From Collinsella intestinalis DSM 13280 (GTDB taxonomy: Bacteria; Actinomycetota; Coriobacteriia; Coriobacteriales; Coriobacteriaceae): a stretch of 64,000 nucleotides of DNA. Shown here piece after piece: positions 1 through 64,000 of the stretch. Position numbers and translations under genes: made by a program. The stretch is from positions 454,512-518,511 of the forward strand of contig NZ_GG692710.1 of assembly GCF_000156175.1 (NCBI RefSeq), written 5' to 3'. The notes beneath the pieces were generated by a model, which saw only the letters and a list, made by a program, of their open reading frames with translations, made no database searches and was not told where the DNA came from. Position 1 is the first letter of the stretch. Each line of letters opens with the position of its first letter.

Positions 1-107
1 TCGACGAGACGGGCGCGGCCCGCCTCCCGGTCCCAGCCCTCGCGCTCCTCCCGGAACAGGCGGGCGAGCTCCCGCTCCGGCGATCGGTCAGGAATGTGAT
101 CCATCAT
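1..107 (-). CDS. N-terminal fragment of the gene coupled to the ECF sigma factor (possible anti-sigma factor)
   Basis: Only the first 35 codons are in the window; the gene runs off the left edge. The reading frame begins with two consecutive ATG codons (107 and 104), and the first overlaps the TGA stop of the sigma factor gene in an ATGA junction, so the two are probably translationally coupled. The visible peptide is charged (start MMDHIPDRSPERELARLF) and has no recognisable domain. A gene placed directly after an ECF sigma gene with overlapping codons is often its anti-sigma factor. That is an inference from position only. Confidence 0.5.
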   Translation of the reverse strand, partial: MMDHIPDRSPERELARLFREEREGWDREAGRARLV

Positions 108-625
108 GCGTCCCCTTCCTCGGAGGCCAGGGCCTCCCTGATGTCCGACAGGGCGGAGCCGATCCGGCGCGCCACCGCGAAGCGGCTGAGGCCCGTGACG
201 CGCGCGATCTCCACCGCAGTGAGCCCCTGGTCGAACTTGAGCTCCACGATCTCGCGGGCCTCGTTTGGCAGGGCCCGGACCGCGCGACGAACGGCGGACA
301 GCCTGTCGGCCGAGCCGGACCCGGGCGACGGGTCGGCGAGGACCTCGTCGCAGGGCAGCTCGTCGGCGCGCATCGCGCCACGGCGGTGCGAGTCGGCGCA
401 GACGTTGCGCGCGATCGTGAGCAGGTAGGCCAGCGGCCTGCCGTCGTCCCGATAGCGCCCGGATGCTCCAACGAACCTGAGGAACACCTCCTGAACGGCG
501 TCCTCCGCCTCGTCAACCGACTCGGTGTGCCTGCGGCAGTACGCGTAGACGTCGGAATAATGGGCCTCGACGAGCCGCCTGACTCCTGCAGGTTCCATCC
601 CGCGACTTTCGTGCGCCACGCGCAC
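104..625 (-). CDS. ECF-type (sigma-70 family) RNA polymerase sigma factor
   Basis: This is a group 4 (extracytoplasmic function) sigma factor, which would direct RNA polymerase to a small set of promoters. The protein has only the two ECF domains. Region 2 runs from the N-terminal EAHYSDVYAYCRRH segment through DAVQEVFLRF and LLTIARNVCAD. After a short linker comes region 4 with the helix-turn-helix VEIARVTGLSRFAVARRIG. I chose the GTG at 625 (173 aa) because GAGAGGGG lies five bases upstream; a TTG at 640 and an ATG at 598 are in-frame alternatives. The stop overlaps the start of the next gene by an ATGA junction, the usual layout for a sigma/anti-sigma pair. The inducing signal cannot be read from the sequence. 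Confidence 0.85.
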   Translation of the reverse strand: MRVAHESRGMEPAGVRRLVEAHYSDVYAYCRRHTESVDEAEDAVQEVFLRFVGASGRYRDDGRPLAYLLTIARNVCADSHRRGAMRADELPCDEVLADPSPGSGSADRLSAVRRAVRALPNEAREIVELKFDQGLTAVEIARVTGLSRFAVARRIGSALSDIREALASEEGDA

Positions 626-940
626 CACCCCCTCTCGCAATAGATAACGGAGCGGGCGCCCCCGATGAGCGCCCGCACACGGTTTCTACATATTAAGCTC
701 CCATTCGGCTGAATTCCCGGCGGGGTGTCCCATTTGCGGAAGGTCGCAGTCCCCGGGCAACGAGACACCGTGTTCCGCGAATAACGCGACACCCGGTTTA
801 TTAGATGAGCTGATGAAGGACCTCCCTCAGGTGGGGGCAGGGTCCCAAAAAGCACACAATCGGATCAGATTCCACGAATCTAGTCAAAGGATCCTGACAT
901 GCATTTCGGAATAAGATATATACAGAATCTTGAAAATCGA
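626..940. other. Intergenic region upstream of the sigma factor gene
   Basis: No credible gene lies here. The stretch holds nested inverted repeats (GGTGTC near 725 with GACACC at 764-769 and GACACCC at 788-794; GCGGAA near 736 with TTCCGC at 773-778) and one half of a motif shared with 23113-23137. The AT-rich part from 890 to 940 leads to the tRNA terminator. I could not identify a convincing sigma-factor promoter. Confidence 0.5.
738..762 (+). repeat. REP-like 25-base motif, copy 1
   Basis: The motif GG-A-AGGTCGCAGTCCCC followed by three variable bases and CAACG matches positions 23113-23137 at 21 of 25 bases. Both copies are intergenic and lie among inverted repeats, which suggests a repetitive extragenic palindrome family. 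Confidence 0.45.
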
Positions 941-973
941 AAATAAAAAGGCCATGGCAAAAGCCCTGGCCTT
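941..973 (-). terminator. Intrinsic terminator of the tRNA-Ala pair
   Basis: The arms at 948-954 and 967-973 (AAGGCCA/TGGCCTT) form a perfect 7-bp stem. On the minus strand it is followed by a T-rich tract (TTTTTATTT), which gives a typical factor-independent terminator just after the second tRNA. Confidence 0.8.
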
Positions 974-981
974 AAATCTCA

Positions 982-1057
982 TGGTGGAGACGAGGGGGAT
1001 CGAACCCCTGACCTCTTGACTGCCAGTCAAGCGCTCTCCCAGCTGAGCTACGCCCCC
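982..1057 (-). tRNA. tRNA-Ala (anticodon GGC), copy 2 in transcription order
   Basis: The 76-nt cloverleaf begins GGGGGCGTAGCTCAG and ends with an encoded CCA at 982-984. The acceptor stem pairs with two G-U pairs. The anticodon stem CTTGA/TCAAG encloses the loop CTGGCAG, giving anticodon GGC at positions 34-36, which reads GCC and GCU alanine codons. The T arm GGGGTTCGATCCCC is canonical. It is identical in sequence to the copy at 1081-1156 and is separated from it by 23 bases, so both are probably cut from one transcript. Confidence 0.97.
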
Positions 1058-1080
1058 ATGAAGAGAAAGAAAGAAGCAAG

Positions 1081-1156
1081 TGGTGGAGACGAGGGGGATC
1101 GAACCCCTGACCTCTTGACTGCCAGTCAAGCGCTCTCCCAGCTGAGCTACGCCCCC
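1081..1156 (-). tRNA. tRNA-Ala (anticodon GGC), copy 1 in transcription order
   Basis: This 76-nt gene is identical to the neighbouring copy at 982-1057, including the encoded CCA and the GGC anticodon. It is the promoter-proximal copy: a consensus-like promoter ends about nine bases upstream of its 5' end. Confidence 0.97.
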
Positions 1157-1171
1157 TTGCAACGAAGAAGT

Positions 1172-1200
1172 ACTATACGGGAACCTCGAAAGCTGTGCAA
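1172..1200 (-). promoter_or_regulatory. Promoter of the tRNA-Ala pair
   Basis: On the minus strand TTGCAC (1200-1195) is followed after exactly 17 bases by TATAGT (1177-1172). This is close to the housekeeping consensus and places transcription start about 5-10 bases before the first tRNA. Confidence 0.75.
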
Positions 1201-1271
1201 GCACTTTTTCAGACTTTTTTTGAAAAGAAGTCTGATATTGGAGGTTCTCCCAGGTAAATACTGCACAACAA

Positions 1272-1307
1272 CATGGGCGCACGATGCTTTGAGCACGTGC
1301 GCCCATG
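1272..1307 (-). terminator. Terminator-like hairpin after proS
   Basis: A perfect 12-bp stem (CATGGGCGCACG with CGTGCGCCCATG) around a 12-base loop lies 11 bases after the proS stop. The downstream minus-strand sequence is T-rich only in part, so termination may be incomplete. Confidence 0.65.
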
Positions 1308-1318
1308 AAGGACAAACT

Positions 1319-3046
1319 CTAACGGCGCTGCGAGATCACAAGATCTGCGACCTTGGAGGCAACCTCATCGATCGCAACGTCCTCGCGCTCGCCCGTAGCG
1401 CGATCCTTAAGCTCGACCGTGCCGTTCTTGAGACCGCGCTTGCCCAGCACGATCTGGTACGGGAAGCCCATAAGGTCGTTGTCGGCGAACTTGACGCCGG
1501 GACGAATGTCGCGATCATCGACGATGACCTCGATGCCCGCCTCGCACAGCTCGGCAGTCAGGCGGTCGCAAACCTCGGCGCACTCCGGGATCGTCGGATC
1601 GAGCGGCATGATGGAAACCTCGTACGGGGCAATCGACACGGGCCAGATAATGCCGTTCTCGTCGTGATGCTGCTCGACGGAAGCGGCGAGAGTGCGCGAA
1701 ACGCCAACACCGTAGCAACCCATCAGGAAAGGCTTCTCCTCGCCGTTCTCATCGGCGAAGGTCGCCCCCATGGCCTCGGAGTACTTGGTGCCGAGCTGGA
1801 AGACCTGGGACACCTCGATGCCACGGGCACCGGCGAGCGGGGCGCCGCAATGCGGGCAGGGGTCGCCGGCAACGACCGTGATGAGATCCTCCCATGCATC
1901 GGGCTCGAAATCGCGACCGGGGCAGGCGCCGGTAAAGTGGTAATCGACCTCGTTGGCACCGCATGCCCACTGCTTGGAATCGCGCAGGGTGACATCGCAG
2001 ACAAGGCGAATGCCCTCGGGCAGGTTGACCGGCCCGATAAAGCCCTTGCACAGGCCATACTGCTCAAGCTCCTCGTCGGTCATGAGGTGGAAGCCCTCGC
2101 CAAAGAGATGCTCGGCCTTGCAATCGTTGAGCTCATGATCGCCGGGGACGATGGCGACAACCGGATTGCCCTCGACGTCGATGAGGGCGAGCGCCTTGCG
2201 TGTGCCGTCCTCGGGGAACTCAAAGAACTCCGCGACCTCCTTGATGGTCGTGAGTCCGGGAGTGTGAACCTTCTGCAGGGTGCCGTCGCCGGGACCCTCA
2301 GTAACTGCGACCTGGGTGGAAGCGGCCTCGTCGTCCGCAGCGTAACCGCAAGCGTCGCAGTACACGAGCGCGGCCTCACCGGCGTCGGCGAGAGCCATGA
2401 ACTCGACGGAGGTGTCGCCACCGATCTGACCGGAATCGGCCACGACGGGCAGCGCCTTGAGACCGCAGCGCTCGCAGATGTTCGCATAGGCCTGCTTCAT
2501 ATCGTCATAGGTCTCCTGCAGGGACTCCTGCGTGGCGTTGAAGGAGTAGCCGTCCTTCATGATGAACTCGCGACCGCGCATGAGGCCAAAGCGGGGGCGC
2601 ATCTCGTCGCGGAACTTGTCCTGAATCTGGTACAGGTTCACGGGAAGCTGCTTGTAGCTCTTGAGCTCGTTCTTGATGAGGTCGGTGACAGTCTCCTCAT
2701 GGGTGGGGCCGAGAACGAACTCGCGCTCATGACGATCGGAGATACGCATGAGCTCGGGGCCGTACACGTTGTAGCGACCGGACTCGCGCCACACCTGGGC
2801 ATCGACCATGATGGGCATGAGCAGCTCCTGGGCGCCGGCGGCGTCCATCTCATCGCGGACGATATCCTCGATCTTGCGCAGAGAACGCCATGCGAGGGGC
2901 AGGTAGCTGTAAAGACCCGCCGCCTGCTTGCGGATCATACCCGCACGCAACATGAGGCGATGGCTCGCGAGCTCGGCCTCCGCGGGATCCTCTTTAAGCG
3001 TGGGGGCATACAGATTGGACATCTTCATCGCTCGGGTCTTAGACAC
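1319..3046 (-). CDS. proS: Prolyl-tRNA synthetase
   Basis: This cytoplasmic class II aminoacyl-tRNA synthetase charges tRNA-Pro with proline. The 575-aa product has the length of the bacterial type with an inserted editing domain. Motif 2 is seen around residues 137-160 (FRDEMRPRFGLMRGREFIMKD). Motif 3 is GCYGVGVSRTLAASVE near residue 440. The INS (YbaK-like) editing insertion lies between them at about 225-395, and an anticodon-binding domain forms the C terminus. The start is GTG at 3046, with AAGGAGG five bases upstream; the ATG codons further in have no comparable ribosome site. It has its own extended -10 promoter and a terminator hairpin, so it is probably a single-gene unit. Confidence 0.96.
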   Translation of the reverse strand: MSKTRAMKMSNLYAPTLKEDPAEAELASHRLMLRAGMIRKQAAGLYSYLPLAWRSLRKIEDIVRDEMDAAGAQELLMPIMVDAQVWRESGRYNVYGPELMRISDRHEREFVLGPTHEETVTDLIKNELKSYKQLPVNLYQIQDKFRDEMRPRFGLMRGREFIMKDGYSFNATQESLQETYDDMKQAYANICERCGLKALPVVADSGQIGGDTSVEFMALADAGEAALVYCDACGYAADDEAASTQVAVTEGPGDGTLQKVHTPGLTTIKEVAEFFEFPEDGTRKALALIDVEGNPVVAIVPGDHELNDCKAEHLFGEGFHLMTDEELEQYGLCKGFIGPVNLPEGIRLVCDVTLRDSKQWACGANEVDYHFTGACPGRDFEPDAWEDLITVVAGDPCPHCGAPLAGARGIEVSQVFQLGTKYSEAMGATFADENGEEKPFLMGCYGVGVSRTLAASVEQHHDENGIIWPVSIAPYEVSIMPLDPTIPECAEVCDRLTAELCEAGIEVIVDDRDIRPGVKFADNDLMGFPYQIVLGKRGLKNGTVELKDRATGEREDVAIDEVASKVADLVISQRR

Positions 3047-3082
3047 AGCGACCTCCTTATATCAATTGCGTCAAACGCTTCG

Positions 3083-3091
3083 ATAATACCA
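3083..3091 (-). promoter_or_regulatory. Extended -10 promoter of proS
   Basis: On the minus strand TGG directly precedes TATTAT (an extended -10 element). It would start transcription about 30 bases before the GTG start. No good -35 hexamer is visible. Confidence 0.5.
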
Positions 3092-3137
3092 GCTAATGCG
3101 CGGAAATCTTGTCTGGCTGTAGAGTAATCACAGCTCC

Positions 3138-3212
3138 GGTCCAGACATATTTCCGCAAGGCGTTTTTGTGATGCCGAAGGCAAACCACGCCTGAAGGAAT
3201 TATGTCTGGACC
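3138..3212. repeat. 75-bp imperfect inverted repeat between ispG and proS
   Basis: The outer arms 3138-3149 and 3201-3212 (GGTCCAGACATA / TATGTCTGGACC) pair perfectly over 12 bp. Pairing continues with a few mismatches to about 25 bp, including a GGCG/CGCC block, and the tip carries a small TGCC-TTCG-GCA hairpin. It lies after the ispG stop and upstream of the proS promoter. It may terminate the uppS-to-ispG operon or be a small mobile palindromic element. The T-box signature is absent. Confidence 0.7.
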
Positions 3213-3228
3213 AGAGCGGTGGGATTGA

Positions 3229-4290
3229 TCAAAGCCTATCGATTTCCTCCATGAGCGCATCCACGATCTGGTCCTCGGGCACCTTGCGGATAACCTCGCC
3301 ATGGCGAAACACCATGCCGACACCGCGCCCACAGGCAACGCCCACGTCGGCATCGCTCGCCTCTCCGGGTCCGTTGACCACGCAACCCATGACGGCGACG
3401 GAGATAGGCTTGGAGCAACCCTTCAACCGCTCCCCTACCTCTTCCGCCAGGCCGATGAGATCCACCTGAGTACGGCCGCACGTGGGGCAGCTCACGAGCT
3501 CCGGACCGCGGCGGCGCAGACCAAGCGATTGCAGGATCCCCCAGCACACAGGCGGCTCCTCAACGGGATCGGCCGTGAGGCTCACGCGCATCGTGTCACC
3601 GATGCCCTCGGCGAGTAACACACCAAGACCCACGGCGCTCTTGATCGTACCTTGCTGTACGGTGCCCGCCTCAGTCACGCCGAGATGCAACGGGACATGG
3701 GGCAGTTCGCGCGAAAGCGCGCGATACGTCTCGATCGTGGTGGGCACGCTATGCGCCTTAGCAGAAAGCACGATGTCGTCGAATCCACGCTTCTCGAAAT
3801 GCTCTACAAACTCGAGCGACGAGGCAACAAGCTTCTCCGGCTGCGTCAGGCCGTCACGCTCAGCGATGCGCTTGTCGAGCGAGCCGGCATTGACGCCGAT
3901 GCGAATGGCCGCACCCGCCTCACCAGCCGCATCGATCACGGCGTCGACGCGCTCCCAGTCACCGATGTTGCCAGGGTTGATGCGCAGCTTGGCCGCTCCA
4001 GCCCGAACAGCCCCGATTGCAAGGCGGTAATCGAAATGAATGTCAGCCACGATCGGCACGGGAGACTCGCGACAGATGCGCTCGAAGGGCCCCAGTGCCT
4101 CCCTAGAGGGCACGGTGACCCGAACTAGATCGCATCCCGCGTCAACCAATGCGTTGACCTGGGCAAGCGTTGCATCGGCATCCACGGTGGGGGTGCAGGT
4201 CATGGATTGCACCACGACCGGAGACCCGCCGCCTAAGGGCACGGAACCCACCATCACACGACGCGTGCGCTCACGAGCGAGACCTTGCAT
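3229..4290 (-). CDS. ispG: 4-hydroxy-3-methylbut-2-enyl-diphosphate synthase
   Basis: This is the penultimate enzyme of the MEP isoprenoid pathway. It converts MEcPP to HMBPP with a [4Fe-4S] cluster. The 353-aa protein has an N-terminal TIM-barrel-like part (VQSMTCTPTVDADATLAQVNAL, then ADIHFDYRLA and LRINPGNIGD). The C-terminal part carries the cluster cysteines in SCPTCGRTQVDL and AVMGCVVNGPGEASDADVG. GGGGAG lies four bases before the ATG at 4290. It is the last gene of a run also containing dxr, a step of the same pathway, and the membrane protease gene rseP. Confidence 0.97.
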   Translation of the reverse strand: MQGLARERTRRVMVGSVPLGGGSPVVVQSMTCTPTVDADATLAQVNALVDAGCDLVRVTVPSREALGPFERICRESPVPIVADIHFDYRLAIGAVRAGAAKLRINPGNIGDWERVDAVIDAAGEAGAAIRIGVNAGSLDKRIAERDGLTQPEKLVASSLEFVEHFEKRGFDDIVLSAKAHSVPTTIETYRALSRELPHVPLHLGVTEAGTVQQGTIKSAVGLGVLLAEGIGDTMRVSLTADPVEEPPVCWGILQSLGLRRRGPELVSCPTCGRTQVDLIGLAEEVGERLKGCSKPISVAVMGCVVNGPGEASDADVGVACGRGVGMVFRHGEVIRKVPEDQIVDALMEEIDRL

Positions 4291-4314
4291 GGCACTCCCC
4301 TTTCATTGCCACCG

Positions 4315-5772
4315 CTAGAAGAAGCGGAGGATATCCGAGCCCAACATGTAGACGAACAGCAAGCCGAACAGACCAATACCGATCATGGAAATGACCGTCT
4401 GAACTTTGACCGGAACTTTTCGACGCATAACGGCCTGGATCGCCTCGATCAACAGTTTGCCTCCGTCGAGAGGCGGGATGGGCAGCAGGTTCATGAAACC
4501 AAGGGAGAACGAGATGAGCGCCGCCCAGTTGAGGAACGTAGCAGGACCGGCCGCAGCTGCCTGAGCAGACATCACGGAAATGCCGACGACGGACGTTGAG
4601 TTGTCGAGCACCTCCATCGTGTGACGCGGATTGAGAAGGCTGGCGACAGACTGGGCAGTAGTGACGATGTTGTCGATGGCGATCTGGCAAGACTGCAACG
4701 GGTTGAGGCGAATCACCTTTACAGGTGCGTTGATTCCCAACATCCCGTCGGGGTCGAACGACACCTCGACACTCATGAACGAGCCGTTCTCGCGAGCCCA
4801 GGAATCGTCTCCCGAATTCTCGTCAGAGGGAAGATGCTCGAACGCATCGCTCTGGTTGTTGGGACGCCACAGCTCAAGCTCGACCGGGTCCTTCTTGCCG
4901 GTGGCGTTCAAGGCATCAGTCATTTCGATCCAAGAGGCGACCTGCTCCCCATTGACGGCAATCACACGGTCGCCCTTCTGAAGACCAGCTTGCTGAGCGG
5001 GAGAGTCAACGACGATATCGCCTAGGACGTTGAGGTCCATGGGTGTTGAGACACCGAGCGCGGAATAGACCGCGATTACGAGCAGAAAACCAGTCAGGAT
5101 ATTGACGGCGATACCCGCAACCAGCATGAAGGCACGCTTCCAAAATCCCTTGCCAATGTACGTATGAGAACGCTCAAGCTCGAAGAATTCGACATCAGTC
5201 ATGGGAGGGACCCAGGGATCGCCCTCGTCAGTGGCATGCTCGCGATCGAACGTGCGACCGTCATAAACCGTATTGCCGGACCGATCGCGAGAGACCGCGG
5301 CAAACGCCTGCGGAAAGTCGCCGCCGTGGTATTTCTCGACATCCTCGAGCTCAACCTCGACGGGGATGATGGAGCCCCAGCCATAGAGCAGCGAGCAGGC
5401 ATCCTGAACGTCATCCAACGACAGACCAAGCTCCTCGGCAACAATCTCGAGCTCGACCGTACCATGGCGATGAATGCAAGCGAGGACCTGCGGGGCGCAG
5501 GGGACCTCGGTCGGATCCATGCCACAAATCTCAGCGTACCCGCCGAGAAGAATCGGGGTCACACCGAACTTCGTGCCGATGCGCTTGGAAACGTGGTGGA
5601 TGTTGAAACGACAGGGCATGCCGAGGAAAAACTCGAGCACGCGAACGCCGCACGCCCGCGCGGCGAGAAAATGTCCACCCTCGTGCACGAACACGAGGAC
5701 CGACAGAAGCAGAAGGCCCCAAAAGATGGGGCCGAGAATTCCAAATAGAGCGTCCATATAATCCAAACTCAT
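4315..5772 (-). CDS. rseP: RseP/RasP-type site-2 metalloprotease with an unusual cytoplasmic insertion
   Basis: This is a membrane-embedded M50 zinc protease that performs regulated intramembrane proteolysis, for example of anti-sigma factors or signal peptides. The first membrane segment contains the zinc site FVHEGGHFLAARA. A PDZ domain follows the second segment (VVDSPAQQAGLQKGDRVIAVNGE), and the C-terminal zinc-ligand segment is NLLPIPPLDGGKL. At 485 aa it is longer than RasP-type proteins. The extra length is an insertion of about 90 residues between GYAEICGMDP and the second membrane segment, containing a winged-helix-like stretch (TVELEIVAEELGLSLDDVQD). The start overlaps the dxr stop in a TGATG junction, so expression is coupled with dxr. 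Confidence 0.9.
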   Translation of the reverse strand: MSLDYMDALFGILGPIFWGLLLLSVLVFVHEGGHFLAARACGVRVLEFFLGMPCRFNIHHVSKRIGTKFGVTPILLGGYAEICGMDPTEVPCAPQVLACIHRHGTVELEIVAEELGLSLDDVQDACSLLYGWGSIIPVEVELEDVEKYHGGDFPQAFAAVSRDRSGNTVYDGRTFDREHATDEGDPWVPPMTDVEFFELERSHTYIGKGFWKRAFMLVAGIAVNILTGFLLVIAVYSALGVSTPMDLNVLGDIVVDSPAQQAGLQKGDRVIAVNGEQVASWIEMTDALNATGKKDPVELELWRPNNQSDAFEHLPSDENSGDDSWARENGSFMSVEVSFDPDGMLGINAPVKVIRLNPLQSCQIAIDNIVTTAQSVASLLNPRHTMEVLDNSTSVVGISVMSAQAAAAGPATFLNWAALISFSLGFMNLLPIPPLDGGKLLIEAIQAVMRRKVPVKVQTVISMIGIGLFGLLFVYMLGSDILRFF

Positions 5773-6947
5773 CAGAAACGGGACGAGATGATACCTCGCG
5801 CCTGCTCACGAGCCCATGCGTCGACATCGGCCAGCTGCTCGAAGGAAACGACCTTCTGACAGTCGTGCTCGTCCATGCACGCCTCAACGACATCGGCGAT
5901 GCCGGTAAACGTGCAGGCGTCATGCAAGAATGCGTCGACGGCGACCTCGTTAGCGGCGTTAAGCACGCAGGGAAGCGTACCCCCTTGCTTGCCGGCGATT
6001 TCGGCGAGCTTGAGGCAGCGGAAGGATTCCATATCCGGCGCACCAAATGTAAGTTGCGCAATTTCGCGGAAATCGACACGCGGGGCGGGAGTGGACCAGC
6101 GCTCGGGATACGAAAACGCATACTGGATGGGAATGCGCATATCGGAGGCACCGAGATGCGCCATGACCGAGCCGTCCTCGAATTCGACCATGGAATGAAT
6201 CTTGGACTCACGCTGGATGAGCACCTTGATGCGATCGATATCCATACCGAACAGATGCATGGCCTCGATGCGTTCAAGACCCTTGTTCATGAGGGTGGCG
6301 GAATCGATGGTGATCTTCGCACCCATGTTCCACGTTGGATGGGCCAAGGCATCATGACGAGTAACATCGGCAAGTTCATCGAGAGCGCGCCCATAGAACG
6401 GGCCGCCCGAACACGTGAGCCAGATGCAATGCGCCTCGCGCGGATTCTCGCCGAGCAGGCATTGGAAAATGGCCCCGTGTTCCGAATCAACGGGAAGCAT
6501 CTGACCCGGCTGGACCATGGGCAACAGCAAATCGCCACCCACGACCAGGGACTCCTTGTTGGCAAGCGCCAGTCGCTTGCCGCTCTTGAGAACGGCATGG
6601 CTGGCAGAAAGGCCCGCGGCGCCCACGATTGCGACGAGGACCACGTCTACATCCTCGAGCTCGACGAGCTCCTCGGCACAACGAGAGCCGATATGCAGTT
6701 CGCACGCGGAGGGTAGCTCCGAGAGGACCGCGTCGCCACGATGCGCCTCAGACGTAACCGCCACATGTCGCACAGCAAACTCGTGTGCAAAATGAACCAG
6801 ATTCTCGGTGCGCGAATGCGCGCTCAGCGCAACGACCTCAAGCTTGTCGGAGTGCTGCTTGCAAACATCGAGCGCCTGCGTGCCGATAGAGCCCGTACAG
6901 CCGAGGATGGCAATGCGCGTACGTGAAGGGGTGTCGACGACAGACAT
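5772..6947 (-). CDS. dxr: 1-deoxy-D-xylulose 5-phosphate reductoisomerase
   Basis: Dxr makes 2-C-methyl-D-erythritol 4-phosphate with NADPH, the first committed step of the MEP pathway. The 391-aa protein has the N-terminal NADPH motif ILGCTGSIGTQALDV. The metal/substrate-binding motifs are ALANKESLVVGGDLL and PVDSEHGAIFQCL, with the flexible-loop region LTCSGGPF. The length is normal. It overlaps cdsA upstream by one base (TAATG) and rseP downstream by one base (TGATG), so the three are one translation-coupled unit. The product feeds uppS, encoded in the same run, through isoprenoid precursors. Confidence 0.97.
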   Translation of the reverse strand: MSVVDTPSRTRIAILGCTGSIGTQALDVCKQHSDKLEVVALSAHSRTENLVHFAHEFAVRHVAVTSEAHRGDAVLSELPSACELHIGSRCAEELVELEDVDVVLVAIVGAAGLSASHAVLKSGKRLALANKESLVVGGDLLLPMVQPGQMLPVDSEHGAIFQCLLGENPREAHCIWLTCSGGPFYGRALDELADVTRHDALAHPTWNMGAKITIDSATLMNKGLERIEAMHLFGMDIDRIKVLIQRESKIHSMVEFEDGSVMAHLGASDMRIPIQYAFSYPERWSTPAPRVDFREIAQLTFGAPDMESFRCLKLAEIAGKQGGTLPCVLNAANEVAVDAFLHDACTFTGIADVVEACMDEHDCQKVVSFEQLADVDAWAREQARGIISSRF

Positions 6948-7807
6948 TACAGGACACCCCCAAGGTGAAGCATAAGATAGGCTGTGATGACTCCGACGAT
7001 CAAAGAGTCGGACCGATCGAGCATGCCGCCATGCCCGGGAATGAGATTGCCCGAATCCTTGACACCGACACCTCGTTTGATACGGCTCTCGAGCAGATCG
7101 CCGAACACGCCCATGATGGATACCACCACGCCGCAGAGAATGGAGAACCAGAGGTTGATCTCATACAGGCCCGTCCACCAGATGATGATCCAAACGACGA
7201 CGGAACCAAAAAGACCGCCGAAGAAACCCTCCCAGCTTTTCTTGGGAGAGATCTTGGGAACCATCTTGTGCCTACCAAAGCGACTACCGACCATGTAGGC
7301 AAAGGAATCTGAGAGCCACAGGGAAGCACAGACGCCGATGGACAGCAACGCGCCCTCCCAGCCGGGAATGGCCTCGCGAAGCAAAACGATGGCGGATAGC
7401 ATGTAGCCGGTGTAGATGGCGCCGAAAGCCGTCACCGCCACATCGGCGATGCGCGTGCGGGGGTTCTTCACATACCACAGGCCCAAGAGCAACACGAGCA
7501 GGAAGTTGATGACGGTGAGCCACACGGGGTCGACCAGGACGGACAGCGGGAAAAGCACCGAGGCGACGAGTCCCACGAATTCATTGGGAACCTTACCGTC
7601 CAGTCGCATTATGCGATAAAACTCATAGCAGCAAAGCACCGACATAACCGAGGTAAAAACGGCAGTGGGTACGACACCGAACAACAAAGACCCGATGAAT
7701 AGCGCCGCATACACGATGCCGGCCCCGGCTCGCACCATAAACGAATGAAGGCGACCGCCGGATTTCTCGGTCGCCGCAGCTTTAGAGGTAGCTTCCTTAG
7801 AATCCAA
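6947..7807 (-). CDS. cdsA: Phosphatidate cytidylyltransferase
   Basis: CdsA makes CDP-diacylglycerol, the precursor of membrane phospholipids, in the cytoplasmic membrane. The 286-aa polytopic protein has several hydrophobic segments. The C-terminal signature is present as GDLLESRIKRGVGVKDSGNLIPGHGGMLDRSDSL, containing the conserved KD and GHGG...DR elements. The start appears to be TTG at 7807, with AAGGAG seven bases upstream. The N-terminal 20 residues are polar and probably cytoplasmic. It lies between uppS and dxr in the usual uppS-cdsA-dxr-rseP-ispG order. Confidence 0.95.
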   Translation of the reverse strand: MDSKEATSKAAATEKSGGRLHSFMVRAGAGIVYAALFIGSLLFGVVPTAVFTSVMSVLCCYEFYRIMRLDGKVPNEFVGLVASVLFPLSVLVDPVWLTVINFLLVLLLGLWYVKNPRTRIADVAVTAFGAIYTGYMLSAIVLLREAIPGWEGALLSIGVCASLWLSDSFAYMVGSRFGRHKMVPKISPKKSWEGFFGGLFGSVVVWIIIWWTGLYEINLWFSILCGVVVSIMGVFGDLLESRIKRGVGVKDSGNLIPGHGGMLDRSDSLIVGVITAYLMLHLGGVL

Positions 7808-7834
7808 GATGAACTCCTTGAGACTCCCCCGGCC

Positions 7835-8620
7835 TTAAGCCTGGGAAAGACCGCCGAATCGGCGGTCACGGCCCTGGAACGAGGCAATGGCGCGGACAAG
7901 CCCCCATCGATCGAAATCGGGCCAATACGTATCGGTGATATAAAACTCGGAATAGGCGATCTGCCACAACAGGTAGTTCGAGACACGCAGCTCACCCGAC
8001 GTGCGGATGACGAGCTCGGGATCAGGCAGACCCGCCGTATAGAGGTGATCGGCAACGAGGGCGTCGTCGATCTGTTCGACGGCAATATCGCCTGTCGAAA
8101 CGGCCTCAGCGATATGCCTGACGGCACGGGTGATCTCGGCCCGCCCGCCGTAATTGACGGCGAGGGCGAGCGTCATGCCCGTATGATCGCGCGTCTCGGC
8201 AAGACCGCGCTCAAAGACGTCGCGGGTCTTCTTGGGGAGCGCAGAGATGTCACCGAGAAACTCGACGCGCACGTTCTCACGTTTGAGCAAAGGCAGCTCA
8301 TCGACGAACGTCTTGGCGAAGAGGTACATGAGCAGATCGACCTCAGCCTGAGGGCGATTCCAATTCTCCGTGGAAAAGGCGTAAGCGGACAAAACGTCAA
8401 CGCCCATACGAACGCAAGCGGTGATGACGTCTTGCAGCGCCACGATACCGGCCTTATGGCCCTCTCCCCTACCGAGACCACGGGAGGTCGCCCATCGGCC
8501 GTTGCCGTCCATGATGCAGGAGATATGGCGCGGAATACGCGCCATATCGATATCTGCGATCGAGATGTCATCGGGATGCTCGGCGAAGAACTCGTTGAGC
8601 TTTTCGATGTCATAGTTCAT
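7835..8620 (-). CDS. uppS: Undecaprenyl diphosphate synthase
   Basis: This cis-prenyltransferase extends farnesyl diphosphate with isopentenyl units to undecaprenyl diphosphate, the lipid carrier for cell-wall synthesis. The 261-aa protein has the family P-loop-like motif CIMDGNGRWATSRGL followed by EGHKAG. The C-terminal motif is VIRTSGELRVSNYLLWQIAYSEF. GGAGAT lies about six bases before the ATG, and the start is two bases after the frr stop, so the frr and uppS messages are joined. Its substrates come from the MEP pathway, two steps of which (dxr, ispG) are encoded just downstream. Confidence 0.96.
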   Translation of the reverse strand: MNYDIEKLNEFFAEHPDDISIADIDMARIPRHISCIMDGNGRWATSRGLGRGEGHKAGIVALQDVITACVRMGVDVLSAYAFSTENWNRPQAEVDLLMYLFAKTFVDELPLLKRENVRVEFLGDISALPKKTRDVFERGLAETRDHTGMTLALAVNYGGRAEITRAVRHIAEAVSTGDIAVEQIDDALVADHLYTAGLPDPELVIRTSGELRVSNYLLWQIAYSEFYITDTYWPDFDRWGLVRAIASFQGRDRRFGGLSQA

Positions 8621-8622
8621 GA

Positions 8623-9156
8623 CTAGATCTCCATGACCTCGGCCTCTTTGGCCTTCAGAAGCTCCTCGACACGAGCGACATATTCATCGGTCGCCTTCTG
8701 GACCTTCGCCTGCTCGCGACGGACGTCGTCCTCGGTGAGCTCCTCATCGCGCTCGAGCTTGTTATTAGCGTCGCGACGAATGTTGCGAATGGCGATCTTG
8801 GCGTGCTCAGCGAGATCGCGGCACTCCTTGACGAGCTCGCGACGGCGCTCCTCCGTGGGGGCCGGGAAAGGCAGGCGAACGACAATGCCGTCGGAGTTCG
8901 GGGTAATGCCAAGATCGGAGGCGGTGACCGCCTTGACGATCGCGTTGACGAGGGCCTTGTCCCAGGGCTCGATGACAAGCATGTGGGCCTCGGGGACCTT
9001 GATAGCGGCGACTTGGGTGATCGGGGTGGCCACGCCGTAGTAGTCGACCGTGATATCGGACAGCACGTTGGCGTTAGCGCGGCCGGTGCGGACCTTGGCA
9101 AAGTTGTGCTTCAGGCTATCGATGGCCTTGTCCATGTTCTCGCGGATATCGGACAT
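8623..9156 (-). CDS. frr: Ribosome recycling factor
   Basis: RRF acts with EF-G to split post-termination ribosomes. The protein is 177 aa, slightly shorter than the usual 185, and covers both the coiled three-helix domain and the inserted domain. Typical segments are MDKAIDSLKHNFAKVRTGRANANVL at the N terminus, ITQVAAIKVPEAHMLVIEPWDK, LPFPAPTEERRRELVKECR, and a helical C terminus. It lies three bases after pyrH, in the classic rpsB-tsf-pyrH-frr order. Confidence 0.97.
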   Translation of the reverse strand: MSDIRENMDKAIDSLKHNFAKVRTGRANANVLSDITVDYYGVATPITQVAAIKVPEAHMLVIEPWDKALVNAIVKAVTASDLGITPNSDGIVVRLPFPAPTEERRRELVKECRDLAEHAKIAIRNIRRDANNKLERDEELTEDDVRREQAKVQKATDEYVARVEELLKAKEAEVMEI

Positions 9157-9159
9157 GAC

Positions 9160-9882
9160 TTACTCCTCTTCCATGACGACGGTACCGACGGGCTCGCCCG
9201 CCAGCGCGCGCTTGATGTTGTCATCCCCATCGATGTTGAGGACGATAATCGGCATGTGGTTGTCCTGGCACAGGGCGGTCGCGGTGGCGTCCATGACCTG
9301 AAGGCCGCGAACGAGCACCTCATGATAGCTGATGCTGTCGAATCGAACGGCATCCTCGTTCTTGACGGGGTCCATATCATACACGCCGTCGACCTTGGTG
9401 GCCTTAAGCAGACAGTCCGCGCCGATCTCGCAGGCGCGCAGAGCGGCCGCAGTATCGGTGGTGAAATAGGGGTTACCCGAACCGGCGGCGAAGATGACGA
9501 CGTCGCCCTTCTCAAGGCTGCGCATCGCGCGACGGCGGATGTAGGGTTCGCAGACCTCGTTCATCTGGATACCGCTCATGACGCGGCAGGGGCAGTCGAT
9601 GCGCTCGATGGCGTCCTGCAGGGCGAGAGCGTTCATGACCGTGGCGAGCATGCCCATGTAGTCGGCCTGGGCGCGCTCCATACCCTTGGCGGAACCTGCG
9701 ACACCACGGAAGATGTTGCCGCCGCCGACGACGACGGCGACCTCAATGCCCTCGTCATGCAGCTGCTTGACCTGGGCGGCCATGCGCTCGACGATAGCGG
9801 GATCGATGCCGTAATCGGCGCTGCCCATCAGCGCCTCGCCGGAAATCTTGAGAAGAACGCGTTTGTACTGGTAATCGGACAA
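9160..9882 (-). CDS. pyrH: UMP kinase
   Basis: PyrH phosphorylates UMP to UDP for nucleic-acid and cell-wall precursor synthesis. It is of the bacterial amino-acid-kinase fold type, not the eukaryotic NMP kinase. Motifs are [12 protein letters not shown] at the N terminus, [14 protein letters not shown], then [16 protein letters not shown] and the C-terminal [13 protein letters not shown] placed the start at a TTG at 9882 because AAGGAGG lies five bases upstream, and this gives 240 aa, matching the family length. An upstream reading frame to 9957 would add 25 residues lacking conservation. A terminator after tsf separates it partly from rpsB-tsf. Confidence 0.94.
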
Positions 9883-9960
9883 GGATGCCTCCTTAGTACG
9901 GAATTGTTCCCATTCTAGCAGGGATGAAGAACACGCGTCGCCTTCGCTTGGCGGCACATG

Positions 9961-9995
9961 AAAAAGCAGGCCGCGGGAGTGCTCCCACGACCTGC
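9961..9995 (-). terminator. Intrinsic terminator after tsf
   Basis: On the minus strand GCAGGTCGTGGGAG pairs with CTCCCGCGGCCTGC with few mismatches, and TTTTT follows. It sits between tsf and pyrH and probably limits read-through from the ribosomal-protein promoter. Confidence 0.8.
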
Positions 9996-10016
9996 ATAAA
10001 CTAGCTCATTGCGAAA

Positions 10017-10886
10017 TTACTCGCCGCAAACCAGACGATCGAAGGCGACGACCTTGACGGTGTCACCGAGCTCCTTGGAGACTTTCTCGGCATAGGCCTT
10101 GATGGTGAGGCTGGAATCCTTGATGAACTCCTGCTCGTTCAGGACGATGCCCTTGAAGAACTTCTCGAGACGGCCAATGGCCATCTTCTCCTGGATGGCC
10201 TCGGGCTTGCCGGACTCGGCAGCCTGAGCCTTGTAGATCTCGACCTCGTGGTCGATGACGTCCTGAGCCACGTCCTCGCGGACAGCGGCGATAGGAGCGG
10301 TAGCGGCGACCTGCATGGCCACGTCATGAGCGAAGGCCTTGAAGGCCTCGTCGGTAGCGGTCTCGGGCTTGTCGAAGGAGAACTCGACGAGAACGCCGAT
10401 CTTGCCACCCATGTGGATGTAAGAGGCAACGCCACCGGCGGCGGGCTTGCGAACGGTGGTGCGAGAGACCTTCATGTTCTCACCGATGACGTGAATCATC
10501 TCGGTGAGGGCGGCCTCGACAGTCTCACCGTTCATGTCGCAGGCCATGAGGGCCTCGACATCAGCGGGCTCGTTGTCGCAAACGACCTTGGCGACCTCAG
10601 CGGCAAAGCCAGTGAACTTGGGGTTGGAGGCGACGAAGTCAGTCTCGCAAGCGATCTCAGCGAGAGCGCCCTTGGTGCCGTCCTCGGAGATGTAAGCGGC
10701 GACAGCGCCCTCGTTGGTGTCGCGACCGGCCTTCTTGGCGGCAGCGGCGAGGCCGTTCTTACGGAGGATGTCGACAGCGGCGTCCATATCGCCCTCAGCC
10801 TGAACGAGAGCCTTCTTGCACTCCATCATCGGAGAGTCGGTCATCTCGCGGAGCTCCTTGACCATAGCGGCGGTGATCTGAGCCAT
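10017..10886 (-). CDS. tsf: Translation elongation factor Ts
   Basis: EF-Ts is the nucleotide exchange factor that regenerates EF-Tu-GTP. The 289-aa protein has the N-terminal UBA-like domain MAQITAAMVKELREMTDSPMMECKKAL. The conserved core is NEGAVAAYISEDGTKGALAEIACETDFVASN, where the TDF motif contacts EF-Tu. The two dimerisation subdomains follow. It is 43 bases downstream of rpsB and ends in a strong terminator. Confidence 0.98.
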   Translation of the reverse strand: MAQITAAMVKELREMTDSPMMECKKALVQAEGDMDAAVDILRKNGLAAAAKKAGRDTNEGAVAAYISEDGTKGALAEIACETDFVASNPKFTGFAAEVAKVVCDNEPADVEALMACDMNGETVEAALTEMIHVIGENMKVSRTTVRKPAAGGVASYIHMGGKIGVLVEFSFDKPETATDEAFKAFAHDVAMQVAATAPIAAVREDVAQDVIDHEVEIYKAQAAESGKPEAIQEKMAIGRLEKFFKGIVLNEQEFIKDSSLTIKAYAEKVSKELGDTVKVVAFDRLVCGE

Positions 10887-10929
10887 GTTCGTTCCTTTCG
10901 AAGGAAGTTACCTAACGGGGTACGGTTGC

Positions 10930-11676
10930 CTACTCGGCAGCGGCCTCGGTGGCAGGAGCCTCAGCGGCCATCTCGGCCTCGGAGATCTGCTCCTTGCCGG
11001 AACCGGCGAGGCAAGCGTCGGCGAACAGCTCGCTCATGAGCTGGATCGCGGAGATGGCGTCGTCGTTGCAGGGAATGCCGTAGTCGACGACGTCGGGATC
11101 GGAGTTGGTGTCGATGAGGGCGACCACCGGGATGCCGAGGCGCTTAGCCTCCTTGATGGCGTTCTCCTCGCGCTTGGTGTCGATGACGAAGAGAGCAGCC
11201 GGGGTGCTCTTGAGCTCACGGGCGCCACCGAGGTTGGCCTGCAGCTTGGCGAGCTCCTTACCCAGGACAGCCTGCTCCTTCTTGCCGCGCAGGGCCATGG
11301 AGCCGTCGGCGACCATGCCCTCGAGCTCCTCGAGGCGGTTGATGCGGGAGCGGATGGTCACGAAGTTGGTGAGCATACCGCCGAGCCAGCGCTGGTTGAT
11401 GTAAGGCATGTTGGCGCGCTCGGCGGCGGCCTTCACGGCCTCCTGAGCCTGCTTCTTGGTGCCGACGAAGAGGACCTTGCCACCCTTGGCAGCGGTCTCC
11501 TTCAGGAAGGTGTAAGCCTTGTCGGCCTCGACGATGGTTTGCTTGAGGTCGAGGATGTAGATGTTGTTGCGCTCACCGAAGATGAACGGCTTCATCTTGG
11601 GGTTCCAACGACGGGTCTGGTGACCGAAGTGGCAGCCAGCCTCGAGCAGGGTACGGATGTTAATCTTGGTAGCCAT
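10930..11676 (-). CDS. rpsB: 30S ribosomal protein S2
   Basis: S2 is a structural protein of the small ribosomal subunit. The 248-aa product starts MATKINIRTLLEAGCHFGHQTRRWNPKMKP and contains LFVGTKKQAQEAV and PYINQRWLGGMLTNF, all diagnostic. An acidic, alanine-rich tail ends the protein. I chose the ATG at 11676 because GGGAGG lies just upstream and S2 homology begins exactly there; the open frame continues to 11862 without resemblance to S2. A promoter and a structured leader lie between here and the xerC-like gene. Confidence 0.97.
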   Translation of the reverse strand: MATKINIRTLLEAGCHFGHQTRRWNPKMKPFIFGERNNIYILDLKQTIVEADKAYTFLKETAAKGGKVLFVGTKKQAQEAVKAAAERANMPYINQRWLGGMLTNFVTIRSRINRLEELEGMVADGSMALRGKKEQAVLGKELAKLQANLGGARELKSTPAALFVIDTKREENAIKEAKRLGIPVVALIDTNSDPDVVDYGIPCNDDAISAIQLMSELFADACLAGSGKEQISEAEMAAEAPATEAAAE

Positions 11677-11789
11677 GTTTACCTCCCGGTTTTTCTTTCG
11701 CACGGTGTCGACCACTCCGACCACTCGAGCCTGTGCTACCTTAGCCCGAGCACCGCGGCCGGCGTGTAGCCGTGCGTGTGTGATGGAAC

Positions 11790-11805
11790 GTTGCGTATTC
11801 GCAAC
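11790..11805 (-). promoter_or_regulatory. Hairpin in the rpsB leader
   Basis: GTTGCG-TATT-CGCAAC is a perfect 6-bp hairpin about 10-25 bases downstream of the predicted transcription start, inside a leader of roughly 130 bases. S2 is known to control its own message through leader structures in several phyla. Whether this hairpin is such a site is an inference. Confidence 0.4.
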
Positions 11806-11812
11806 CTGATGC

Positions 11813-11841
11813 ATGGTAGCAGGTCCGACCGCCATTGCCAA
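11813..11841 (-). promoter_or_regulatory. Promoter of rpsB-tsf
   Basis: On the minus strand TTGGCA (11841-11836) is followed after 17 bases by TACCAT (11818-11813), which is preceded by TGC as an extended -10. It lies just past the stop of the xerC-like gene. Confidence 0.6.
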
Positions 11842-11854
11842 GGGCCCACAAACT

Positions 11855-12781
11855 CTATCCACGAGGATGCGCCCGCGCGACAGCAGATTTAAGTCGATCC
11901 GGCGTCAAATGCGTGTAAATCTGGGTCGTAGAGAGACTTGCATGCCCAAGGAGCTCCTGCACGCTACGAAGATCCGCTCCCCCGCCGAGCAATTCAGTCG
12001 CAAACGTATGGCGCATCGCATGGGGCGTTATGTCAGATGAGATACCGGCTTTTCTTTTTAATACGTCAAAACGATATCGCAGCGCATCGCTGTTCATCGC
12101 CCTTCCCCGGTCTGAGACGAACACCGCACGGCACGCGTCGCCGCCGAGCGCGGGCGCCCGAAGCAGATTGGGCCTTCCGTTTTCAAGATACCTCTCGTAA
12201 ACCTCGATCGCCCTCGCGTATAGGGGGACGATTCGCTCCTTGGAGCCTTTGCCCAGAAGGCACACTTGTCTCTCAGCCACGCAGACATCACCGAGCTCGA
12301 GCCTGGAAAGCTCGGAGATGCGAGCGCCTGTGGCGATAAATAGCTCGAGCATGGCGGCATCCCTCAAGCCGACAGGACATGAAAGATCGGGGGCATCGAA
12401 CAAAGCCGCCAGCTCCTCAGCAGTCAGCACATGAGGAAGTTCCCTACGCTGCTTCGGGGCAACCGTCGCAAGAGGGACCGCTCCCGCCCTATGTCCCGAA
12501 TATTCCAACCAGCGAAAGAACGATCGGAGCGCGGAAAGGTGTGCTGCGACCGTAGTCGAAGCCCGGCCATCGCGACGAAATTCGGCAAGATAAGATCTCA
12601 AGTCCCGAGATGAAGGATCCAGTCCATCGACCGCGTGTGATTCGCACCAATCGGCGTACGCTTCCAAATGCTGACCGTAGGCCCTGACCGTCTCGGGAGA
12701 CAGCCCTTCAACGCACGAGATGAATACGATGAAATCATCAATCTGGGCAAGCAGCTCGCTTTGAAGACTGGAGGGCGCCAC
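11855..12781 (-). CDS. Tyrosine recombinase of the XerC/XerD family
   Basis: This site-specific recombinase is expected to resolve chromosome dimers at dif or to act in another integration reaction. The 308-aa protein has an N-terminal SAM-like core-binding domain (residues 1-100) and a C-terminal catalytic domain. The catalytic residues are visible: Arg in ATGARISELSRL, His-x-x-Arg in HAMRHTFATELL, His in LLGHASLSTTQIYTH with the nucleophile Tyr in that last motif. The start is GTG at 12781, directly after the trmFO stop (TAG-GTG), so translation is coupled. Whether it is XerC, XerD or a single-recombinase type cannot be decided from the sequence alone. Confidence 0.9.
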   Translation of the reverse strand: MAPSSLQSELLAQIDDFIVFISCVEGLSPETVRAYGQHLEAYADWCESHAVDGLDPSSRDLRSYLAEFRRDGRASTTVAAHLSALRSFFRWLEYSGHRAGAVPLATVAPKQRRELPHVLTAEELAALFDAPDLSCPVGLRDAAMLELFIATGARISELSRLELGDVCVAERQVCLLGKGSKERIVPLYARAIEVYERYLENGRPNLLRAPALGGDACRAVFVSDRGRAMNSDALRYRFDVLKRKAGISSDITPHAMRHTFATELLGGGADLRSVQELLGHASLSTTQIYTHLTPDRLKSAVARAHPRG

Positions 12782-14122
12782 CTAAGCCCGCCCGCGCTCG
12801 CCGAACAAATCCGGTCGGGTTGAGATGTAAGCGTCGAGATCAGCGAGTGCGCGAGCCGAATAAGCGGCATAGCGATCACGCTTGCTGCGGCGTTTGCCGT
12901 CCTCAAGCGGGGGAACCACACCGAAGTTGACGTGCATCGGCTGGTAGTCGACCGTATCCTTCGAGGTCGCGTACGCGACAAGTGAACCAAAGGCGCCCGT
13001 GAGCGGAAGCGACACGCGGTCGGTGGAGCTCAAATCTGCAAACGTGTTGAGCGCGGCGAACAGGCCAGACGCAACCGCCTCGGTATAACCCTCAGTGCCG
13101 GTGATCTGACCGGCAAGACGAACCCGAGTTCCCGGAACGGCAAAAGACCCATCCAGCACGCGCGGTGCATCGACGAACGTGTTTCGGTGCATGACACCGT
13201 AACGGAAGAACTCGGCATTCTCCAGACCGGGAATCATGCGGAACACCCGCTTTTGCTCGCCGAACGTGAGGTTCGTCTGGAACCCAACAAGATTGTATGC
13301 GGTGCCTTCCGCATTTTCAGAACGCAGCTGAACGGCGGCCCAAGGACGCCTGCCCGTACGCGGATCCGTCAAACCCACGGGCTTCATAGCGCCGAATCTG
13401 ATGGCATCGTGGCCGGTTCGCGCAACTTCCTCGGCCGGCTGACAGGCCTGGAACAAATCACGGCGCTCGAAATCTTTCAACACAACACGTTCGGCACCAA
13501 CGAGCGCATCGATGAATGCGTCGTATTCATCCTTAGTGAAGGGGGCATTGAGATAATCCCCGCCCCCTTGCTCGTCATAGCGAGACTGGGTGAACACGAT
13601 TGACCTGTCGATCGTCGTCGCATCGACAATCGGAGCGGCGGCATCAAAGAATGACAGGGCATCCCCGCCCACGAGCTCGAGCACCTTGTCGGAAAGGGCG
13701 GGAGAGCACAACGGACCCGCGGCGATGACGCAGGGACCCTCGGGGATATCCACAACCTCCTCGCGAATGACCTCGATAAGGGAACGGCGAGCCACCTCTT
13801 CCTCAACGAGGGCGGAGAAGCGCTCGCGATCGACGGCGAGCGCCCCTCCAGCGGGGACCGCAGCGCGCTCGGCGCAATCGATGAGAACTGATCCCATCCT
13901 ACGGAGCTCCTCCTTGAGAAGCCCGGCGGCGGAGTCCACGCGAGTCGACTTGAACGAATTAGAGCAAACGAGCTCAGCAAGCGAGCCGGTATGATGCGCA
14001 GGAGAAGAATGATCGGGCCGCATCTCATACAGGCGAACGGGTACGCCGCGATCGGCGAGCTGGCAGGCGCACTCGCTGCCCGATAGACCTCCGCCGATAA
14101 CCGTCACGCGTTCAAAGCTCAT
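12782..14122 (-). CDS. trmFO: Methylenetetrahydrofolate-tRNA-(uracil-5-)-methyltransferase
   Basis: TrmFO makes 5-methyluridine (ribothymidine) at position 54 of the tRNA T loop, using methylenetetrahydrofolate and FAD. The N-terminal dinucleotide-binding motif is VTVIGGGLSGSECACQLADRG. Further family segments are LVCSNSFKS, GGALAVDRERFS and, near the C terminus, MHVNFGVVPPL. ATG 14122 (446 aa) has GGGAG six bases upstream. An ATG two codons earlier abuts the ribosome site and is less likely. It lies between dprA and the xerC-like gene, as in many Firmicutes. Confidence 0.95.
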   Translation of the reverse strand: MSFERVTVIGGGLSGSECACQLADRGVPVRLYEMRPDHSSPAHHTGSLAELVCSNSFKSTRVDSAAGLLKEELRRMGSVLIDCAERAAVPAGGALAVDRERFSALVEEEVARRSLIEVIREEVVDIPEGPCVIAAGPLCSPALSDKVLELVGGDALSFFDAAAPIVDATTIDRSIVFTQSRYDEQGGGDYLNAPFTKDEYDAFIDALVGAERVVLKDFERRDLFQACQPAEEVARTGHDAIRFGAMKPVGLTDPRTGRRPWAAVQLRSENAEGTAYNLVGFQTNLTFGEQKRVFRMIPGLENAEFFRYGVMHRNTFVDAPRVLDGSFAVPGTRVRLAGQITGTEGYTEAVASGLFAALNTFADLSSTDRVSLPLTGAFGSLVAYATSKDTVDYQPMHVNFGVVPPLEDGKRRSKRDRYAAYSARALADLDAYISTRPDLFGERGRA

Positions 14123-14149
14123 ATTCATCTCCCTTACGTCGAATGCATC

Positions 14150-15076
14150 TCAACCATTCTGCCCCAAGCGCGTAAGCGCGTGAAGCGCAATGCCGCTCAG
14201 CGCCAACCTTCCATCAACCAATCGCTCAACGACGCCATGAACCTCGAGGTCTCCAATAAGCTGCAAGCACGCAAGAGGATCGACCCCAAGGGCGGACGCA
14301 AGATCATCGACGCGCATCGGATTGGCCAGCAGCATGTCCACCATGCGACGACCATTCGTATCCAAACCGTCCAACCCACGTGCATCGGGACGAGAAAACC
14401 GCAGAGTCCCGTATATTCTCGAAATGGCGACCTCGAGGGCCTCCTCATCCGCAATGCAACACGCCCCGTTGGCTATGAGGTAATTCGCACCCCGAGACTC
14501 GGGGGAGAATATCGAACCTGGGGCGGCCAATAGCTCGCGACCCAGCGCATTCGCCGCCTCGGCGGTGCTGAACGTGCCCGATGGCATGCCGGCCTCTGCA
14601 ACGAACGTCGCCCCGGAAAGAGCCGCTATCACCTGGTTCCTTTTGGGAAAGGCCCATTTCATGGGCTGCGTACCCCACGGCTCGAGCGACAGCACACATC
14701 CTCCCTGAAGCAATGAACGATCGATCAATCGGCCGGCACTCGACGGATACACGACGTCTGCACCCGTACCCAAAACCACGACATGCCGTCCGCCGGCATT
14801 CAGCGCGCCCATCCCTCCAGCCTGATCGCATCCTCGAGCCCCGCCCGAAACCACAACGATCCCAGACTCTGCTGCGATTCGACCGGCCATCTCCGCGATG
14901 GCCCGACCATAAGGAGTTGATTTGCGTGCGCCGATGATCGACAGAGACGGTGCATCCAAAATGCTGGGATCACCCCTCACGTAAAGGGTCTGTGGCGGAT
15001 TTGCAAGCTCCTCGACAGTCTTTGGGTAGCGTTCATCACCTCTATGAAGCTCGATACCGTCAGCAGGCTTCCCCAT
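14150..15076 (-). CDS. dprA: DNA-processing protein DprA
   Basis: DprA loads RecA on incoming single-stranded DNA during natural transformation; it is also conserved in non-competent species. The 308-aa protein has the Rossmann-like core, with VRGDPSILDAPSLSIIGARKSTPYG, VVSGGARGCDQAG and the later EAGMPSGTFSTAEAAN and AAPGSI segments. A C-terminal winged-helix-like tail follows. ATG 15076 is preceded by AAGGAGGGGAG and lies inside the last codons of comM, so the genes overlap by 17 bases. With comM and yraN it forms the usual comM-dprA neighbourhood. Confidence 0.93.
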   Translation of the reverse strand: MGKPADGIELHRGDERYPKTVEELANPPQTLYVRGDPSILDAPSLSIIGARKSTPYGRAIAEMAGRIAAESGIVVVSGGARGCDQAGGMGALNAGGRHVVVLGTGADVVYPSSAGRLIDRSLLQGGCVLSLEPWGTQPMKWAFPKRNQVIAALSGATFVAEAGMPSGTFSTAEAANALGRELLAAPGSIFSPESRGANYLIANGACCIADEEALEVAISRIYGTLRFSRPDARGLDGLDTNGRRMVDMLLANPMRVDDLASALGVDPLACLQLIGDLEVHGVVERLVDGRLALSGIALHALTRLGQNG

Positions 15077-16592
15077 CTCCCCTCCTTCCTTGCAGCAGCG
15101 ATGCCTCCATAAGATGGGCAGGCTCAATGGTCTGCGACTCGGCCATGTCGGCAATGGCTCGGGCAACCCTTGAAAGTCGTACGATCCCGCGACCAGTCAG
15201 GTGCTTTCTTCTCGCGATTTCTAGAAGGGCGGTTTTTCCCTCGTTGCTAAGAGCCTGCGAAGCGATAGCCGCATCGATACTTGTCAGCCCATCATGGCCA
15301 TCGCCGTCCCTTCGGCTGGCGACCCTCCACGAACGGAACTCTCGGCCTCGCATCACGTCTTCGAGCAATTCCGAGCTTGTTTTCCCCTCCGCACCCCGGA
15401 CAATCAGGTCGGGATCCGGTCGTGCAACGTCCACAATCAAGTCGATTCGATCGGCGAGCGGACCTCCGAGCTTCGTCCGATATCGCTCGATTGCGGCATC
15501 CGAGCAACGACAAGCGATATCACGATCGCCGAGGTATCCACACGGACAAGGATTGCTCGCGGCTATGAGCTGAAACCGCGCGGGGAACGTGAAGGTGCCA
15601 TCGACGCGTACAACGCGGATACTTCCCTCCTCAATTGGCTGCCGCAACATCTGAAGCGAGGTCGAGGGAAACTCGCCGAGCTCATCCAGATACAGAACGC
15701 CGCCATGCGCCAAGCTGATCTCACCCGGATGCACGGGCCTGCCACCGCCAACCAAACCGGCTACGGAAACCGAGTGGTGCGGGCTCCTAAAAGGTCTCTC
15801 ACCCCGGAGCAAGGAATCTACCGGCTCTCCCAATACCGAGTGGATACATAGCGCCTCCTGGCGCTCATCCTCATCAAGGGGCGGCAGAATGGTCGTCATC
15901 CTCTTCGCGAGCATTGTCTTACCCGATCCGGGAGCCCCGACCATGAGCATTCCGAGGCCGCCAGCGGCCGCAACGGCAATCCCTCTCTTCGCGATCTCCT
16001 GCCCAACCACATCGCCGTAATCTAGTGGCGGAACCAAAGGATCGGCAGGGGACTCTGTCGAAACAGGCATACCAAGCGCCGCATCGATACCGAGTCTCAA
16101 ATGGCCGATATGAGACAAGATGCCACAGGCCACGCCCTGAACCGGAACATGCGTGCCGCCCTGTCCGCCGGCGAAGGAAAGGGCGTTGTCCCGCGCGAGG
16201 AGCTGATATGCGACTTCTCCACTGACGGCGTTGACCGAACCATCGAGCCCGAGTTCTCCCGCAAAAAGATAGTCATCGAGTCCGGAAACTGGGATTTGAT
16301 TGGTTAAAGCCAGAATGGCCACCGCAATGGGAAGGTCAAATCCCGAACCCGTCTTCCTCACGTCTCCAGGCGCCAAGCTCACCGTTAACGCACATCGCGG
16401 AATCTCAAAATCGCTCGCACGCAAGGCGCAGCGGATGCGAACCCGCGCCTCCTGCACCGCCGCGTCGGCCATGCCAACGATAGTAAGACCGGGAATCGTG
16501 CCCGATGCGGATACTTCCACTGTTACGGGAAACGCCTCCACGCCGCGAATGCATGCAGCGTGGACGGCGTACACCCTGCGAGACCCGGGCAT
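15060..16592 (-). CDS. comM: ComM/YifB-type Mg-chelatase-like AAA+ ATPase
   Basis: ComM is a hexameric helicase that supports branch migration during natural transformation and perhaps other recombination. The 510-aa protein has the N-terminal ChlI-like domain (GLTIVGMADAAVQEARVRIRCAL; LPIAVAILA). The AAA+ core shows Walker A MVGAPGSGKTMLAKRM, Walker B GVLYLDELGEF and the arginine-bearing segment FQLIAASNPCPCGYLGD, where cysteines of a small zinc-binding motif are seen. ATG 16592 shares its A with the TGA of yraN (TGATG). The gene continues into dprA with a 17-base overlap. Confidence 0.94.
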   Translation of the reverse strand: MPGSRRVYAVHAACIRGVEAFPVTVEVSASGTIPGLTIVGMADAAVQEARVRIRCALRASDFEIPRCALTVSLAPGDVRKTGSGFDLPIAVAILALTNQIPVSGLDDYLFAGELGLDGSVNAVSGEVAYQLLARDNALSFAGGQGGTHVPVQGVACGILSHIGHLRLGIDAALGMPVSTESPADPLVPPLDYGDVVGQEIAKRGIAVAAAGGLGMLMVGAPGSGKTMLAKRMTTILPPLDEDERQEALCIHSVLGEPVDSLLRGERPFRSPHHSVSVAGLVGGGRPVHPGEISLAHGGVLYLDELGEFPSTSLQMLRQPIEEGSIRVVRVDGTFTFPARFQLIAASNPCPCGYLGDRDIACRCSDAAIERYRTKLGGPLADRIDLIVDVARPDPDLIVRGAEGKTSSELLEDVMRGREFRSWRVASRRDGDGHDGLTSIDAAIASQALSNEGKTALLEIARRKHLTGRGIVRLSRVARAIADMAESQTIEPAHLMEASLLQGRRGDGEAC

Positions 16593-17068
16593 CAGCGACC
16601 CGACCAATCAAACGCGCCGCATAGATGCCTTATCTCACCGATGTTGGCGGGCCTGAGGGTCACCCCTATGACATCAAATCGGATGGATGGAACCGGATAA
16701 TGATCCGCCGCGTAGCACAGGGCGATCCGACGATACCTACGCTGCTTCTCAGGGGTAACCGCTTCTTCGGGATACGCGCCGCCTCGCTCAGAACGTGAAC
16801 GTCTCGTCTTAACCTCAACCAACACGACTCCGTCGTCATCCTGATCATAGGCGACAAGATCGGCCTCCCCCTCAGGGCAACGATAATTCCGATCGATGAT
16901 GTCATAGCCTCGTTGCTCAAGATATCGCGCAGCGAGCTCTTCACCCAGGGACCCCAGGAGCTTGTTCGACATGCCATCGGCATCCTGATGTCCAAACACG
17001 ATATCATCGCCCGAAAGCATGCGGTCGACCAGTTCTCGCGCGAGATCCCTTTGCCTGTTCGTTCCCAT
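16592..17068 (-). CDS. YraN-family (UPF0102) putative endonuclease-fold protein
   Basis: The 158-aa protein belongs to UPF0102, a family with a restriction-endonuclease-like fold and no settled role. The core is LGSLGEELAARYLEQRGYDIIDRNYRCPEGEADLVAYD, followed by VVLVEVKTRRS. These give the E...D...ExK catalytic pattern of such nucleases. The first 33 residues precede the usual family start, but GAGGAGG before ATG 17068 supports the longer form. It is coupled to comM by a TGATG junction, which suggests a role in DNA processing. Confidence 0.88.
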   Translation of the reverse strand: MGTNRQRDLARELVDRMLSGDDIVFGHQDADGMSNKLLGSLGEELAARYLEQRGYDIIDRNYRCPEGEADLVAYDQDDDGVVLVEVKTRRSRSERGGAYPEEAVTPEKQRRYRRIALCYAADHYPVPSIRFDVIGVTLRPANIGEIRHLCGAFDWSGR

Positions 17069-17227
17069 AGCGCCTCCTCACATCGGGTGAGTCGAAGTAT
17101 GGACCCGAGCTTTTGAATGGCCTCAGGGCAATACGAACGCGATTCCAAAGCACTTTGGAACCAATCTGCCCAAAAGAGAAAACACGAGAGACCGTGCGGT
17201 GGTTTGGTCGAGAGGGGATGGAAAACG

Positions 17228-18016
17228 TTAAAAAAGACGGGCGGTCTCCAGGAAATTACCGCAAAAGCTCACGCGATGGACGGGAGACAGACCGTGATCC
17301 TTGATTGCCTGGATGTGTTCGGCCGAGGCATAGCCTTTCGATTGAGCGAGATGGTACTCGGGATATTCCGTATCGAGCTCAACCATAAGCTCGTCACGAG
17401 TCACCTTGGCGACGATGGAGGCAGCGGCAATGCAGGCGACCTTGGCGTCACCCTTCACAACATCGCGCTCATTGGGAACGGCACCCAACGGATTGCCGTC
17501 CATGAGCACGCAGTCGGGCTCCAGGCCCGTGTCGGCAACGGCACCGGCGACCGCCTCACGAAGGGCGCGGGCCATGCCGATCTCGTCGATGCGGGAAGGA
17601 GCGATATGACAGATGCCGACAGCCGTTGCAACCTCCGCGATTCGAACGGCGAGCATCTCTCGCTTTGCGGGAGTCAACTGTTTGGAATCATTGATTCCCC
17701 AAATGCGCGGCTCGGAGGGAAGGCTTACGGCGCAAACGGTCAGAGGGCCGGCAACTGACCCGCGTCCGACCTCATCGACACCGACGACGACCCCCTCGCC
17801 GCCAAGCTGTGCCATGGTTTCGTACATCGCATCGACGCGCTCGCGCTCCGCACGCTCCTTTGAAAGCCGCTTCAAGGCGCGCTCGCACGCCTTTTGAACC
17901 TGCGCCCGCGGATCCTCGGAATACCGATCGACCAAAGCCTCGATCTGGTCGATGGACGCACTGCTCAACTCGGCGGCGACCTGGGCTGCCGACGCGGAAC
18001 TCGTCATATTGGCCAT
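17228..18016 (-). CDS. rnhB: Ribonuclease HII
   Basis: RNase HII removes RNA from RNA-DNA hybrids and starts ribonucleotide excision repair. The 262-aa protein has a 70-residue helical N-terminal extension like that of Bacillus-type enzymes. The catalytic core follows with GVDEVGRGSVAGPLTVCAVSL (Asp-Glu pair), INDSKQLTPAKRE, CVLMDGNPLG, and GDAKVACIAAASIVAKVTRDELM. I chose ATG 18016, preceded by AGAGGAAG; a TTG at 18034 in frame is weaker. A terminator separates it from rplS. The 160 bases downstream to yraN hold no gene. Confidence 0.95.
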   Translation of the reverse strand: MANMTSSASAAQVAAELSSASIDQIEALVDRYSEDPRAQVQKACERALKRLSKERAERERVDAMYETMAQLGGEGVVVGVDEVGRGSVAGPLTVCAVSLPSEPRIWGINDSKQLTPAKREMLAVRIAEVATAVGICHIAPSRIDEIGMARALREAVAGAVADTGLEPDCVLMDGNPLGAVPNERDVVKGDAKVACIAAASIVAKVTRDELMVELDTEYPEYHLAQSKGYASAEHIQAIKDHGLSPVHRVSFCGNFLETARLF

Positions 18017-18061
18017 ACCGGCTCTTCCTCTCAACGCTTGGACGCACCTTCGATGTACACG

Positions 18062-18092
18062 AAAACGGGCCGCCCAAAGAGCGGCCCGTTTC
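18062..18092 (-). terminator. Terminator after rplS
   Basis: An 11-bp perfect stem (AAACGGGCCGC / GCGGCCCGTTT, arms 18063-18073 and 18081-18091) around a 7-base loop lies about 30 bases after the rplS stop. The minus-strand 3' arm ends in a T run. Confidence 0.8.
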
Positions 18093-18124
18093 CTGTTGCG
18101 GATCTGTACTCCGCGAAAAGCGAC

Positions 18125-18466
18125 TTAGCGCTTCTCGGGGATGCGGGCAGCCTTGCCCACCTTGTCGCGCAGGTAGTAGAGCTTGGCGCGACGGACCTTA
18201 CCGTGACGCACGACCTCGAGCTTGGCGATCTTCGGGGAGTGAACCGGGAAGGTACGCTCGACGCCGACGCCATAGGAGACCTTGCGGACCGTGAAGGTCT
18301 CGCGAGAACCGGCACCCTGGAGACGGATGACGTCGCCCTGGAAGACCTGGACGCGCTCGCGGTCACCCTCCTTGATGCGGTAGTGCACCTTGACGTTGTC
18401 GCCGACCAGGATGCGAGGCATGTCCTCGCGGATCTGCTGACGCTCGATTGCGCGGATGTAATCCAT
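18125..18466 (-). CDS. rplS: 50S ribosomal protein L19
   Basis: L19 sits at the 30S-50S interface. The 113-aa protein shows the family sequence [31 protein letters not shown], followed by [50 protein letters not shown]. It stands alone between its own promoter (18537-18565) and a terminator, rather than with trmD and rimM as in many bacteria. Confidence 0.98.
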
Positions 18467-18490
18467 GACAGATTCCTTACTCTTCTAGAG

Positions 18491-18513
18491 GTGCCGCACG
18501 CGTACGCCGGCAC
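18491..18513 (-). promoter_or_regulatory. Hairpin in the rplS leader
   Basis: GTGCC at 18491-18495 pairs with GGCAC at 18509-18513, with further GC pairing inside, about 25 bases before the start codon. Ribosomal-protein leaders for L19 are known in other phyla; a regulatory role here is unproven. Confidence 0.35.
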
Positions 18514-18536
18514 ATAGGTTGAACAAACAGCTTGGT

Positions 18537-18565
18537 AGTATACACAAGATGCAGGTCGAACCCAA
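18537..18565 (-). promoter_or_regulatory. Promoter of rplS
   Basis: On the minus strand TTGGGT (18565-18560) and TATACT (18542-18537) are separated by exactly 17 bases, about 70 bases before the rplS start. Confidence 0.65.
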
Positions 18566-18671
18566 GGAAAACCTCAACTCCTCCACGGGAATCCCCGCAC
18601 CGAGAACCCTTGAAAACACCCGTACTCCCCCACGATGCCCTCACCGGGACGAAACGAAGACCGGCAGGTCA

Positions 18672-19577
18672 TCACACATCACGTTGGCGAAGGTTGATCT
18701 GGCGCTTTCCCTGCTCGCCCACCGGCTCATCAAACTCGTAGACACCCAAGGACTTCAAAAACGGGCGCAGGCGCTTATACCCGTAGTTGCGAACGTCGAA
18801 ATCGGGAAGACGCTTCCCAAGCTGATCGCCAAGCAGCCCCAGGGAGATCCAGCCGTCTTCATCGCCGAAGGAATCGATGACGGCGTTGATGGCGCAGCGA
18901 ATCGCACGCAGATGGCGGCGCTTATCGGCTCGGCTCATCTCGCCGAACGTCACTTCCCCCTCAAGCTCATCATCGACATCCTCACAGGCGCAATCGAAAG
19001 ACTCGGACGTATTGCCGCCGGCATCGCCAGGTCGACGGCGACGTCGACGGGAGGGCGTCTTTCCCGTCGAGGCCGCCATATCGGTGTCATCACGGGCATC
19101 CTGCGCGTCTTCAGATTCCTCGTCCTGTCGCTGGGCGTAGAGCAGATCGAGGTATTTGAACTGGTTACAGGCAGAGATGAACGGCTTGGGGGTCTTTTGC
19201 TCGCCCATGCCGATAACGATCATGCCGCTTTCGCGCAAACGGGCGACGAGTCGCGTGAAATCGGAATCGGAACTGACGATGGCGAATCCGTCGACCGTTC
19301 CCGAATACAGGATGTCCATCGCGTCGATGATCATCGCGGAGTCGGTGGCATTCTTGCCATACGTGTAGCTGTACTGCTGCATGGGAATGATCGAATGGTC
19401 GAGCAGGCAACTCTTCCAGCTCGCCAATCGCGGACTCGTCCAATCGCCATAGATGCGCTTGTACGTCGCAACGCCCGCGTTGGAAATCTCATCGAGGATT
19501 ACCTTGATGTACTTCTCGCTAACGTTGTCGGCATCGATCAAGACGGCGAATCTCAGCTCGGAAGTCGTCTCAAACAT
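18672..19577 (-). CDS. NYN-domain ribonuclease-like protein with C-terminal OST-HTH/LOTUS domain
   Basis: The 301-aa protein combines two RNA-related domains. The N-terminal NYN/PIN-like domain (about 8-150) has the acidic motifs VLIDADNVSEKYIKVILDE, DSAMIIDAMDILYSG and IVSSDSDFTRLVARLRE. These supply the aspartates of a metal-dependent nuclease site. A low-complexity acidic-basic linker with an RRRRR run (about 155-195) leads to a C-terminal OST-HTH/LOTUS-like domain (AIRCAINAVIDSFGDEDGWISLGLLGDQLGKRLPDF). The family is known from LabA/DUF88 proteins; substrates in bacteria are mostly unknown. GAAAGGA precedes the ATG. It is monocistronic between rplS and ftsH. Confidence 0.85.
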   Translation of the reverse strand: MFETTSELRFAVLIDADNVSEKYIKVILDEISNAGVATYKRIYGDWTSPRLASWKSCLLDHSIIPMQQYSYTYGKNATDSAMIIDAMDILYSGTVDGFAIVSSDSDFTRLVARLRESGMIVIGMGEQKTPKPFISACNQFKYLDLLYAQRQDEESEDAQDARDDTDMAASTGKTPSRRRRRRPGDAGGNTSESFDCACEDVDDELEGEVTFGEMSRADKRRHLRAIRCAINAVIDSFGDEDGWISLGLLGDQLGKRLPDFDVRNYGYKRLRPFLKSLGVYEFDEPVGEQGKRQINLRQRDV

Positions 19578-19606
19578 CTTGTCCTTTCAGGCCATTCGCA
19601 CGCAGA

Positions 19607-19636
19607 GACCCCGCTCGCACATGGGCGGGCGGGGTC
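19607..19636 (-). terminator. Hairpin after ftsH
   Basis: GACCCCGC at 19607-19614 pairs with GCGGGGTC at 19629-19636 shortly after the ftsH stop. The T tract is weak, so it may be an inefficient terminator. Confidence 0.5.
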
Positions 19637-19664
19637 GGATTTCAGCCGCGAGCGATAGCCACTG

Positions 19665-21572
19665 TTACTCCTGGGGGCCCTTGGGCATGAGCGGATTCTC
19701 GCGAGTGAGAAGGCTCATGAACTCATCGCCCGTGATGGTCTCCTTCTTGTAGAGGTAATGGGCGAGCTCATGCAGCTTGAACTTGTTTTCCTTCAGGATC
19801 TGCATGGCGCGCTCATGCGCCTCGGTAATGAGCTTGAGGACGGCCGCGTCAACGCGCTCCGCGGTGCCGGGGGCGCAAGTAAGCGACGTGTCCTGGTTGA
19901 GGTAGGCGTTCTGAACGGTGCCGAGCGCCATCATGCCAAACTCCTCGGACATACCGAACCGCGTAATCATGTTGCGCGCGAGCTTGGTCGCCTGCTCGAT
20001 ATCGTTCGCGGCACCGGTGGTCATCTCGCCGAAGATGAGCTCCTCAGCAGCACGGCCGCCGCAATAGACGGCGAGCTTGTCCAAAACCTCTTGCTTGGTG
20101 GTGAGGAAACGCTCATCTTCCTCCACCTGCATGGTATAGCCGAGGGCGCCCGACGTGCGGGGCACGATGGTGATCTTGGTGACCGGAGCCGAGCCCTTCT
20201 GACGAGCCGCCACGATGGCGTGGCCGATCTCGTGGTACGCGACGACCTGCTTCTCGTGATCGGACAAAACGGTGGACTTGCGCTGCTGGCCGGCGATGAC
20301 CACCTCGACGCTCTCCTCGAAGTCCTCCTGGGTCGCACGCTTGCGACCGAGGCGGACGGCGCGAAGGGCGCCCTCGTTAATGATATTGGCCAGATCGGCA
20401 CCGGAAGCACCGGGTGTGGCGCGGGCGATCGTGGTCAAGTCGATGCCGGGCTCGGTCTTCACATCCTTGGTATGAAGCTCGAGGATGGCCTTACGACCGG
20501 CCAGGTCAGGCAGCTCGACGGGCACGCGGCGGTCGAAGCGACCAGGACGCAGCAATGCGGCGTCGAGCGAGTCGGGGCGGTTGGTGGCCGCAAGGACGAC
20601 GATGCCCTTTTGGTTGTCGAAGCCGTCCATCTCGGTGAGGAGCTGGTTGAGCGTCTGCTCGCGCTCGTCGTTTCCAGAGAAACCGCCACCGTCGCGCTTC
20701 TTGCCGATGGTATCGATCTCATCGATGAAGACGATGCAGGGGGCCTTTTCCTTGGCCTGCTTGAACAGGTCGCGAACCTTGGCGGCGCCGCGGCCAACGA
20801 ACATCTCGACGAACTCGGAACCCGAAATGGAGAAGAACGGTACACCGGCCTCGCCGGCAACGGCCTTGGCGAGCAGGGTCTTGCCCGTGCCGGGAGGACC
20901 CACGAGCAGGGCACCGCGCGGCAACTTGGCACCGATCTCCTCGTAGCGCTGCGGGTTCTCAAGGAAGTCCACGACCTCCTTGAGAGATTCCTTTGCCTCC
21001 TCCTGGCCGGCAACATCCTTGAAGGTCACACCGACATCCTTGGATGCGACGATGCGCGCACCGGACTTACCGAGGTTGCCGCCGCCCAGGCCGCCGAAGC
21101 CGCCGCCGGAGAAATCCATGGAGGGGTTGTCGTCTCCCATGGCCTTCTTCATGCGACGGTTGAGCCACCAGCCGAGCAGGAAGAAGATGAGCATGGGTGC
21201 GAACACGGTCACCATCAGGTAGGTCCACATACCGGAATCCTGCTTGGGGATGGTGACCTTGAGCTCGGCACCTGCCTCCTCGATGCGGTTCGTCAAATCG
21301 ACGTCGGTAGGCATGGTGGTGGTGCGATAGGCCTTGTCCTTCTCGCCCTTGCGCGTGTACATGGCCTGCGCGTCATCGGTTGTATAGCTGATCTCCTTGA
21401 CCTTTTTGTCCTTAAGGTCATCAAGCAGCTGGGAATACGTGACATCCTCGACCTGCATACCGCCGTTTTGGAAGCTCGGGAACAGCACATTGCTGAGAAC
21501 GAGGTACACCGCGAAGGCGATGAGCACGTAGAGGATCATGTTGCGTCTACGCTTGTGATCGTCCATTTCCAT
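19665..21572 (-). CDS. ftsH: ATP-dependent zinc metalloprotease FtsH
   Basis: FtsH is the hexameric membrane protease that degrades misfolded membrane proteins and short-lived regulators. The 635-aa protein has two N-terminal membrane segments ([20 protein letters not shown] and [18 protein letters not shown]) around a small extracytoplasmic domain. The AAA domain follows, with Walker [21 protein letters not shown], Walker [12 protein letters not shown] and the second region of homology. The zinc site is HEIGH instead of the more frequent HEAGH. The third zinc ligand region is around [22 protein letters not shown] lies seven bases before the ATG. Confidence 0.97.
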
Positions 21573-21649
21573 GGAAAGACTCCGTCCGTACGTTCAGTAT
21601 CTGGTTCAGGATACCCCGCGGGGCGCAATCTAAACGGATGAGCGAGGCG

Positions 21650-23044
21650 CTAGATGGAGAGCTCGAGCTTATCCCGACGGCGCTCGGCATGGCTGAGCCA
21701 ATGACCGAAGTGATGATAGGCGACGAACAGGCAGGCCGTGAGAATCCATGTAACCGGATACACCATCAGCATGGTCTGAAGCATATGGTGCATCGGCACC
21801 ACGACGAGCAGCCAGATGACACGGAACACCACGGTGCCCACAACCGTCAGCAACATGGGGCGCAGGCTCTCGCCGGAGCCGCGGATGGCGCCCGATGTGT
21901 TGTCGACAATCGAATAGAACAGATAGAACGGCGCGATGAAATGAATCATGGTCGAGGTATAGCCCACCACCGTGGAATCATCAATGAAGAATCGGGCCAG
22001 CGGATCGACGAACGTGATGAGGAACAGTGCCATCGAGCCAATGAGGGTCACCGTGATGACGAGCGAGGTATGGTAACCGCGGCGCATGCGTTCGTAATTC
22101 CGCGCGCCGAAGTTCTGCGCGGAGAACGTGGTCATGGCCACGCCGAGCGCCTCGGTGACCATCCACACGATGCCGTCCAGGCGGGCGGCAAGGCCCCAGC
22201 CAGTCACGGCGTCCGCTCCGAAAGAATTCACCGTAGACTGCACGATGATGTTAGAGATCGAATAGAGTGAGGCTTGGATCCCCAACGGCAGGCCGGTGGC
22301 GACCATACTCTTGCAGATGACGGGGTCGATGCGCAGCCGGGAGAACTCGAGGTGCCACGGTCCATCGGCGCGCATAAGGCGCAAAAGCACCATAGAGGCG
22401 TTGATCGCAATAGTGAGAGCCGTCGCGATGCCGCAGCCCAGAGCCTCCATCTTGAACCAGGCGACGAAAATCAGGTCGAAGACCACGTTGAAAATGCAGC
22501 CGCTCGCGATAATGAGCGCGGGCGCACGCGTATCGCCCACGGCACGCAGAAGAGCGGTACCCATGTTGAGGACAAGCGAGAACACCATGGCCCCAAAATA
22601 GCAGCGAGAATAAGCCACGGCCTCCCACATGAGCTCGTCGGGCGTCCCCATAAGCGTGAGGATGCTCGGCAAGAATATGACTCCGAACACCGATATGCAA
22701 GCACCGATGATGAGCGCGAGCGTCATGGCGGTGTGGACGGAACGAGAGAGCCGGTCGTCGTCGCGCTGGCCGAAAAACTGACCGGTAATCACAGCGCAAC
22801 CGGCACCAAGGCCGACGCAAAAACCAATTGCAAGCTCAGAGAGGGACAGCGTGGACTGAATGCCGCCAAGTGCGATCTTGCCACCGAACTGCCCGACGAT
22901 ATACGTGTTGATGAGGGCATAGGCCTGCTGGAAGAAGGAGCTGAAGAAAATGGGCACACATAGGGCAAGAAGCTGACGCCAAATGACACCCTGTGTGACG
23001 TCGATCGAACCATTCCCGGCACGTTTTACCATATGCTCCCCCAT
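21650..23044 (-). CDS. MATE-family multidrug/cation efflux transporter
   Basis: The 464-aa protein has about twelve hydrophobic segments and typical MATE signatures. The first helix begins WRQLLALCVPIFFSSFFQQAYALINTYIVGQFGG, followed by GLGAGCAVITGQFFGQRDDD. In the second half VTGWGLAARLDGIVWMVTEALGVAMTTFSAQNFGARNYERMRRG repeats the pattern. Such carriers export drugs or metabolites in exchange for Na+ or H+; the substrate cannot be predicted. The start is ambiguous between ATG 23044 and ATG 23031. It lies downstream of a palindromic intergenic region. Confidence 0.9.
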   Translation of the reverse strand: MGEHMVKRAGNGSIDVTQGVIWRQLLALCVPIFFSSFFQQAYALINTYIVGQFGGKIALGGIQSTLSLSELAIGFCVGLGAGCAVITGQFFGQRDDDRLSRSVHTAMTLALIIGACISVFGVIFLPSILTLMGTPDELMWEAVAYSRCYFGAMVFSLVLNMGTALLRAVGDTRAPALIIASGCIFNVVFDLIFVAWFKMEALGCGIATALTIAINASMVLLRLMRADGPWHLEFSRLRIDPVICKSMVATGLPLGIQASLYSISNIIVQSTVNSFGADAVTGWGLAARLDGIVWMVTEALGVAMTTFSAQNFGARNYERMRRGYHTSLVITVTLIGSMALFLITFVDPLARFFIDDSTVVGYTSTMIHFIAPFYLFYSIVDNTSGAIRGSGESLRPMLLTVVGTVVFRVIWLLVVVPMHHMLQTMLMVYPVTWILTACLFVAYHHFGHWLSHAERRRDKLELSI

Positions 23045-23085
23045 CCCCGTTCAACTGCAGCCATACGAGCCTACGGCAACAACAT

Positions 23086-23129
23086 GGGGACCGCAACCCT
23101 TCGCCAATTATCGGCAGGTCGCAGTCCCC
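23086..23129. repeat. Extragenic palindrome containing REP-like motif copy 2
   Basis: GGGGACCGCAACC at 23086-23098 is an imperfect inverse (11 of 13) of GGTCGCAGTCCCC at 23117-23129. The right arm continues into the 25-base motif 23113-23137, which matches 738-762 at 21 of 25 bases. The element lies between the SpoU methyltransferase gene and the MATE gene. Confidence 0.5.
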
Positions 23130-23175
23130 AAACAACGCGGCGTTAAAGCACGAAAATGAAAGGTGCAGAGGTCGA

Positions 23176-24087
23176 CTAGGCAAACATGCCCGGACGGTAG
23201 TGATAGCCGTTGTCGACATGGGGGCAAAGCTGCCAGAACGCCACGGCACTTGCCGCAGCCACATTGAGGGAGTCCACGCCATGTGCCATGGGGATGCGGA
23301 TGGTCTTGTCGCACCCCGCTATAGTCCTGGCTTGCAGTCCCGTACCTTCGGTGCCCATGAAGATGGCATGGCGCTCGATATCCAGAAGCGACGGATCGTC
23401 GAGTGAGACGGAATCATCGGAAAGAGCCATGGCAGAGCACGTGAACCCCGCACCCTTGAGGACCTCGAAGCCGTCATACGGCCACGCGCGTGCCTCGCTG
23501 CCGATGCGCGTCCAAGGTACCTGGAACACCGTGCCCATGGACACACGCGCGGAGCGACGATACAGCGGATCGACGCACGTGGGGCTTACCAGGATGCCGT
23601 CGACATTGAGCGCGGCGGCGGAGCGAAAGATCGCACCGACATTGGAATGGTCGACGATGCCCTCGAGCACGCACACGCGCACCGGGCGACCATCGGCACG
23701 CTCGACGAGCCCGTCGAGAAAAGCGCCCGGATCGGCAAGTGGCGGTCGGCGAAACGCCGCAAGGGCTCCACGCGTGACGGAGAAGCCCGTGAGCTGCTCC
23801 AGCAGGTCCATCGCCCCCACAAACACAGGGATCTCAAGCTCAGGATGCGCATCGGCGACCTTGTCGAGCAACGGTGTCAGTTGCTCGAGCCAACGCTCCC
23901 CCAACAGAAAGCTCACCGGCTCGAGCCCCGCCTCAACCGCGCGCTCAATGACTTTGCCGCTCTCCGCGATGAAGATCCCCTTCTCGGGCTCCAACACAGA
24001 ACGCAGCTGGCGCTCGGTGAGTTTGGTGTACGCCTCGAGACGCGGGTCGTCGAGTGTCTCGATACGAATGATCTGCACGTCTGCCAT
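23176..24087 (-). CDS. TrmH/SpoU-family RNA 2'-O-methyltransferase
   Basis: This SPOUT-class enzyme would methylate ribose 2'-OH groups in rRNA or tRNA with S-adenosylmethionine. The 303-aa protein has an N-terminal L30e-like substrate-binding part (about 15-110). The knotted catalytic domain shows motif 1 VDHSNVGAIFRSAAALN, motif 2 AIFMGTEGTGL and motif 3 IRIPMAHGVDSLNVAAASAVAFWQL. The start ATG shares a base with the folA stop (TGATG), so the two are co-translated. The exact nucleotide target is not evident. Confidence 0.9.
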   Translation of the reverse strand: MADVQIIRIETLDDPRLEAYTKLTERQLRSVLEPEKGIFIAESGKVIERAVEAGLEPVSFLLGERWLEQLTPLLDKVADAHPELEIPVFVGAMDLLEQLTGFSVTRGALAAFRRPPLADPGAFLDGLVERADGRPVRVCVLEGIVDHSNVGAIFRSAAALNVDGILVSPTCVDPLYRRSARVSMGTVFQVPWTRIGSEARAWPYDGFEVLKGAGFTCSAMALSDDSVSLDDPSLLDIERHAIFMGTEGTGLQARTIAGCDKTIRIPMAHGVDSLNVAAASAVAFWQLCPHVDNGYHYRPGMFA

Positions 24088-24605
24088 CAGCAGTCCCCAC
24101 GGCGATACGTGACAAACTCAAACATGATCCCCTCATCACCCTGTCCGGGCTGGACCGTCTGGACATCAGATCGCCCCGCGACATACCAGGCGGGATCCTG
24201 CGAGAGATCGGGGAAATGCGTATCAACCTCATGCGCCACATGATTATGGGTGATCTCGGCCTCTGAACAATACGGCAGGAACTGCCCATACACCGCCCCC
24301 CCGCCGATAACCCAGGCAACGTCCTCATCCGCAACCGCGGCAAGCGCCTCGTCGACCGAATGAACGACCTCGACACCCTCACGGGAGAACGCCTCGTCGC
24401 GCGTCAACACGATATTGCGGCGGTCCTTGAGCGGACGGCCGCCCGGAAAGCTCTCGAGCGTCTTGCGGCCCATAATGACCGGATGTCCCTTCGTCTTATT
24501 GACGAAGTGCCTCATATCCGCACGATTGGACACGACCATGTCCCCATCGCGCCCAATCCCCCAGTCGTCGCACACCGCGACGATGGCCTTGAGTTCACAC
24601 GTCAT
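24087..24605 (-). CDS. folA: Dihydrofolate reductase
   Basis: DHFR reduces dihydrofolate to tetrahydrofolate with NADPH. It regenerates the cofactor used by thymidylate synthase, whose gene is ten bases upstream in the same unit. The 172-aa protein shows AIVAVCDDWGIGRDGDMVV at the N terminus, then HPVIMGRKTLESFPGGRPLKDRRNIVLTRD and WVIGGGAVYGQFL. The substrate-contacting acid, usually Asp or Glu in the first helix, appears as Asp in NRADMRHF. Length and motifs are normal. Trimethoprim sensitivity cannot be judged from the sequence. Confidence 0.95.
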   Translation of the reverse strand: MTCELKAIVAVCDDWGIGRDGDMVVSNRADMRHFVNKTKGHPVIMGRKTLESFPGGRPLKDRRNIVLTRDEAFSREGVEVVHSVDEALAAVADEDVAWVIGGGAVYGQFLPYCSEAEITHNHVAHEVDTHFPDLSQDPAWYVAGRSDVQTVQPGQGDEGIMFEFVTYRRGDC

Positions 24606-24614
24606 GATGCCCGC

Positions 24615-25463
24615 CTAGACCGCAATCGGAATGTTCTTGACCTGAGGACCATGGTTATAGTCCTCGACGATCAAATCTTCCGTCGTGAAATCATAGAAAT
24701 TCGTGACCTCGGGGTTAAGCGAGACCTTGGGCGCCGGATACTGCGGACGCTCGATGAGCTCGCGCACGATGTTGACATGGCGGTCGTAGATGTGCGCATC
24801 GACGATCACGTGCAGAAGCTCGCCTGCAATCATGTCGCAGTGACGCGCGACCATCATGAGCAGGATGGCGTACTGGCAAACGTTCCAGTTGTTCGCAGCG
24901 AGAATGTCCTGGCTACGCTGCATGAGGACCATATTGAGCACAGGCTTGTCGCAACCGGGCTCGGAGGTCACGTTGTACGTGACGCTGTAGGCACACGGAT
25001 ACAGATGCATCTCCGAAAGATCGGAGAAGGTATACATATTCGTCATGATGCGACGCGAGTACGGCGTGTGGGTGAGATCGTACAGGACACGGTCCATCTG
25101 GTCGAAGTCGCCCTCCTTGTAGTGCGACTTCTGCGCGATCTGATACCCGTACGCCTTGCCAATCGAACCCGTTTCATCGGCCCACTGATCCCAGATATGG
25201 GAATTGAGGTCGTTGATGTTGTTGGACTTCTTCTGGTAGATCCACAAGATCTCGTCCATCGCGGACTTGAGAGCGGTGCGGCGCAGCGTCAGCGCAGGGA
25301 ACTCCTCGCGCAGGTCGTAGCGGTTGGTGACACCAAAGTTCTTGATGGTGTAGGCAGGGGTGCCGTCCTCCCAAACCGGGCGGACCTTCTCCCCCTCCGT
25401 GGTCGTACCGTGATCGAGAATGTCTCGGCACATGGACACGAATAGCTTGTCTGCCTTGCTCAC
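24615..25463 (-). CDS. thyA: Thymidylate synthase (folate-dependent), divergent active-site motif
   Basis: ThyA converts dUMP to dTMP using methylenetetrahydrofolate, and folA directly downstream recycles its product. The 282-aa protein keeps the family order: RRTALKSAMDEILWIYQKKSNN, the catalytic cysteine in MHLYPCAYSVTYNV, LMQRSQDILAANNWNVCQYAIL and IVDAHIYDRHVN. The residue after the catalytic Cys is Ala, where the well-known enzymes have His (PCH). The flanking motifs suggest a functional variant clade rather than decay. The start ATG is seven bases after the ffh stop. Confidence 0.92.
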   Translation of the reverse strand: MSKADKLFVSMCRDILDHGTTTEGEKVRPVWEDGTPAYTIKNFGVTNRYDLREEFPALTLRRTALKSAMDEILWIYQKKSNNINDLNSHIWDQWADETGSIGKAYGYQIAQKSHYKEGDFDQMDRVLYDLTHTPYSRRIMTNMYTFSDLSEMHLYPCAYSVTYNVTSEPGCDKPVLNMVLMQRSQDILAANNWNVCQYAILLMMVARHCDMIAGELLHVIVDAHIYDRHVNIVRELIERPQYPAPKVSLNPEVTNFYDFTTEDLIVEDYNHGPQVKNIPIAV

Positions 25464-25469
25464 AAGATC

Positions 25470-26951
25470 CTACTTCCGCTTGAACTGATCGTTCATCTGC
25501 ATGAGCTTGTCCATATCGGACATGCCTCCGCCCATGCCGCCCATCTGATTCATGAGCTGGTTCATATTCACGCCACCCATACCGGGGATACCGGGCATGC
25601 GCATCTTCTTGCCCTTCTTCCCCTTCTTGCCCTTTTTGCCGGACATCTGCTGCTGGGTCATGGCGCGCATCTTGCCCATCATCTTGTTCATCTCGCCCCA
25701 CTGCTTCATCAGGGCGTTCACGTCGGTCGGCGTGAGACCGCAGCCGCGAGCGATACGGGCGCGGCGCTGACCGTTGATGATGGAGGGGCGGCGGCGCTCC
25801 TCGGCCGTCATGGACAGGATAATGGCCTCGTTGCGATCGAAGATCTTCTCATCGAGGTTGCCGCCCATCTGGTTGAGAGCGCGCTGGCCACCGGGGAGCA
25901 TGCCGAGGATGCCCTTCATGCCGCCCATCTTCTTGACGGCCTTCATCTGCTCGAGCATGTCGTCCATCGTGAAGCCATCGCGCAGCATGCGCTCGGCAGA
26001 GGCGAGCTGCTCGGCGGTCGCGGCCTCCTGAGCCTTCTCGATGATGCCGATGACATCGCCCATACCGAGGATGCGTTTGGCCATGCGCTCGGGATTGAAG
26101 ACCTCAAGGGAATCGGGTTTCTCGCCCATGGAGACGAACTTGATGGGCTTACCCGTGACCTCGCGGACGGACAGCGCGCCGCCACCGCGGGCGTCGCCGT
26201 CGAGCTTAGAGATGATCACACCGTCGAAGTCGGTGCGCTCGGCGAAGGTGGACACCACGTTGACGATATCCTGACCGGTCATCGCGTCGACGACCATGAG
26301 GACCTGATCGGGCTTGACCGCCTTCTTGATGTCAACGGCCTCCTGCATCATCTGCTCATCGATCTGCAAACGACCGGCGGTGTCGACGATGACCACGTCG
26401 CGCATGTTGTCGACTGCCTCGCGGATGGATGCGCGGGCGATATCGACCGGATGCGCGCCATCGCCGCGGAACACCGGCACGCCGATCTCGCCGCCGAGGG
26501 TGGCGAGCTGATCGGCAGCGGCGGGACGATAGACGTCGCACGCGGCGAGAAGCGGGCTTTTGCCCTGTTTCTTGAGCATATAGGCGAGCTTGACGGCTGC
26601 CGTGGTCTTACCGGAACCCTGCAGGCCCACGAGCATGATCACATTGGGAATGCGGCTTGAGAGAACGAGCTTGCTCTCGGTTCCGCCGAGCAGCTCGGTG
26701 AGCTCGTCGAGGACGATCTTGACAACGTTTTGCGCCGGAGTGAGGGACTCCATGACCTCGGAGGCGAGGCAGCGCTCCTTGGTGCGCGTGACGAAGTCCT
26801 TCACGACGCGATAGTTGACGTCCGCCTCGAGCAGGGCCATGCGAATCTCGCGCATAGCGGCGTTGATGTCCGCCTCGGTGAGCTTGCCTTTGCCGCGCAG
26901 GCGGTCGAAGGTATCGTTCAGGCGATCGGAAAGCGAGCCGAAAGCTGCCAT
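25470..26951 (-). CDS. ffh: Signal recognition particle protein Ffh
   Basis: Ffh binds signal sequences and the 4.5S RNA and delivers ribosomes to FtsY at the membrane. The 493-aa protein has the N domain, then the GTPase G domain with GLQGSGKTTAAVKLAYML, VYRPAAADQLATLG, VIVDTAGRLQIDE and ISKLDGDARGGGALS. The methionine-rich M domain forms the C terminus, ending in a glycine- and methionine-rich tail (NQMGGMGGGMSDMDKLMQ). ATG 26951 is preceded by GGGAG. A TTG five codons earlier is an unlikely alternative. It follows ftsY with a 120-base gap. Confidence 0.97.
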   Translation of the reverse strand: MAAFGSLSDRLNDTFDRLRGKGKLTEADINAAMREIRMALLEADVNYRVVKDFVTRTKERCLASEVMESLTPAQNVVKIVLDELTELLGGTESKLVLSSRIPNVIMLVGLQGSGKTTAAVKLAYMLKKQGKSPLLAACDVYRPAAADQLATLGGEIGVPVFRGDGAHPVDIARASIREAVDNMRDVVIVDTAGRLQIDEQMMQEAVDIKKAVKPDQVLMVVDAMTGQDIVNVVSTFAERTDFDGVIISKLDGDARGGGALSVREVTGKPIKFVSMGEKPDSLEVFNPERMAKRILGMGDVIGIIEKAQEAATAEQLASAERMLRDGFTMDDMLEQMKAVKKMGGMKGILGMLPGGQRALNQMGGNLDEKIFDRNEAIILSMTAEERRRPSIINGQRRARIARGCGLTPTDVNALMKQWGEMNKMMGKMRAMTQQQMSGKKGKKGKKGKKMRMPGIPGMGGVNMNQLMNQMGGMGGGMSDMDKLMQMNDQFKRK

Positions 26952-27072
26952 GGATTCTCCCAACAATCAGATGCGTCTCAAATCGGGGCAGGCGCGAAAC
27001 TGAGATCGGAACAGGACTGATGAAACCTCGACGTGAAACCTGCCTTCGGGCCGAGGTGTATGAAGATGCGAG

Positions 27073-27987
27073 CTAATTCAGACCGACGAGCGCGCGACAG
27101 AAGGACGAGGCATCGAAACGCTGCAGGTCCTCGACTTGCTCACCGACACCGATACGGTAAATCGGCAATTTGAGCTGCTCGGCCACCGCCAACGCGATAC
27201 CGCCCTTGGCCGTGCCGTCGAGCTTGGTCATGATGATACCGTCCAAACCGAGAGCCTCGTTGAACTCCTGGGCCTGGGCCAGGCCGTTTTGACCGGTGGC
27301 GGAATCGATGACGAGCACGACGTGCACGGGCATGGGACCCGCGGCGCACGACTCGGCGCGCTTGCGGGTGACCTTCACGACCTTGGCGAGCTCGCGCATG
27401 AGCTCGGGGCTCGAATGCAAACGACCCGCCGTGTCAATGAGAACGAGGTCGCTAGCCAGCTTATCGGCCTGGTCGAGCACGTCGTAGCAAACACTCGCAG
27501 GATCGGACCCGCGATCGCGCTTGATGACGGGCACACCGGCGCGCTCACCCCACACATCGAGTTGCTCGATGGCCGCGGCGCGGAACGTGTCGGCACTGCC
27601 AATCACGACGTTCTTGCCGGCGCCCGCCTCAGCGCTCGCGATCTTGCCGACCGTGGTGGTCTTGCCAGCGCCGTTGATACCCACGAATAGCACGCAGCTC
27701 GGCGTATCGTCGAAGATGTCGGACTCAGACTCGACGAAGAACTCGCACAGGCGCTCGGCAAGGGCGCCGCGCAGCTGATCGGCGGTCTTGAGGTTCTTAC
27801 GGGCCGCGGTCTCACGCAGGTCGTCGGTGACGCGCATGGCGATCTCGCCACCCATGTCTCCCATGACGAGAGTGTCCTCCAGATCCTCCCAGAAGCCCTC
27901 ATCCACCTCACCACCGAAGTAGAAGACCTCGTTCAAAGCCTCGCGGCTGCGCTCCAGTCCGCGCTTGAGGGAATCGAACAGACCCAT
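27073..27987 (-). CDS. ftsY: Signal recognition particle receptor FtsY
   Basis: FtsY is the membrane-associated SRP receptor GTPase. The 304-aa protein has the short N domain typical of Gram-positives, without the long acidic A domain of E. coli. The G domain carries FVGINGAGKTTTVGKIAS, ADTFRAAAIEQLDVWGERAG, VLIDTAGRLHSS, and ITKLDGTAKGGIALA, closing with IYRIGVGEQVEDLQRFD. Its start overlaps the smc stop by one base (TAATG), so ftsY is translated from the smc message. It and ffh encode the partner proteins of the SRP cycle. Confidence 0.97.
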   Translation of the reverse strand: MGLFDSLKRGLERSREALNEVFYFGGEVDEGFWEDLEDTLVMGDMGGEIAMRVTDDLRETAARKNLKTADQLRGALAERLCEFFVESESDIFDDTPSCVLFVGINGAGKTTTVGKIASAEAGAGKNVVIGSADTFRAAAIEQLDVWGERAGVPVIKRDRGSDPASVCYDVLDQADKLASDLVLIDTAGRLHSSPELMRELAKVVKVTRKRAESCAAGPMPVHVVLVIDSATGQNGLAQAQEFNEALGLDGIIMTKLDGTAKGGIALAVAEQLKLPIYRIGVGEQVEDLQRFDASSFCRALVGLN

Positions 27988-30900
27988 TAGGCATTCACGA
28001 CCTTTCCGGTTTCACGATCGAGTTTCTGGCTGACCACGCGGCTGACTCCGTCGGCCTGCATAGATACGCCGTACAAAACGTCCGCATCCTCCATGGTGCG
28101 GCGTTGATGGGAGATAACGAGAAGCTGCGTCGACTGACGCAGGTAATCGATGGCGCCGATGAGCTTGGACAGGTTTGAGTCGTCCAACGCGGCCTCGACC
28201 TCGTCGAGCACGTAGAAGGGCACCGTGCGCGTGCGATACACCGCGAACAGCAACGCGAGCGCCGTGAGGCTCTTCTCGCCACCGCTCATGAGCATCATCT
28301 TGGTGATGCGCTTGCCACGCGGCTGCGCCACGACCTCGATGCCGGTGTCCGCCGGATGCTCGGGGTCGGTCATCTCGAGATGGGCCTGACCGCCCGGGAA
28401 CAGCATCTGGAACACCTCACGGAAGTTCTCGTCGACCTTCTCAAAGGTGGTGAGGAAGCTCGCGCGCATCTTGCGGTCGATGGCGGCAGTGATCTTGGTG
28501 AGCGCCTTACGCGCGTTCTCGAGGTCGGCCAGCTGCCCCGCGATATAGTCCGCGCGGTTCTTGAGCGTCTCGTACTCCTCCATGGCAACCTGGTTCACGG
28601 GGCCCAGGTTGTTGATCTGGCGGACGAGGCTGTTGAGCTCACGCTCTGCGGCGGCGCGGTCGGTCGGCGCGGGGAGCCTGAGGGCGTCCTCGAGAACGGT
28701 CGAGCCGTCGGCGGTGATCGCCTTGACGGCGGCATCCACCTGAACCTCAAGCTTGCCGCGGGTGATCTTGTGCTCATTGACCGACGAAGAGGCCATATCC
28801 ACCTCGACTTTGGCACGCGCGACCTCGGCCTTTGCATCCTCGATCGTGCGCTTGAGCGAAGCCGAGTCGGCCTCCTCGAGCGAAGCGCGGTCCCTCAAGC
28901 GAGCGGCCCAATCAAGCGCACGCTCGGACAGGGCCTCATAGCGATCATGCAGCGGGTCTACACGCAGGCGAAGAACCTCGAGGGAGCGGGCGGACTGCTC
29001 GGTGCCGCGAATACGGCGGTCGATGCCGTCAAGGCGCTTCTCAAGCTCGGGAACGCGGGCGGAAAGGCTGCGCACGCGCTCGTTCGCGCGAGCGAGCCGA
29101 ACCTTGGCGTCGGCGAGCTTTGAACCCGCCTCGGAATCATCGCGGCGGACACGCTCGAGGTCGTCCTGGGCGTCGGCCAGGCGACGGGTCGCCTCATCGA
29201 CGACGCCGCGGGCCTCATCGCGCTGGATCTCAAGTTCGTCCACACGCGGCTGGGCGGCCCGAACTGCCGCAGCGGCGTCCTCGCGGCGCCGAGCCAAATT
29301 GGCGCGCTCCGCGAGCTTCGTGGAGAGAGAGTGCTCCATACGGCCGATTTCGGAAAGCAGGGACGTGCGCTCGCCCTCAAGGCGCGAGATCTCCCCCGCA
29401 ATCTCGCCATCACGGCTTCGTGCATCCTCGATGGCGTCGTTTGCCTCGGCCACACGGCGCTCGGCGGCGTCGAACACGGCACACAAATCGGGCTCGAGCC
29501 CTTCGAGTTCGCGAATGCGGCGCTTACGCTCGAGAGCGCCGGAAGCCGCGCCGGAAGAACGGCCGACGCGCACGACGCCGCCATCGCGGACGCGAGCACC
29601 GTCGGACGTGACATACAAAACACCCGGGCAAACCGGCGCCTGGAGAGCATCTTCGAGGGAGTCCACGAGGTAGATGCCGCCAAGCAAAGCACAAACAACG
29701 TGCGCGTACCCGTCACGCACCTGCAAGAGCTCGACCAAGCGACGGCCCGCAGCTTCAGGCAGAGCATCGGCGGGAACGATGTCGCGAGAGACCATCAACG
29801 TTTCCCCGGAGGCGTCGTCCATGGAAAGCGCGAACTGCGCGGCGGACGTGAGCGCGGCGGAGTCCATGCACACCAGGGCATCGATGTCCTCGGCCAAGAG
29901 CTGCTCGACAAGGTCCTCGAGCTCGAGCGGAGCCTCGATGAGGTCGCCCAATCGGGCAGCGATCGCCTGTGGCCGATTGCTCACCACACGCGCGGCGAGC
30001 GGCGAAGAATCGGCGAGGCTTGCGTCGAGTTTGCGCAGGCCGGAAAGCTCGGAGCGGACGTCCGCCAGTTTGGTGCGGGCATTTCCCTCCTGTTCGCGGA
30101 GTTGGGCGAGTGCCGAGATCGCGACATCGAGCGCGTCTTTGGCTTCCTGGCGGTCCTTGCGAGCATCTTCCAACTCCGCCTCGAGCTCGACGGAGCGATC
30201 GCGGCGATGCTCGAGAGAGGCTCGGAGCTCATCGACCTCGTCGTCAACTTGTTCGAGACGCTTGGCATACATGCCGTCCTCGATCTCGGCGTTGGAAAGG
30301 GTCTCCCGGACCTTCACGAGTTCGAGCGCGGCGTTGTCGGCATTGCGCTGGGCGTCGCGCACGGAACGCGTGAGCGTGGAGATGAGCTCATCGAGTTCGA
30401 CGCGGCGAGCATGCAGCTCGTCGGCTGCGGGCTCGAGGGAGGAGACGTCGACCCCGGCAACCTCTGCCGCGGCACGCTCCTCATCGAGCTGGCGATTGAT
30501 ATCGGACAGTTCCTCAAGCGTGCGCTTGCGCTGATGCTCCGAGGCCGAGAGGGTGCCGCGCATCTCAGAAAGGCGCGCGACCATGTTGCGGCCCTTCTCC
30601 TCGAGCAGGCGCATATCGGAGCCGATGCGCCCAACGACGTCCTGCATATGGCGGCGCTGCTCACCCAGATCGCCTACGAACAGACCCTTCTCCTCAAGCA
30701 TGACCTGGAGCTTCTCAAGCTCTCGCTCCTTTTCGGAGAGGCGGTAGCGCGCAAGCTCGAACGCCGCCGCGCTCTCACGCGAGGCGGATTCGAGGTCAAC
30801 CCACTGGGCTTGCAACTGACGGAGCTCATCGACGGCGAGGATCTGAGTCAGCTCGTTGGCGCGCGCGGACAGGTCCTTGTACTTGCGGGCACGATCGACC

Positions 30901-31523
30901 TGGCGCTCGAGGGGCTTGAGCTGACGCGAAATCTCACGATTAATGTCACGGGCACGGGTAAGGTGCTCGTCCATGCTCTTGATTTTGCGCAGCGCACGCT
31001 CCTTGCGGCGCTTATGCTTGGAGATGCCAGCGGCCTCCTCGATGAGGCTGCGACGTTCCTCGGGGCGACTCTGAAGGATCGCATCGAGCTTGCCCTGGGA
31101 GATGATGGAGTGCGTGTCCTTGCCCAGGCCCGAATCATGCAGGATGTCCTGAATGTCCATCAGGCGGCAGGGGCTCGAGTTGATGAGGTATTCGCTTTCG
31201 CCCGAACGATACATGCGACGCGTGATCGCGACCTCGTCGAAATCGACGGGCAACATGTGATCGGAATTGTCGAGTACGAGCGTGACCTCCGCGACGCCAA
31301 CCGGCTTGCGTGCGGAAGAACCGGAGAAGATGACGTCCTCCATGGCCTGACCACGCAGCTGCTTGGCGCTCTGCTCGCCCAAGACCCACAGGATGGCATC
31401 GGAAACATTGGATTTACCCGATCCGTTAGGGCCGACGATGACCGTCAGACCCGGCTCGAACGTCATGTGAGCGCGGTCCGCGAAGGATTTGAACCCCTTG
31501 AGGGTCAGCGACTTCAGATACAC
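27987..31523 (-). CDS. smc: Chromosome partition protein Smc
   Basis: SMC is the ATPase of the bacterial condensin that compacts and separates the chromosome. The 1,178-aa protein shows the complete architecture. The N-terminal ATPase half has Walker [24 protein letters not shown] long coiled coil runs from about residue 165 to 500 (Arg/Glu/Leu-rich heptads). The globular hinge (about 510-660) contains [27 protein letters not shown] second coiled coil follows, and the C-terminal half has the signature [20 protein letters not shown] and Walker [15 protein letters not shown]. It lies between rnc and ftsY. Confidence 0.98.
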
Positions 31524-31534
31524 GCGACCCCCTG

Positions 31535-32260
31535 CTACCCGAGTTTCTTTTTCAAGATGACACCGTTGGTGGTGTAGCCCATGCGCTCGAGGGCATCAAG
31601 AGCGGCAGCCGCCTCGGCCTCCTTTTTGGAGGAACCGGTGCCGCGCCCGCGACGGATGCCGTCCACGAGTGCGACGGCGGTGAAGGTCGGCTGATGTGCC
31701 GGTCCATCCTCGCCGATCACCTTGTAGGCAGGAGGGTCCATGCGGTCGGACTGAACGCACTCCTGCAGATAGCTCTTGGGATTGGACGGGTGCTCGGCGC
31801 GCTCATCGGCCAGATGGGGCTTGAGCGTGCGCGTGATGAAGGCCTCGGCGACATCCCAACCGCCGTCCAGATACAGGGCGCCGATCAGGGCCTCGTAGAC
31901 GTTCTCGAGAGCGGAGTGCATGCCGCGAGCACCAGTCCCCTGCTCGGAGGCGCCCAGGATGATGATCTTGTCGATCCCCAGCTCGAGTCCGACTTCGGAA
32001 AGCGTGGCGCCCGAGACGAGCGATACCTTGAGACGGGTGAGTTTGCCCTCGTCGAACGCCCCATAGGTCTTGAAGAGCGAGAGCGCGACGATCGAACCGA
32101 GAATCGAGTCGCCCAAGAACTCAAGGCGCTCGTAAGAGGCCGAGACGGGCTCCCCCTCAACAGCCGAGGGGTGCGTGATGGCGCTGCGAAGCAGTTGTAC
32201 GTCAGTGAACTCGTGACCGCAGATCTCCTGAGCGAGCGCGAGCTTATCCGCGATGGACAA
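31535..32260 (-). CDS. rnc: Ribonuclease III
   Basis: RNase III cuts double-stranded RNA in rRNA maturation and in some mRNA control. The 241-aa protein has the catalytic signature YERLEFLGDSILGSIVALSLF, with the acidic metal ligands, and a second acidic site in YEALIGALYLDGGWDVAEAFI. The C-terminal double-stranded RNA-binding domain follows (NPKSYLQECVQ to the end, with GTGSSKKEAEAAAALDALERMG). It starts four bases from the acpP stop, in the standard acpP-rnc-smc order. Confidence 0.97.
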   Translation of the reverse strand: MSIADKLALAQEICGHEFTDVQLLRSAITHPSAVEGEPVSASYERLEFLGDSILGSIVALSLFKTYGAFDEGKLTRLKVSLVSGATLSEVGLELGIDKIIILGASEQGTGARGMHSALENVYEALIGALYLDGGWDVAEAFITRTLKPHLADERAEHPSNPKSYLQECVQSDRMDPPAYKVIGEDGPAHQPTFTAVALVDGIRRGRGTGSSKKEAEAAAALDALERMGYTTNGVILKKKLG

Positions 32261-32263
32261 AAC

Positions 32264-32512
32264 CTACTCCCCCAGGGTCTGAGCGATGGCGTCGATGGCC
32301 TCGGCCACGGAGTTGATGGACATCAGTTTGTCGTCGTCGATCTCGATGTCGAACTCATCCTCCATAGCGGTGACGAGCTGCAGGCGATCGAGGGAATTCG
32401 CATCGAGGTCATCGAAGGTGGTCGCCTCGGACAGCTCGTCCGCCTCAACGCCGAGGACATCGGACGCGATATCGCACACCTTGGCGAAAATATCATTACG
32501 ATCGAGTGCCAT
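32264..32512 (-). CDS. acpP: Acyl carrier protein
   Basis: ACP carries growing acyl chains on phosphopantetheine during fatty acid synthesis. The 82-aa acidic protein begins MALDRNDIFAKVCDIASDVLGVEADELSE. The modified serine lies in LDANSLDRLQLVTAMEDEFDIEI. The residue before this Ser is Asn, where most ACPs have Asp. ATG 32512 is preceded by GAAGGGAGC; the open frame extends further upstream without ACP similarity. A TAGAAT -10-like hexamer on the minus strand (32573-32568) may be its promoter, since plsX upstream ends in a terminator. Confidence 0.95.
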   Translation of the reverse strand: MALDRNDIFAKVCDIASDVLGVEADELSEATTFDDLDANSLDRLQLVTAMEDEFDIEIDDDKLMSINSVAEAIDAIAQTLGE

Positions 32513-32663
32513 GAATAGCTCCCTTCCGATTGGCCGGCGCAGTGCCGACCTTGCACATATGGTGCTCATTCTACCCCAAGCAACGCCCTCGGCCCGCGCA
32601 CACGGAAAGCGTCGCAAGGTTCGCATTTCAACGAAGCATGCGCCTCCACAAGAGCTGCGTATG

Positions 32664-32699
32664 AAAAACCCCGGCCCTCGAACAAGCGAAGAGCCGGGG
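32664..32699 (-). terminator. Intrinsic terminator after plsX
   Basis: On the minus strand CCCCGGCTCTTCG pairs with CGAGGGCCGGGG around a short loop, followed by TTTTT. It ends the rpmF-plsX unit and separates it from acpP. Confidence 0.85.
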
Positions 32700-32722
32700 A
32701 ATGTACGTTGGGTGTAATGACG

Positions 32723-33739
32723 CTACGCCTCGAGCCCCATGGACTCCCGGACGCGTTCGACAAGGCGTGCGCGCACCGCCTCCGCGCAGGCAAGCGTGCC
32801 GTTCTTTACCGCCTCTGCGCTCGTTGCGCCATGGCCGATCATGACCACGCCGCGCAGACCGAGCAGGATCGCCCCGCCCTCGGCATCGCCGGAGAGCTTG
32901 TGCTTGAGAGCGCGCAGCATGTTCCTCATGAGCAAGGCCGCGACCTTTCCCTTGAGATTCGCGGTCATGCCGGCTTTGAGCTCGCCCATCATGAACTTGG
33001 CCGCACCCTCAATGGACTTGAGGGCGATATTGCCGTCGAAACCGTTGCATACGACGACGTCGACCGAACCGCTGGTGATATCCCCGCCCTCGCAGTTGCC
33101 AGCAAAACCGGGAACGTGCTCCGCCATGAGCGGATAACAGGACTGTGTGAAGACACTGCCCTTGTGCTCCTCCGTGCCATTGGACAGCAAACCGACGCTC
33201 GGCTCATCGACGCCGAGGACACAGGCCGCATATGCAGCGCCCATCTGGGCGAACCGAACCATATCCCACGGCTCGACATCCGGATTGGCGCCCATGTCGC
33301 ACATGACAGTCAAACCGCCGCGGCGGTTGGGTAGAGCGTTTGTGAGGCAGGGACGAATGGCAGTCTTCTTGCCGTCGCGCTCGGCCTTGAACGGGGTGAC
33401 GTAGGCGGTGCCCGCCGCGGTGATAGCGCCGGTGGACCCGGCGGAGAAGAAGCCGTCGGCCGCGCCCTTCTTGACCGCGCGGCACCCCAGAACGATAGAC
33501 GATTTGCGCTTTGTCATGACCGCGTTGATCGGATCGTCCTCCATGGTGATCACATCGGGCGCGACGAGGGACTCGGCGCGTTCATGGGAATCACAGAACG
33601 GAACAACGACATCCTCGGGGCCCGCGACGAGTACCGTCAAGGAACGATCAGCCTCAAGGGCGGCCTCGATACCCGCGAGAACAACCTCTGCCGGCTCATC
33701 TCCGCCCATGGCGTCGACGCAGATGCGAACATCGCTCAT
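32723..33739 (-). CDS. plsX: Phosphate acyltransferase PlsX
   Basis: PlsX makes acyl-phosphate from acyl-ACP, the first step of phospholipid synthesis in the PlsX/PlsY pathway. It is peripheral to the membrane. The 338-aa protein has the N-terminal signature ICVDAMGGDEPAEVVLAGIEAAL, then the ADGFFSAGSTGAITAAG segment and GLLSNGTEEHKGS, and a C-terminal TSAEAVKNGTLACAEAVRARLVE helix. It is 76 bases downstream of rpmF and shares its promoter. acpP, encoding the acyl donor, is next but after a terminator. Confidence 0.97.
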   Translation of the reverse strand: MSDVRICVDAMGGDEPAEVVLAGIEAALEADRSLTVLVAGPEDVVVPFCDSHERAESLVAPDVITMEDDPINAVMTKRKSSIVLGCRAVKKGAADGFFSAGSTGAITAAGTAYVTPFKAERDGKKTAIRPCLTNALPNRRGGLTVMCDMGANPDVEPWDMVRFAQMGAAYAACVLGVDEPSVGLLSNGTEEHKGSVFTQSCYPLMAEHVPGFAGNCEGGDITSGSVDVVVCNGFDGNIALKSIEGAAKFMMGELKAGMTANLKGKVAALLMRNMLRALKHKLSGDAEGGAILLGLRGVVMIGHGATSAEAVKNGTLACAEAVRARLVERVRESMGLEA

Positions 33740-33815
33740 ACGTAGCCTCTCTAAACAGAAATGGCCGACTCAACGAGCCGGCCATTATGAAACTCAACGT
33801 AACCGCCAGTCGAGT

Positions 33816-33995
33816 TTACTCGACGACGATGACCTCGCGGTCCTTGTAGAAACCGCAGTTGCCGCACACGTGGTGCGGGAGCTTCACGGCACCGCAACGA
33901 GGGCAGGTGGACTGGGAGGCAGCGTTGATCTTCATGTTCGTCGAACGACGAGAGTGCGTCTTAGCACGACCCTTTTTTTGCTTAGGTACTGGCAT
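33816..33995 (-). CDS. rpmF: 50S ribosomal protein L32
   Basis: The 59-aa basic protein begins MPVPKQKKGRAKTHSRRSTN and carries a four-cysteine zinc ribbon (CPRC and CGNC), the zinc-binding form of L32. The ATG at 33995 follows a GGAAGG site. It lies between yceD and plsX, a gene order conserved from Gram-positives to proteobacteria, where L32 supply and phospholipid synthesis share a message. Its own promoter is at 34046-34074. Confidence 0.97.
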   Translation of the reverse strand: MPVPKQKKGRAKTHSRRSTNMKINAASQSTCPRCGAVKLPHHVCGNCGFYKDREVIVVE

Positions 33996-34045
33996 GTTGA
34001 CCTTCCTTACAACTCATAACTGGCGGCGATTACGCGCAAGCATTG

Positions 34046-34074
34046 ATAGTAGCAGAAATCACCGTTACACACAA
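34046..34074 (-). promoter_or_regulatory. Promoter of rpmF-plsX
   Basis: On the minus strand TTGTGT (34074-34069) and TACTAT (34051-34046) are 17 bases apart, and TGC directly before the -10 makes it an extended element. It is just past the yceD stop. Confidence 0.65.
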
Positions 34075-34104
34075 AATATTAAAAACAATCCCTAGAAATT
34101 ACGG

Positions 34105-34671
34105 TTACTCATCATTCGAGTCATCGAACTTCAGGGCCTTAAGGGCCGCGAAGGGATTCTCTTCGGAATCGACCCAAGCCTGCTCGGACTGCTTCTCGCA
34201 CCCGCAGTCGCCGTCATTGAGGTTCGCACCGCACGTCGGGCACAGACCCTCGCAATCGGGACGACACAGAACGACGAACGGCGTGTCCATCACAACGGCA
34301 TCCGAGATAGCCTCGCCAAGATCGATCACGCGGTCGGGGCTCACGAGCTCGAATCCGTCCTCATATTCCTCCGGATCCGAGGGCTCCTCGAAGAGGTAGT
34401 ACTCCTCGATCTCACCGGAGACTTCGAACGCGGCGGTCTCGAGGCAGCGGTCGCACTCCCCCGTCACATCCGCACGCACGATACCGGTGACGAGGATACC
34501 ATCGCCGGCGTTGGTCAAAACGACATCATAGTTCGCACCGTGGGGCAGAGCGAGCTCCTTATCGCCCACCATATACGCATCGACATCGATGTGACCGGAA
34601 ACCGGCAACGACTCACCGGGGTTTTCGAGCTTGTCAGACAGGTCGACCGTCACGGAACCCAGGCAACTCAT
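34105..34671 (-). CDS. YceD-family (DUF177) protein with a C-terminal cysteine cluster
   Basis: The 188-aa protein belongs to the DUF177/YceD family, whose gene precedes rpmF in many phyla and which has been linked to 23S rRNA or large-subunit accumulation. The core includes ADVTGECDRCLETAAFEVSGEIEEYYLFEE. Near the C terminus VLCRPDCEGLCPTCGANLNDGDCGCEK has a cluster of cysteines able to bind zinc, followed by an acidic end. It starts three bases from the preceding gene's stop. The position before rpmF supports a ribosome-assembly role. Confidence 0.88.
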   Translation of the reverse strand: MSCLGSVTVDLSDKLENPGESLPVSGHIDVDAYMVGDKELALPHGANYDVVLTNAGDGILVTGIVRADVTGECDRCLETAAFEVSGEIEEYYLFEEPSDPEEYEDGFELVSPDRVIDLGEAISDAVVMDTPFVVLCRPDCEGLCPTCGANLNDGDCGCEKQSEQAWVDSEENPFAALKALKFDDSNDE

Positions 34672-34673
34672 GG

Positions 34674-35174
34674 CTACCAGCCCTGACCCTGGTTCTGGGA
34701 GGCGCTATCGTTGAGCTGCTGACGGCAGCGGGAAACGGTGCCCGTCAAGCTCTTGAGATTCTCCTCCAGATGCGTGAAGACCTGCTCGGCATAGTCCTCG
34801 GCAGCGTAACGGGTCTCGCGCTCATACTGGTTGGCACGATCGCGGATATCGTCGGCCTGCTGCTGGGCAAGACGCACAATCTCCTGCTCAGAGGCGATGG
34901 TGAGCGCCTGCTGCTGGGCATCGGCGATGATGGAGTCCGCCTGGGCGGCGGCGCTTGCGAGCAGCTCCTCGCGCTCCTTGATGATGCGGCGAGACTTCTG
35001 CCACTCCTCCGGATAGCTCATGCGAATCTCATCGAGGATGTTGAAGAACACGTCTGTCTCGATGATCTTCTGCTGCGCGCCCTTGCCGAACGGCGGACGT
35101 GCCTCCTCGATAATGCCCTCGAGCTCATCGACCAAGCTCTCGATGCGCTCACCCGGGAGGTTATCGACCGGCAT
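34674..35174 (-). CDS. Coiled-coil protein, possibly SepIVA/DivIVA-like
   Basis: The 166-aa protein has a short N-terminal region (LVDELEGIIEEARPPFGKGAQQKIIETDVFFNILDEIRMSYPEEW). A long Ala/Gln/Glu-rich helix able to form a coiled coil follows (about 55-140), ending in a Gln/Asn-rich tail. No enzyme motif is seen. In mycobacteria the gene in this position next to DUF177 and rnc is Rv2927c (SepIVA), a DivIVA-like protein of cell division and polar growth. The matching synteny and coiled-coil form suggest a related role, but the assignment is inference and needs profile comparison. Confidence 0.65.
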   Translation of the reverse strand: MPVDNLPGERIESLVDELEGIIEEARPPFGKGAQQKIIETDVFFNILDEIRMSYPEEWQKSRRIIKEREELLASAAAQADSIIADAQQQALTIASEQEIVRLAQQQADDIRDRANQYERETRYAAEDYAEQVFTHLEENLKSLTGTVSRCRQQLNDSASQNQGQGW

Positions 35175-35232
35175 GAGGGTCTCCTTTCTGCTGATTACTC
35201 TAACGATTCATGGTACCACATCTGTGTAAATT

Positions 35233-35748
35233 TCAGATTGCGGCTGGTAGACCACAAAATCGCTCTTTGAGGGCCGCCGCCACGCAGGGCGGGACGAACG
35301 TGTCCACCTCTCCCCCGAACGAGGCGATCTGACGGACCACCGAACTGGACAGATACCCGTACTCAGGCGAGCTCATGACGAAAATGGACTCGAGGCCGGC
35401 ATCCAGTCGATAGTTGAGGTCGGCCTGCTGCAGCTCGTACTCGAAGTCGGTCATGGCGCGCAGGCCCTTGACCACCGCGTCGGCTTGCACCTCCCGCGCA
35501 AAATCGACCAACAGCCCCGTAAACGGCATCACGTCGACGCCGCCCATGCCGTCCAGGGCGCGGCGCGCGAGCTCGACGCGCTCATCGAGCGTGAACGTCG
35601 TGCCCACGCCGTTCTTCCCCAGGCTCTCGGCCACGGCAACCGTCACTCGCGGGCAAATGCGCAGGGCCCTGCGAACCACGTCCATATGGCCGAAGGTGAT
35701 CGGGTCGAAGGTGCCGGGCACCAACACGTGCGAAATCTTCTTGGTCAT
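35233..35748 (-). CDS. coaD: Phosphopantetheine adenylyltransferase
   Basis: CoaD makes dephospho-CoA from phosphopantetheine and ATP, the penultimate step of CoA synthesis. The 171-aa protein has the nucleotidyltransferase motif VPGTFDPITFGHMDVVRRAL (the TxGH form of the HxGH site). Further conserved parts are KGLRAMTDFEYELQQADLN and the C-terminal YGYLSSSVVRQIASFGGEV. ATG 35748 follows AGGAAAAGG and lies eight bases after the rsmD stop. The pairing with rsmD is very common. Confidence 0.96.
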   Translation of the reverse strand: MTKKISHVLVPGTFDPITFGHMDVVRRALRICPRVTVAVAESLGKNGVGTTFTLDERVELARRALDGMGGVDVMPFTGLLVDFAREVQADAVVKGLRAMTDFEYELQQADLNYRLDAGLESIFVMSSPEYGYLSSSVVRQIASFGGEVDTFVPPCVAAALKERFCGLPAAI

Positions 35749-35756
35749 ACCTTTTC

Positions 35757-36329
35757 CTATTCCATGCGCAGCAGGTCGATGCACGTCTGCCCGTAGCGCT
35801 TCTCCTTGACCGTCTCGAACCCTACGATCGATAGGGCGGGGGTCGAGGAGGTGCGCTCGAACATCACAACTGCCCCATCGGCGAGCAGGCCGTGTCCACG
35901 CAAGGCCTCGACAAGATCGATGGCCGGCTGCGAACCGAGTGCATACGGCGGGTCGATGAGAACCGCATCGAACGGCCCGCCTGGGACGCGTCCGCGGCGG
36001 GCAGATGCAATCACGTCACCGCAAATTACCTGAAAGCGAGCGGGGGCACATGAGAGCTTGGCCAGGTTTCGCTTCACAAGAGCAGCGGCCGACCGATCGA
36101 GATCGAAAAAGACGGCATGCTCTGCACCGCGAGAAAGCACCTCAAGGCCGAGCGCACCCGAACCGGCAAACGCATCGAGCACGCGGGAGCCCTCGATACC
36201 TTCGGACAGCGCACTCTCGAGCATCGAGGCGATGGCCTCGCGCACGCGATCGGTCGTGGGGCGGCTCACATCGCGCCCCTTGGGGCTATCGATGGGACGA
36301 CCGCGCCACTCCCCTCCAACGATCCTCAT
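35757..36329 (-). CDS. rsmD: 16S rRNA (guanine966-N2)-methyltransferase
   Basis: RsmD methylates G966 of 16S rRNA with S-adenosylmethionine. The 190-aa protein begins MRIVGGEWRGRPIDSPKGRDVSRPTTDRVREAIASML. The SAM-binding motif is VLDAFAGSGALGLEVLSRGA and the catalytic motif is DAVLIDPPYAL. The start overlaps the recG stop by ATGA, and coaD follows, which is the usual recG-rsmD-coaD cluster. Confidence 0.96.
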   Translation of the reverse strand: MRIVGGEWRGRPIDSPKGRDVSRPTTDRVREAIASMLESALSEGIEGSRVLDAFAGSGALGLEVLSRGAEHAVFFDLDRSAAALVKRNLAKLSCAPARFQVICGDVIASARRGRVPGGPFDAVLIDPPYALGSQPAIDLVEALRGHGLLADGAVVMFERTSSTPALSIVGFETVKEKRYGQTCIDLLRME

Positions 36330-38509
36330 CCGCCGCTTACCTCCTTGAAAACATCTCCATAGCGCGCAATGACTTCATGGCGCATGGGCATGGTAGCGCA
36401 AGCAGTCAAATCGCGGGAGTATCGCAACAATTCCTCAGCGTCCTCATGGGCGGCTTCGATAAGGTCGGTGTCGGCATCGAGGTCGACGAAGCACAGCGCG
36501 ACGCCGCCGTGCTGGCGCAGGCCGAGGATCTCGCCCTCATGCCTGAGCCTGAGGTCCATCTCGGCGAGCTCGAACCCGTCATCGGTCTTTGCCAGCGCCT
36601 GGAGGCGCTCCCACGCGGGCGACTTAGATCCGCGTTTGGGCCTAACCTCGGTCAAGACATAGCAGGTGCCGGGATTCGACCCTCGTCCCACGCGACCGCG
36701 CAGCTGATGCAAGGTGGCCAAACCAAACCGCTCGCCGTTCTCGATGAGCATGACGGTGGCGTTGGGCACGTCGACGCCGACCTCGACGACGGTCGTCGAG
36801 ACGAGAATATCGATCTCGCCTTTTCCAAATCTGTCGATGACATCGTCCTTCGCCTTTGGCGCCATCTTGCCATGCATCACCTCGACGCGTGCACCGGGTA
36901 TGAGGCGGCGAATATCGCTCGCCTCCGTCTCGACATCGTGCAGGGTTACGGCCTGTCGTGCGCGGCCGCTCTCGCCGATGTCGAGCCCGGGAACGTCGTC
37001 GAGCTGCTCGGGCGCATCTTGCGGGGAGACCATCGGGCAGATGATGTAGGCCTGCCGGCCCTGGGCCAGGGCATCTCGAACTGCCCCATACGCGATGTCG
37101 CGGCTGCCGCTCTCGAGCGCGACCGTCGAAACACCCGCACCCGGCACGGGGCGATGGCGAATGATGCTCGTATCAAGGTCACCGTAGACCGACAACGCCA
37201 GCGTACGCGGGATCGGCGTGGCCGTCATGACAAGTAGGTCAGCACCAGGCCCCTTACCTCGCAGGACATTGCGTTGACCCACTCCAAAGCGATGTTGCTC
37301 GTCAATGACCACGAGCGATAGGCGCCTGAAGCGCAAGTCGTCGTTGAGGACGGCATGGGTGCCGAACACCACGTCGAGCGCGCCGGATGCGACGCGCTCG
37401 AGTATGGACGAGCGCTCCGAGGCGGCCGTCGAGCCGGTGAGCAGTGCCCACGATATCCCTGCGGCATCGAGGAGCGGGCCGCTCTTGACGGCATATTGAC
37501 GCGCAAGGACGCCGGTGGGCGCCATAACGCACGCCTGATTACCCGAATCCGCCGCGCAGGCGAGCGCGACGCAGGCCACGGCGGTCTTGCCCGTGCCAAC
37601 ATCGCCGAGGAGCAGTCGGTTCATCACATGCCCGGCATCGCACATATCGCCGAGAATATCGGAGACCGCGGCCTCCTGCTCATCCGAGAGCGCAAAAGGC
37701 AGCGCCTCGCGCATGGCACGCACTCGAGCGCCCACTCTGTGCGCAAGCGGCGCGACGTCGAGAAGGTCGCCGTCGTTTCGAAGGCGCAGCGCGAGCTGCA
37801 GGTACATGAGCTCGTCATATGCCAAGCGACGACGAGCGAGCTGCACCTCGTTCATAAGTCGCGGGAAGTGGATGGTACGCAGGGCCCGCGAAAGGCTCAT
37901 AAGCTGCCTACGGGCGCGCAGTGGGGCGGGCACGGGATCACAGAACACACCGACTTGTTCCAGTGCAACCGACGCTATGCGACGCATCCAGGCCTGGGAT
38001 ATGCCGTCTGTCACCCGGTGAACCGGCTGGATTCCCGCACGCGCTCCCCCACCATCGAGCTTCTCGAAGTGAGGTGATGCCATTTGCTTGAACCCATAGG
38101 CAAACTCCATCTTGCCAATCAACGCAAGGCGGTCGCCACGGGCAAACTCGCGAGCCAACCAGGGCTGCTTGAAAAAAGCAACTTTCAGCACACCCGATTC
38201 GTCGACGAGAAACACCTCGGTGAGTGTCATGCCGGGCTTAGAAGTCGGACGGTTTGAAACCTTATCGACCGTACCGACGATGGTGCAGACCTCTCCCAAC
38301 GGAGCGCTCTCAATCGTATACGCCCGCGTGAAATCGAGATAGCGAAACGGGATATGGGAAAGGAGGTCCCCCACCCGCTCGATACCGAGCCGGCGGAGGG
38401 CCTCCTCACGTGCGCCTGACACATATTTGAGCCGCGCTACATCCTCATACAGCGCGCAGGCCCGCGACAGGCGGGCAGAAGCGCGCGGGACACTCAGGTC
38501 TGCGGCCAT
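36326..38509 (-). CDS. recG: ATP-dependent DNA helicase RecG
   Basis: RecG is a branch-migration helicase acting on stalled forks and recombination intermediates. The 727-aa protein has the N-terminal wedge/OB domain (about 30-200, with GDLLSHIPFRYLDF). The superfamily 2 helicase core shows motif I LLGDVGTGKTAVACVAL, motif Ia APTGVLARQYA, motif II VVIDEQHRFGVGQRN, motif III VMTATPIPRTLAL and motifs V-VI (VVEVGVDVPNATVMLIENGERFGLATLHQLRGRVGRG). The end overlaps the rsmD start. It is 12 bases downstream of fakA. Confidence 0.97.
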   Translation of the reverse strand: MAADLSVPRASARLSRACALYEDVARLKYVSGAREEALRRLGIERVGDLLSHIPFRYLDFTRAYTIESAPLGEVCTIVGTVDKVSNRPTSKPGMTLTEVFLVDESGVLKVAFFKQPWLAREFARGDRLALIGKMEFAYGFKQMASPHFEKLDGGGARAGIQPVHRVTDGISQAWMRRIASVALEQVGVFCDPVPAPLRARRQLMSLSRALRTIHFPRLMNEVQLARRRLAYDELMYLQLALRLRNDGDLLDVAPLAHRVGARVRAMREALPFALSDEQEAAVSDILGDMCDAGHVMNRLLLGDVGTGKTAVACVALACAADSGNQACVMAPTGVLARQYAVKSGPLLDAAGISWALLTGSTAASERSSILERVASGALDVVFGTHAVLNDDLRFRRLSLVVIDEQHRFGVGQRNVLRGKGPGADLLVMTATPIPRTLALSVYGDLDTSIIRHRPVPGAGVSTVALESGSRDIAYGAVRDALAQGRQAYIICPMVSPQDAPEQLDDVPGLDIGESGRARQAVTLHDVETEASDIRRLIPGARVEVMHGKMAPKAKDDVIDRFGKGEIDILVSTTVVEVGVDVPNATVMLIENGERFGLATLHQLRGRVGRGSNPGTCYVLTEVRPKRGSKSPAWERLQALAKTDDGFELAEMDLRLRHEGEILGLRQHGGVALCFVDLDADTDLIEAAHEDAEELLRYSRDLTACATMPMRHEVIARYGDVFKEVSGG

Positions 38510-38521
38510 GCGATCGAAAAC

Positions 38522-40198
38522 CTATTCGATGGAGAAGATGACGGGATACAGGGGCTGCTCGCCACGATGGGCGTCGATCTCCAGATCGGGCTGGGCCTCC
38601 TCAATGGCCTCGATGAGCTTCTCGAAATCCTCGTCGAACATGTCCTGGCCGGCGAGAATGGTGAGAGCATCGCCCTCTTCCTCATCCATCATGCGATTGA
38701 TGCAATCGAGCGTGACCTGATGCACGTCGGAGCCCACGATATCAATCGAATCGCAGATGATGCCCATAACGTCACCGTCATGGATGGGGGTGCCATCGGA
38801 GGCCTGGGAATCACGGACGGCGCGGGTGACCTCGCCGTCGCGGACGGAGGCCTTGGCCTCGGTCATCGCCTCGACGAGATCCTCGACGGGCATGTCGGGC
38901 ATGACGGCGAAGAGCGCAGAGAACGCCTGCGGAACGGTCTTGGTGGGCACAACGTAAACATGCTTGTCCTCACACGCGCTCGCAGCGGCCTCGGCTGCCA
39001 TGCGGATATTGCCGTTGTTGGGCAGGATGATAACGGACTCGGCGTTCACGCGAGAAACGGCCTCGAGAAGGTCGGCGGTGGAGGGGTTCATGGTCTGACC
39101 GCCGGAAACGACGACGTCGACCCCAAGGGACTCGAGGATCTCGGCCTCACCGGAACCGGCGGCGACGGCCACGAAGCCCAGGGGCTTGGCGGGCTCGGTG
39201 GAAGCCTCCTGATCGGCGTGAATCTTGGCGGTGCGCTCGGCGACCTCGAGATCCATGTTGTGAATGAACACCTCGTAGACCTGACCGAACTGAAGCATGT
39301 GCTCGAGCACCAGGTTGGGAGTGTTGGAGTGAACGTGAACCTTGTAGTCGGGATACGCGCCAACGAGCAGCTCGCAATCGCCCATAGAGCCGAGGAACTT
39401 CAGGGCCTCGTCCTCGTCGAAGGGCTTCTCAGCCTTGAAGAGGAACTCGTTGCAGTAACGGAACTCGGAGCCCTCCCAGTCGTCGTTCGCCTCGATCTTC
39501 ACGCGGTCGAGCGCGCCGGCCTTGGCGGAGTTGGTGTCGGCCTCGAAGGTGGCGGAGAAGTTCTCGACCTTGGAGGTACGGCCGAGAGCGGCAGCCACGA
39601 AATTCTCGAGGAAGATGGCGAAGCCGAAAGCGCCCGAATCGACGACGCCGTTCTCCTTAAGGACGGGCAGCAGGTCGGGCGTGCGGGCGACGGACTGATA
39701 TGCCTCGACCACAAGGGCGTCCAGCGTCTCCTCAACGCTCATGCGGCGCTTCTCACACTCGTCGGCCTTGGTGGACACGTCGCGCAGGACGGTCAGGATG
39801 GTGCCCTCGATGGGCTTACGGACCGCCTGGAAGGCGACCTTGACGGCTCGACGGAACGCAGAGGCGATATCGGCGGATGAGATGGGCTCCCCGGCCTCAC
39901 GCAGGCCCTCGGCTACACCGCGCAGAATCTGCGAGGTAATGACACCGGAGTTTCCGCGGGCGCCCATAAGGGAACCGTGGGTGATGGCGGCGGCAATACC
40001 GTCCATGTCCGCATCGACCGAAAGTGCGGCGAGCTCCTTCACGACGGACTGGAGCGTGAGGGACATATTGGTGCCGGTGTCTCCATCGGGAACCGGGAAC
40101 ACGTTGAGCTTGTTGATCTCCTCAGCCTTGTCGGCAACGGCCGCGACGGCGATGGGAAAACAGGTTCGAATGGTCTTTGCAATCATCTGTTCTGGCAC
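38522..40198 (-). CDS. fakA: Fatty acid kinase subunit FakA-like DAK2-domain protein
   Basis: FakA is the ATP-binding subunit that, with a separate FakB lipid carrier, phosphorylates exogenous fatty acids; the acyl-phosphate is a PlsX-type intermediate. The 558-aa protein has an N-terminal DhaL/DAK2 domain with INKLNVFPVPDGDTGTNMSLTL and HGSLMGARGNSGVITSQILRG. A middle domain and a C-terminal DegV-like domain follow (SVIILPNNGNIRMAA; the usual end EQPLYPVIFSIE). The predicted start is GTG 40198; ATG 40186 lacks a ribosome site. asp23-fakA-recG is the standard Gram-positive order. No fakB gene is in the window. Confidence 0.92.
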   Translation of the reverse strand: MPEQMIAKTIRTCFPIAVAAVADKAEEINKLNVFPVPDGDTGTNMSLTLQSVVKELAALSVDADMDGIAAAITHGSLMGARGNSGVITSQILRGVAEGLREAGEPISSADIASAFRRAVKVAFQAVRKPIEGTILTVLRDVSTKADECEKRRMSVEETLDALVVEAYQSVARTPDLLPVLKENGVVDSGAFGFAIFLENFVAAALGRTSKVENFSATFEADTNSAKAGALDRVKIEANDDWEGSEFRYCNEFLFKAEKPFDEDEALKFLGSMGDCELLVGAYPDYKVHVHSNTPNLVLEHMLQFGQVYEVFIHNMDLEVAERTAKIHADQEASTEPAKPLGFVAVAAGSGEAEILESLGVDVVVSGGQTMNPSTADLLEAVSRVNAESVIILPNNGNIRMAAEAAASACEDKHVYVVPTKTVPQAFSALFAVMPDMPVEDLVEAMTEAKASVRDGEVTRAVRDSQASDGTPIHDGDVMGIICDSIDIVGSDVHQVTLDCINRMMDEEEGDALTILAGQDMFDEDFEKLIEAIEEAQPDLEIDAHRGEQPLYPVIFSIE

Positions 40199-40232
40199 TT
40201 TCGTCTCGTGAATGCAGGAGGGCGCGGGGCGC

Positions 40233-40586
40233 CTAGAAGCGGGACTTCATCCCGTCGATGTGGATGGCGATCTTGAGGCTCGCAGGATCGATCTGGGCGA
40301 TCTCGGAAAGCGTGAATGCCACGGAGCTGGAGAGGTTGTCGGACACGGAGCGCATGTTGACGCCCGCCTCAAGCACGACGTGCAGGTCGACAGTCAGGCC
40401 GGACTCGGTGGTGGTGACGAGCACGCCCTTGCGCAGGCGCTGCCCGGGAAGCAGGCGGACGCTCTCAGCACCCTGCATCTGCTCGGCCATGCCGACGACG
40501 CCATAGCAAGACATGGCGGCGTAGCCGGCGATATCGGCGATGACCTCGTTCGAGACGCTCAGGGTCCCGGCGATCGGTTCAGTCAT
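40233..40586 (-). CDS. Asp23/Gls24-family protein
   Basis: The 117-aa protein belongs to the Asp23/YloU family of small cytoplasmic proteins linked to envelope stress and membrane anchoring. Family segments are GTLSVSNEVIADIAGYAAMSCYGVVGMA and the later GVLVTTTESGLTVDLHVVLEAGVNM. The ATG at 40586 has GGAGAA six bases upstream. It precedes fakA as in most Gram-positives. A TAGAAT hexamer on the minus strand at 40642-40637 may be the -10 of its promoter. Confidence 0.88.
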   Translation of the reverse strand: MTEPIAGTLSVSNEVIADIAGYAAMSCYGVVGMAEQMQGAESVRLLPGQRLRKGVLVTTTESGLTVDLHVVLEAGVNMRSVSDNLSSSVAFTLSEIAQIDPASLKIAIHIDGMKSRF

Positions 40587-40695
40587 GAGGTTCTCCTTCC
40601 GCGCGAGCGCGTCGGCGTATCGAGCATACATCCGAGTATTCTACAACTCCGCGCGCTCCGGCACAGACAAAACAGACGGCGCACACGAGGAACGC

Positions 40696-42513
40696 CTACT
40701 CATCCGCCCCCTCATCGAACTGGCTGTTATACAGCTCGGCGTAAAAACCACCCCTCGCGAGCAGCTCCTCATGCGAGCCGGATTCGACGATATCGCCGTC
40801 GCGCAGCACCAAGATCACGTCCGCCGAGCGGATGGTGGAAAGGCGGTGTGCGATGACGAAGCTCGTGCGGCCGGCCATGAGGATGTCCATGGCGCGCTGA
40901 ATGCGCTCCTCGGTACGCGTGTCGACGTTGGAGGTCGCCTCGTCGAGAATGAGGATCGGGCGGTCTGCAAGCAGGGCGCGGGCGATGGTGATCAACTGGC
41001 GCTGCCCCTGGCTGACATTGGAGGCGTCCTCGTTCAGCTCGAAGTCATACCCTCCGGGAAGGGTGCGGATGAAATGGTCTGCGAGCGCAGTGCGGGCCGC
41101 CGCCTCAACCATGGCGTCATCGGCCTCGATGTTGCCGTAGCGAATGTTCTCCCGGATGCTGCCCTTGAACAGCCACGTGTCCTGCAGGACCATCGCGAAA
41201 TTCGATCGCAGGTCCTCGCGCGGCAGCGAACGGACATCGGCGCCGTTCACGCGAATCGAGCCGGCGTTCACATCGTAAAAGCGCATGAGGAGCTTCATGA
41301 GCGTCGTCTTTCCGGCACCCGTGGGACCGACGATGGCGACCGTCTGCCCGGGCTCGACCGAGCAGTTGAAATCATGAATGACGGTCTTTTCCGGGATGTA
41401 GCCGAACCTTACATGATCGAACTCAACAGAACCCGTAGCGCGAAGAGACTCGGAAAGGGGCGCGGGGTCATCTTCCTCTTCCTCGTCCAGGAACTCAAAG
41501 ATTCGCTCAGCGGCGGCGGCCAGCATCTGCAGCATATTGGATACCTGGGAAAGCTGTGTGATGGGCTGCGTGAAGTTGCGGATGTACTGGAAGAACGCCT
41601 GCGCATTGCCAACCGTGATGCGGCCGGAGATCATGAGGAAGGCGCTCATCATGACCACGGCGACATAGCCGAGGTTGCCGACGAGGCTCATGATCGGCTG
41701 CATGACGCCGGAGAGGAACTGTGCGCGCCAACCCGACTCGTACAGCTTTTCGTTCACCTCATCAAACTCCCCGAGCGCCCGCTCGGCCCTGTTGTAAGCC
41801 TGGATAAGGGTCTGGCCAGCGAAGCTCTCCTCGATAATGCCATTCGCCGAACCGAGGAACACCTGCTGACGGCGGAAATGGCGCTGCGACGTGCGGACGA
41901 CCAGCACAACGCCGAGCAGCGACAGCGGTATGGTCAGGAACGTGACGCCCGCCAAGGCGACGGAGATGGAGAGCATCTGAACGCTCACGCCAATCAGCTG
42001 CGCCACCGAGGTAATCAGCTGCGTGACACTTTGGTTGAGCGACTGGCCGAGCGTATCGACGTCATTCGTCACGCGGCTCATCACATCACCCGTGCTGACC
42101 CGCTCAAAATAGGCCAAGGGCATGCGATCGATTTTCTCGATGATCTGGCGACGCAAGCGATAGCAAACGCGCTGCGTGACGCCCGTCATGAGCCAGCCCT
42201 GCACCAAGCTGAGGGCGGAGGAAGTGATGTAGATGCACAGAACAGTGGCCAAGATGCGGCCGATAAGCGTGAAATCGACCCCGCCCGTACCGCCGACCTT
42301 CGCGGCGATGCCGCGGAACAGCTCCGTAGTCGCCTCACCGAGCACGCGCGGTCCCATGACATTGAACGCAACCGAGCCCACCGCGCACGCAATGGCGACG
42401 AACAACTCCAGCTTATCGTGCGCGATATAGCGCACGACCTTTACAACGGCGCCCTTGAAATCTTTAGCCTTTTCGGTCGTGGGACCATGGCCGTGACGCA
42501 TATGTGCGGGCAT
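40696..42513 (-). CDS. ABC exporter half-transporter, canonical ATPase site
   Basis: The 605-aa protein is a type IV (exporter) half-transporter. Six N-terminal membrane segments lie in about 30-330 and are followed by an ATP-binding domain. The latter shows Walker A VGPTGAGKTTLMKLLMRF, a signature NVSQGQRQLITIARALL, Walker B ILILDEATSNVDTRTEE with the catalytic Glu, and the H-loop IAHRLSTIRSAD. The start lies next to the stop of the preceding half-transporter, so the two are likely a heterodimer. The signature has Gln in place of the second Gly (SQGQ for SGGQ). The substrate is unknown; peptides, lipids or drugs are all possible. Confidence 0.9.
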   Translation of the reverse strand: MPAHMRHGHGPTTEKAKDFKGAVVKVVRYIAHDKLELFVAIACAVGSVAFNVMGPRVLGEATTELFRGIAAKVGGTGGVDFTLIGRILATVLCIYITSSALSLVQGWLMTGVTQRVCYRLRRQIIEKIDRMPLAYFERVSTGDVMSRVTNDVDTLGQSLNQSVTQLITSVAQLIGVSVQMLSISVALAGVTFLTIPLSLLGVVLVVRTSQRHFRRQQVFLGSANGIIEESFAGQTLIQAYNRAERALGEFDEVNEKLYESGWRAQFLSGVMQPIMSLVGNLGYVAVVMMSAFLMISGRITVGNAQAFFQYIRNFTQPITQLSQVSNMLQMLAAAAERIFEFLDEEEEDDPAPLSESLRATGSVEFDHVRFGYIPEKTVIHDFNCSVEPGQTVAIVGPTGAGKTTLMKLLMRFYDVNAGSIRVNGADVRSLPREDLRSNFAMVLQDTWLFKGSIRENIRYGNIEADDAMVEAAARTALADHFIRTLPGGYDFELNEDASNVSQGQRQLITIARALLADRPILILDEATSNVDTRTEERIQRAMDILMAGRTSFVIAHRLSTIRSADVILVLRDGDIVESGSHEELLARGGFYAELYNSQFDEGADE

Positions 42514-42514
42514 G

Positions 42515-44779
42515 CTAGCGCACCTCCCCTTCATCCAGGCCGAGCTCTTCTGAGGAAAGCTGGCTCATCGCGATCTCGCGATACGACTCACATGCACGGA
42601 GCAGCTCCTCATGGGTGCCCTGCCCCACGACGCGACCATCATCGAGCACCAAGATCTGATCGGCGTGCATGATGGTCGCGATGCGCTGGGCGACGATCAC
42701 GACGGAGGCGTCGTGCAGCTCATGGGACAGTCCCGCGCGCAGCGCGGCATCGGTCTTGTAATCGAGCGCGGAGAAACTGTCATCAAAGACGAGGATCTTC
42801 GGATCGATCGCAAGCGCACGCGCAATCGATAGGCGCTGCCGCTGACCCCCGGAAACGTTTGAGCCGCCCTGAGCGATCGCGGAGCCATAGCCATCCGGTT
42901 TGGCATCGATGAACTCGGAGGCCTGGGCGATCCGCGCGGCGCGCGCGACATCCGCATGAGCCATATCGGGGTCGCCGTAGGCGATGTTGCCCTCGATATC
43001 GCCCGAGAAGAGCATGCCCTTCTGCGGGACATAGCCGATGAGCGAGCGAAGTTCATGCAGAGACATACGACGCACATCGACCCCGTCGACCGTGATGGAC
43101 CCCGCGGTCGCATCATACAAACGAGGGATCATCTGGGCGAGCGTGGTCTTGCCCGACCCCGTTGATCCGATGATGCCGAGCGTCTGCCCCGGTTTCACGG
43201 TGAAGCTGACATGCTCTAGCGTCGGAGCCTCGGCGTCCGGATAGGTGAACGAGACGTCATCGAAGCTCAGCACGCCGCTCCAGTCGATGCGCTCACCGTC
43301 GGCGGTTATATGACCCTGCGGGCCCTCGAGCGTATGTGCGGGATCCACGATGCTCGATTCGGTTGAAAGCACTTCCATGATGCGTTCAGAGGCAATGTCG
43401 GCGCGCGGCAGCATAACGGCGACCATCGTGATGATCATGAAGGACATAATCACCTGCATCGTGTAATTCATATACGCCATGAGGTCGCCAACCTGCATAC
43501 CGCCCGCGTCCACGGCGTGGCCGCCGAACCAGACGATGGCCACCGAGATGATGTTCATGAGCATCATCAGCACGGGCATCATGAAGGACATCGCTCGATT
43601 CGTGAATATATAAGTACCGGTGAGCTCGCGATTGGCCTCGTCGTAACGCTTACGCTCGCTGTCGCTGCGCCCAAAAGCCCGGATCGGCATGACACCGGTG
43701 ATGATTTCGCGCGCGATGAGGTTGTTGCGGTCCACGAGCTCTTGCATCCTGCGAAAACGCGGCATGGTGAGGCCCATGAGAACGCCGATGACCACCATGA
43801 TGGCGGCAAGACCGACTAAGATGATCCACTGAAGCCCCGTGCTGCCGAACCCTATGACCTTCACAACCGCACCAACGCCCATGCAGGGGGCGAACAGCAC
43901 CATGCGCATGCACATGACCAACACCATCTGCACCTGCTGAATATCATTCGTGGCGCGCGTGATGAGCGAGGCCTCCGAAAAACGCCCCATCTCCGCGGGC
44001 GAGAAGGACAGGACGCGCTCGTACACATCATGCCGAAGATCGCGAGCGATACGAGCGGCGGTACGCGATGCGTTATACGCGGCCGCGATGGCGCACAGCG
44101 CCGCGACGACCGCGTACGTCAACATGCGCGCACCCTCGCGAACGAGAAAATCGGTCTGAACGCCGGCAAGATCGACGCCGGCGTGTTCATAAGCGAATTT
44201 GACGAACTCGATGGCCTGGGAGGCGACAACGGCCCCGCCGTCCGCGCCGAGTGCGCGATGCAGGCCAGCCCGAATGGCCGACGGATCGAACAGCGTGGAA
44301 TCAGGCGACCCATCTGCCTGTGCCCCAGCAAGCGCCCTGACCGTATCGATGGTTATGGTATCGCCCACCGCGGCCTTAAGCGCGGCCGCCTCGCGTGCAT
44401 CTTCGACCACGGAGTCGACCGGCACACCGCGCTCGAGCATGAATGCGATCATCTCGGCCTCTCCCAAAAAGCCCTTGATCTCATCACGGTCCCGAAGATC
44501 CCCTTCGAATATGCGGACGCCATCGGCATCGGGACTCGAATAGAGCGCCTCGACGCGATTGACCTCACCGGGCGTCAGCAAGAGTTCGACATCGCCAAGG
44601 TCGTCGGAGGTGATGCGGTTGGGCACCACATCCTCGATGCCTCCCCGGCTGATGCCGGTGTCGACGATCTCACTCATAACCGAAGGTAACGTGAGCTCGC
44701 AATATGCTTGCACCATAAGTAGCGCGAGCGCCAACGCGAGATTGGCCTTGTGATGTCTCAGGAACCTGAATATCTTCAC
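42515..44779 (-). CDS. ABC exporter half-transporter with a large extracytoplasmic insertion and a degenerate ATPase site
   Basis: The 754-aa protein is about 150 residues longer than a usual half-exporter. The excess lies between membrane segments 1 (about 10-32) and 2 (about 218-237), so a predicted extracytoplasmic domain of about 170 residues replaces a short loop. The ATPase domain has Walker A IGSTGSGKTTLAQMI and signature NVSGGQRQRLSIARAL, but Walker B is ILVFDDSFSALD with Asp at the catalytic Glu position. This is typical of the degenerate site in heterodimeric exporters. The start is GTG 44779 with GGGGGAGG five bases upstream. It forms an operon with the next half-transporter. Confidence 0.9.
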   Translation of the reverse strand: MKIFRFLRHHKANLALALALLMVQAYCELTLPSVMSEIVDTGISRGGIEDVVPNRITSDDLGDVELLLTPGEVNRVEALYSSPDADGVRIFEGDLRDRDEIKGFLGEAEMIAFMLERGVPVDSVVEDAREAAALKAAVGDTITIDTVRALAGAQADGSPDSTLFDPSAIRAGLHRALGADGGAVVASQAIEFVKFAYEHAGVDLAGVQTDFLVREGARMLTYAVVAALCAIAAAYNASRTAARIARDLRHDVYERVLSFSPAEMGRFSEASLITRATNDIQQVQMVLVMCMRMVLFAPCMGVGAVVKVIGFGSTGLQWIILVGLAAIMVVIGVLMGLTMPRFRRMQELVDRNNLIAREIITGVMPIRAFGRSDSERKRYDEANRELTGTYIFTNRAMSFMMPVLMMLMNIISVAIVWFGGHAVDAGGMQVGDLMAYMNYTMQVIMSFMIITMVAVMLPRADIASERIMEVLSTESSIVDPAHTLEGPQGHITADGERIDWSGVLSFDDVSFTYPDAEAPTLEHVSFTVKPGQTLGIIGSTGSGKTTLAQMIPRLYDATAGSITVDGVDVRRMSLHELRSLIGYVPQKGMLFSGDIEGNIAYGDPDMAHADVARAARIAQASEFIDAKPDGYGSAIAQGGSNVSGGQRQRLSIARALAIDPKILVFDDSFSALDYKTDAALRAGLSHELHDASVVIVAQRIATIMHADQILVLDDGRVVGQGTHEELLRACESYREIAMSQLSSEELGLDEGEVR

Positions 44780-45046
44780 CGGTGCCTCCCCCAAACGCAC
44801 TTACAACTCAGACGACGAAATTTGCGAACGGTATTTTCTCCATCTCATGCGCCCTGAAACCGTAAGAGCCCCATTCCATAAAAGCTCAACAATTTAGGTA
44901 CCTCATAACTATCTGTCAAAGGTGGAGGTCAAACCACTTGCGCACGCACATGACGGCCGTATAATGTGGTCCGCGCGCTGCATCCCACGCCGCGGAGCGC
45001 ACACTTCTCGTTCATTGTGGAGATTCCGCACATGAATGGGCTTCTA
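44780..45046. other. Divergent intergenic region between the ABC exporter pair and rpmB
   Basis: About 330 bases separate the two start codons. I see no gene here. The region marks the switch from minus-strand to plus-strand genes and must contain the exporter promoter. No convincing hexamer pair for it was identified. Confidence 0.5.
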
Positions 45047-45055
45047 TGGTATAGT
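45047..45055 (+). promoter_or_regulatory. Extended -10 promoter of rpmB
   Basis: TGG followed by TATAGT gives an extended -10 element about 57 bases before the rpmB start. No strong -35 hexamer is seen at the right distance. Confidence 0.55.
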
Positions 45056-45073
45056 TCATTGCTGTTTGTTCAC

Positions 45074-45093
45074 GCGACCTCATTTTCGGTCGC
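45074..45093 (+). promoter_or_regulatory. Hairpin in the rpmB leader
   Basis: GCGACC (45074-45079) and GGTCGC (45088-45093) form a 6-bp hairpin between the predicted transcription start and the AGAAGGG ribosome site. Confidence 0.35.
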
Positions 45094-45111
45094 CTAAGAA
45101 GGGTCACTGAC

Positions 45112-45300
45112 ATGTCCAAAGTTTGCGAAATCTGCGGTAAGCACCCCGTTGCTGGTCGCTCCATCAGCCACTCCCACCGCGTCTCCAACCGTAAGTTCCG
45201 TCCGAACATCCAGCGCGTGTACGTCGTCGTGAACGGCGTCCGTCGCAAGATGAACGTGTGCACCAGCTGCCTCAAGGCCCAGAAGGTGGCCCGCTCCTAA
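45112..45300 (+). CDS. rpmB: 50S ribosomal protein L28
   Basis: The 62-aa basic protein reads MSKVCEICGKHPVAGRSISHSHRVSNRKFRPNIQ and has a four-cysteine zinc site (CEIC near the start, CTSC near the end), the zinc form of L28. AGAAGGG precedes the ATG. In many Gram-positives rpmB stands divergently next to asp23-fakA-recG. Here the ABC exporter pair lies between them. It has its own promoter and a strong terminator. Confidence 0.98.
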   Translation: MSKVCEICGKHPVAGRSISHSHRVSNRKFRPNIQRVYVVVNGVRRKMNVCTSCLKAQKVARS

Positions 45301-45339
45301 GCACTCCCCTCTTTGGACAAACGTTTGCTTGCATACGCA

Positions 45340-45368
45340 GCGCCCCGGCATCGCCGGGGCGTTTTTTG
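45340..45368 (+). terminator. Intrinsic terminator of rpmB
   Basis: CGCCCCGGC-ATC-GCCGGGGCG forms a perfect 9-bp stem and is followed by TTTTTT. Confidence 0.92.
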
Positions 45369-45646
45369 TGTCAATGTACCACTCCTGTCGAACTAAACCG
45401 CCTGGCGCCATCGATGACGACTGCAAGGTCAACTTCATTCTTGCTGACATAGGCTCGATGGCGCCGAGAATACAATTTCATGACCACCCGTCTGCGCATG
45501 CATCTGATCCAAATCTGACCGACATAGCCAGAACAAACCAAGATATAGATGTAATTGAAGGAAGCCCTGTGGAATACAGACACCAGAGTCCCAATTTGAA
45601 CCTGTCCCCAATTGAGATCCCATTTTGAGATCTCCAATGAAATGAG
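45369..45646. other. AT-rich non-coding stretch with remnants of repeats, upstream of adhE
   Basis: The base composition is much more AT-rich than the surrounding genes. It contains an 11-bp inverted repeat (GGCGCCATCGA at 45404-45414 and its inverse at 45455-45465) and a TGTCCC..AATTGAG core at 45603-45616. The core resembles the sequence at the edge of the transposase remnant at 63829-63843. Several short open frames on both strands show no recognisable protein. It may be the relic of an insertion element, but that is an inference. Confidence 0.4.
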
Positions 45647-45658
45647 TGAAACGTTTCA
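45647..45658. promoter_or_regulatory. Palindromic operator-like site 1 upstream of adhE
   Basis: TGAAACGTTTCA is a perfect 12-bp palindrome with a central CG, the form typical of LacI/GalR-family operators. It is the first of three related sites. Confidence 0.6.
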
Positions 45659-45710
45659 GTTGATGGGAATACGCCACGGTTTGAACACAAATAGTGATGT
45701 TTCATGCTAT

Positions 45711-45722
45711 TGAAGCGCTCCA
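45711..45722. promoter_or_regulatory. Palindromic operator-like site 2 upstream of adhE
   Basis: TGAAGCGCTCCA matches the consensus TGAARCGYTYCA except for one half-site base. It is centred 64 bp from site 1. Confidence 0.5.
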
Positions 45723-45751
45723 TTCGACCGTTTACGGCTGAATATCCGCCA

Positions 45752-45780
45752 TTCGCCTTAGTGAAGCGTTTCATTACTAT
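45752..45780 (+). promoter_or_regulatory. Candidate adhE promoter
   Basis: TTCGCC and TACTAT are 17 bases apart, about 47 bases before the adhE start. The -10 is good and the -35 poor. Operator-like site 3 lies wholly within the spacer, as expected for a repressed promoter. Confidence 0.45.
45762..45773. promoter_or_regulatory. Palindromic operator-like site 3, within the adhE promoter spacer
   Basis: TGAAGCGTTTCA differs from site 1 by one base. It is centred 51 bp from site 2 and lies between the candidate -35 and -10 hexamers. Confidence 0.55.
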
Positions 45781-45827
45781 AGAGTACGACTTGTTGGGAA
45801 AACCCGCTTCTCGCAAAGGAGAGCAGA

Positions 45828-48476
45828 ATGGCGAAGAAACCTACCGTTGCCGCCGCCCCCGAAATCGTAGATTCGATCGAATCCCTTGAGGCCAAGCTCG
45901 CGCACATGCGTGAGGCCCAGGGGATTTTTGCTACCTACTCCCAGGAGCAGGTCGACAAGATCTTCTACGAGGCCGCTATGGCAGCCAACAAGGCCCGCAT
46001 CCCCCTGGCCAAGATGGCCGTCGAGGAGACCGGCCGCGGCGTGCTCGAGGACAAGGTCATCAAGAACCACTATGCCGCCGAGTACATCTACAACGCGTAT
46101 AAGGACACCAAGACCTGCGGCGTGATCGAGCGCGACGATGCCTACGGCATCACCAAGATCGCCGAGCCCATCGGCATCGTGGGCGCGGTCATCCCGACCA
46201 CCAACCCCACCTCCACCGCGATCTTCAAGTGCCTCATCTCTCTGAAGACCCGCAACGCCATCATCATCTCCCCGCACCCGGCTGCCGCCAAGTGCACCAT
46301 CGCTGCCGCCAAGCTCGTGCTCGACGCCGCCGTCAAGGCCGGCGCTCCCGAGGGTATCATCGGCTGGGTGGACGTCCCCTCCATCGACCTCACCAACAAG
46401 GTCATGGCCGACGTCGACATCATCCTGGCCACCGGTGGCCCCGGCATGGTCAAGGCCGCCTACTCCTCCGGCAAGCCCGCCCTGGGCGTCGGTGCCGGCA
46501 ACACCCCCGTCATCATCGACGATACCGCCGACATCAAGCTCTCGGTCAACTCCATCATCCACTCCAAGACCTTCGACAACGGCATGATCTGCGCCTCCGA
46601 GCAGTCCGTGACCGTCCTCGAGTCCGTGTATGACGAGGTCAAGTCCGAGTTCGCCCACCGCGGTTGCTACTTCGTGAAGAAGGGCGCCGAGATGGAGGCC
46701 CTGCGCTCCGCCATGTTCAAGAACGGCGCGCTCGACCACCGCATCCCCGGCATGCCCGCCGCCAAGATCGCCGAGCTCGCCGGCATCGAGGTCCCTGCCA
46801 AGACCAAGATCCTGATCGCCGAGGTCACTTCCGTCGATCTGGAGAAGGAGGAGTTCGCTCACGAGAAGCTCTCCCCCGTCCTGGCCATGTACAAGGCCCC
46901 CGATTTCCAGACCGCCGTCGACATGGCCGAGCACCTGGTGCTCGCCGGTGGCCCCGGTCACACCGCCTCCCTCTACGTGCATCCGGCCCAGGCCGAGAAG
47001 ATCTCCCTCTTCGAGCACACCATGAAGGCCTGCCGTATCGTCATCAACACCCCCTCCTCCCAGGGCGGCATCGGTGACCTGTACAACTTCGGCATGAAGC
47101 CCTCCCTCACCCTGGGCTGCGGCTCCTGGGGTGGCAACTCCGTCTCCGAGAATGTTGGGGTGAAGCACTTGATCAACGTCAAGACCGTGGCCGAGCGCCG
47201 CGAGAACATGCTGTGGTTCCGCGCTCCCGAGAAGGTCTACTTCAAGAAGGGCTCCACGCCGGTCGCCCTCGACGAGCTCGGCACCGTGATGGGCAAGAAG
47301 CGCGCCTTCATCGTCACCGACCAGTTCCTCTTCAAGAACGGCAACACCCGCGCCATCGAGGCCAAGCTCGACTCCATGGGCATCGCGCACGACTGCTTCT
47401 ACGACGTCGAGCCCGATCCGTCCCTGCAGTGCGCTCGCCGCGGTGCCGCCCAGATGGCCCTCTTCGAGCCTGACGTCATCATCGCCGTCGGCGGCGGCTC
47501 CGCCATGGACGCCGGCAAGATCATGTGGATGATGTACGAGCACCCGGAGTGCAACTTCGAGGATATGGCCATGGACTTCATGGACATCCGCAAGCGTATC
47601 TTCACCTTCCCCGAGATGGGCAAGAAGGCCTACTTCGTGGCCGTCCCCACCTCCTCCGGTACCGGCTCCGAGGTGACCCCGTTCGCGATCATTACCGACA
47701 AGGACACCGGCATCAAGTGGCCGCTCGCCGACTACGCGCTGCTGCCGAACATGGCCATCGTCGACGTCGACAACGCCATGACCGCCCCCAAGGGCCTCAC
47801 GAGCGCCTCCGGCATCGACGTGATGACCCACGCCATCGAGTCCTACGTCTCCATCATGGCGTCCGACTACACCAAGGGCCTGTCCATGAAGGCCGCGAAG
47901 CTCGTCTTCGAGAACCTTCCCAGCTCCTACGAGAACGGCGCCAACGACCCGCACGCCCGTGAGGAGATGCACAACGCCTCCTGCATGGCCGGCATGGCCT
48001 TCGCCAACGCCTTCCTTGGCCTCAACCACTCCATGGCCCACAAGCTCGGCGCCTTCCACCACCTGCCTCACGGCATCGCCAACGCCGTCATCCTGACCCG
48101 CGTCATGCGCTACAACGCCGCCGAGGCCCCGGTCAAGATGGGCACCTTCTCCCAGTACCCCTACCCCAACGCGCTCGCCGCGTACGCCGAGATGGCCCGC
48201 TACTGCGGCGTCGAGGGCAAGGACGACCGTGAGGTCTTTGAGAACTTCTGCGCCAAGCTCGAGGAGCTCAAGGCCACCATCGGCATCAAGGAGACCATCG
48301 CCGACTACGGCGTGGACGAGGCCTACTTCCTCGAGTCCCTCGACGAGATGGTCGAGCAGGCGTTCAACGACCAGTGCACCGGTGCCAACCCGCGCTACCC
48401 GCTGATGAGCGAGATCAAGGAGCTCTACCTCGACGCCTACTACGGCCGTGAGCCCCAGGACTACGCCGTCCTGTAA
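45828..48476 (+). CDS. adhE: Bifunctional acetaldehyde-CoA/alcohol dehydrogenase
   Basis: AdhE reduces acetyl-CoA to acetaldehyde and then ethanol, consuming two NADH, and is the main redox valve of mixed-acid fermenters. The 882-aa protein has the N-terminal aldehyde dehydrogenase domain (about 15-445) with the catalytic Cys255 in GMICASEQ. The C-terminal iron-dependent alcohol dehydrogenase domain follows, with VGGGSAMDAGK and the metal-binding histidine segment SMAHKLGAFHHLPHGIANA. AAAGGAG precedes the ATG. Codon use is extremely biased toward C-ending codons, which suggests high expression. Three LacI-type palindromes lie upstream. A GC-rich hairpin follows the stop. Confidence 0.98.
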   Translation: MAKKPTVAAAPEIVDSIESLEAKLAHMREAQGIFATYSQEQVDKIFYEAAMAANKARIPLAKMAVEETGRGVLEDKVIKNHYAAEYIYNAYKDTKTCGVIERDDAYGITKIAEPIGIVGAVIPTTNPTSTAIFKCLISLKTRNAIIISPHPAAAKCTIAAAKLVLDAAVKAGAPEGIIGWVDVPSIDLTNKVMADVDIILATGGPGMVKAAYSSGKPALGVGAGNTPVIIDDTADIKLSVNSIIHSKTFDNGMICASEQSVTVLESVYDEVKSEFAHRGCYFVKKGAEMEALRSAMFKNGALDHRIPGMPAAKIAELAGIEVPAKTKILIAEVTSVDLEKEEFAHEKLSPVLAMYKAPDFQTAVDMAEHLVLAGGPGHTASLYVHPAQAEKISLFEHTMKACRIVINTPSSQGGIGDLYNFGMKPSLTLGCGSWGGNSVSENVGVKHLINVKTVAERRENMLWFRAPEKVYFKKGSTPVALDELGTVMGKKRAFIVTDQFLFKNGNTRAIEAKLDSMGIAHDCFYDVEPDPSLQCARRGAAQMALFEPDVIIAVGGGSAMDAGKIMWMMYEHPECNFEDMAMDFMDIRKRIFTFPEMGKKAYFVAVPTSSGTGSEVTPFAIITDKDTGIKWPLADYALLPNMAIVDVDNAMTAPKGLTSASGIDVMTHAIESYVSIMASDYTKGLSMKAAKLVFENLPSSYENGANDPHAREEMHNASCMAGMAFANAFLGLNHSMAHKLGAFHHLPHGIANAVILTRVMRYNAAEAPVKMGTFSQYPYPNALAAYAEMARYCGVEGKDDREVFENFCAKLEELKATIGIKETIADYGVDEAYFLESLDEMVEQAFNDQCTGANPRYPLMSEIKELYLDAYYGREPQDYAVL

Positions 48477-48499
48477 GCGCATCCGCTTCCCGCCCGTTT

Positions 48500-48533
48500 G
48501 CCGCCGCTCACCCAACTCATCGCGAGCGGCGGC
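48500..48533 (+). terminator. GC-rich hairpin after adhE
   Basis: GCCGCCGCTC (48500-48509) pairs perfectly with GAGCGGCGGC (48524-48533). There is no T tract, so it may stabilise the adhE message 3' end or be a weak terminator. Confidence 0.5.
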
Positions 48534-48552
48534 GCGGGCGTCCTAAGATGGT

Positions 48553-48580
48553 GTAGATCCATTGATGGCGTAGACCCATT
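48553..48580 (+). repeat. Two direct repeats before the orphan kinase gene
   Basis: GTAGATCCATT (48553-48563) and GTAGACCCATT (48570-48580) recur with a 17-bp period, ending just before the GAAAGGAAG ribosome site. They may be a regulator-binding site or a small duplication. Confidence 0.4.
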
Positions 48581-48598
48581 CAGAAAGGAAGGCACACC

Positions 48599-49366
48599 AT
48601 GAATCTCCCCGAGTCCAAGACCGTTATCGTCGAGCACTCCAACAAGAAGGTCTACGACCTTGGCGACAAGATCGCCAAGGTCTTCAACTCCAACAAGCCG
48701 GCTTCCGATGTCTTCAACGAGGCCCTGAACCTCGCCCGCATCTCCGAGTCCGGCATCCGCGCCCCGAAGGCCCTCGAGGTCTCCGAGGTCGCCGGTGAGG
48801 GTTGGGGCCTGCTCACCGAGAAGGTCCCGGGTGTGACGCTCGCCGACAAGATGGCAGCCGAACCCGCCAAGTTCTACGAGTACCTCGAGCAGTTCGTCGA
48901 CCTGCAGGTCGAGATTCACGCCGAGCGCTCCCCGCTGCTCAACCGTCAGCGTGACAAGTACGCCCGTATGATCAACGGCCTCCAGCACATCAACGCCACC
49001 ACCCGCTACAACCTCATGGAGCGTCTGGACGGTATGAAGAAGGAGTTCCAGATCTGCCACGGCGACTTCAACCCGAGCAACGTCATCGTGGCCGAGGACG
49101 GCCAGCTCTACGTCTGCGACTGGGCCCACGCGACTCAGGGCTCCCCTGCCGCCGACGCAGCCATGACCTACCTGCTGTTCGCCCTTAACGACAAGCAGCA
49201 GGCCGATGCCTATCTCGAGCTGTACTGCGACCGCGCCGACGTCCCGATGCAGGTCGTCCGCCAGTGGATGTCCATCGTCGCCGCCGCCGAGCTCTCCCGT
49301 AAGCGCACCGACGTCAACGATGAATTCCTCATGAGCTGGATCGACGTCGTGGACTACATGGGCTAA
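48599..49366 (+). CDS. Orphan kinase-fold protein of the choline/aminoglycoside phosphotransferase type
   Basis: The 255-aa protein has the core of the APH/choline kinase fold. The Brenner motif is FQICHGDFNPSNVIVAEDGQLYVCDWAHATQGSPAADAAM, which gives the catalytic Asp and the metal-binding DWAHA (in place of DWE/DFE). The N-terminal lobe is reduced (KKVYDLGDKIAKVFNSNKPASDVFNEALNL) with a candidate ATP-binding Lys. A small-molecule or sugar-alcohol kinase is possible; the substrate is unknown. Its codon bias is as strong as that of adhE, which implies high expression. GAAAGGAAG precedes the ATG, and a strong terminator follows. Confidence 0.75.
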   Translation: MNLPESKTVIVEHSNKKVYDLGDKIAKVFNSNKPASDVFNEALNLARISESGIRAPKALEVSEVAGEGWGLLTEKVPGVTLADKMAAEPAKFYEYLEQFVDLQVEIHAERSPLLNRQRDKYARMINGLQHINATTRYNLMERLDGMKKEFQICHGDFNPSNVIVAEDGQLYVCDWAHATQGSPAADAAMTYLLFALNDKQQADAYLELYCDRADVPMQVVRQWMSIVAAAELSRKRTDVNDEFLMSWIDVVDYMG

Positions 49367-49401
49367 CAGCCTGGCAATCCGCGCGAGAACGCGTTCATGG
49401 C

Positions 49402-49444
49402 AACGGCCCCGGAGACAGACGATCTCCGGGGCCGTTAGCTTTTC
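49402..49444 (+). terminator. Intrinsic terminator after the orphan kinase gene
   Basis: AACGGCCCCGGAGA (49402-49415) and its exact inverse (49423-49436) form a 14-bp stem followed after four bases by TTTT. It may also act against the converging thiamine pyrophosphokinase message. Confidence 0.9.
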
Positions 49445-49461
49445 AAAACTACTTGCACGCG

Positions 49462-50154
49462 TCAGCGAATGAGATACGCCGCAATGGCGCCTTCATGGCA
49501 AGTCACTTCGGCATCATCCGTGACGATATTCGAGATGCCCAAATCACTCAACAGCTCGACGCGTTTGTGATCGAGCTCCCACTCCATCCCCCGCTCGGAT
49601 ACGACACCGACGGGACTCAGGCATACGAACGAGAACGTCGAACCCTGAAAGCCCGTCATCTGCCATGACGCGCCCGCCCTGAGCAGGCGACCGGAAAAGC
49701 CCTGTTCCTCGAGGCAAACCGGGCCGTCCCATCTCAAGATGCAGCCAAGTGCTGCGAGGGCGTGATCGGGCCGCCCCCCCGTCAGGCACGTGCACACCAG
49801 CTCGACGCTCCCCCAACGCGAATCGATCGCGCGGAGGGCGAGCGAAAGGTCGGTAAAATCCTTATACGGGTCGTAACGTTCGACGGCCAAAACTTCAGAG
49901 GGCTCTCCCTCTTCGCAACGACGAACCGCCAACAGGCCGCGAGCGCCCACCGAGTCCGCGTCGCCGCAGAACAAGTCACATGGCAGTCCGGCATCCAGCA
50001 CCGCATCGAGACCCCGATCCACTGCCACGACCAAATCGCAGTCGGCATACAGATGCTTGAGAAACACGGCATCGCAGGTCTGCGGTGAGCCTCCGACAAG
50101 AAGGACGCGCAACGCATCCGCTTGGGTTTCGAGGACGCTGCTCATGCCTTTCAT
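49462..50154 (-). CDS. Thiamine pyrophosphokinase
   Basis: This enzyme converts thiamine to thiamine diphosphate, the cofactor of pyruvate-processing enzymes. The 230-aa protein has the family motifs in order: VVAVDRGLDAVLDAGLPCDLFCGDADSVG (the GDxDS motif), YDPYKDFTDLSLALRAI (KDxTD) and LTGGRPDHALAALGCIL (GGRxDH). A beta-rich C-terminal domain follows (GSTFSFVCLSPVGVVSERGMEWELDH). ATG 50154 with AGGTGG upstream is the likely start; ATG 50145 is an alternative. It is the only complete minus-strand gene in the right part of the window. Confidence 0.9.
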   Translation of the reverse strand: MKGMSSVLETQADALRVLLVGGSPQTCDAVFLKHLYADCDLVVAVDRGLDAVLDAGLPCDLFCGDADSVGARGLLAVRRCEEGEPSEVLAVERYDPYKDFTDLSLALRAIDSRWGSVELVCTCLTGGRPDHALAALGCILRWDGPVCLEEQGFSGRLLRAGASWQMTGFQGSTFSFVCLSPVGVVSERGMEWELDHKRVELLSDLGISNIVTDDAEVTCHEGAIAAYLIR

Positions 50155-50548
50155 ATAAGACCACCTGACGCATAGCACAATTACGGACAAATCGCCATCT
50201 TACCCAATATTTCGCGATCATGGGCGCGGCAAACGCAGCTCAAAACAGGCCCTTACAGTAGGTTGCTTATCAAACCCCTTGCTTACGGGGTATTTACCAA
50301 AAAGCCCAGCATGTCAAGCTAAAATGTGATTGTTTCACCCATGGGGCGATTTATACCGATTGCCGCATTCTTGTCTATTTTGTGATGAACGAGTGATACG
50401 GTAAGTATCGTCACTGGTTCCACATGCGTCGATGCGAGTGGAACGAACGCAGCACATCTGCGTCCCCTTCCGTCTAAGTACGCATGCCGAGCCCGAGACG
50501 TATCGTTGGTTTACGGCAGAACGCCGCGCATACGATCGGAAGGTTGAG
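50155..50548. other. Divergent intergenic region between thiamine pyrophosphokinase and glgB
   Basis: No convincing gene lies here. The stretch is AT-richer than its surroundings and carries a small hairpin (ACCCC...GGGGT near 50275-50292) and a candidate glgB promoter. An open frame from 50432 continues into glgB, but the N-terminal part has no similarity to branching enzymes. Confidence 0.5.
50371..50399 (+). promoter_or_regulatory. Candidate promoter of the glycogen operon
   Basis: TTGTCT (50371-50376) and TGATAC (50394-50399) are 17 bases apart, leaving a leader of about 140 bases before the glgB start. Confidence 0.45.
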
Positions 50549-52660
<2,112 letters not shown>

Positions 52661-52766
52661 GCACCGACTTCGGAGCACCTCGCGCCCACGATGACGCAAC
52701 CGCACGCCGGGCCGATCGCGCGCGCTTGCGACTATCACCAACCCGGCCCCTTCTCGAAAGGAAACC

Positions 52767-55193
52767 ATGGATAAGATCTACGAGAACAAAGAGCAGTTCA
52801 TCGAGCAGTACCGCCAGCACGTGCGCGCACTGTCCGGTAAGGAGTTCGAGGATACGAGCGATATCGACCGCTTCACCGCGCTGGCCAACATGGTCGCCGG
52901 CGATGCCCGCGTCATTGCCGCCAAAACCGACGAGCGCAACCGCACCGAGGGCAAGAAGCGTGTCTACTACTTCTCCATCGAGTTCCTCATCGGTCGCCTG
53001 CTCGACAACTACCTGCTGAACCTCGGCATTCGTGACCTCGTGGCCGACGCCATCACCGACATGGGCGGCGATCTCGACGAGATCGAGCGCCAAGAGCCCG
53101 ATCCGGCCCTGGGCAACGGCGGCCTCGGTCGCCTCGCCGCATGCTTCCTCGACTCGATGGCCCACGAGGGCATCGCGGGCTACGGCAACGGCATGCGCTA
53201 TCGCTACGGCCTCTTCAAGCAGGAAATCGTCGATGGCCGTCAGGTCGAAGTAGCCGATGAATGGCTCTCCAAGGGCTATCCCTGGGAGGTCAAGCGCCCC
53301 GACAAGGCCGTTCGCATCGGCTTCGGCGGCTACGTCGTCTCACGCCAGGAGGGCGACCGCACCTTCTACTCCGTTGAGGGGACCGATGACGTCCTGGCCG
53401 TGCCTTACGACATTCCGATCGTCGGTTACGGCGGCGAGACCGTCAACAAGCTGCGCTGCTGGAGCGCCGAACCCATCGACGACCATTTCGATCTCGACGC
53501 CTTCAACGCCGGGGACTACACCGGCGCCGACCGCGACCGCGCCAATGCCGAGGCCATCTCCGCCATCCTGTATCCCAACGACGCCGGCGAGCACGGCCGC
53601 CTGCTTCGCCTCAAGCAGGAGTACCTATTCGTTGCCGCGGGCATCCGCACCCTCCTCGACACCTTTGTGCGCGAGCACGGCAAGGCCTGGAACGAGCTGC
53701 CCCGCTATGTGGCCATCCATACCAACGATACGCACCCGGCGATGTGCGGACCCGAGCTCATGCGCATCCTCATGGACGAAGAGCGCCTGACCTGGGACGA
53801 CGCTTGGGAGATCGTGACGAACACGGTGTCCTACACCAACCACACCATCCTGCCCGAGGCTCTCGAGAAGTGGCCCATCTCCACCTTCTCCACCCTGCTG
53901 CCCCGCGTGTACCAGATCATCGACGAGATCAACCGTCGCTGGCGCGAGAGCTTCGACATGAGCAAGCCCGAGAGCGCCGAACGACTGCGCGCGACCGCCG
54001 TCCTGTGGGATGGCGAGGTCCGTATGGCCAACCTGTCCGTAATCTGCAGCCACTCCGTCAACGGCGTCGCAAAGATCCACTCCGACATCCTCAAGACGAG
54101 CACGCTCAAGGACTTCGCGGCCATGCGCCCGGAGATGTTCAACAACAAGACCAACGGCATCAGCCATCGTCGCTTCTTCGCTGAGGCCAACCCCACCTAC
54201 GCCAAACTCGTGACCGAGGCAATCGGCGACGGCTGGCTCGACGACGCCCGCGAACTCGAGAAGCTCACCGCCTTCGAAGGCGATGCCTCTTTCCTTGAGC
54301 GCGTCGGCGCCTCAAAGCTCGCCAACAAGCAGCGCCTGGCCGACTACGTCAAGCGCGAGTGCGGGCTCACCATCGACCCGAACACGGTCTTCGACGTCCA
54401 GGTCAAGCGCTTCCACGCCTACAAGCGCCAGCTCCTGAACATCATGAAGGTCATGGACCTCTATAACCGTCGCCTCGCCGATCCGAATTTCAAGATTCAG
54501 CCCACCACCTTCATCTTCTCCGGCAAAGCCGCCTCGAGCTACACCTTCGCCAAGGAAGTCATCCGCCTGATCAACGGTGTGGCCGAGGTCGTCAACAACG
54601 ACCCGCGCGTCAACGACGTCATGAAGGTCTGCTTCATCCCGAACTTCCGCGTCTCGAACGCCCAGCTCATCTACCCTGCCGCCGAAATCTCCGAGCAGAT
54701 CTCCACGGCCGGCAAGGAGGCCTCCGGCACTTCGAACATGAAGCTCATGATGAACGGCGCCCTCACGCTCGGCACCATGGACGGCGCGAACATCGAGATC
54801 GTCGATCTGGCAGGCCGCGAGAACGAGGCGATCTTCGGCCTCACCACGCCCGAGGTCGACGCCCTGCGCGCCTCCGGCCAGTACTTCGCCTGGGATGTCG
54901 TCAACTCCGATCGCGCGCGCCTCGGCCGCATCATCGACAAACTCGTCGATGGCACCTTCGCCGCTCAATCCGGCAACTTCGAGAGCATCCATCATGAGCT
55001 CATGTTCAACAACGACTACGACCTGGTGCTCAAGGACTTCCACTCCTACGTGGACGCTTGGGAAAAGCTCACCGCGACCTATCCCGAGACCCAGGACTGG
55101 AACCGCCGCGCGCTGCACAACACCGCGATGTCCGGCTGGTTCTCCTCCGACCGAACCATCCGCGAATACCGCGACGAGATTTGGCACGCATAA
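52767..55193 (+). CDS. glgP: Glycogen/starch/alpha-glucan phosphorylase
   Basis: GlgP removes glucose units from chain ends as glucose-1-phosphate, using pyridoxal phosphate. The 808-aa protein is full length. It shows RVYYFSIEFLIGRLLDNYLLNLG, DPALGNGGLGRLAACFLDSMA and AIHTNDTHPAMCGPELMRILMDEE. The PLP site is EASGTSNMKLMMNGALTLGTMDGANIEI, with the cofactor-binding Lys659. GAAAGGAAACC precedes the ATG. It sits 106 bases after glgB, between synthesis genes rather than at the operon end. The gap to glgC (136 bases) contains GC-rich hairpin sequence. Confidence 0.97.
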   Translation: MDKIYENKEQFIEQYRQHVRALSGKEFEDTSDIDRFTALANMVAGDARVIAAKTDERNRTEGKKRVYYFSIEFLIGRLLDNYLLNLGIRDLVADAITDMGGDLDEIERQEPDPALGNGGLGRLAACFLDSMAHEGIAGYGNGMRYRYGLFKQEIVDGRQVEVADEWLSKGYPWEVKRPDKAVRIGFGGYVVSRQEGDRTFYSVEGTDDVLAVPYDIPIVGYGGETVNKLRCWSAEPIDDHFDLDAFNAGDYTGADRDRANAEAISAILYPNDAGEHGRLLRLKQEYLFVAAGIRTLLDTFVREHGKAWNELPRYVAIHTNDTHPAMCGPELMRILMDEERLTWDDAWEIVTNTVSYTNHTILPEALEKWPISTFSTLLPRVYQIIDEINRRWRESFDMSKPESAERLRATAVLWDGEVRMANLSVICSHSVNGVAKIHSDILKTSTLKDFAAMRPEMFNNKTNGISHRRFFAEANPTYAKLVTEAIGDGWLDDARELEKLTAFEGDASFLERVGASKLANKQRLADYVKRECGLTIDPNTVFDVQVKRFHAYKRQLLNIMKVMDLYNRRLADPNFKIQPTTFIFSGKAASSYTFAKEVIRLINGVAEVVNNDPRVNDVMKVCFIPNFRVSNAQLIYPAAEISEQISTAGKEASGTSNMKLMMNGALTLGTMDGANIEIVDLAGRENEAIFGLTTPEVDALRASGQYFAWDVVNSDRARLGRIIDKLVDGTFAAQSGNFESIHHELMFNNDYDLVLKDFHSYVDAWEKLTATYPETQDWNRRALHNTAMSGWFSSDRTIREYRDEIWHA

Positions 55194-55329
55194 AGGAGGT
55201 GCGGCGCGCTGGGAAACGGCCGGCGCACCAATAAGGCGACGGAAGCGGCGAAGACGGGGGAGCCGCCTCCGGACACGGATATCCCGCACAAGACATCCGC
55301 AACCATCCAACGGATAAAGGGAGAGATTG

Positions 55330-56478
55330 ATGGCAAGCAAAGAATGCATCGCGATGCTCCTCGCGGGAGGCCAAGGCAGCCGACTGATGGCCCTCACCTC
55401 TAAGATCGCAAAACCGGCCGTCAGCTTCGGCGGCAAGTTCCGCATCATCGACTTCTCGCTGTCGAACTGCGCAAACTCCGGCATCGACACCGTGGGCGTG
55501 CTGACCCAGTACCGTCCGTACCAGCTCCATGAGTACATCGGCTCCGGCCGCGCGTGGGACCTCGCCGAGCACGGCAGCGGCGTTTCCATCCTGCCGCCCT
55601 ACGCCACGCAGGACGGCGGCGCATGGTATGCCGGCACCGCCGACGCGATCACGCAGAACCTCAATTACATCAAGAACCACGACCCCAAGTACGTGCTCAT
55701 CCTGTCCGGCGATCACCTGTATCGCATGGACTACCGCAAGATGCTCGAGAGCCACATCGAGCACAACGCCGACCTCACCGTCTCGGTCATGCCCGTACCG
55801 TGGGAGGAGGCCAGCCGCTTCGGCATCATCACCGCCGACCCCGAAGACGGTCGCATCGTGAAGTTCACCGAGAAGCCGGAGAAGCCCGATTCGAACCTCG
55901 CCTCCATGGGCATCTACATCTTCTCCACCGACGTGCTCGTGAGGGCACTCGAGGAGGACGCCGTCGACCAGCGCTCCAGCCACGACTTTGGCAACGACAT
56001 CATCCCCAAGCTGCTCGCCGAGGGAAAACGCCTGCACACGTACGAGTTCCATGGCTTTTGGAAGGACGTCGGCACCATCGCGAGCTTCCACGAGACCTCG
56101 ATGGACCTGCTCGGCGACAACCCCGAGTTCGACCTGTTCGACAAGTCCTTCCCAGTCATGAGCAACGACTCGACCCGTCCTCCCCACTTCATCGGACCCG
56201 AGGGTCGCGTTGACGACCGCCTCGTCTCCAACGGCTGCCGCGTCTACGGCACCGCGCGCCACTCGATTCTCTCCACAGACTGCGTGGTGGGCGAGCGCGC
56301 CATCGTCGAGGATTCCGTGTTGCTGCCGGGAGCCATCGTGAAGGATGGGGCGCACGTCGTGCGCGCCATCCTGGGCGAGAACGCCGTCGTGGAAGAGGGC
56401 GTCAAGCTCGGAAGCGTCGATATGACCAAAGATACCGCCGTCGTTGGAAACGACGTCGTCATCGGGAAGGGGGAATGA
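55330..56478 (+). CDS. glgC: Glucose-1-phosphate adenylyltransferase, catalytic subunit
   Basis: GlgC makes ADP-glucose, the committed step of glycogen synthesis. The 382-aa protein has the nucleotidyl-transferase motif [34 protein letters not shown] with the catalytic basic residues intact. It continues with [22 protein letters not shown] and FTEKPEKP, and ends in a left-handed beta-helix ([25 protein letters not shown]). GGGAGAG lies upstream of ATG 55330. glgD follows after four bases. As in Bacillus, the two probably form a heterotetramer. Confidence 0.95.
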
Positions 56479-56482
56479 TCCG

Positions 56483-57592
56483 ATGATCAACCGCAAGGCC
56501 ATCGGCTACATCACTGCCAACTACACCAGCAAAGAGCACAGCCACCTGCTTGAATGCCGTCCGCTCGCTTCCATCCCGTTCATGGGCCGCTACCGCCTCA
56601 TCGACTTCCCGCTGTCCAACATGATGAACGCGGGCATCCGCACCGTCGGCGTGGTGCTTCCGGGCAATTACCGCTCGCTCGTCGACCACCTCGGCAGCGG
56701 ACGCGAGTGGGAGCTCGATCGCAAGAAGGGCGGTCTGTTCCTACTCCAGGGCAGCGCTTACGGCACCGCCAAAAAGGGCATCCGCTTCCTGCTGCGCGAC
56801 ATCAACACCAACAAGATGCTGTTCCAGCGCGCCAGCGAGCCCTACGTGGTCATGAGCGCGACCAACATCGTCTTCAACATGGACCTCTCCGCCGTCATCG
56901 ATGCGCACGAGCGCAGCGGCTCCGGCGTGACGATGATCTACAAAAAGGGCGACCGCCAGCTCGAGGACGTCACCAAGCTCGACATCAACGAGAACGGCCG
57001 CGTCACCGACCTTAAGAGCGGCTGCGCCTACGGCGATAACCAATTCCTCGACTGCTTCATCATCAACCGCGACCTGCTCCTCGAGCTGTGTGAGCAGTAC
57101 GAGACGCTCGACTACCTCGACCTGTTCGACGCCATCCGCCCCGACTTCGGTCGCATCGACGTGTGCACCTACGAGTTCAAGGGCCTCGCCGTCGGCATGT
57201 TCAACGAGGAGAGCTATTACCAGCGGAGCATGGAAATGCTCAACCCCGACGTCATGCACCAGCTGTTCACGCACAGCCGCCCGATCATGACCAAGGCTCA
57301 CGACACGCCGCCCGCGAAGTACAGCTCCGGCTCCAACGCCACCAACTCGTTCATCTCCGCAGGCTGCCGCATCGACGGCACCGTGCGCGGCTCCACCCTC
57401 TCGCGCGACGTCATCGTCGAGAGCGGCGCCTACGTGGCCAACTCCATCATCATGCAGGGTTGTGTCATCAAGCGCGGCGCGCGCGTAGAGAACGCCATCG
57501 TGGACAAGAACAACGTCGTGGAAGCCGGGACCGTCCTCACCGGTACGCCCGACAACGTGCTCGTGGTGCCCAAGGTCGCGATCGAGAATTAG
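56483..57592 (+). CDS. glgD: GlgD, non-catalytic paralogue of glucose-1-phosphate adenylyltransferase
   Basis: GlgD is the regulatory partner of GlgC in Firmicutes. The 369-aa protein is collinear with GlgC but has lost the GGxGxRL nucleotide loop. Its N terminus reads KAIGYITANYTSKEHSHLLECRPLASIPFMGRYRLIDFPLSN. Positions further on keep the fold (DHLGSGREWELDRK; VVMSATNIVFNMD; EFKGLAVGMFNEESYYQRSMEMLN). The C-terminal beta-helix is present (GTVRGSTLSRDVIVESGAYVANSI). AAGGGGG lies about 10 bases before ATG 56483. The four-base spacing from glgC points to equal production of both subunits. Confidence 0.93.
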   Translation: MINRKAIGYITANYTSKEHSHLLECRPLASIPFMGRYRLIDFPLSNMMNAGIRTVGVVLPGNYRSLVDHLGSGREWELDRKKGGLFLLQGSAYGTAKKGIRFLLRDINTNKMLFQRASEPYVVMSATNIVFNMDLSAVIDAHERSGSGVTMIYKKGDRQLEDVTKLDINENGRVTDLKSGCAYGDNQFLDCFIINRDLLLELCEQYETLDYLDLFDAIRPDFGRIDVCTYEFKGLAVGMFNEESYYQRSMEMLNPDVMHQLFTHSRPIMTKAHDTPPAKYSSGSNATNSFISAGCRIDGTVRGSTLSRDVIVESGAYVANSIIMQGCVIKRGARVENAIVDKNNVVEAGTVLTGTPDNVLVVPKVAIEN

Positions 57593-57642
57593 GGCCGCAC
57601 GCGCAGCCGACGCGCCCGAGGCACACCAGGCGCGCATATGAT

Positions 57643-57682
57643 GGATACGCCGCCTCGAGCACACGACTCAGGCGGCGTATCC
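57643..57682 (+). promoter_or_regulatory. Intercistronic hairpin between glgD and glgA
   Basis: GGATACGCCGCC (57643-57654) and GGCGGCGTATCC (57671-57682) form a perfect 12-bp stem with a 16-base loop in the 150-base gap. No T tract follows, so it is more likely an mRNA processing or stability element than a terminator. Confidence 0.55.
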
Positions 57683-57742
57683 GCACGAATCACTGAACTC
57701 GACGCCGCGAAGCAACGCGCGCATCAAGAGATTGGCATCCAT

Positions 57743-59632
57743 ATGACCGAATCCCCCCAGCAGAAACTCCATGTCGCATTTGCCAGCGCCGAAGCCGCGC
57801 CCTTCGTGAAGACCGGCGGCCTCGGCGACGTGGCGGGCTCCCTGCCCCAGGCCCTCAAAGCCGCGGGCGCCGAGGTCGTCGTCCTCGTTCCCAAGTACGA
57901 CACCATCGCCCAGGAGTACAAGGACCGCATGGAGCACCTGTGCGACTTCTATGTCCCACTCGGCTGGCGCAATGAGTACTGCGGCATCGAGCGCCTCAAC
58001 CACCTCGGCGTCGACTACCTGTTCATCGACAACGAGCGTTACTTCAGCCGTGGCTATCCGTACGGGTTCTTCGACGACGGAGAGCGCTTCGCCTTCTTCT
58101 CCAAGGCCATCGTCGAGACCCTCCAGTACCTGCCCGGGGTTCTGAACGGGTTCACGTGCGATGTCCTGCACTGCAACGACTGGCACACCGCCATGGCCCC
58201 CGTGTTCCTGCGCGAGTTCTACCAGGCCTCGCCGTTCTACCAGAGCATCAAGACGGTGTTCTCCATCCACAACATAGCGTTCCAGGGTCAGTACAGCGCC
58301 AAGGTGCTGAACGACATTCTGGGCCTGGCGCATATTCCCGCAGCTGCCTTCCAGCTCACCTGCGGTCCCGACGCCGTCAACTACATGCAGGGCGCCCTCA
58401 ACTACACCGACGCCATCACAACCGTCTCCCCCACGTACGCCGAGGAGATCAAGACGGGCGAGTTCGGTGAGGGCCTCGATGGGATTCTGCGCCGCCGCGC
58501 ACCGATTCTGCAGGGCATCGTCAACGGCATCGATACCGTGGGCTTCGACCCCGCCACCGACCAGCGCATCCCCGCGCAGTTCACCGCCAGCGACCGTTCC
58601 GGCAAGGCCGTTTGCAAGGCCCGCCTGCAGGAGGAGCTCGGTCTGGAGGTCCGCGATGACCGTCCCCTCATGGTCATGGTCACGCGACTCACCCGCCAGA
58701 AAGGCATGGACCTGGTCACGTACGCGCTCGACCGGATCCTTTCCAGCGGTGTCCAGGTGGCCGTGCTCGGCACCGGCGATACCGACTATGAGAACGCGCT
58801 GCGCTACTTCGAGGGCAAGTACCCCGGAACCATGGCCGCGCGCATCCAGTTCGACCCCGCGCTGTCCCAGCGCATGTACGCGGGCGCCGACCTGTTCCTC
58901 ATGCCGTCCTTGTTCGAGCCCTGCGGCCTGTCGCAGATGATCGCCATGCGCTACGGCACCCTGCCCATCGTGCGCGAAACCGGCGGCCTGAAGGACACCG
59001 TCGCGCCGTACAACCAGTTCACAGGCGAGGGCACTGGATTCTCGTTCGCCAACTTCAACGGCGACGAGATGGCCGACACCGTCTTCCGCGCCACGCGCTT
59101 GTTCTGGGATGATCGCGACGCATTCAACAAGCTCGTGGACAACGCCATGGCCGCAGACTTCAGCTGGACTCGTTCGGCCGACGTCTACATGGCGATGTAT
59201 CACAACCTGCGCCCCGACATCCCACTGCCGCAGCCCGAGGTTGAAGTTAAGCCGACGGAGAAGACGAAGCCCGTCGAGCAGGAAAAGGCAACCGAGCCCG
59301 AGGTCGCGCCTGCTGACGAGCCCGCAGCGACAGCAGTGAAGAAGCCCGCCGCACGCAAGACGACCGCGCGCAAGACGACGGTCGCCAAGGCCACGGCCCC
59401 CAAGACTGCCACCACAAAGGCAACCACCACGGCCGCCAAGACCGCGACCTCGGCGCCTGCAGCCGCCGCAAAACCCGCAACGGCCAACCCGGCCCAGGCC
59501 AAGATCGACCTGGATGCCGTGCTCCCCACCATCGATCCCAAGCCCGCCGCAACCCCCGCGGCCGAGCCCAAGCCCGCCACCTCGACGACCAAGGTCGTTC
59601 CCAAGGCAACCCGCAGGGGCAAGCGCAAATAA
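57743..59632 (+). CDS. glgA: Glycogen synthase (ADP-glucose type) with a histone-H1-like C-terminal tail
   Basis: GlgA transfers glucose from ADP-glucose to the growing alpha-1,4 chain. It is a GT5 enzyme, with the KxGGL motif in APFVKTGGLGDVAGSLPQAL and the C-terminal site FEPCGLSQMIAMRYGTLPIVRETGGLKDTV. The catalytic core ends at about residue 490, the normal length for bacterial GlgA. A further 136 residues form a low-complexity tail. Its first part is Pro/Glu/Lys-rich; then comes an Ala/Thr/Lys/Pro-rich section (VKKPAARKTTARKTTVAKAT), ending RRGKRK. This resembles histone H1 C-terminal tails. ATG 57743 agrees with the family start. A strong terminator follows the gene. Confidence 0.95.
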   Translation: MTESPQQKLHVAFASAEAAPFVKTGGLGDVAGSLPQALKAAGAEVVVLVPKYDTIAQEYKDRMEHLCDFYVPLGWRNEYCGIERLNHLGVDYLFIDNERYFSRGYPYGFFDDGERFAFFSKAIVETLQYLPGVLNGFTCDVLHCNDWHTAMAPVFLREFYQASPFYQSIKTVFSIHNIAFQGQYSAKVLNDILGLAHIPAAAFQLTCGPDAVNYMQGALNYTDAITTVSPTYAEEIKTGEFGEGLDGILRRRAPILQGIVNGIDTVGFDPATDQRIPAQFTASDRSGKAVCKARLQEELGLEVRDDRPLMVMVTRLTRQKGMDLVTYALDRILSSGVQVAVLGTGDTDYENALRYFEGKYPGTMAARIQFDPALSQRMYAGADLFLMPSLFEPCGLSQMIAMRYGTLPIVRETGGLKDTVAPYNQFTGEGTGFSFANFNGDEMADTVFRATRLFWDDRDAFNKLVDNAMAADFSWTRSADVYMAMYHNLRPDIPLPQPEVEVKPTEKTKPVEQEKATEPEVAPADEPAATAVKKPAARKTTARKTTVAKATAPKTATTKATTTAAKTATSAPAAAAKPATANPAQAKIDLDAVLPTIDPKPAATPAAEPKPATSTTKVVPKATRRGKRK

Positions 59633-59663
59633 GAGACGCGCGCACATCCAGCCGCGCTATACG

Positions 59664-59694
59664 GGCCGAGGGCGATATGCCCTCGGCCATTTTC
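59664..59694 (+). terminator. Intrinsic terminator of the glg operon
   Basis: GGCCGAGGGC and GCCCTCGGCC form a perfect 10-bp stem around GATAT, followed by ATTTTC. Confidence 0.88.
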
Positions 59695-59739
59695 ATGTAC
59701 AGGCGCCTCGAATCCCCAAAGGACACCCGACCGCCGGAA

Positions 59740-59768
59740 GTGAACCAACCCACTGCAACCTGTATAAT
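59740..59768 (+). promoter_or_regulatory. Promoter of the GH13-GH77 fusion gene
   Basis: A perfect TATAAT (59763-59768) lies 17 bases from GTGAAC (59740-59745), giving a leader of about 30 bases before the ATG. It sits just after the glg operon terminator, so this gene is an independent unit. Confidence 0.7.
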
Positions 59769-59804
59769 GAACAGGCATTATCCGTTCGTTTAGTTAGCTG
59801 TCTC

Positions 59805-62800
59805 ATGAGGCTTTTTCATAATTCCCGCCGATCGGAATATCGCGTGCCGTTTGGCGCTGTTGTTGCCGGAACCACCGTTCATCTCACATTGCGTGTCGAA
59901 GACGCCGATGCCAGATTCCTCAAAGGTGAAGTTCGCACATGGGTCGACGATCGCGGCGAAGAGCTCATCCCAATGACCCTCGGTGAATCCAACACCCTGG
60001 TAGCGTCCATCGACTGCTCCGAACCGTGCATCTTATGGTACAGCTTCCGCGTGACATGCACCGATGGGTCGATGCTCAAGGTCGGCGCGCGCGATGGCGC
60101 CACGGGCGGAGAGTCGGTCACCTATACCGACCGCGCAGACGTCCCCTCGTTCCAAATCACCGTGTATAAGCACCGCAAAACCCGTCCCGCTTGGTACGAG
60201 CGCGGCATCGTATACCAGATTTTCCCCGATCGTTACGCGCGCGACGAGCACTGGCTCGAGCGCGCCCAGGCCGTCGTCGACAAGCCCCGCAAGGGCCCTG
60301 GCAAGCACCTGGTGATGGACTGGGACAAACCGCCGGTATACGAGCGCAACGAGGACAAATCCATCAAGAGCTGGGACTTCTACGGCGGATCGCTCGAGGG
60401 GATCCGCCAGGACCTCCCCCGCCTGCACGCCATGGGCGTCACGACGATCTACCTCAACCCCATCTTCGAAGCGCAGAGTAATCACCGCTACGACACGGCC
60501 GATTACCTCACGATCGACCCCATGCTCGGAACCGAGGAGGACTTCCGTCGCCTCGCTCAAGACGCCGACAAATTGGGCATCTCGCTCATCCTCGACGGCG
60601 TGTTCAACCACACGGGAGACGACTCCATCTATTTCAACCGCTTTGGGAACTACCCTGGCAAGGGCGCATGGCAGGGCGAGGAATCTCCCTGGTATGACGC
60701 GTATTGCTGGAACGAAGACGGGACGTACAACTCCTGGTGGGGCATCGAGAACATGCCCGACCTCAACGAGAAGTCCGATCGCGTTCGCGAACTGCTGCTC
60801 GGTGAAAACGGCGTGGTCCGCACCTGGCTGCGCGCCGGAGCACGCGGCTGGCGCCTCGACGTGGCCGATGAGCTCTCGGACGAGCTTATTGAGGACATCA
60901 AAGCAGCGGTGCTCGAGGAGCGCCCCGACGGCCTGCTGCTCGGCGAGGTCTGGGAGGATGCATCCAACAAACTCGCCTACGGCAAGCTGCGCAAATATCT
61001 GCTGGGCAACGAGCTCGACTCCGCCATGAACTACCCGCTGCGCGATGCCATACTGGGTTTTCTCGTTTACGGGGAGAACGCCTATCAGTGCGCCGAGCGC
61101 ATCGAGACGCTGCGTGAAAACTACCCTCCCGAGGCGCTGGCCTGCTGCCTCAACCTGCTCGGCAGCCACGACAAGCCACGCATCGCCTCCGTGCTCGGGG
61201 GCGGCCCCGACGAGAGTCAGCTGCCCGAGGAGGAACGCGGGCGCTTCCGCCTCGACGAGAACTCGATGGGCCTGGCCAAGGGACGCTTCTGGCTCGCCAC
61301 ACTCATGCAGATGACGCTTCCAGGCGTCCCCTCCATCTATTACGGCGACGAATACGCCCTCGAGGGCCTCTCCGATCCCGGAAACCGCCGCACGCTGCCC
61401 ACACCCGACGCCGTGCATGACCGCGACATGCTCAACATGGTTCGCAACACCATCATGTTGCGCCGTGCACTCCCCTTCCTCGTTGACGGGACACTCGATG
61501 CGTTCGCGTACAACGACGATGTGCTGTGCTACCGCCGTCGCGGATCGGATGGCCAGGTCGCGAGCGTCCTCATCAATCACAGTCTGTCCGATGCGCGCTC
61601 CGTGCGCGTTCCCATCGAGGGGGATTTTGCCCTCGATCTCGTCTCGGGCACCGATCTCAAGCGAGGGGCCGATGGCTGCGCGGAGGTACGTCTATGGCCA
61701 CTCGGATCGGCCGTGGTGTATTCCAGCAAGGAGCAGCGCCTGCAAAAGCCGCTCGAGCGCGGCGCCGGCGTCATCGCACATATCACTTCACTGCCCAATA
61801 CGGGTCGTGCGGGCACCCTCGGCGCACCCGCTCGCCGCTTTATCGATCATCTCGCTGCCACCGGCCTGCGCTATTGGCAGGTCTTGCCGGTCAATCCCAC
61901 AGACTCCTTTGGATCCCCCTACGCCGGACCGTCCGCCTTCGCGGGCAACCCCAATCTGCTGGAGGAAACGAGCACCGAGCTCAAACACGCCTTCGAGCGC
62001 TTCAAGGCGGAAGGGGGCTTTACCAGCCGAGAGTTCTTCGAGTTCGCCCGTGAGAATGAGGGCTGGCTCGACCCGTACTGCGCGTTCATGGCCGTCAAAG
62101 ACGCCATGAACGGCACCAGCCGTCATAGCTGGCCTGACGAGCTGCGTCGCTACCACGTCGACATCTTCGCCGATGCACGCTTCGCCGATCGCGCCCGTTA
62201 CCATGCCTTTGTCCAGTTCCGCTTTGAGCGCGAATGGACCGAGATGCTCGCTTACGCGCACGAGAAGGGCATTGAGATCGTCGGCGACATCCCGATGTAC
62301 GTCTCGGACGATTCAGCCGACGCGTGGAGCGAACCCGAGATGTTCTCACTCGGCAAGGACGGCATGCCCTACGAGATCGCGGGAGTCCCGCCGGATCGCT
62401 TCTCAGCCACCGGACAGGTTTGGGGCAATCCCACCTACGACTGGGATCATATGCGCAAAGACGGATACGTATGGTGGCTTGCCCGCCTGCGCCGCTCATT
62501 CAAGCTGTACGACCGCGTGCGCCTCGATCACTTCCTGGGCTTCCATAACTACTTTGCGATTCCCGCAGGAGGCACCGGAGCAGATGGCACCTGGATGCCG
62601 GGACCGGGCATCGAGTTGTTCCAGCGTGCATTCGAGGAGTTCGGACCGCTGCCGCTTATCGCCGAGGACCTGGGCATTCTCACTCCCGGTGTGCGCGCCC
62701 TGCTTGCAAGCTGCGGTTTTTCCGGAATGGATGTTCTGGAGTTCGCGGACTATGACATCCGCGAGCAAATCTGGCCGCACAATGAGAAGGTCCTCTACAC

Positions 62801-63116
62801 CTCGACGCACGACACCTCGACGCTCGTCGGGTTCTGCCAGCGGTCGTTCTGCTCCAATGGCGACGAGCAGGGCGCGCGTTACCTGGCAGGCGAAATCATG
62901 CGCCATGCGCTTGACAGCCCGGCGACGCTCGTCATGATACAGCTGCAAGACCTGCTCTGCCTTGGCGACGATGCTCGCATGAACGTGCCAGGCGTGGCCG
63001 AGGGCAACTGGAGCTGGCAGGCCGATGAGGACTTGATCTGCGATTACGAACGCAAGATCGCCGGAGTGCTCGACGAGACGGGACGTGCCACATCGAGGGC
63101 AGGCGCATCGGCATAG
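59805..63116 (+). CDS. Fusion of a GH13 alpha-amylase/neopullulanase-like enzyme and a GH77 4-alpha-glucanotransferase (MalQ-like)
   Basis: The 1,103-aa protein joins two glucan-active enzymes. The N-terminal half has a beta-sandwich (about 1-125) and a GH13 barrel (IVYQIFPDRYARDEHW; YDTADYLTIDPMLGT). Its catalytic residues are Asp352 (GWRLDVADEL), Glu381 (LLLGEVWEDA) and Asp456 (LLGSHDKPR), followed by a beta domain. From about residue 650 a complete GH77 domain follows (GVIAHITSLPN; GPSAFAGNPNLL). Its catalytic residues are Asp908 (VRLDHFLGF), Glu954 (LIAEDLGILTPG) and Asp1003 (TSTHDTSTLVGF). Neither half is degenerate. The product probably trims and disproportionates maltodextrins from glycogen or starch. 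There is no signal peptide. Confidence 0.93.
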   Translation: MRLFHNSRRSEYRVPFGAVVAGTTVHLTLRVEDADARFLKGEVRTWVDDRGEELIPMTLGESNTLVASIDCSEPCILWYSFRVTCTDGSMLKVGARDGATGGESVTYTDRADVPSFQITVYKHRKTRPAWYERGIVYQIFPDRYARDEHWLERAQAVVDKPRKGPGKHLVMDWDKPPVYERNEDKSIKSWDFYGGSLEGIRQDLPRLHAMGVTTIYLNPIFEAQSNHRYDTADYLTIDPMLGTEEDFRRLAQDADKLGISLILDGVFNHTGDDSIYFNRFGNYPGKGAWQGEESPWYDAYCWNEDGTYNSWWGIENMPDLNEKSDRVRELLLGENGVVRTWLRAGARGWRLDVADELSDELIEDIKAAVLEERPDGLLLGEVWEDASNKLAYGKLRKYLLGNELDSAMNYPLRDAILGFLVYGENAYQCAERIETLRENYPPEALACCLNLLGSHDKPRIASVLGGGPDESQLPEEERGRFRLDENSMGLAKGRFWLATLMQMTLPGVPSIYYGDEYALEGLSDPGNRRTLPTPDAVHDRDMLNMVRNTIMLRRALPFLVDGTLDAFAYNDDVLCYRRRGSDGQVASVLINHSLSDARSVRVPIEGDFALDLVSGTDLKRGADGCAEVRLWPLGSAVVYSSKEQRLQKPLERGAGVIAHITSLPNTGRAGTLGAPARRFIDHLAATGLRYWQVLPVNPTDSFGSPYAGPSAFAGNPNLLEETSTELKHAFERFKAEGGFTSREFFEFARENEGWLDPYCAFMAVKDAMNGTSRHSWPDELRRYHVDIFADARFADRARYHAFVQFRFEREWTEMLAYAHEKGIEIVGDIPMYVSDDSADAWSEPEMFSLGKDGMPYEIAGVPPDRFSATGQVWGNPTYDWDHMRKDGYVWWLARLRRSFKLYDRVRLDHFLGFHNYFAIPAGGTGADGTWMPGPGIELFQRAFEEFGPLPLIAEDLGILTPGVRALLASCGFSGMDVLEFADYDIREQIWPHNEKVLYTSTHDTSTLVGFCQRSFCSNGDEQGARYLAGEIMRHALDSPATLVMIQLQDLLCLGDDARMNVPGVAEGNWSWQADEDLICDYERKIAGVLDETGRATSRAGASA

Positions 63117-63259
63117 CTGCGAGTGACATGCCCACGAGTGCGAAGCTCCTGTGGACACGCGACGAGCCTGCGGCGCGTGCCGCCCATCGGCATAAACCCG
63201 TCACATCGCGTGGCGCTGTTTTGGGTACAGTTATCCTCGGAATAACGAAAACGCACAAC

Positions 63260-63288
63260 GGGGCGTCGGGTCTTGGGCCCGGCGCCCC
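63260..63288 (+). promoter_or_regulatory. Leader hairpin before the FmdB-type gene
   Basis: GGGGCGTCGGG (63260-63270) pairs with CCCGGCGCCCC (63278-63288) over 11 bp with one G-U pair, seven bases before the GGAAGAAAGG ribosome site. It could hide or expose the start, or be a terminator of the upstream gene without a T tract. Confidence 0.4.
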
Positions 63289-63314
63289 CTCCCTGGAAGA
63301 AAGGCAGATACGAC

Positions 63315-63545
63315 ATGGCACGTTATGATTATCGCTGCACGGCTTGCGGCGAGGTTTTCGAGGTCGAGCACAGCATGACGGAACGCCCGGAGGTCACCTG
63401 CCCCTCCTGCGGCGGCGCAGCCGAAAAGGTGTTCAGCGCAAGCGGCATCAAGTTCGAGGGCTCGGGCTTCTACAACACCGACCAACGCGCGAGCAGCTCC
63501 TGCGCAAGCGCGACCGGCTCCTGCGGCTGCTGTCCCAACGCCTAG
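63315..63545 (+). CDS. FmdB-family zinc ribbon protein
   Basis: The 76-aa protein is of the FmdB/CxxC-CxxC regulatory-like type: MARYDYRCTACGEVFEVEHSM, then VTCPSCGG as the second zinc knuckle, and a short KVFSASGIKFEGSGFYNTD segment found throughout the family. The tail is Ser/Cys-rich (SSSCASATGSCGCCPNA), with four extra cysteines. Its cellular role is unknown; the name comes from a putative regulator in methylotrophs. GGAAGAAAGG precedes the ATG. It stands alone after the GH13-GH77 gene. Confidence 0.85.
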   Translation: MARYDYRCTACGEVFEVEHSMTERPEVTCPSCGGAAEKVFSASGIKFEGSGFYNTDQRASSSCASATGSCGCCPNA

Positions 63546-63809
63546 TAAGTCGCCATCTCGACATGCCCCGGGGTCCCGATTGTCAAATTCGACACTTGTG
63601 TGACCAATCAAGCCCGCAAGAGGGTGAAAGCTGACAGCCGAAAGAACGCGATACGACAAGCAACCCACAAAACTGCAGAATTCGGGCATCCTCGCCTCAC
63701 GACGCCCTCCACATTGAACGTTGTAGGACCAATTTATGGGCACAGCGACCCCATAACGGTTACAAAAGTCGAAGATTTGACTATTTTGCAACCGTTCCTC
63801 GTACCCCCA
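63546..63809. other. AT-rich intergenic region before the insertion-element remnant
   Basis: No gene is supported. The base composition is clearly lower in GC than the genes before it. Short open frames on both strands have no recognisable similarity or ribosome sites. Confidence 0.45.
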
Positions 63810-63848
63810 CCAACCTCAATTTAGAGTCTGTCCCTAAATTGAGGTTGG
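63810..63848. repeat. Perfect 15-bp inverted repeat at the edge of the transposase remnant
   Basis: CCAACCTCAATTTAG (63810-63824) and its exact inverse (63834-63848) flank a 9-base loop containing TGTCC. The right arm lies within TGTCCC-TA-AATTGAGG, the kind of TG-start terminal sequence seen in IS3-family elements. It may be the junction of two insertion-sequence ends or a terminator for the transposase. Confidence 0.55.
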
Positions 63849-63870
63849 GACTACGGACTATTTCTTGTGC

Positions 63871-64000
63871 CTACACGGCATATTCCAGCGCGAGGCGGTG
63901 CTCGTCGGGCGTGAGCCAGCCGAGCGCTTGGGATCGAACCCGACAAACAGCACTCAATATATGAGGACAGCTACTTTCGATCCTGCTCACTATGCAGGCG
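63871..64000 (-). CDS. C-terminal end of an IS3-like transposase (partial, runs off the window)
   Basis: The frame is open from the window edge to a TAG at 63873-63871. It ends in SQALGWLTPDEHRLALEYAV. This matches the S-x-LGxLTPxE C-terminal motif of IS3-family OrfB integrases (DDE type), where it ends the protein. Residues further upstream (CPHILSAVCRVR) do not look like the usual Tyr-Asn-x-x-Arg-Pro stretch, so the element may be truncated or diverged. The inverted repeat at 63810-63848 lies just past its stop. Confidence 0.6.
   Translation of the reverse strand, partial: ACIVSRIESSCPHILSAVCRVRSQALGWLTPDEHRLALEYAV

Follow-up and report, generated by a model that had tools for sequence, protein, structure and literature searches.

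The gene under study, one of many in the window (the whole 64,000-nucleotide stretch of Collinsella intestinalis DSM 13280 DNA that was analysed), encodes a protein with an N-terminal NYN nuclease domain and a C-terminal OST-HTH/LOTUS domain, and the linker between them carries a short motif, RRxPGDxGG, that recurs in other RNA proteins of the same cell. The RRPGDxGG core is present in all four of the NYN enzyme, RicT, PNPase and a DEAD-box helicase of this genome. This shared linker and tail motif is the new element; the NYN-OST-HTH architecture is not new and has been in print since 2010 (PMC2848206). We propose, at slightly better than an even chance, that the protein is a MARF1-like endoribonuclease attached through RRxPGDxGG to an RNase Y-type decay complex, its cleavage, RNA preference, docking and partner identity all being predictions. 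The features on which this proposal is built are listed in Table 1.

Table 1. Features of the NYN-OST-HTH gene, its product and its neighbours, in window positions. Conservation counts refer to distinct aligned proteins and are biased upward.
Feature	Position	Strand	Basis
NYN-OST-HTH gene, 301 aa	18672..19577	minus	ORF reading
Shine-Dalgarno-like AAAGGA, before the NYN-OST-HTH ATG	19582..19587	minus	read from sequence
ftsH, upstream neighbour	19665..21572	minus	ORF reading and genus comparison
rplS, downstream neighbour	18125..18466	minus	ORF reading and genus comparison
NYN (PIN-like) nuclease domain, residues 9-142	19152..19553	minus	Pfam, pLDDT, MARF1/VPA0982 fold match
Helix 143-162 behind the nuclease domain	19092..19151	minus	AlphaFold model
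Linker 163-214, predicted mostly disordered	18936..19091	minus	pLDDT
OST-HTH/LOTUS winged helix-turn-helix, residues 216-298	18684..18932	minus	Pfam; 2kpm and 2kzv by profile and structure
D15 of LIDADN, predicted metal ligand	19533..19535	minus	conserved in 101/102
D79, predicted active-site Asp	19341..19343	minus	conserved in 102/102
D104-S105-D106 of SSDSDF, predicted active-site Asp	19260..19268	minus	conserved in 102/102
Linear motif RRRPGDAGG, residues 180-188	19014..19040	minus	close-homologue linkers and genome pattern search
Arg run, residues 177-182	19032..19049	minus	first part of the RRxPGDxGG motif

The linkers of close homologues vary in length and sequence apart from this one element: [RKH]x?PGDxG, mostly in the form RRxPGDxGG, occurs in 21 of 32 distinct proteins, some of which have identical linkers. 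When the linkers were shuffled for 2000 rounds, the mean number of carriers was 0.04 and the maximum was 2. The sample comprised 34 loci, and its 32 distinct proteins come from genomes of the family (29) and from contigs titled Collinsella or Enorma (3). The motif is missing from the other 11 linkers, and no PGDxG was found in the linker region of 73 other homologues. In other families, the core was seen in half of the PNPase tails read (5 of 10) and in none of the 10 NYN homologues read, which come from two families, a pattern suggesting that the motif was acquired by the NYN protein in this family. Three homologues from another family (L357, L358 and L360, in genomes G185, G146 and G092) show two OST-HTH matches set far apart by a long low-complexity linker, in which no PGD motif was found. 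The initial annotation had singled out the Arg run as an aid to RNA contact. The run is real, but a general role in RNA contact is not supported, as R/K runs of at least five residues occur in only 7 of 102 linkers; the run was therefore rejected as a conserved feature by itself.

A DNA pattern for RRxPGDxGG gave two exact matches in the 1.8-Mb genome, against none for the reversed pattern. One is the NYN gene. The other is a basic tail behind an N run that follows a PSP1-type ORF, and it reads like the intact tail of the same protein in the nearest relative. The one-mismatch matches include the PNPase tail RRPGDNGG, also behind an N run, and the C-terminus of the DEAD-box helicase, GRRPGDRGGRR-stop. 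Relaxing the pattern to as many as two mismatches yields 145 matches against 63 reversed, so that much of this longer list is noise. The N runs, of about 100 bases and probably assembly gaps, cross the ricT, pnp and helicase genes here (L164, L262, L263).

The exact pattern was then applied to 197 related genomes, of which 65 make up the family. These 65 contain 118 exact matches and no match to the reversed pattern. Of the 117 that were classified (one in G052 was left out), 92 lie in frame in genes recognized by homology, namely 56 PSP1/RicT, 18 NYN, 10 PNPase and 8 DEAD; a further 11 fall in RicT-, PNPase- or helicase-like tails situated at a contig end or after an N run, and 14 are scattered. 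Pfam confirmed PSP1, PNPase and DEAD in one representative each, and NCBIfam identified the PSP1 protein as RicT (262.8 bits against the 70 required). Against the 25 NCBIfam models shown, the DEAD-box helicase stayed below the cut-off of every named helicase, scoring 375 bits where CshA requires 646. Counted by genome, the exact pattern marks RicT in 54/65 by homology (59 with tail-only cases included), PNPase in 10/65 and the DEAD-box protein in 8/65, counts from which sequence variants are missed. Across the phylum, the same pattern occurs in 254 of 396 genomes and is not specific alone; exact-pattern counts were for that reason rejected as proof by themselves, and the gene-level classification was adopted instead.

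PNPase offers a sample drawn by homology, without reference to the motif. Of 37 loci, 36 have intact tails, and 23 of these are distinct; the PNPase of our own genome breaks off at an N run, and its tail, taken from behind the run, is not among the 36. R.?PGD.G is present in 23/23 distinct intact tails (36 loci), 10-13 residues from the C-terminal end, compared with a mean of 0.16 and a maximum of 3 carriers after shuffling, in a setting where all motif tails are R/G-rich and many sampled genomes are near-copies of each other. The tail of G024 has the variant RAPGDHGQ. The corresponding figures of 52/52 for RicT and 8/8 for DEAD tails carry no weight, since these tails were selected by the motif. 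Four RicT tails contain two RRRPGDxGG copies, namely L203 (G032), L249 (G057), L194 (G051) and L196 (G055), two of the four being contig-end tails that read like RicT; copy number varies as if tuning binding strength.

Gene order in a sister genus connects two of the motif carriers. In 4/4 genomes sampled (G047, G051, G055, G058), the NYN gene is preceded on its own strand, at a distance of about 110-264 bp, by a gene that carries RRRPGDKGG once or twice in its tail. The PSP1 domain of this upstream gene can be seen in G047 and G058, and the other two contigs hold the tail only. The view in the initial annotation that context gives no clue was thus too pessimistic, given this upstream ricT and the motif common to PNPase, the DEAD-box helicase and RicT. 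In G051, G055 and G058, the ricT-adjacent genomes read, the NYN linker has no motif, and the docking reading gains no support for those species.

Because the tag is common to RicT, PNPase, the DEAD-box helicase and the NYN enzyme, it is most simply read as a tag for docking to a decay complex. RNase Y, which is encoded in this genome (E 1.7e-214), is the hub that we infer for the motif proteins; an RNA-binding role for the motif is also possible. For B. subtilis, excerpts of a published account describe a stable RicT-RNase Y complex, an interaction between CshA and RNase Y that appears in all reports, and some evidence for PNPase (PMC11321564); RNase Y, enolase and PNPase were recovered in a YaaT/RicT pull-down, again as excerpted (PMC13230545). 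Weighing against the proposal, an RNase Y complex is described as having resisted isolation in Bacillus and Staphylococcus (PMC11321564). This Firmicutes network has RicT, PNPase, a DEAD-box helicase and RNase Y in common with our set; the excerpts of both accounts mention neither a shared motif nor an NYN-OST-HTH partner (PMC11321564, PMC13230545), and the helicase here, which falls below the CshA cut-off, may differ from the CshA of that network. The proposed arrangement also resembles RNase E degradosomes, where short linear motifs likewise gather RNA-decay enzymes; as far as excerpts of PMC11964227 go, the motifs of RNase E lie in the scaffold, whereas here one motif recurs in the tails and linker of the presumed clients. 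A literature search on degradosomes, short linear motifs and PNPase returned, by title and abstract opening, proteobacterial RNase E or fungi only, and no paper on Collinsella and a degradosome was found in the open-licence literature.

On the proposed mechanism, the NYN domain would cut RNA at its Asp cluster in a metal-dependent manner, and the C-terminal winged helix would hold the RNA, which may be G-rich or folded if the LOTUS binding of other proteins applies. A 2020 study by Ding reportedly concerns LOTUS domains and G-quadruplexes. Excerpts from later papers cite the binding of G-quadruplex RNA by LOTUS domains as conserved across kingdoms (PMC8331183) and name bacterial domains too (PMC12247748). 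The flexible linker would join the two domains and carry RRxPGDxGG, which would dock the NYN enzyme, PNPase, the helicase and RicT on a common partner. The NYN enzyme would then serve as an accessory endonuclease, with PNPase and the helicase processing its cut products. The wider proposition, that the mRNA-decay complex of this lineage is built with RRxPGDxGG as a repeated client tag and that one pocket recruits all four proteins, the LOTUS RNase included, we place just short of an even prospect.

The protein could instead be a stand-alone RNase with its own targets, the motif being an RNA-binding element that basic tails have reached in parallel. The 2010 prediction was of an enzyme acting alone, with no conserved gene neighbourhood (PMC2848206), every recurring carrier of the motif is a basic-tailed RNA protein, and no consistent neighbour emerged at 81 distant loci (80 genome contigs and one viral). 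Conserved neighbours were rejected there, the top clusters appearing in 9 and 6 loci, the former of ABC-transporter appearance as judged from sequence. Parallel origin has more difficulty with a PGD core kept in four proteins and held at a near-fixed distance from the end of PNPase, with the rarity of the motif in residue shuffles, and with its absence from homologues outside the family. We regard this explanation as rather unlikely.

The nuclease half of the docking proposal depends on the domains and the active site. The initial annotation had called an NYN nuclease joined to an OST-HTH/LOTUS domain, and Pfam profiles, conservation and the predicted structure all back this; its open reading frame is present, on the minus strand. 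In the profile search that it had suggested as a check, both domains exceeded their Pfam cut-offs, with 120.6 against 24.2 bits for NYN (PF01936; E 9.8e-35, residues 8-142 of the submitted translation) and 46.2 against 23.8 bits for OST-HTH (PF12872; E 4.2e-12, residues 225-277), positions that shift one residue later when the whole protein is given. Pfam found both in 86/86 aligned homologues. The score for the NYN family TIGR00288 was below its curated cut-off (26 against 178.45 bits). An AlphaFold model from the 86-sequence alignment reached a mean pLDDT of 84.1. Its NYN domain is confident (block pLDDT 89-98 from residue 11 onward), its C-terminal winged helix mostly so, and pLDDT is below 50 in the linker at residues 170-172, 177-181 and 185-213.

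Foldseek with this model gave six matches at E < 0.001, five of them MARF1 NYN chains and the sixth VPA0982, with 2kzv ranking next (E 1.3e-3). VIA-align gave Z 18.1 and 17.0 for MARF1 NYN and 16.3 for VPA0982. For the bacterial OST-HTH structures 2kzv and 2kpm, both also matched in the PDB profile comparison, Z was 9.0 and 7.2; since unrelated folds start at Z 9.0, the OST-HTH assignment rests mainly on sequence profiles. The OST-HTH part also resembles IscX/YfhJ, the Pfam Fe-S_assembly profile being found in 6 of 86 members (best 2.9e-5) and the NYN-OST-HTH profile picking up two IscX chains in the PDB (E 0.17); from these sequence likenesses, a distant link between IscX and OST-HTH is possible.

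The acidic residues D79, D85, D88, D104 and D106 are conserved in 102/102 distinct aligned proteins and D15 in 101/102, figures that are biased upward because 80 genome loci were recruited via conserved query peptides, one of them containing D85 and D88. The loss of acidic residues that the initial annotation had said would count against it is therefore not seen, within this bias. Four loci whose start could not be read (L016, L039, L052, L077) were left out of the alignment, as were L076, L091, L019 and two identical rows (104 to 102); the 86 sequences used for the model are the subset with ATG starts, some long or redundant ones being omitted. The NYN domain of human MARF1 is, in excerpts of its structural account, an endoribonuclease with a four-Asp pocket, and mutating residues 426/427 of its acidic patch (Asp358, 426, 427 and 452) strongly reduces cleavage (PMC6294520). 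The VIA-align superposition spans residues 6-151 of the model and 349-500 of the MARF1 chain. D15 would be equivalent to Asp358 if the start of this alignment is ungapped, and D79 and D104, spaced 25 residues apart as are Asp427 and Asp452, may correspond to that pair. A weak profile match to VPA0982 (E 0.14) also pairs D79 with an Asp of that protein.

Compared with known systems, the protein has the same domains in the same order as the LK-nuclease (DUF88, now NYN PF01936) plus OST-HTH family of Anantharaman et al., with the N-terminal NYN, the C-terminal winged helix and the acidic residues all found and RNA cleavage predicted; a figure legend there includes a Cryptobacterium curtum sequence, and the main text has neither the linker motif nor a link to other RNA-decay proteins (PMC2848206). 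With MARF1/limkain b1 of animals it shares the NYN fold, the Asp cluster and OST-HTH. MARF1 has several LOTUS domains and RRMs, whereas Pfam finds one OST-HTH and no RRM here, so that the protein is MARF1-like and not a member of MARF1. VPA0982 of Vibrio parahaemolyticus (2qip) has the NYN fold in common; its chain is 165 residues long and is matched only by the NYN positions of our profile. The remark in the initial annotation that bacterial versions lack a firm target is in line with the 2010 account of a stand-alone bacterial RNase with no known target (PMC2848206). By titles and abstract openings, no study on the function of a bacterial NYN-OST-HTH protein was found, and two candidate papers proved to concern a PhoH-like protein and a gene table. 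That silence, in which no activity of a bacterial member is seen, would suit a regulatory protein that binds RNA and has a weak or idle nuclease centre; with invariant Asp residues and a close fold match to the active MARF1 domain, such a protein is improbable.

Among related genomes, OST-HTH was found in 116/197, and across the phylum in 130/396. It is present in 20 of 43 genomes of the genus (our own included) and in 22/22 from the other genera of the family. In a 38-genome FtsH tree, all 19 non-carriers form one group, separated by one change (SH-aLRT 99). Because the non-carriers are a single group and the other genera all have the gene, these results point to a single loss, and the gene was apparently lost once within the genus. 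The clade without it has kept the motif in RicT of 18/19 tree genomes (G024 having no exact match) and in the PNPase tails read.

The initial annotation had placed the gene next to rplS and ftsH, and only the latter neighbour recurs. The gene stands within about 0.5 kb behind ftsH in 17 of the 19 genus carriers in which the ftsH region was read (16 other genomes and the window) and elsewhere in the other two; rplS is beside it in 4 of those 16, the four closest relatives read. In 12/19 non-carriers one gene cluster, which we take to be DUF523-like, sits within about 80 bp behind ftsH, and in carrier G020 a gene of that cluster comes after the NYN gene. The genome holds a second ftsH (G000:C2:187651-189456), 47% identical to that of the window, and two ftsH matches (E < 1e-150) were present in 37 of 39 same-genus genomes searched. 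Translation starts at an ATG (19577-19575, minus strand). At 19607-19636, in the gap between ftsH and the NYN gene, there is a perfect 8-base inverted repeat (gaccccgc/gcggggtc) without a T run, which might allow partial read-through of ftsH transcription. No promoter-like sites were found near the gene, the one terminator-like site lies on the plus strand in a count not above shuffles, and an Rfam scan of window positions 12000-26000 gave no structured RNA at the gathering score.

Homologues were also found in 370 plasmid records, of which 124 reach 80% coverage or more, and in 8 phage-collection records. One of them (L150), on the conjugative plasmid pAgK84, lies between traA and, one small gene on, a conjugative DNA transfer gene. 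That the gene is a mobile-element or defence nuclease settled on the chromosome, as these plasmid and phage relatives and the one beside conjugation genes could suggest, is very improbable given its presence throughout the other genera of the family, its regular place behind ftsH and the absence of a match to any PADLOC family at E up to 1.

Bacterial NYN-OST-HTH proteins have been without a target or partner since 2010, though their animal relatives matter in the germ line. The shared tag suggests a cellular workplace for a likely RNA-cutting enzyme, and a motif that this enzyme shares with three other RNA-decay proteins makes the question of its partner directly testable. If the proposal is true, the docking tag would be a new way to assemble an RNA-decay complex, in a gut-bacterial genus, and its client-tag design would be the reverse of that of RNase E. 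The bacterial LOTUS RNase would then work in mRNA decay and not on its own.
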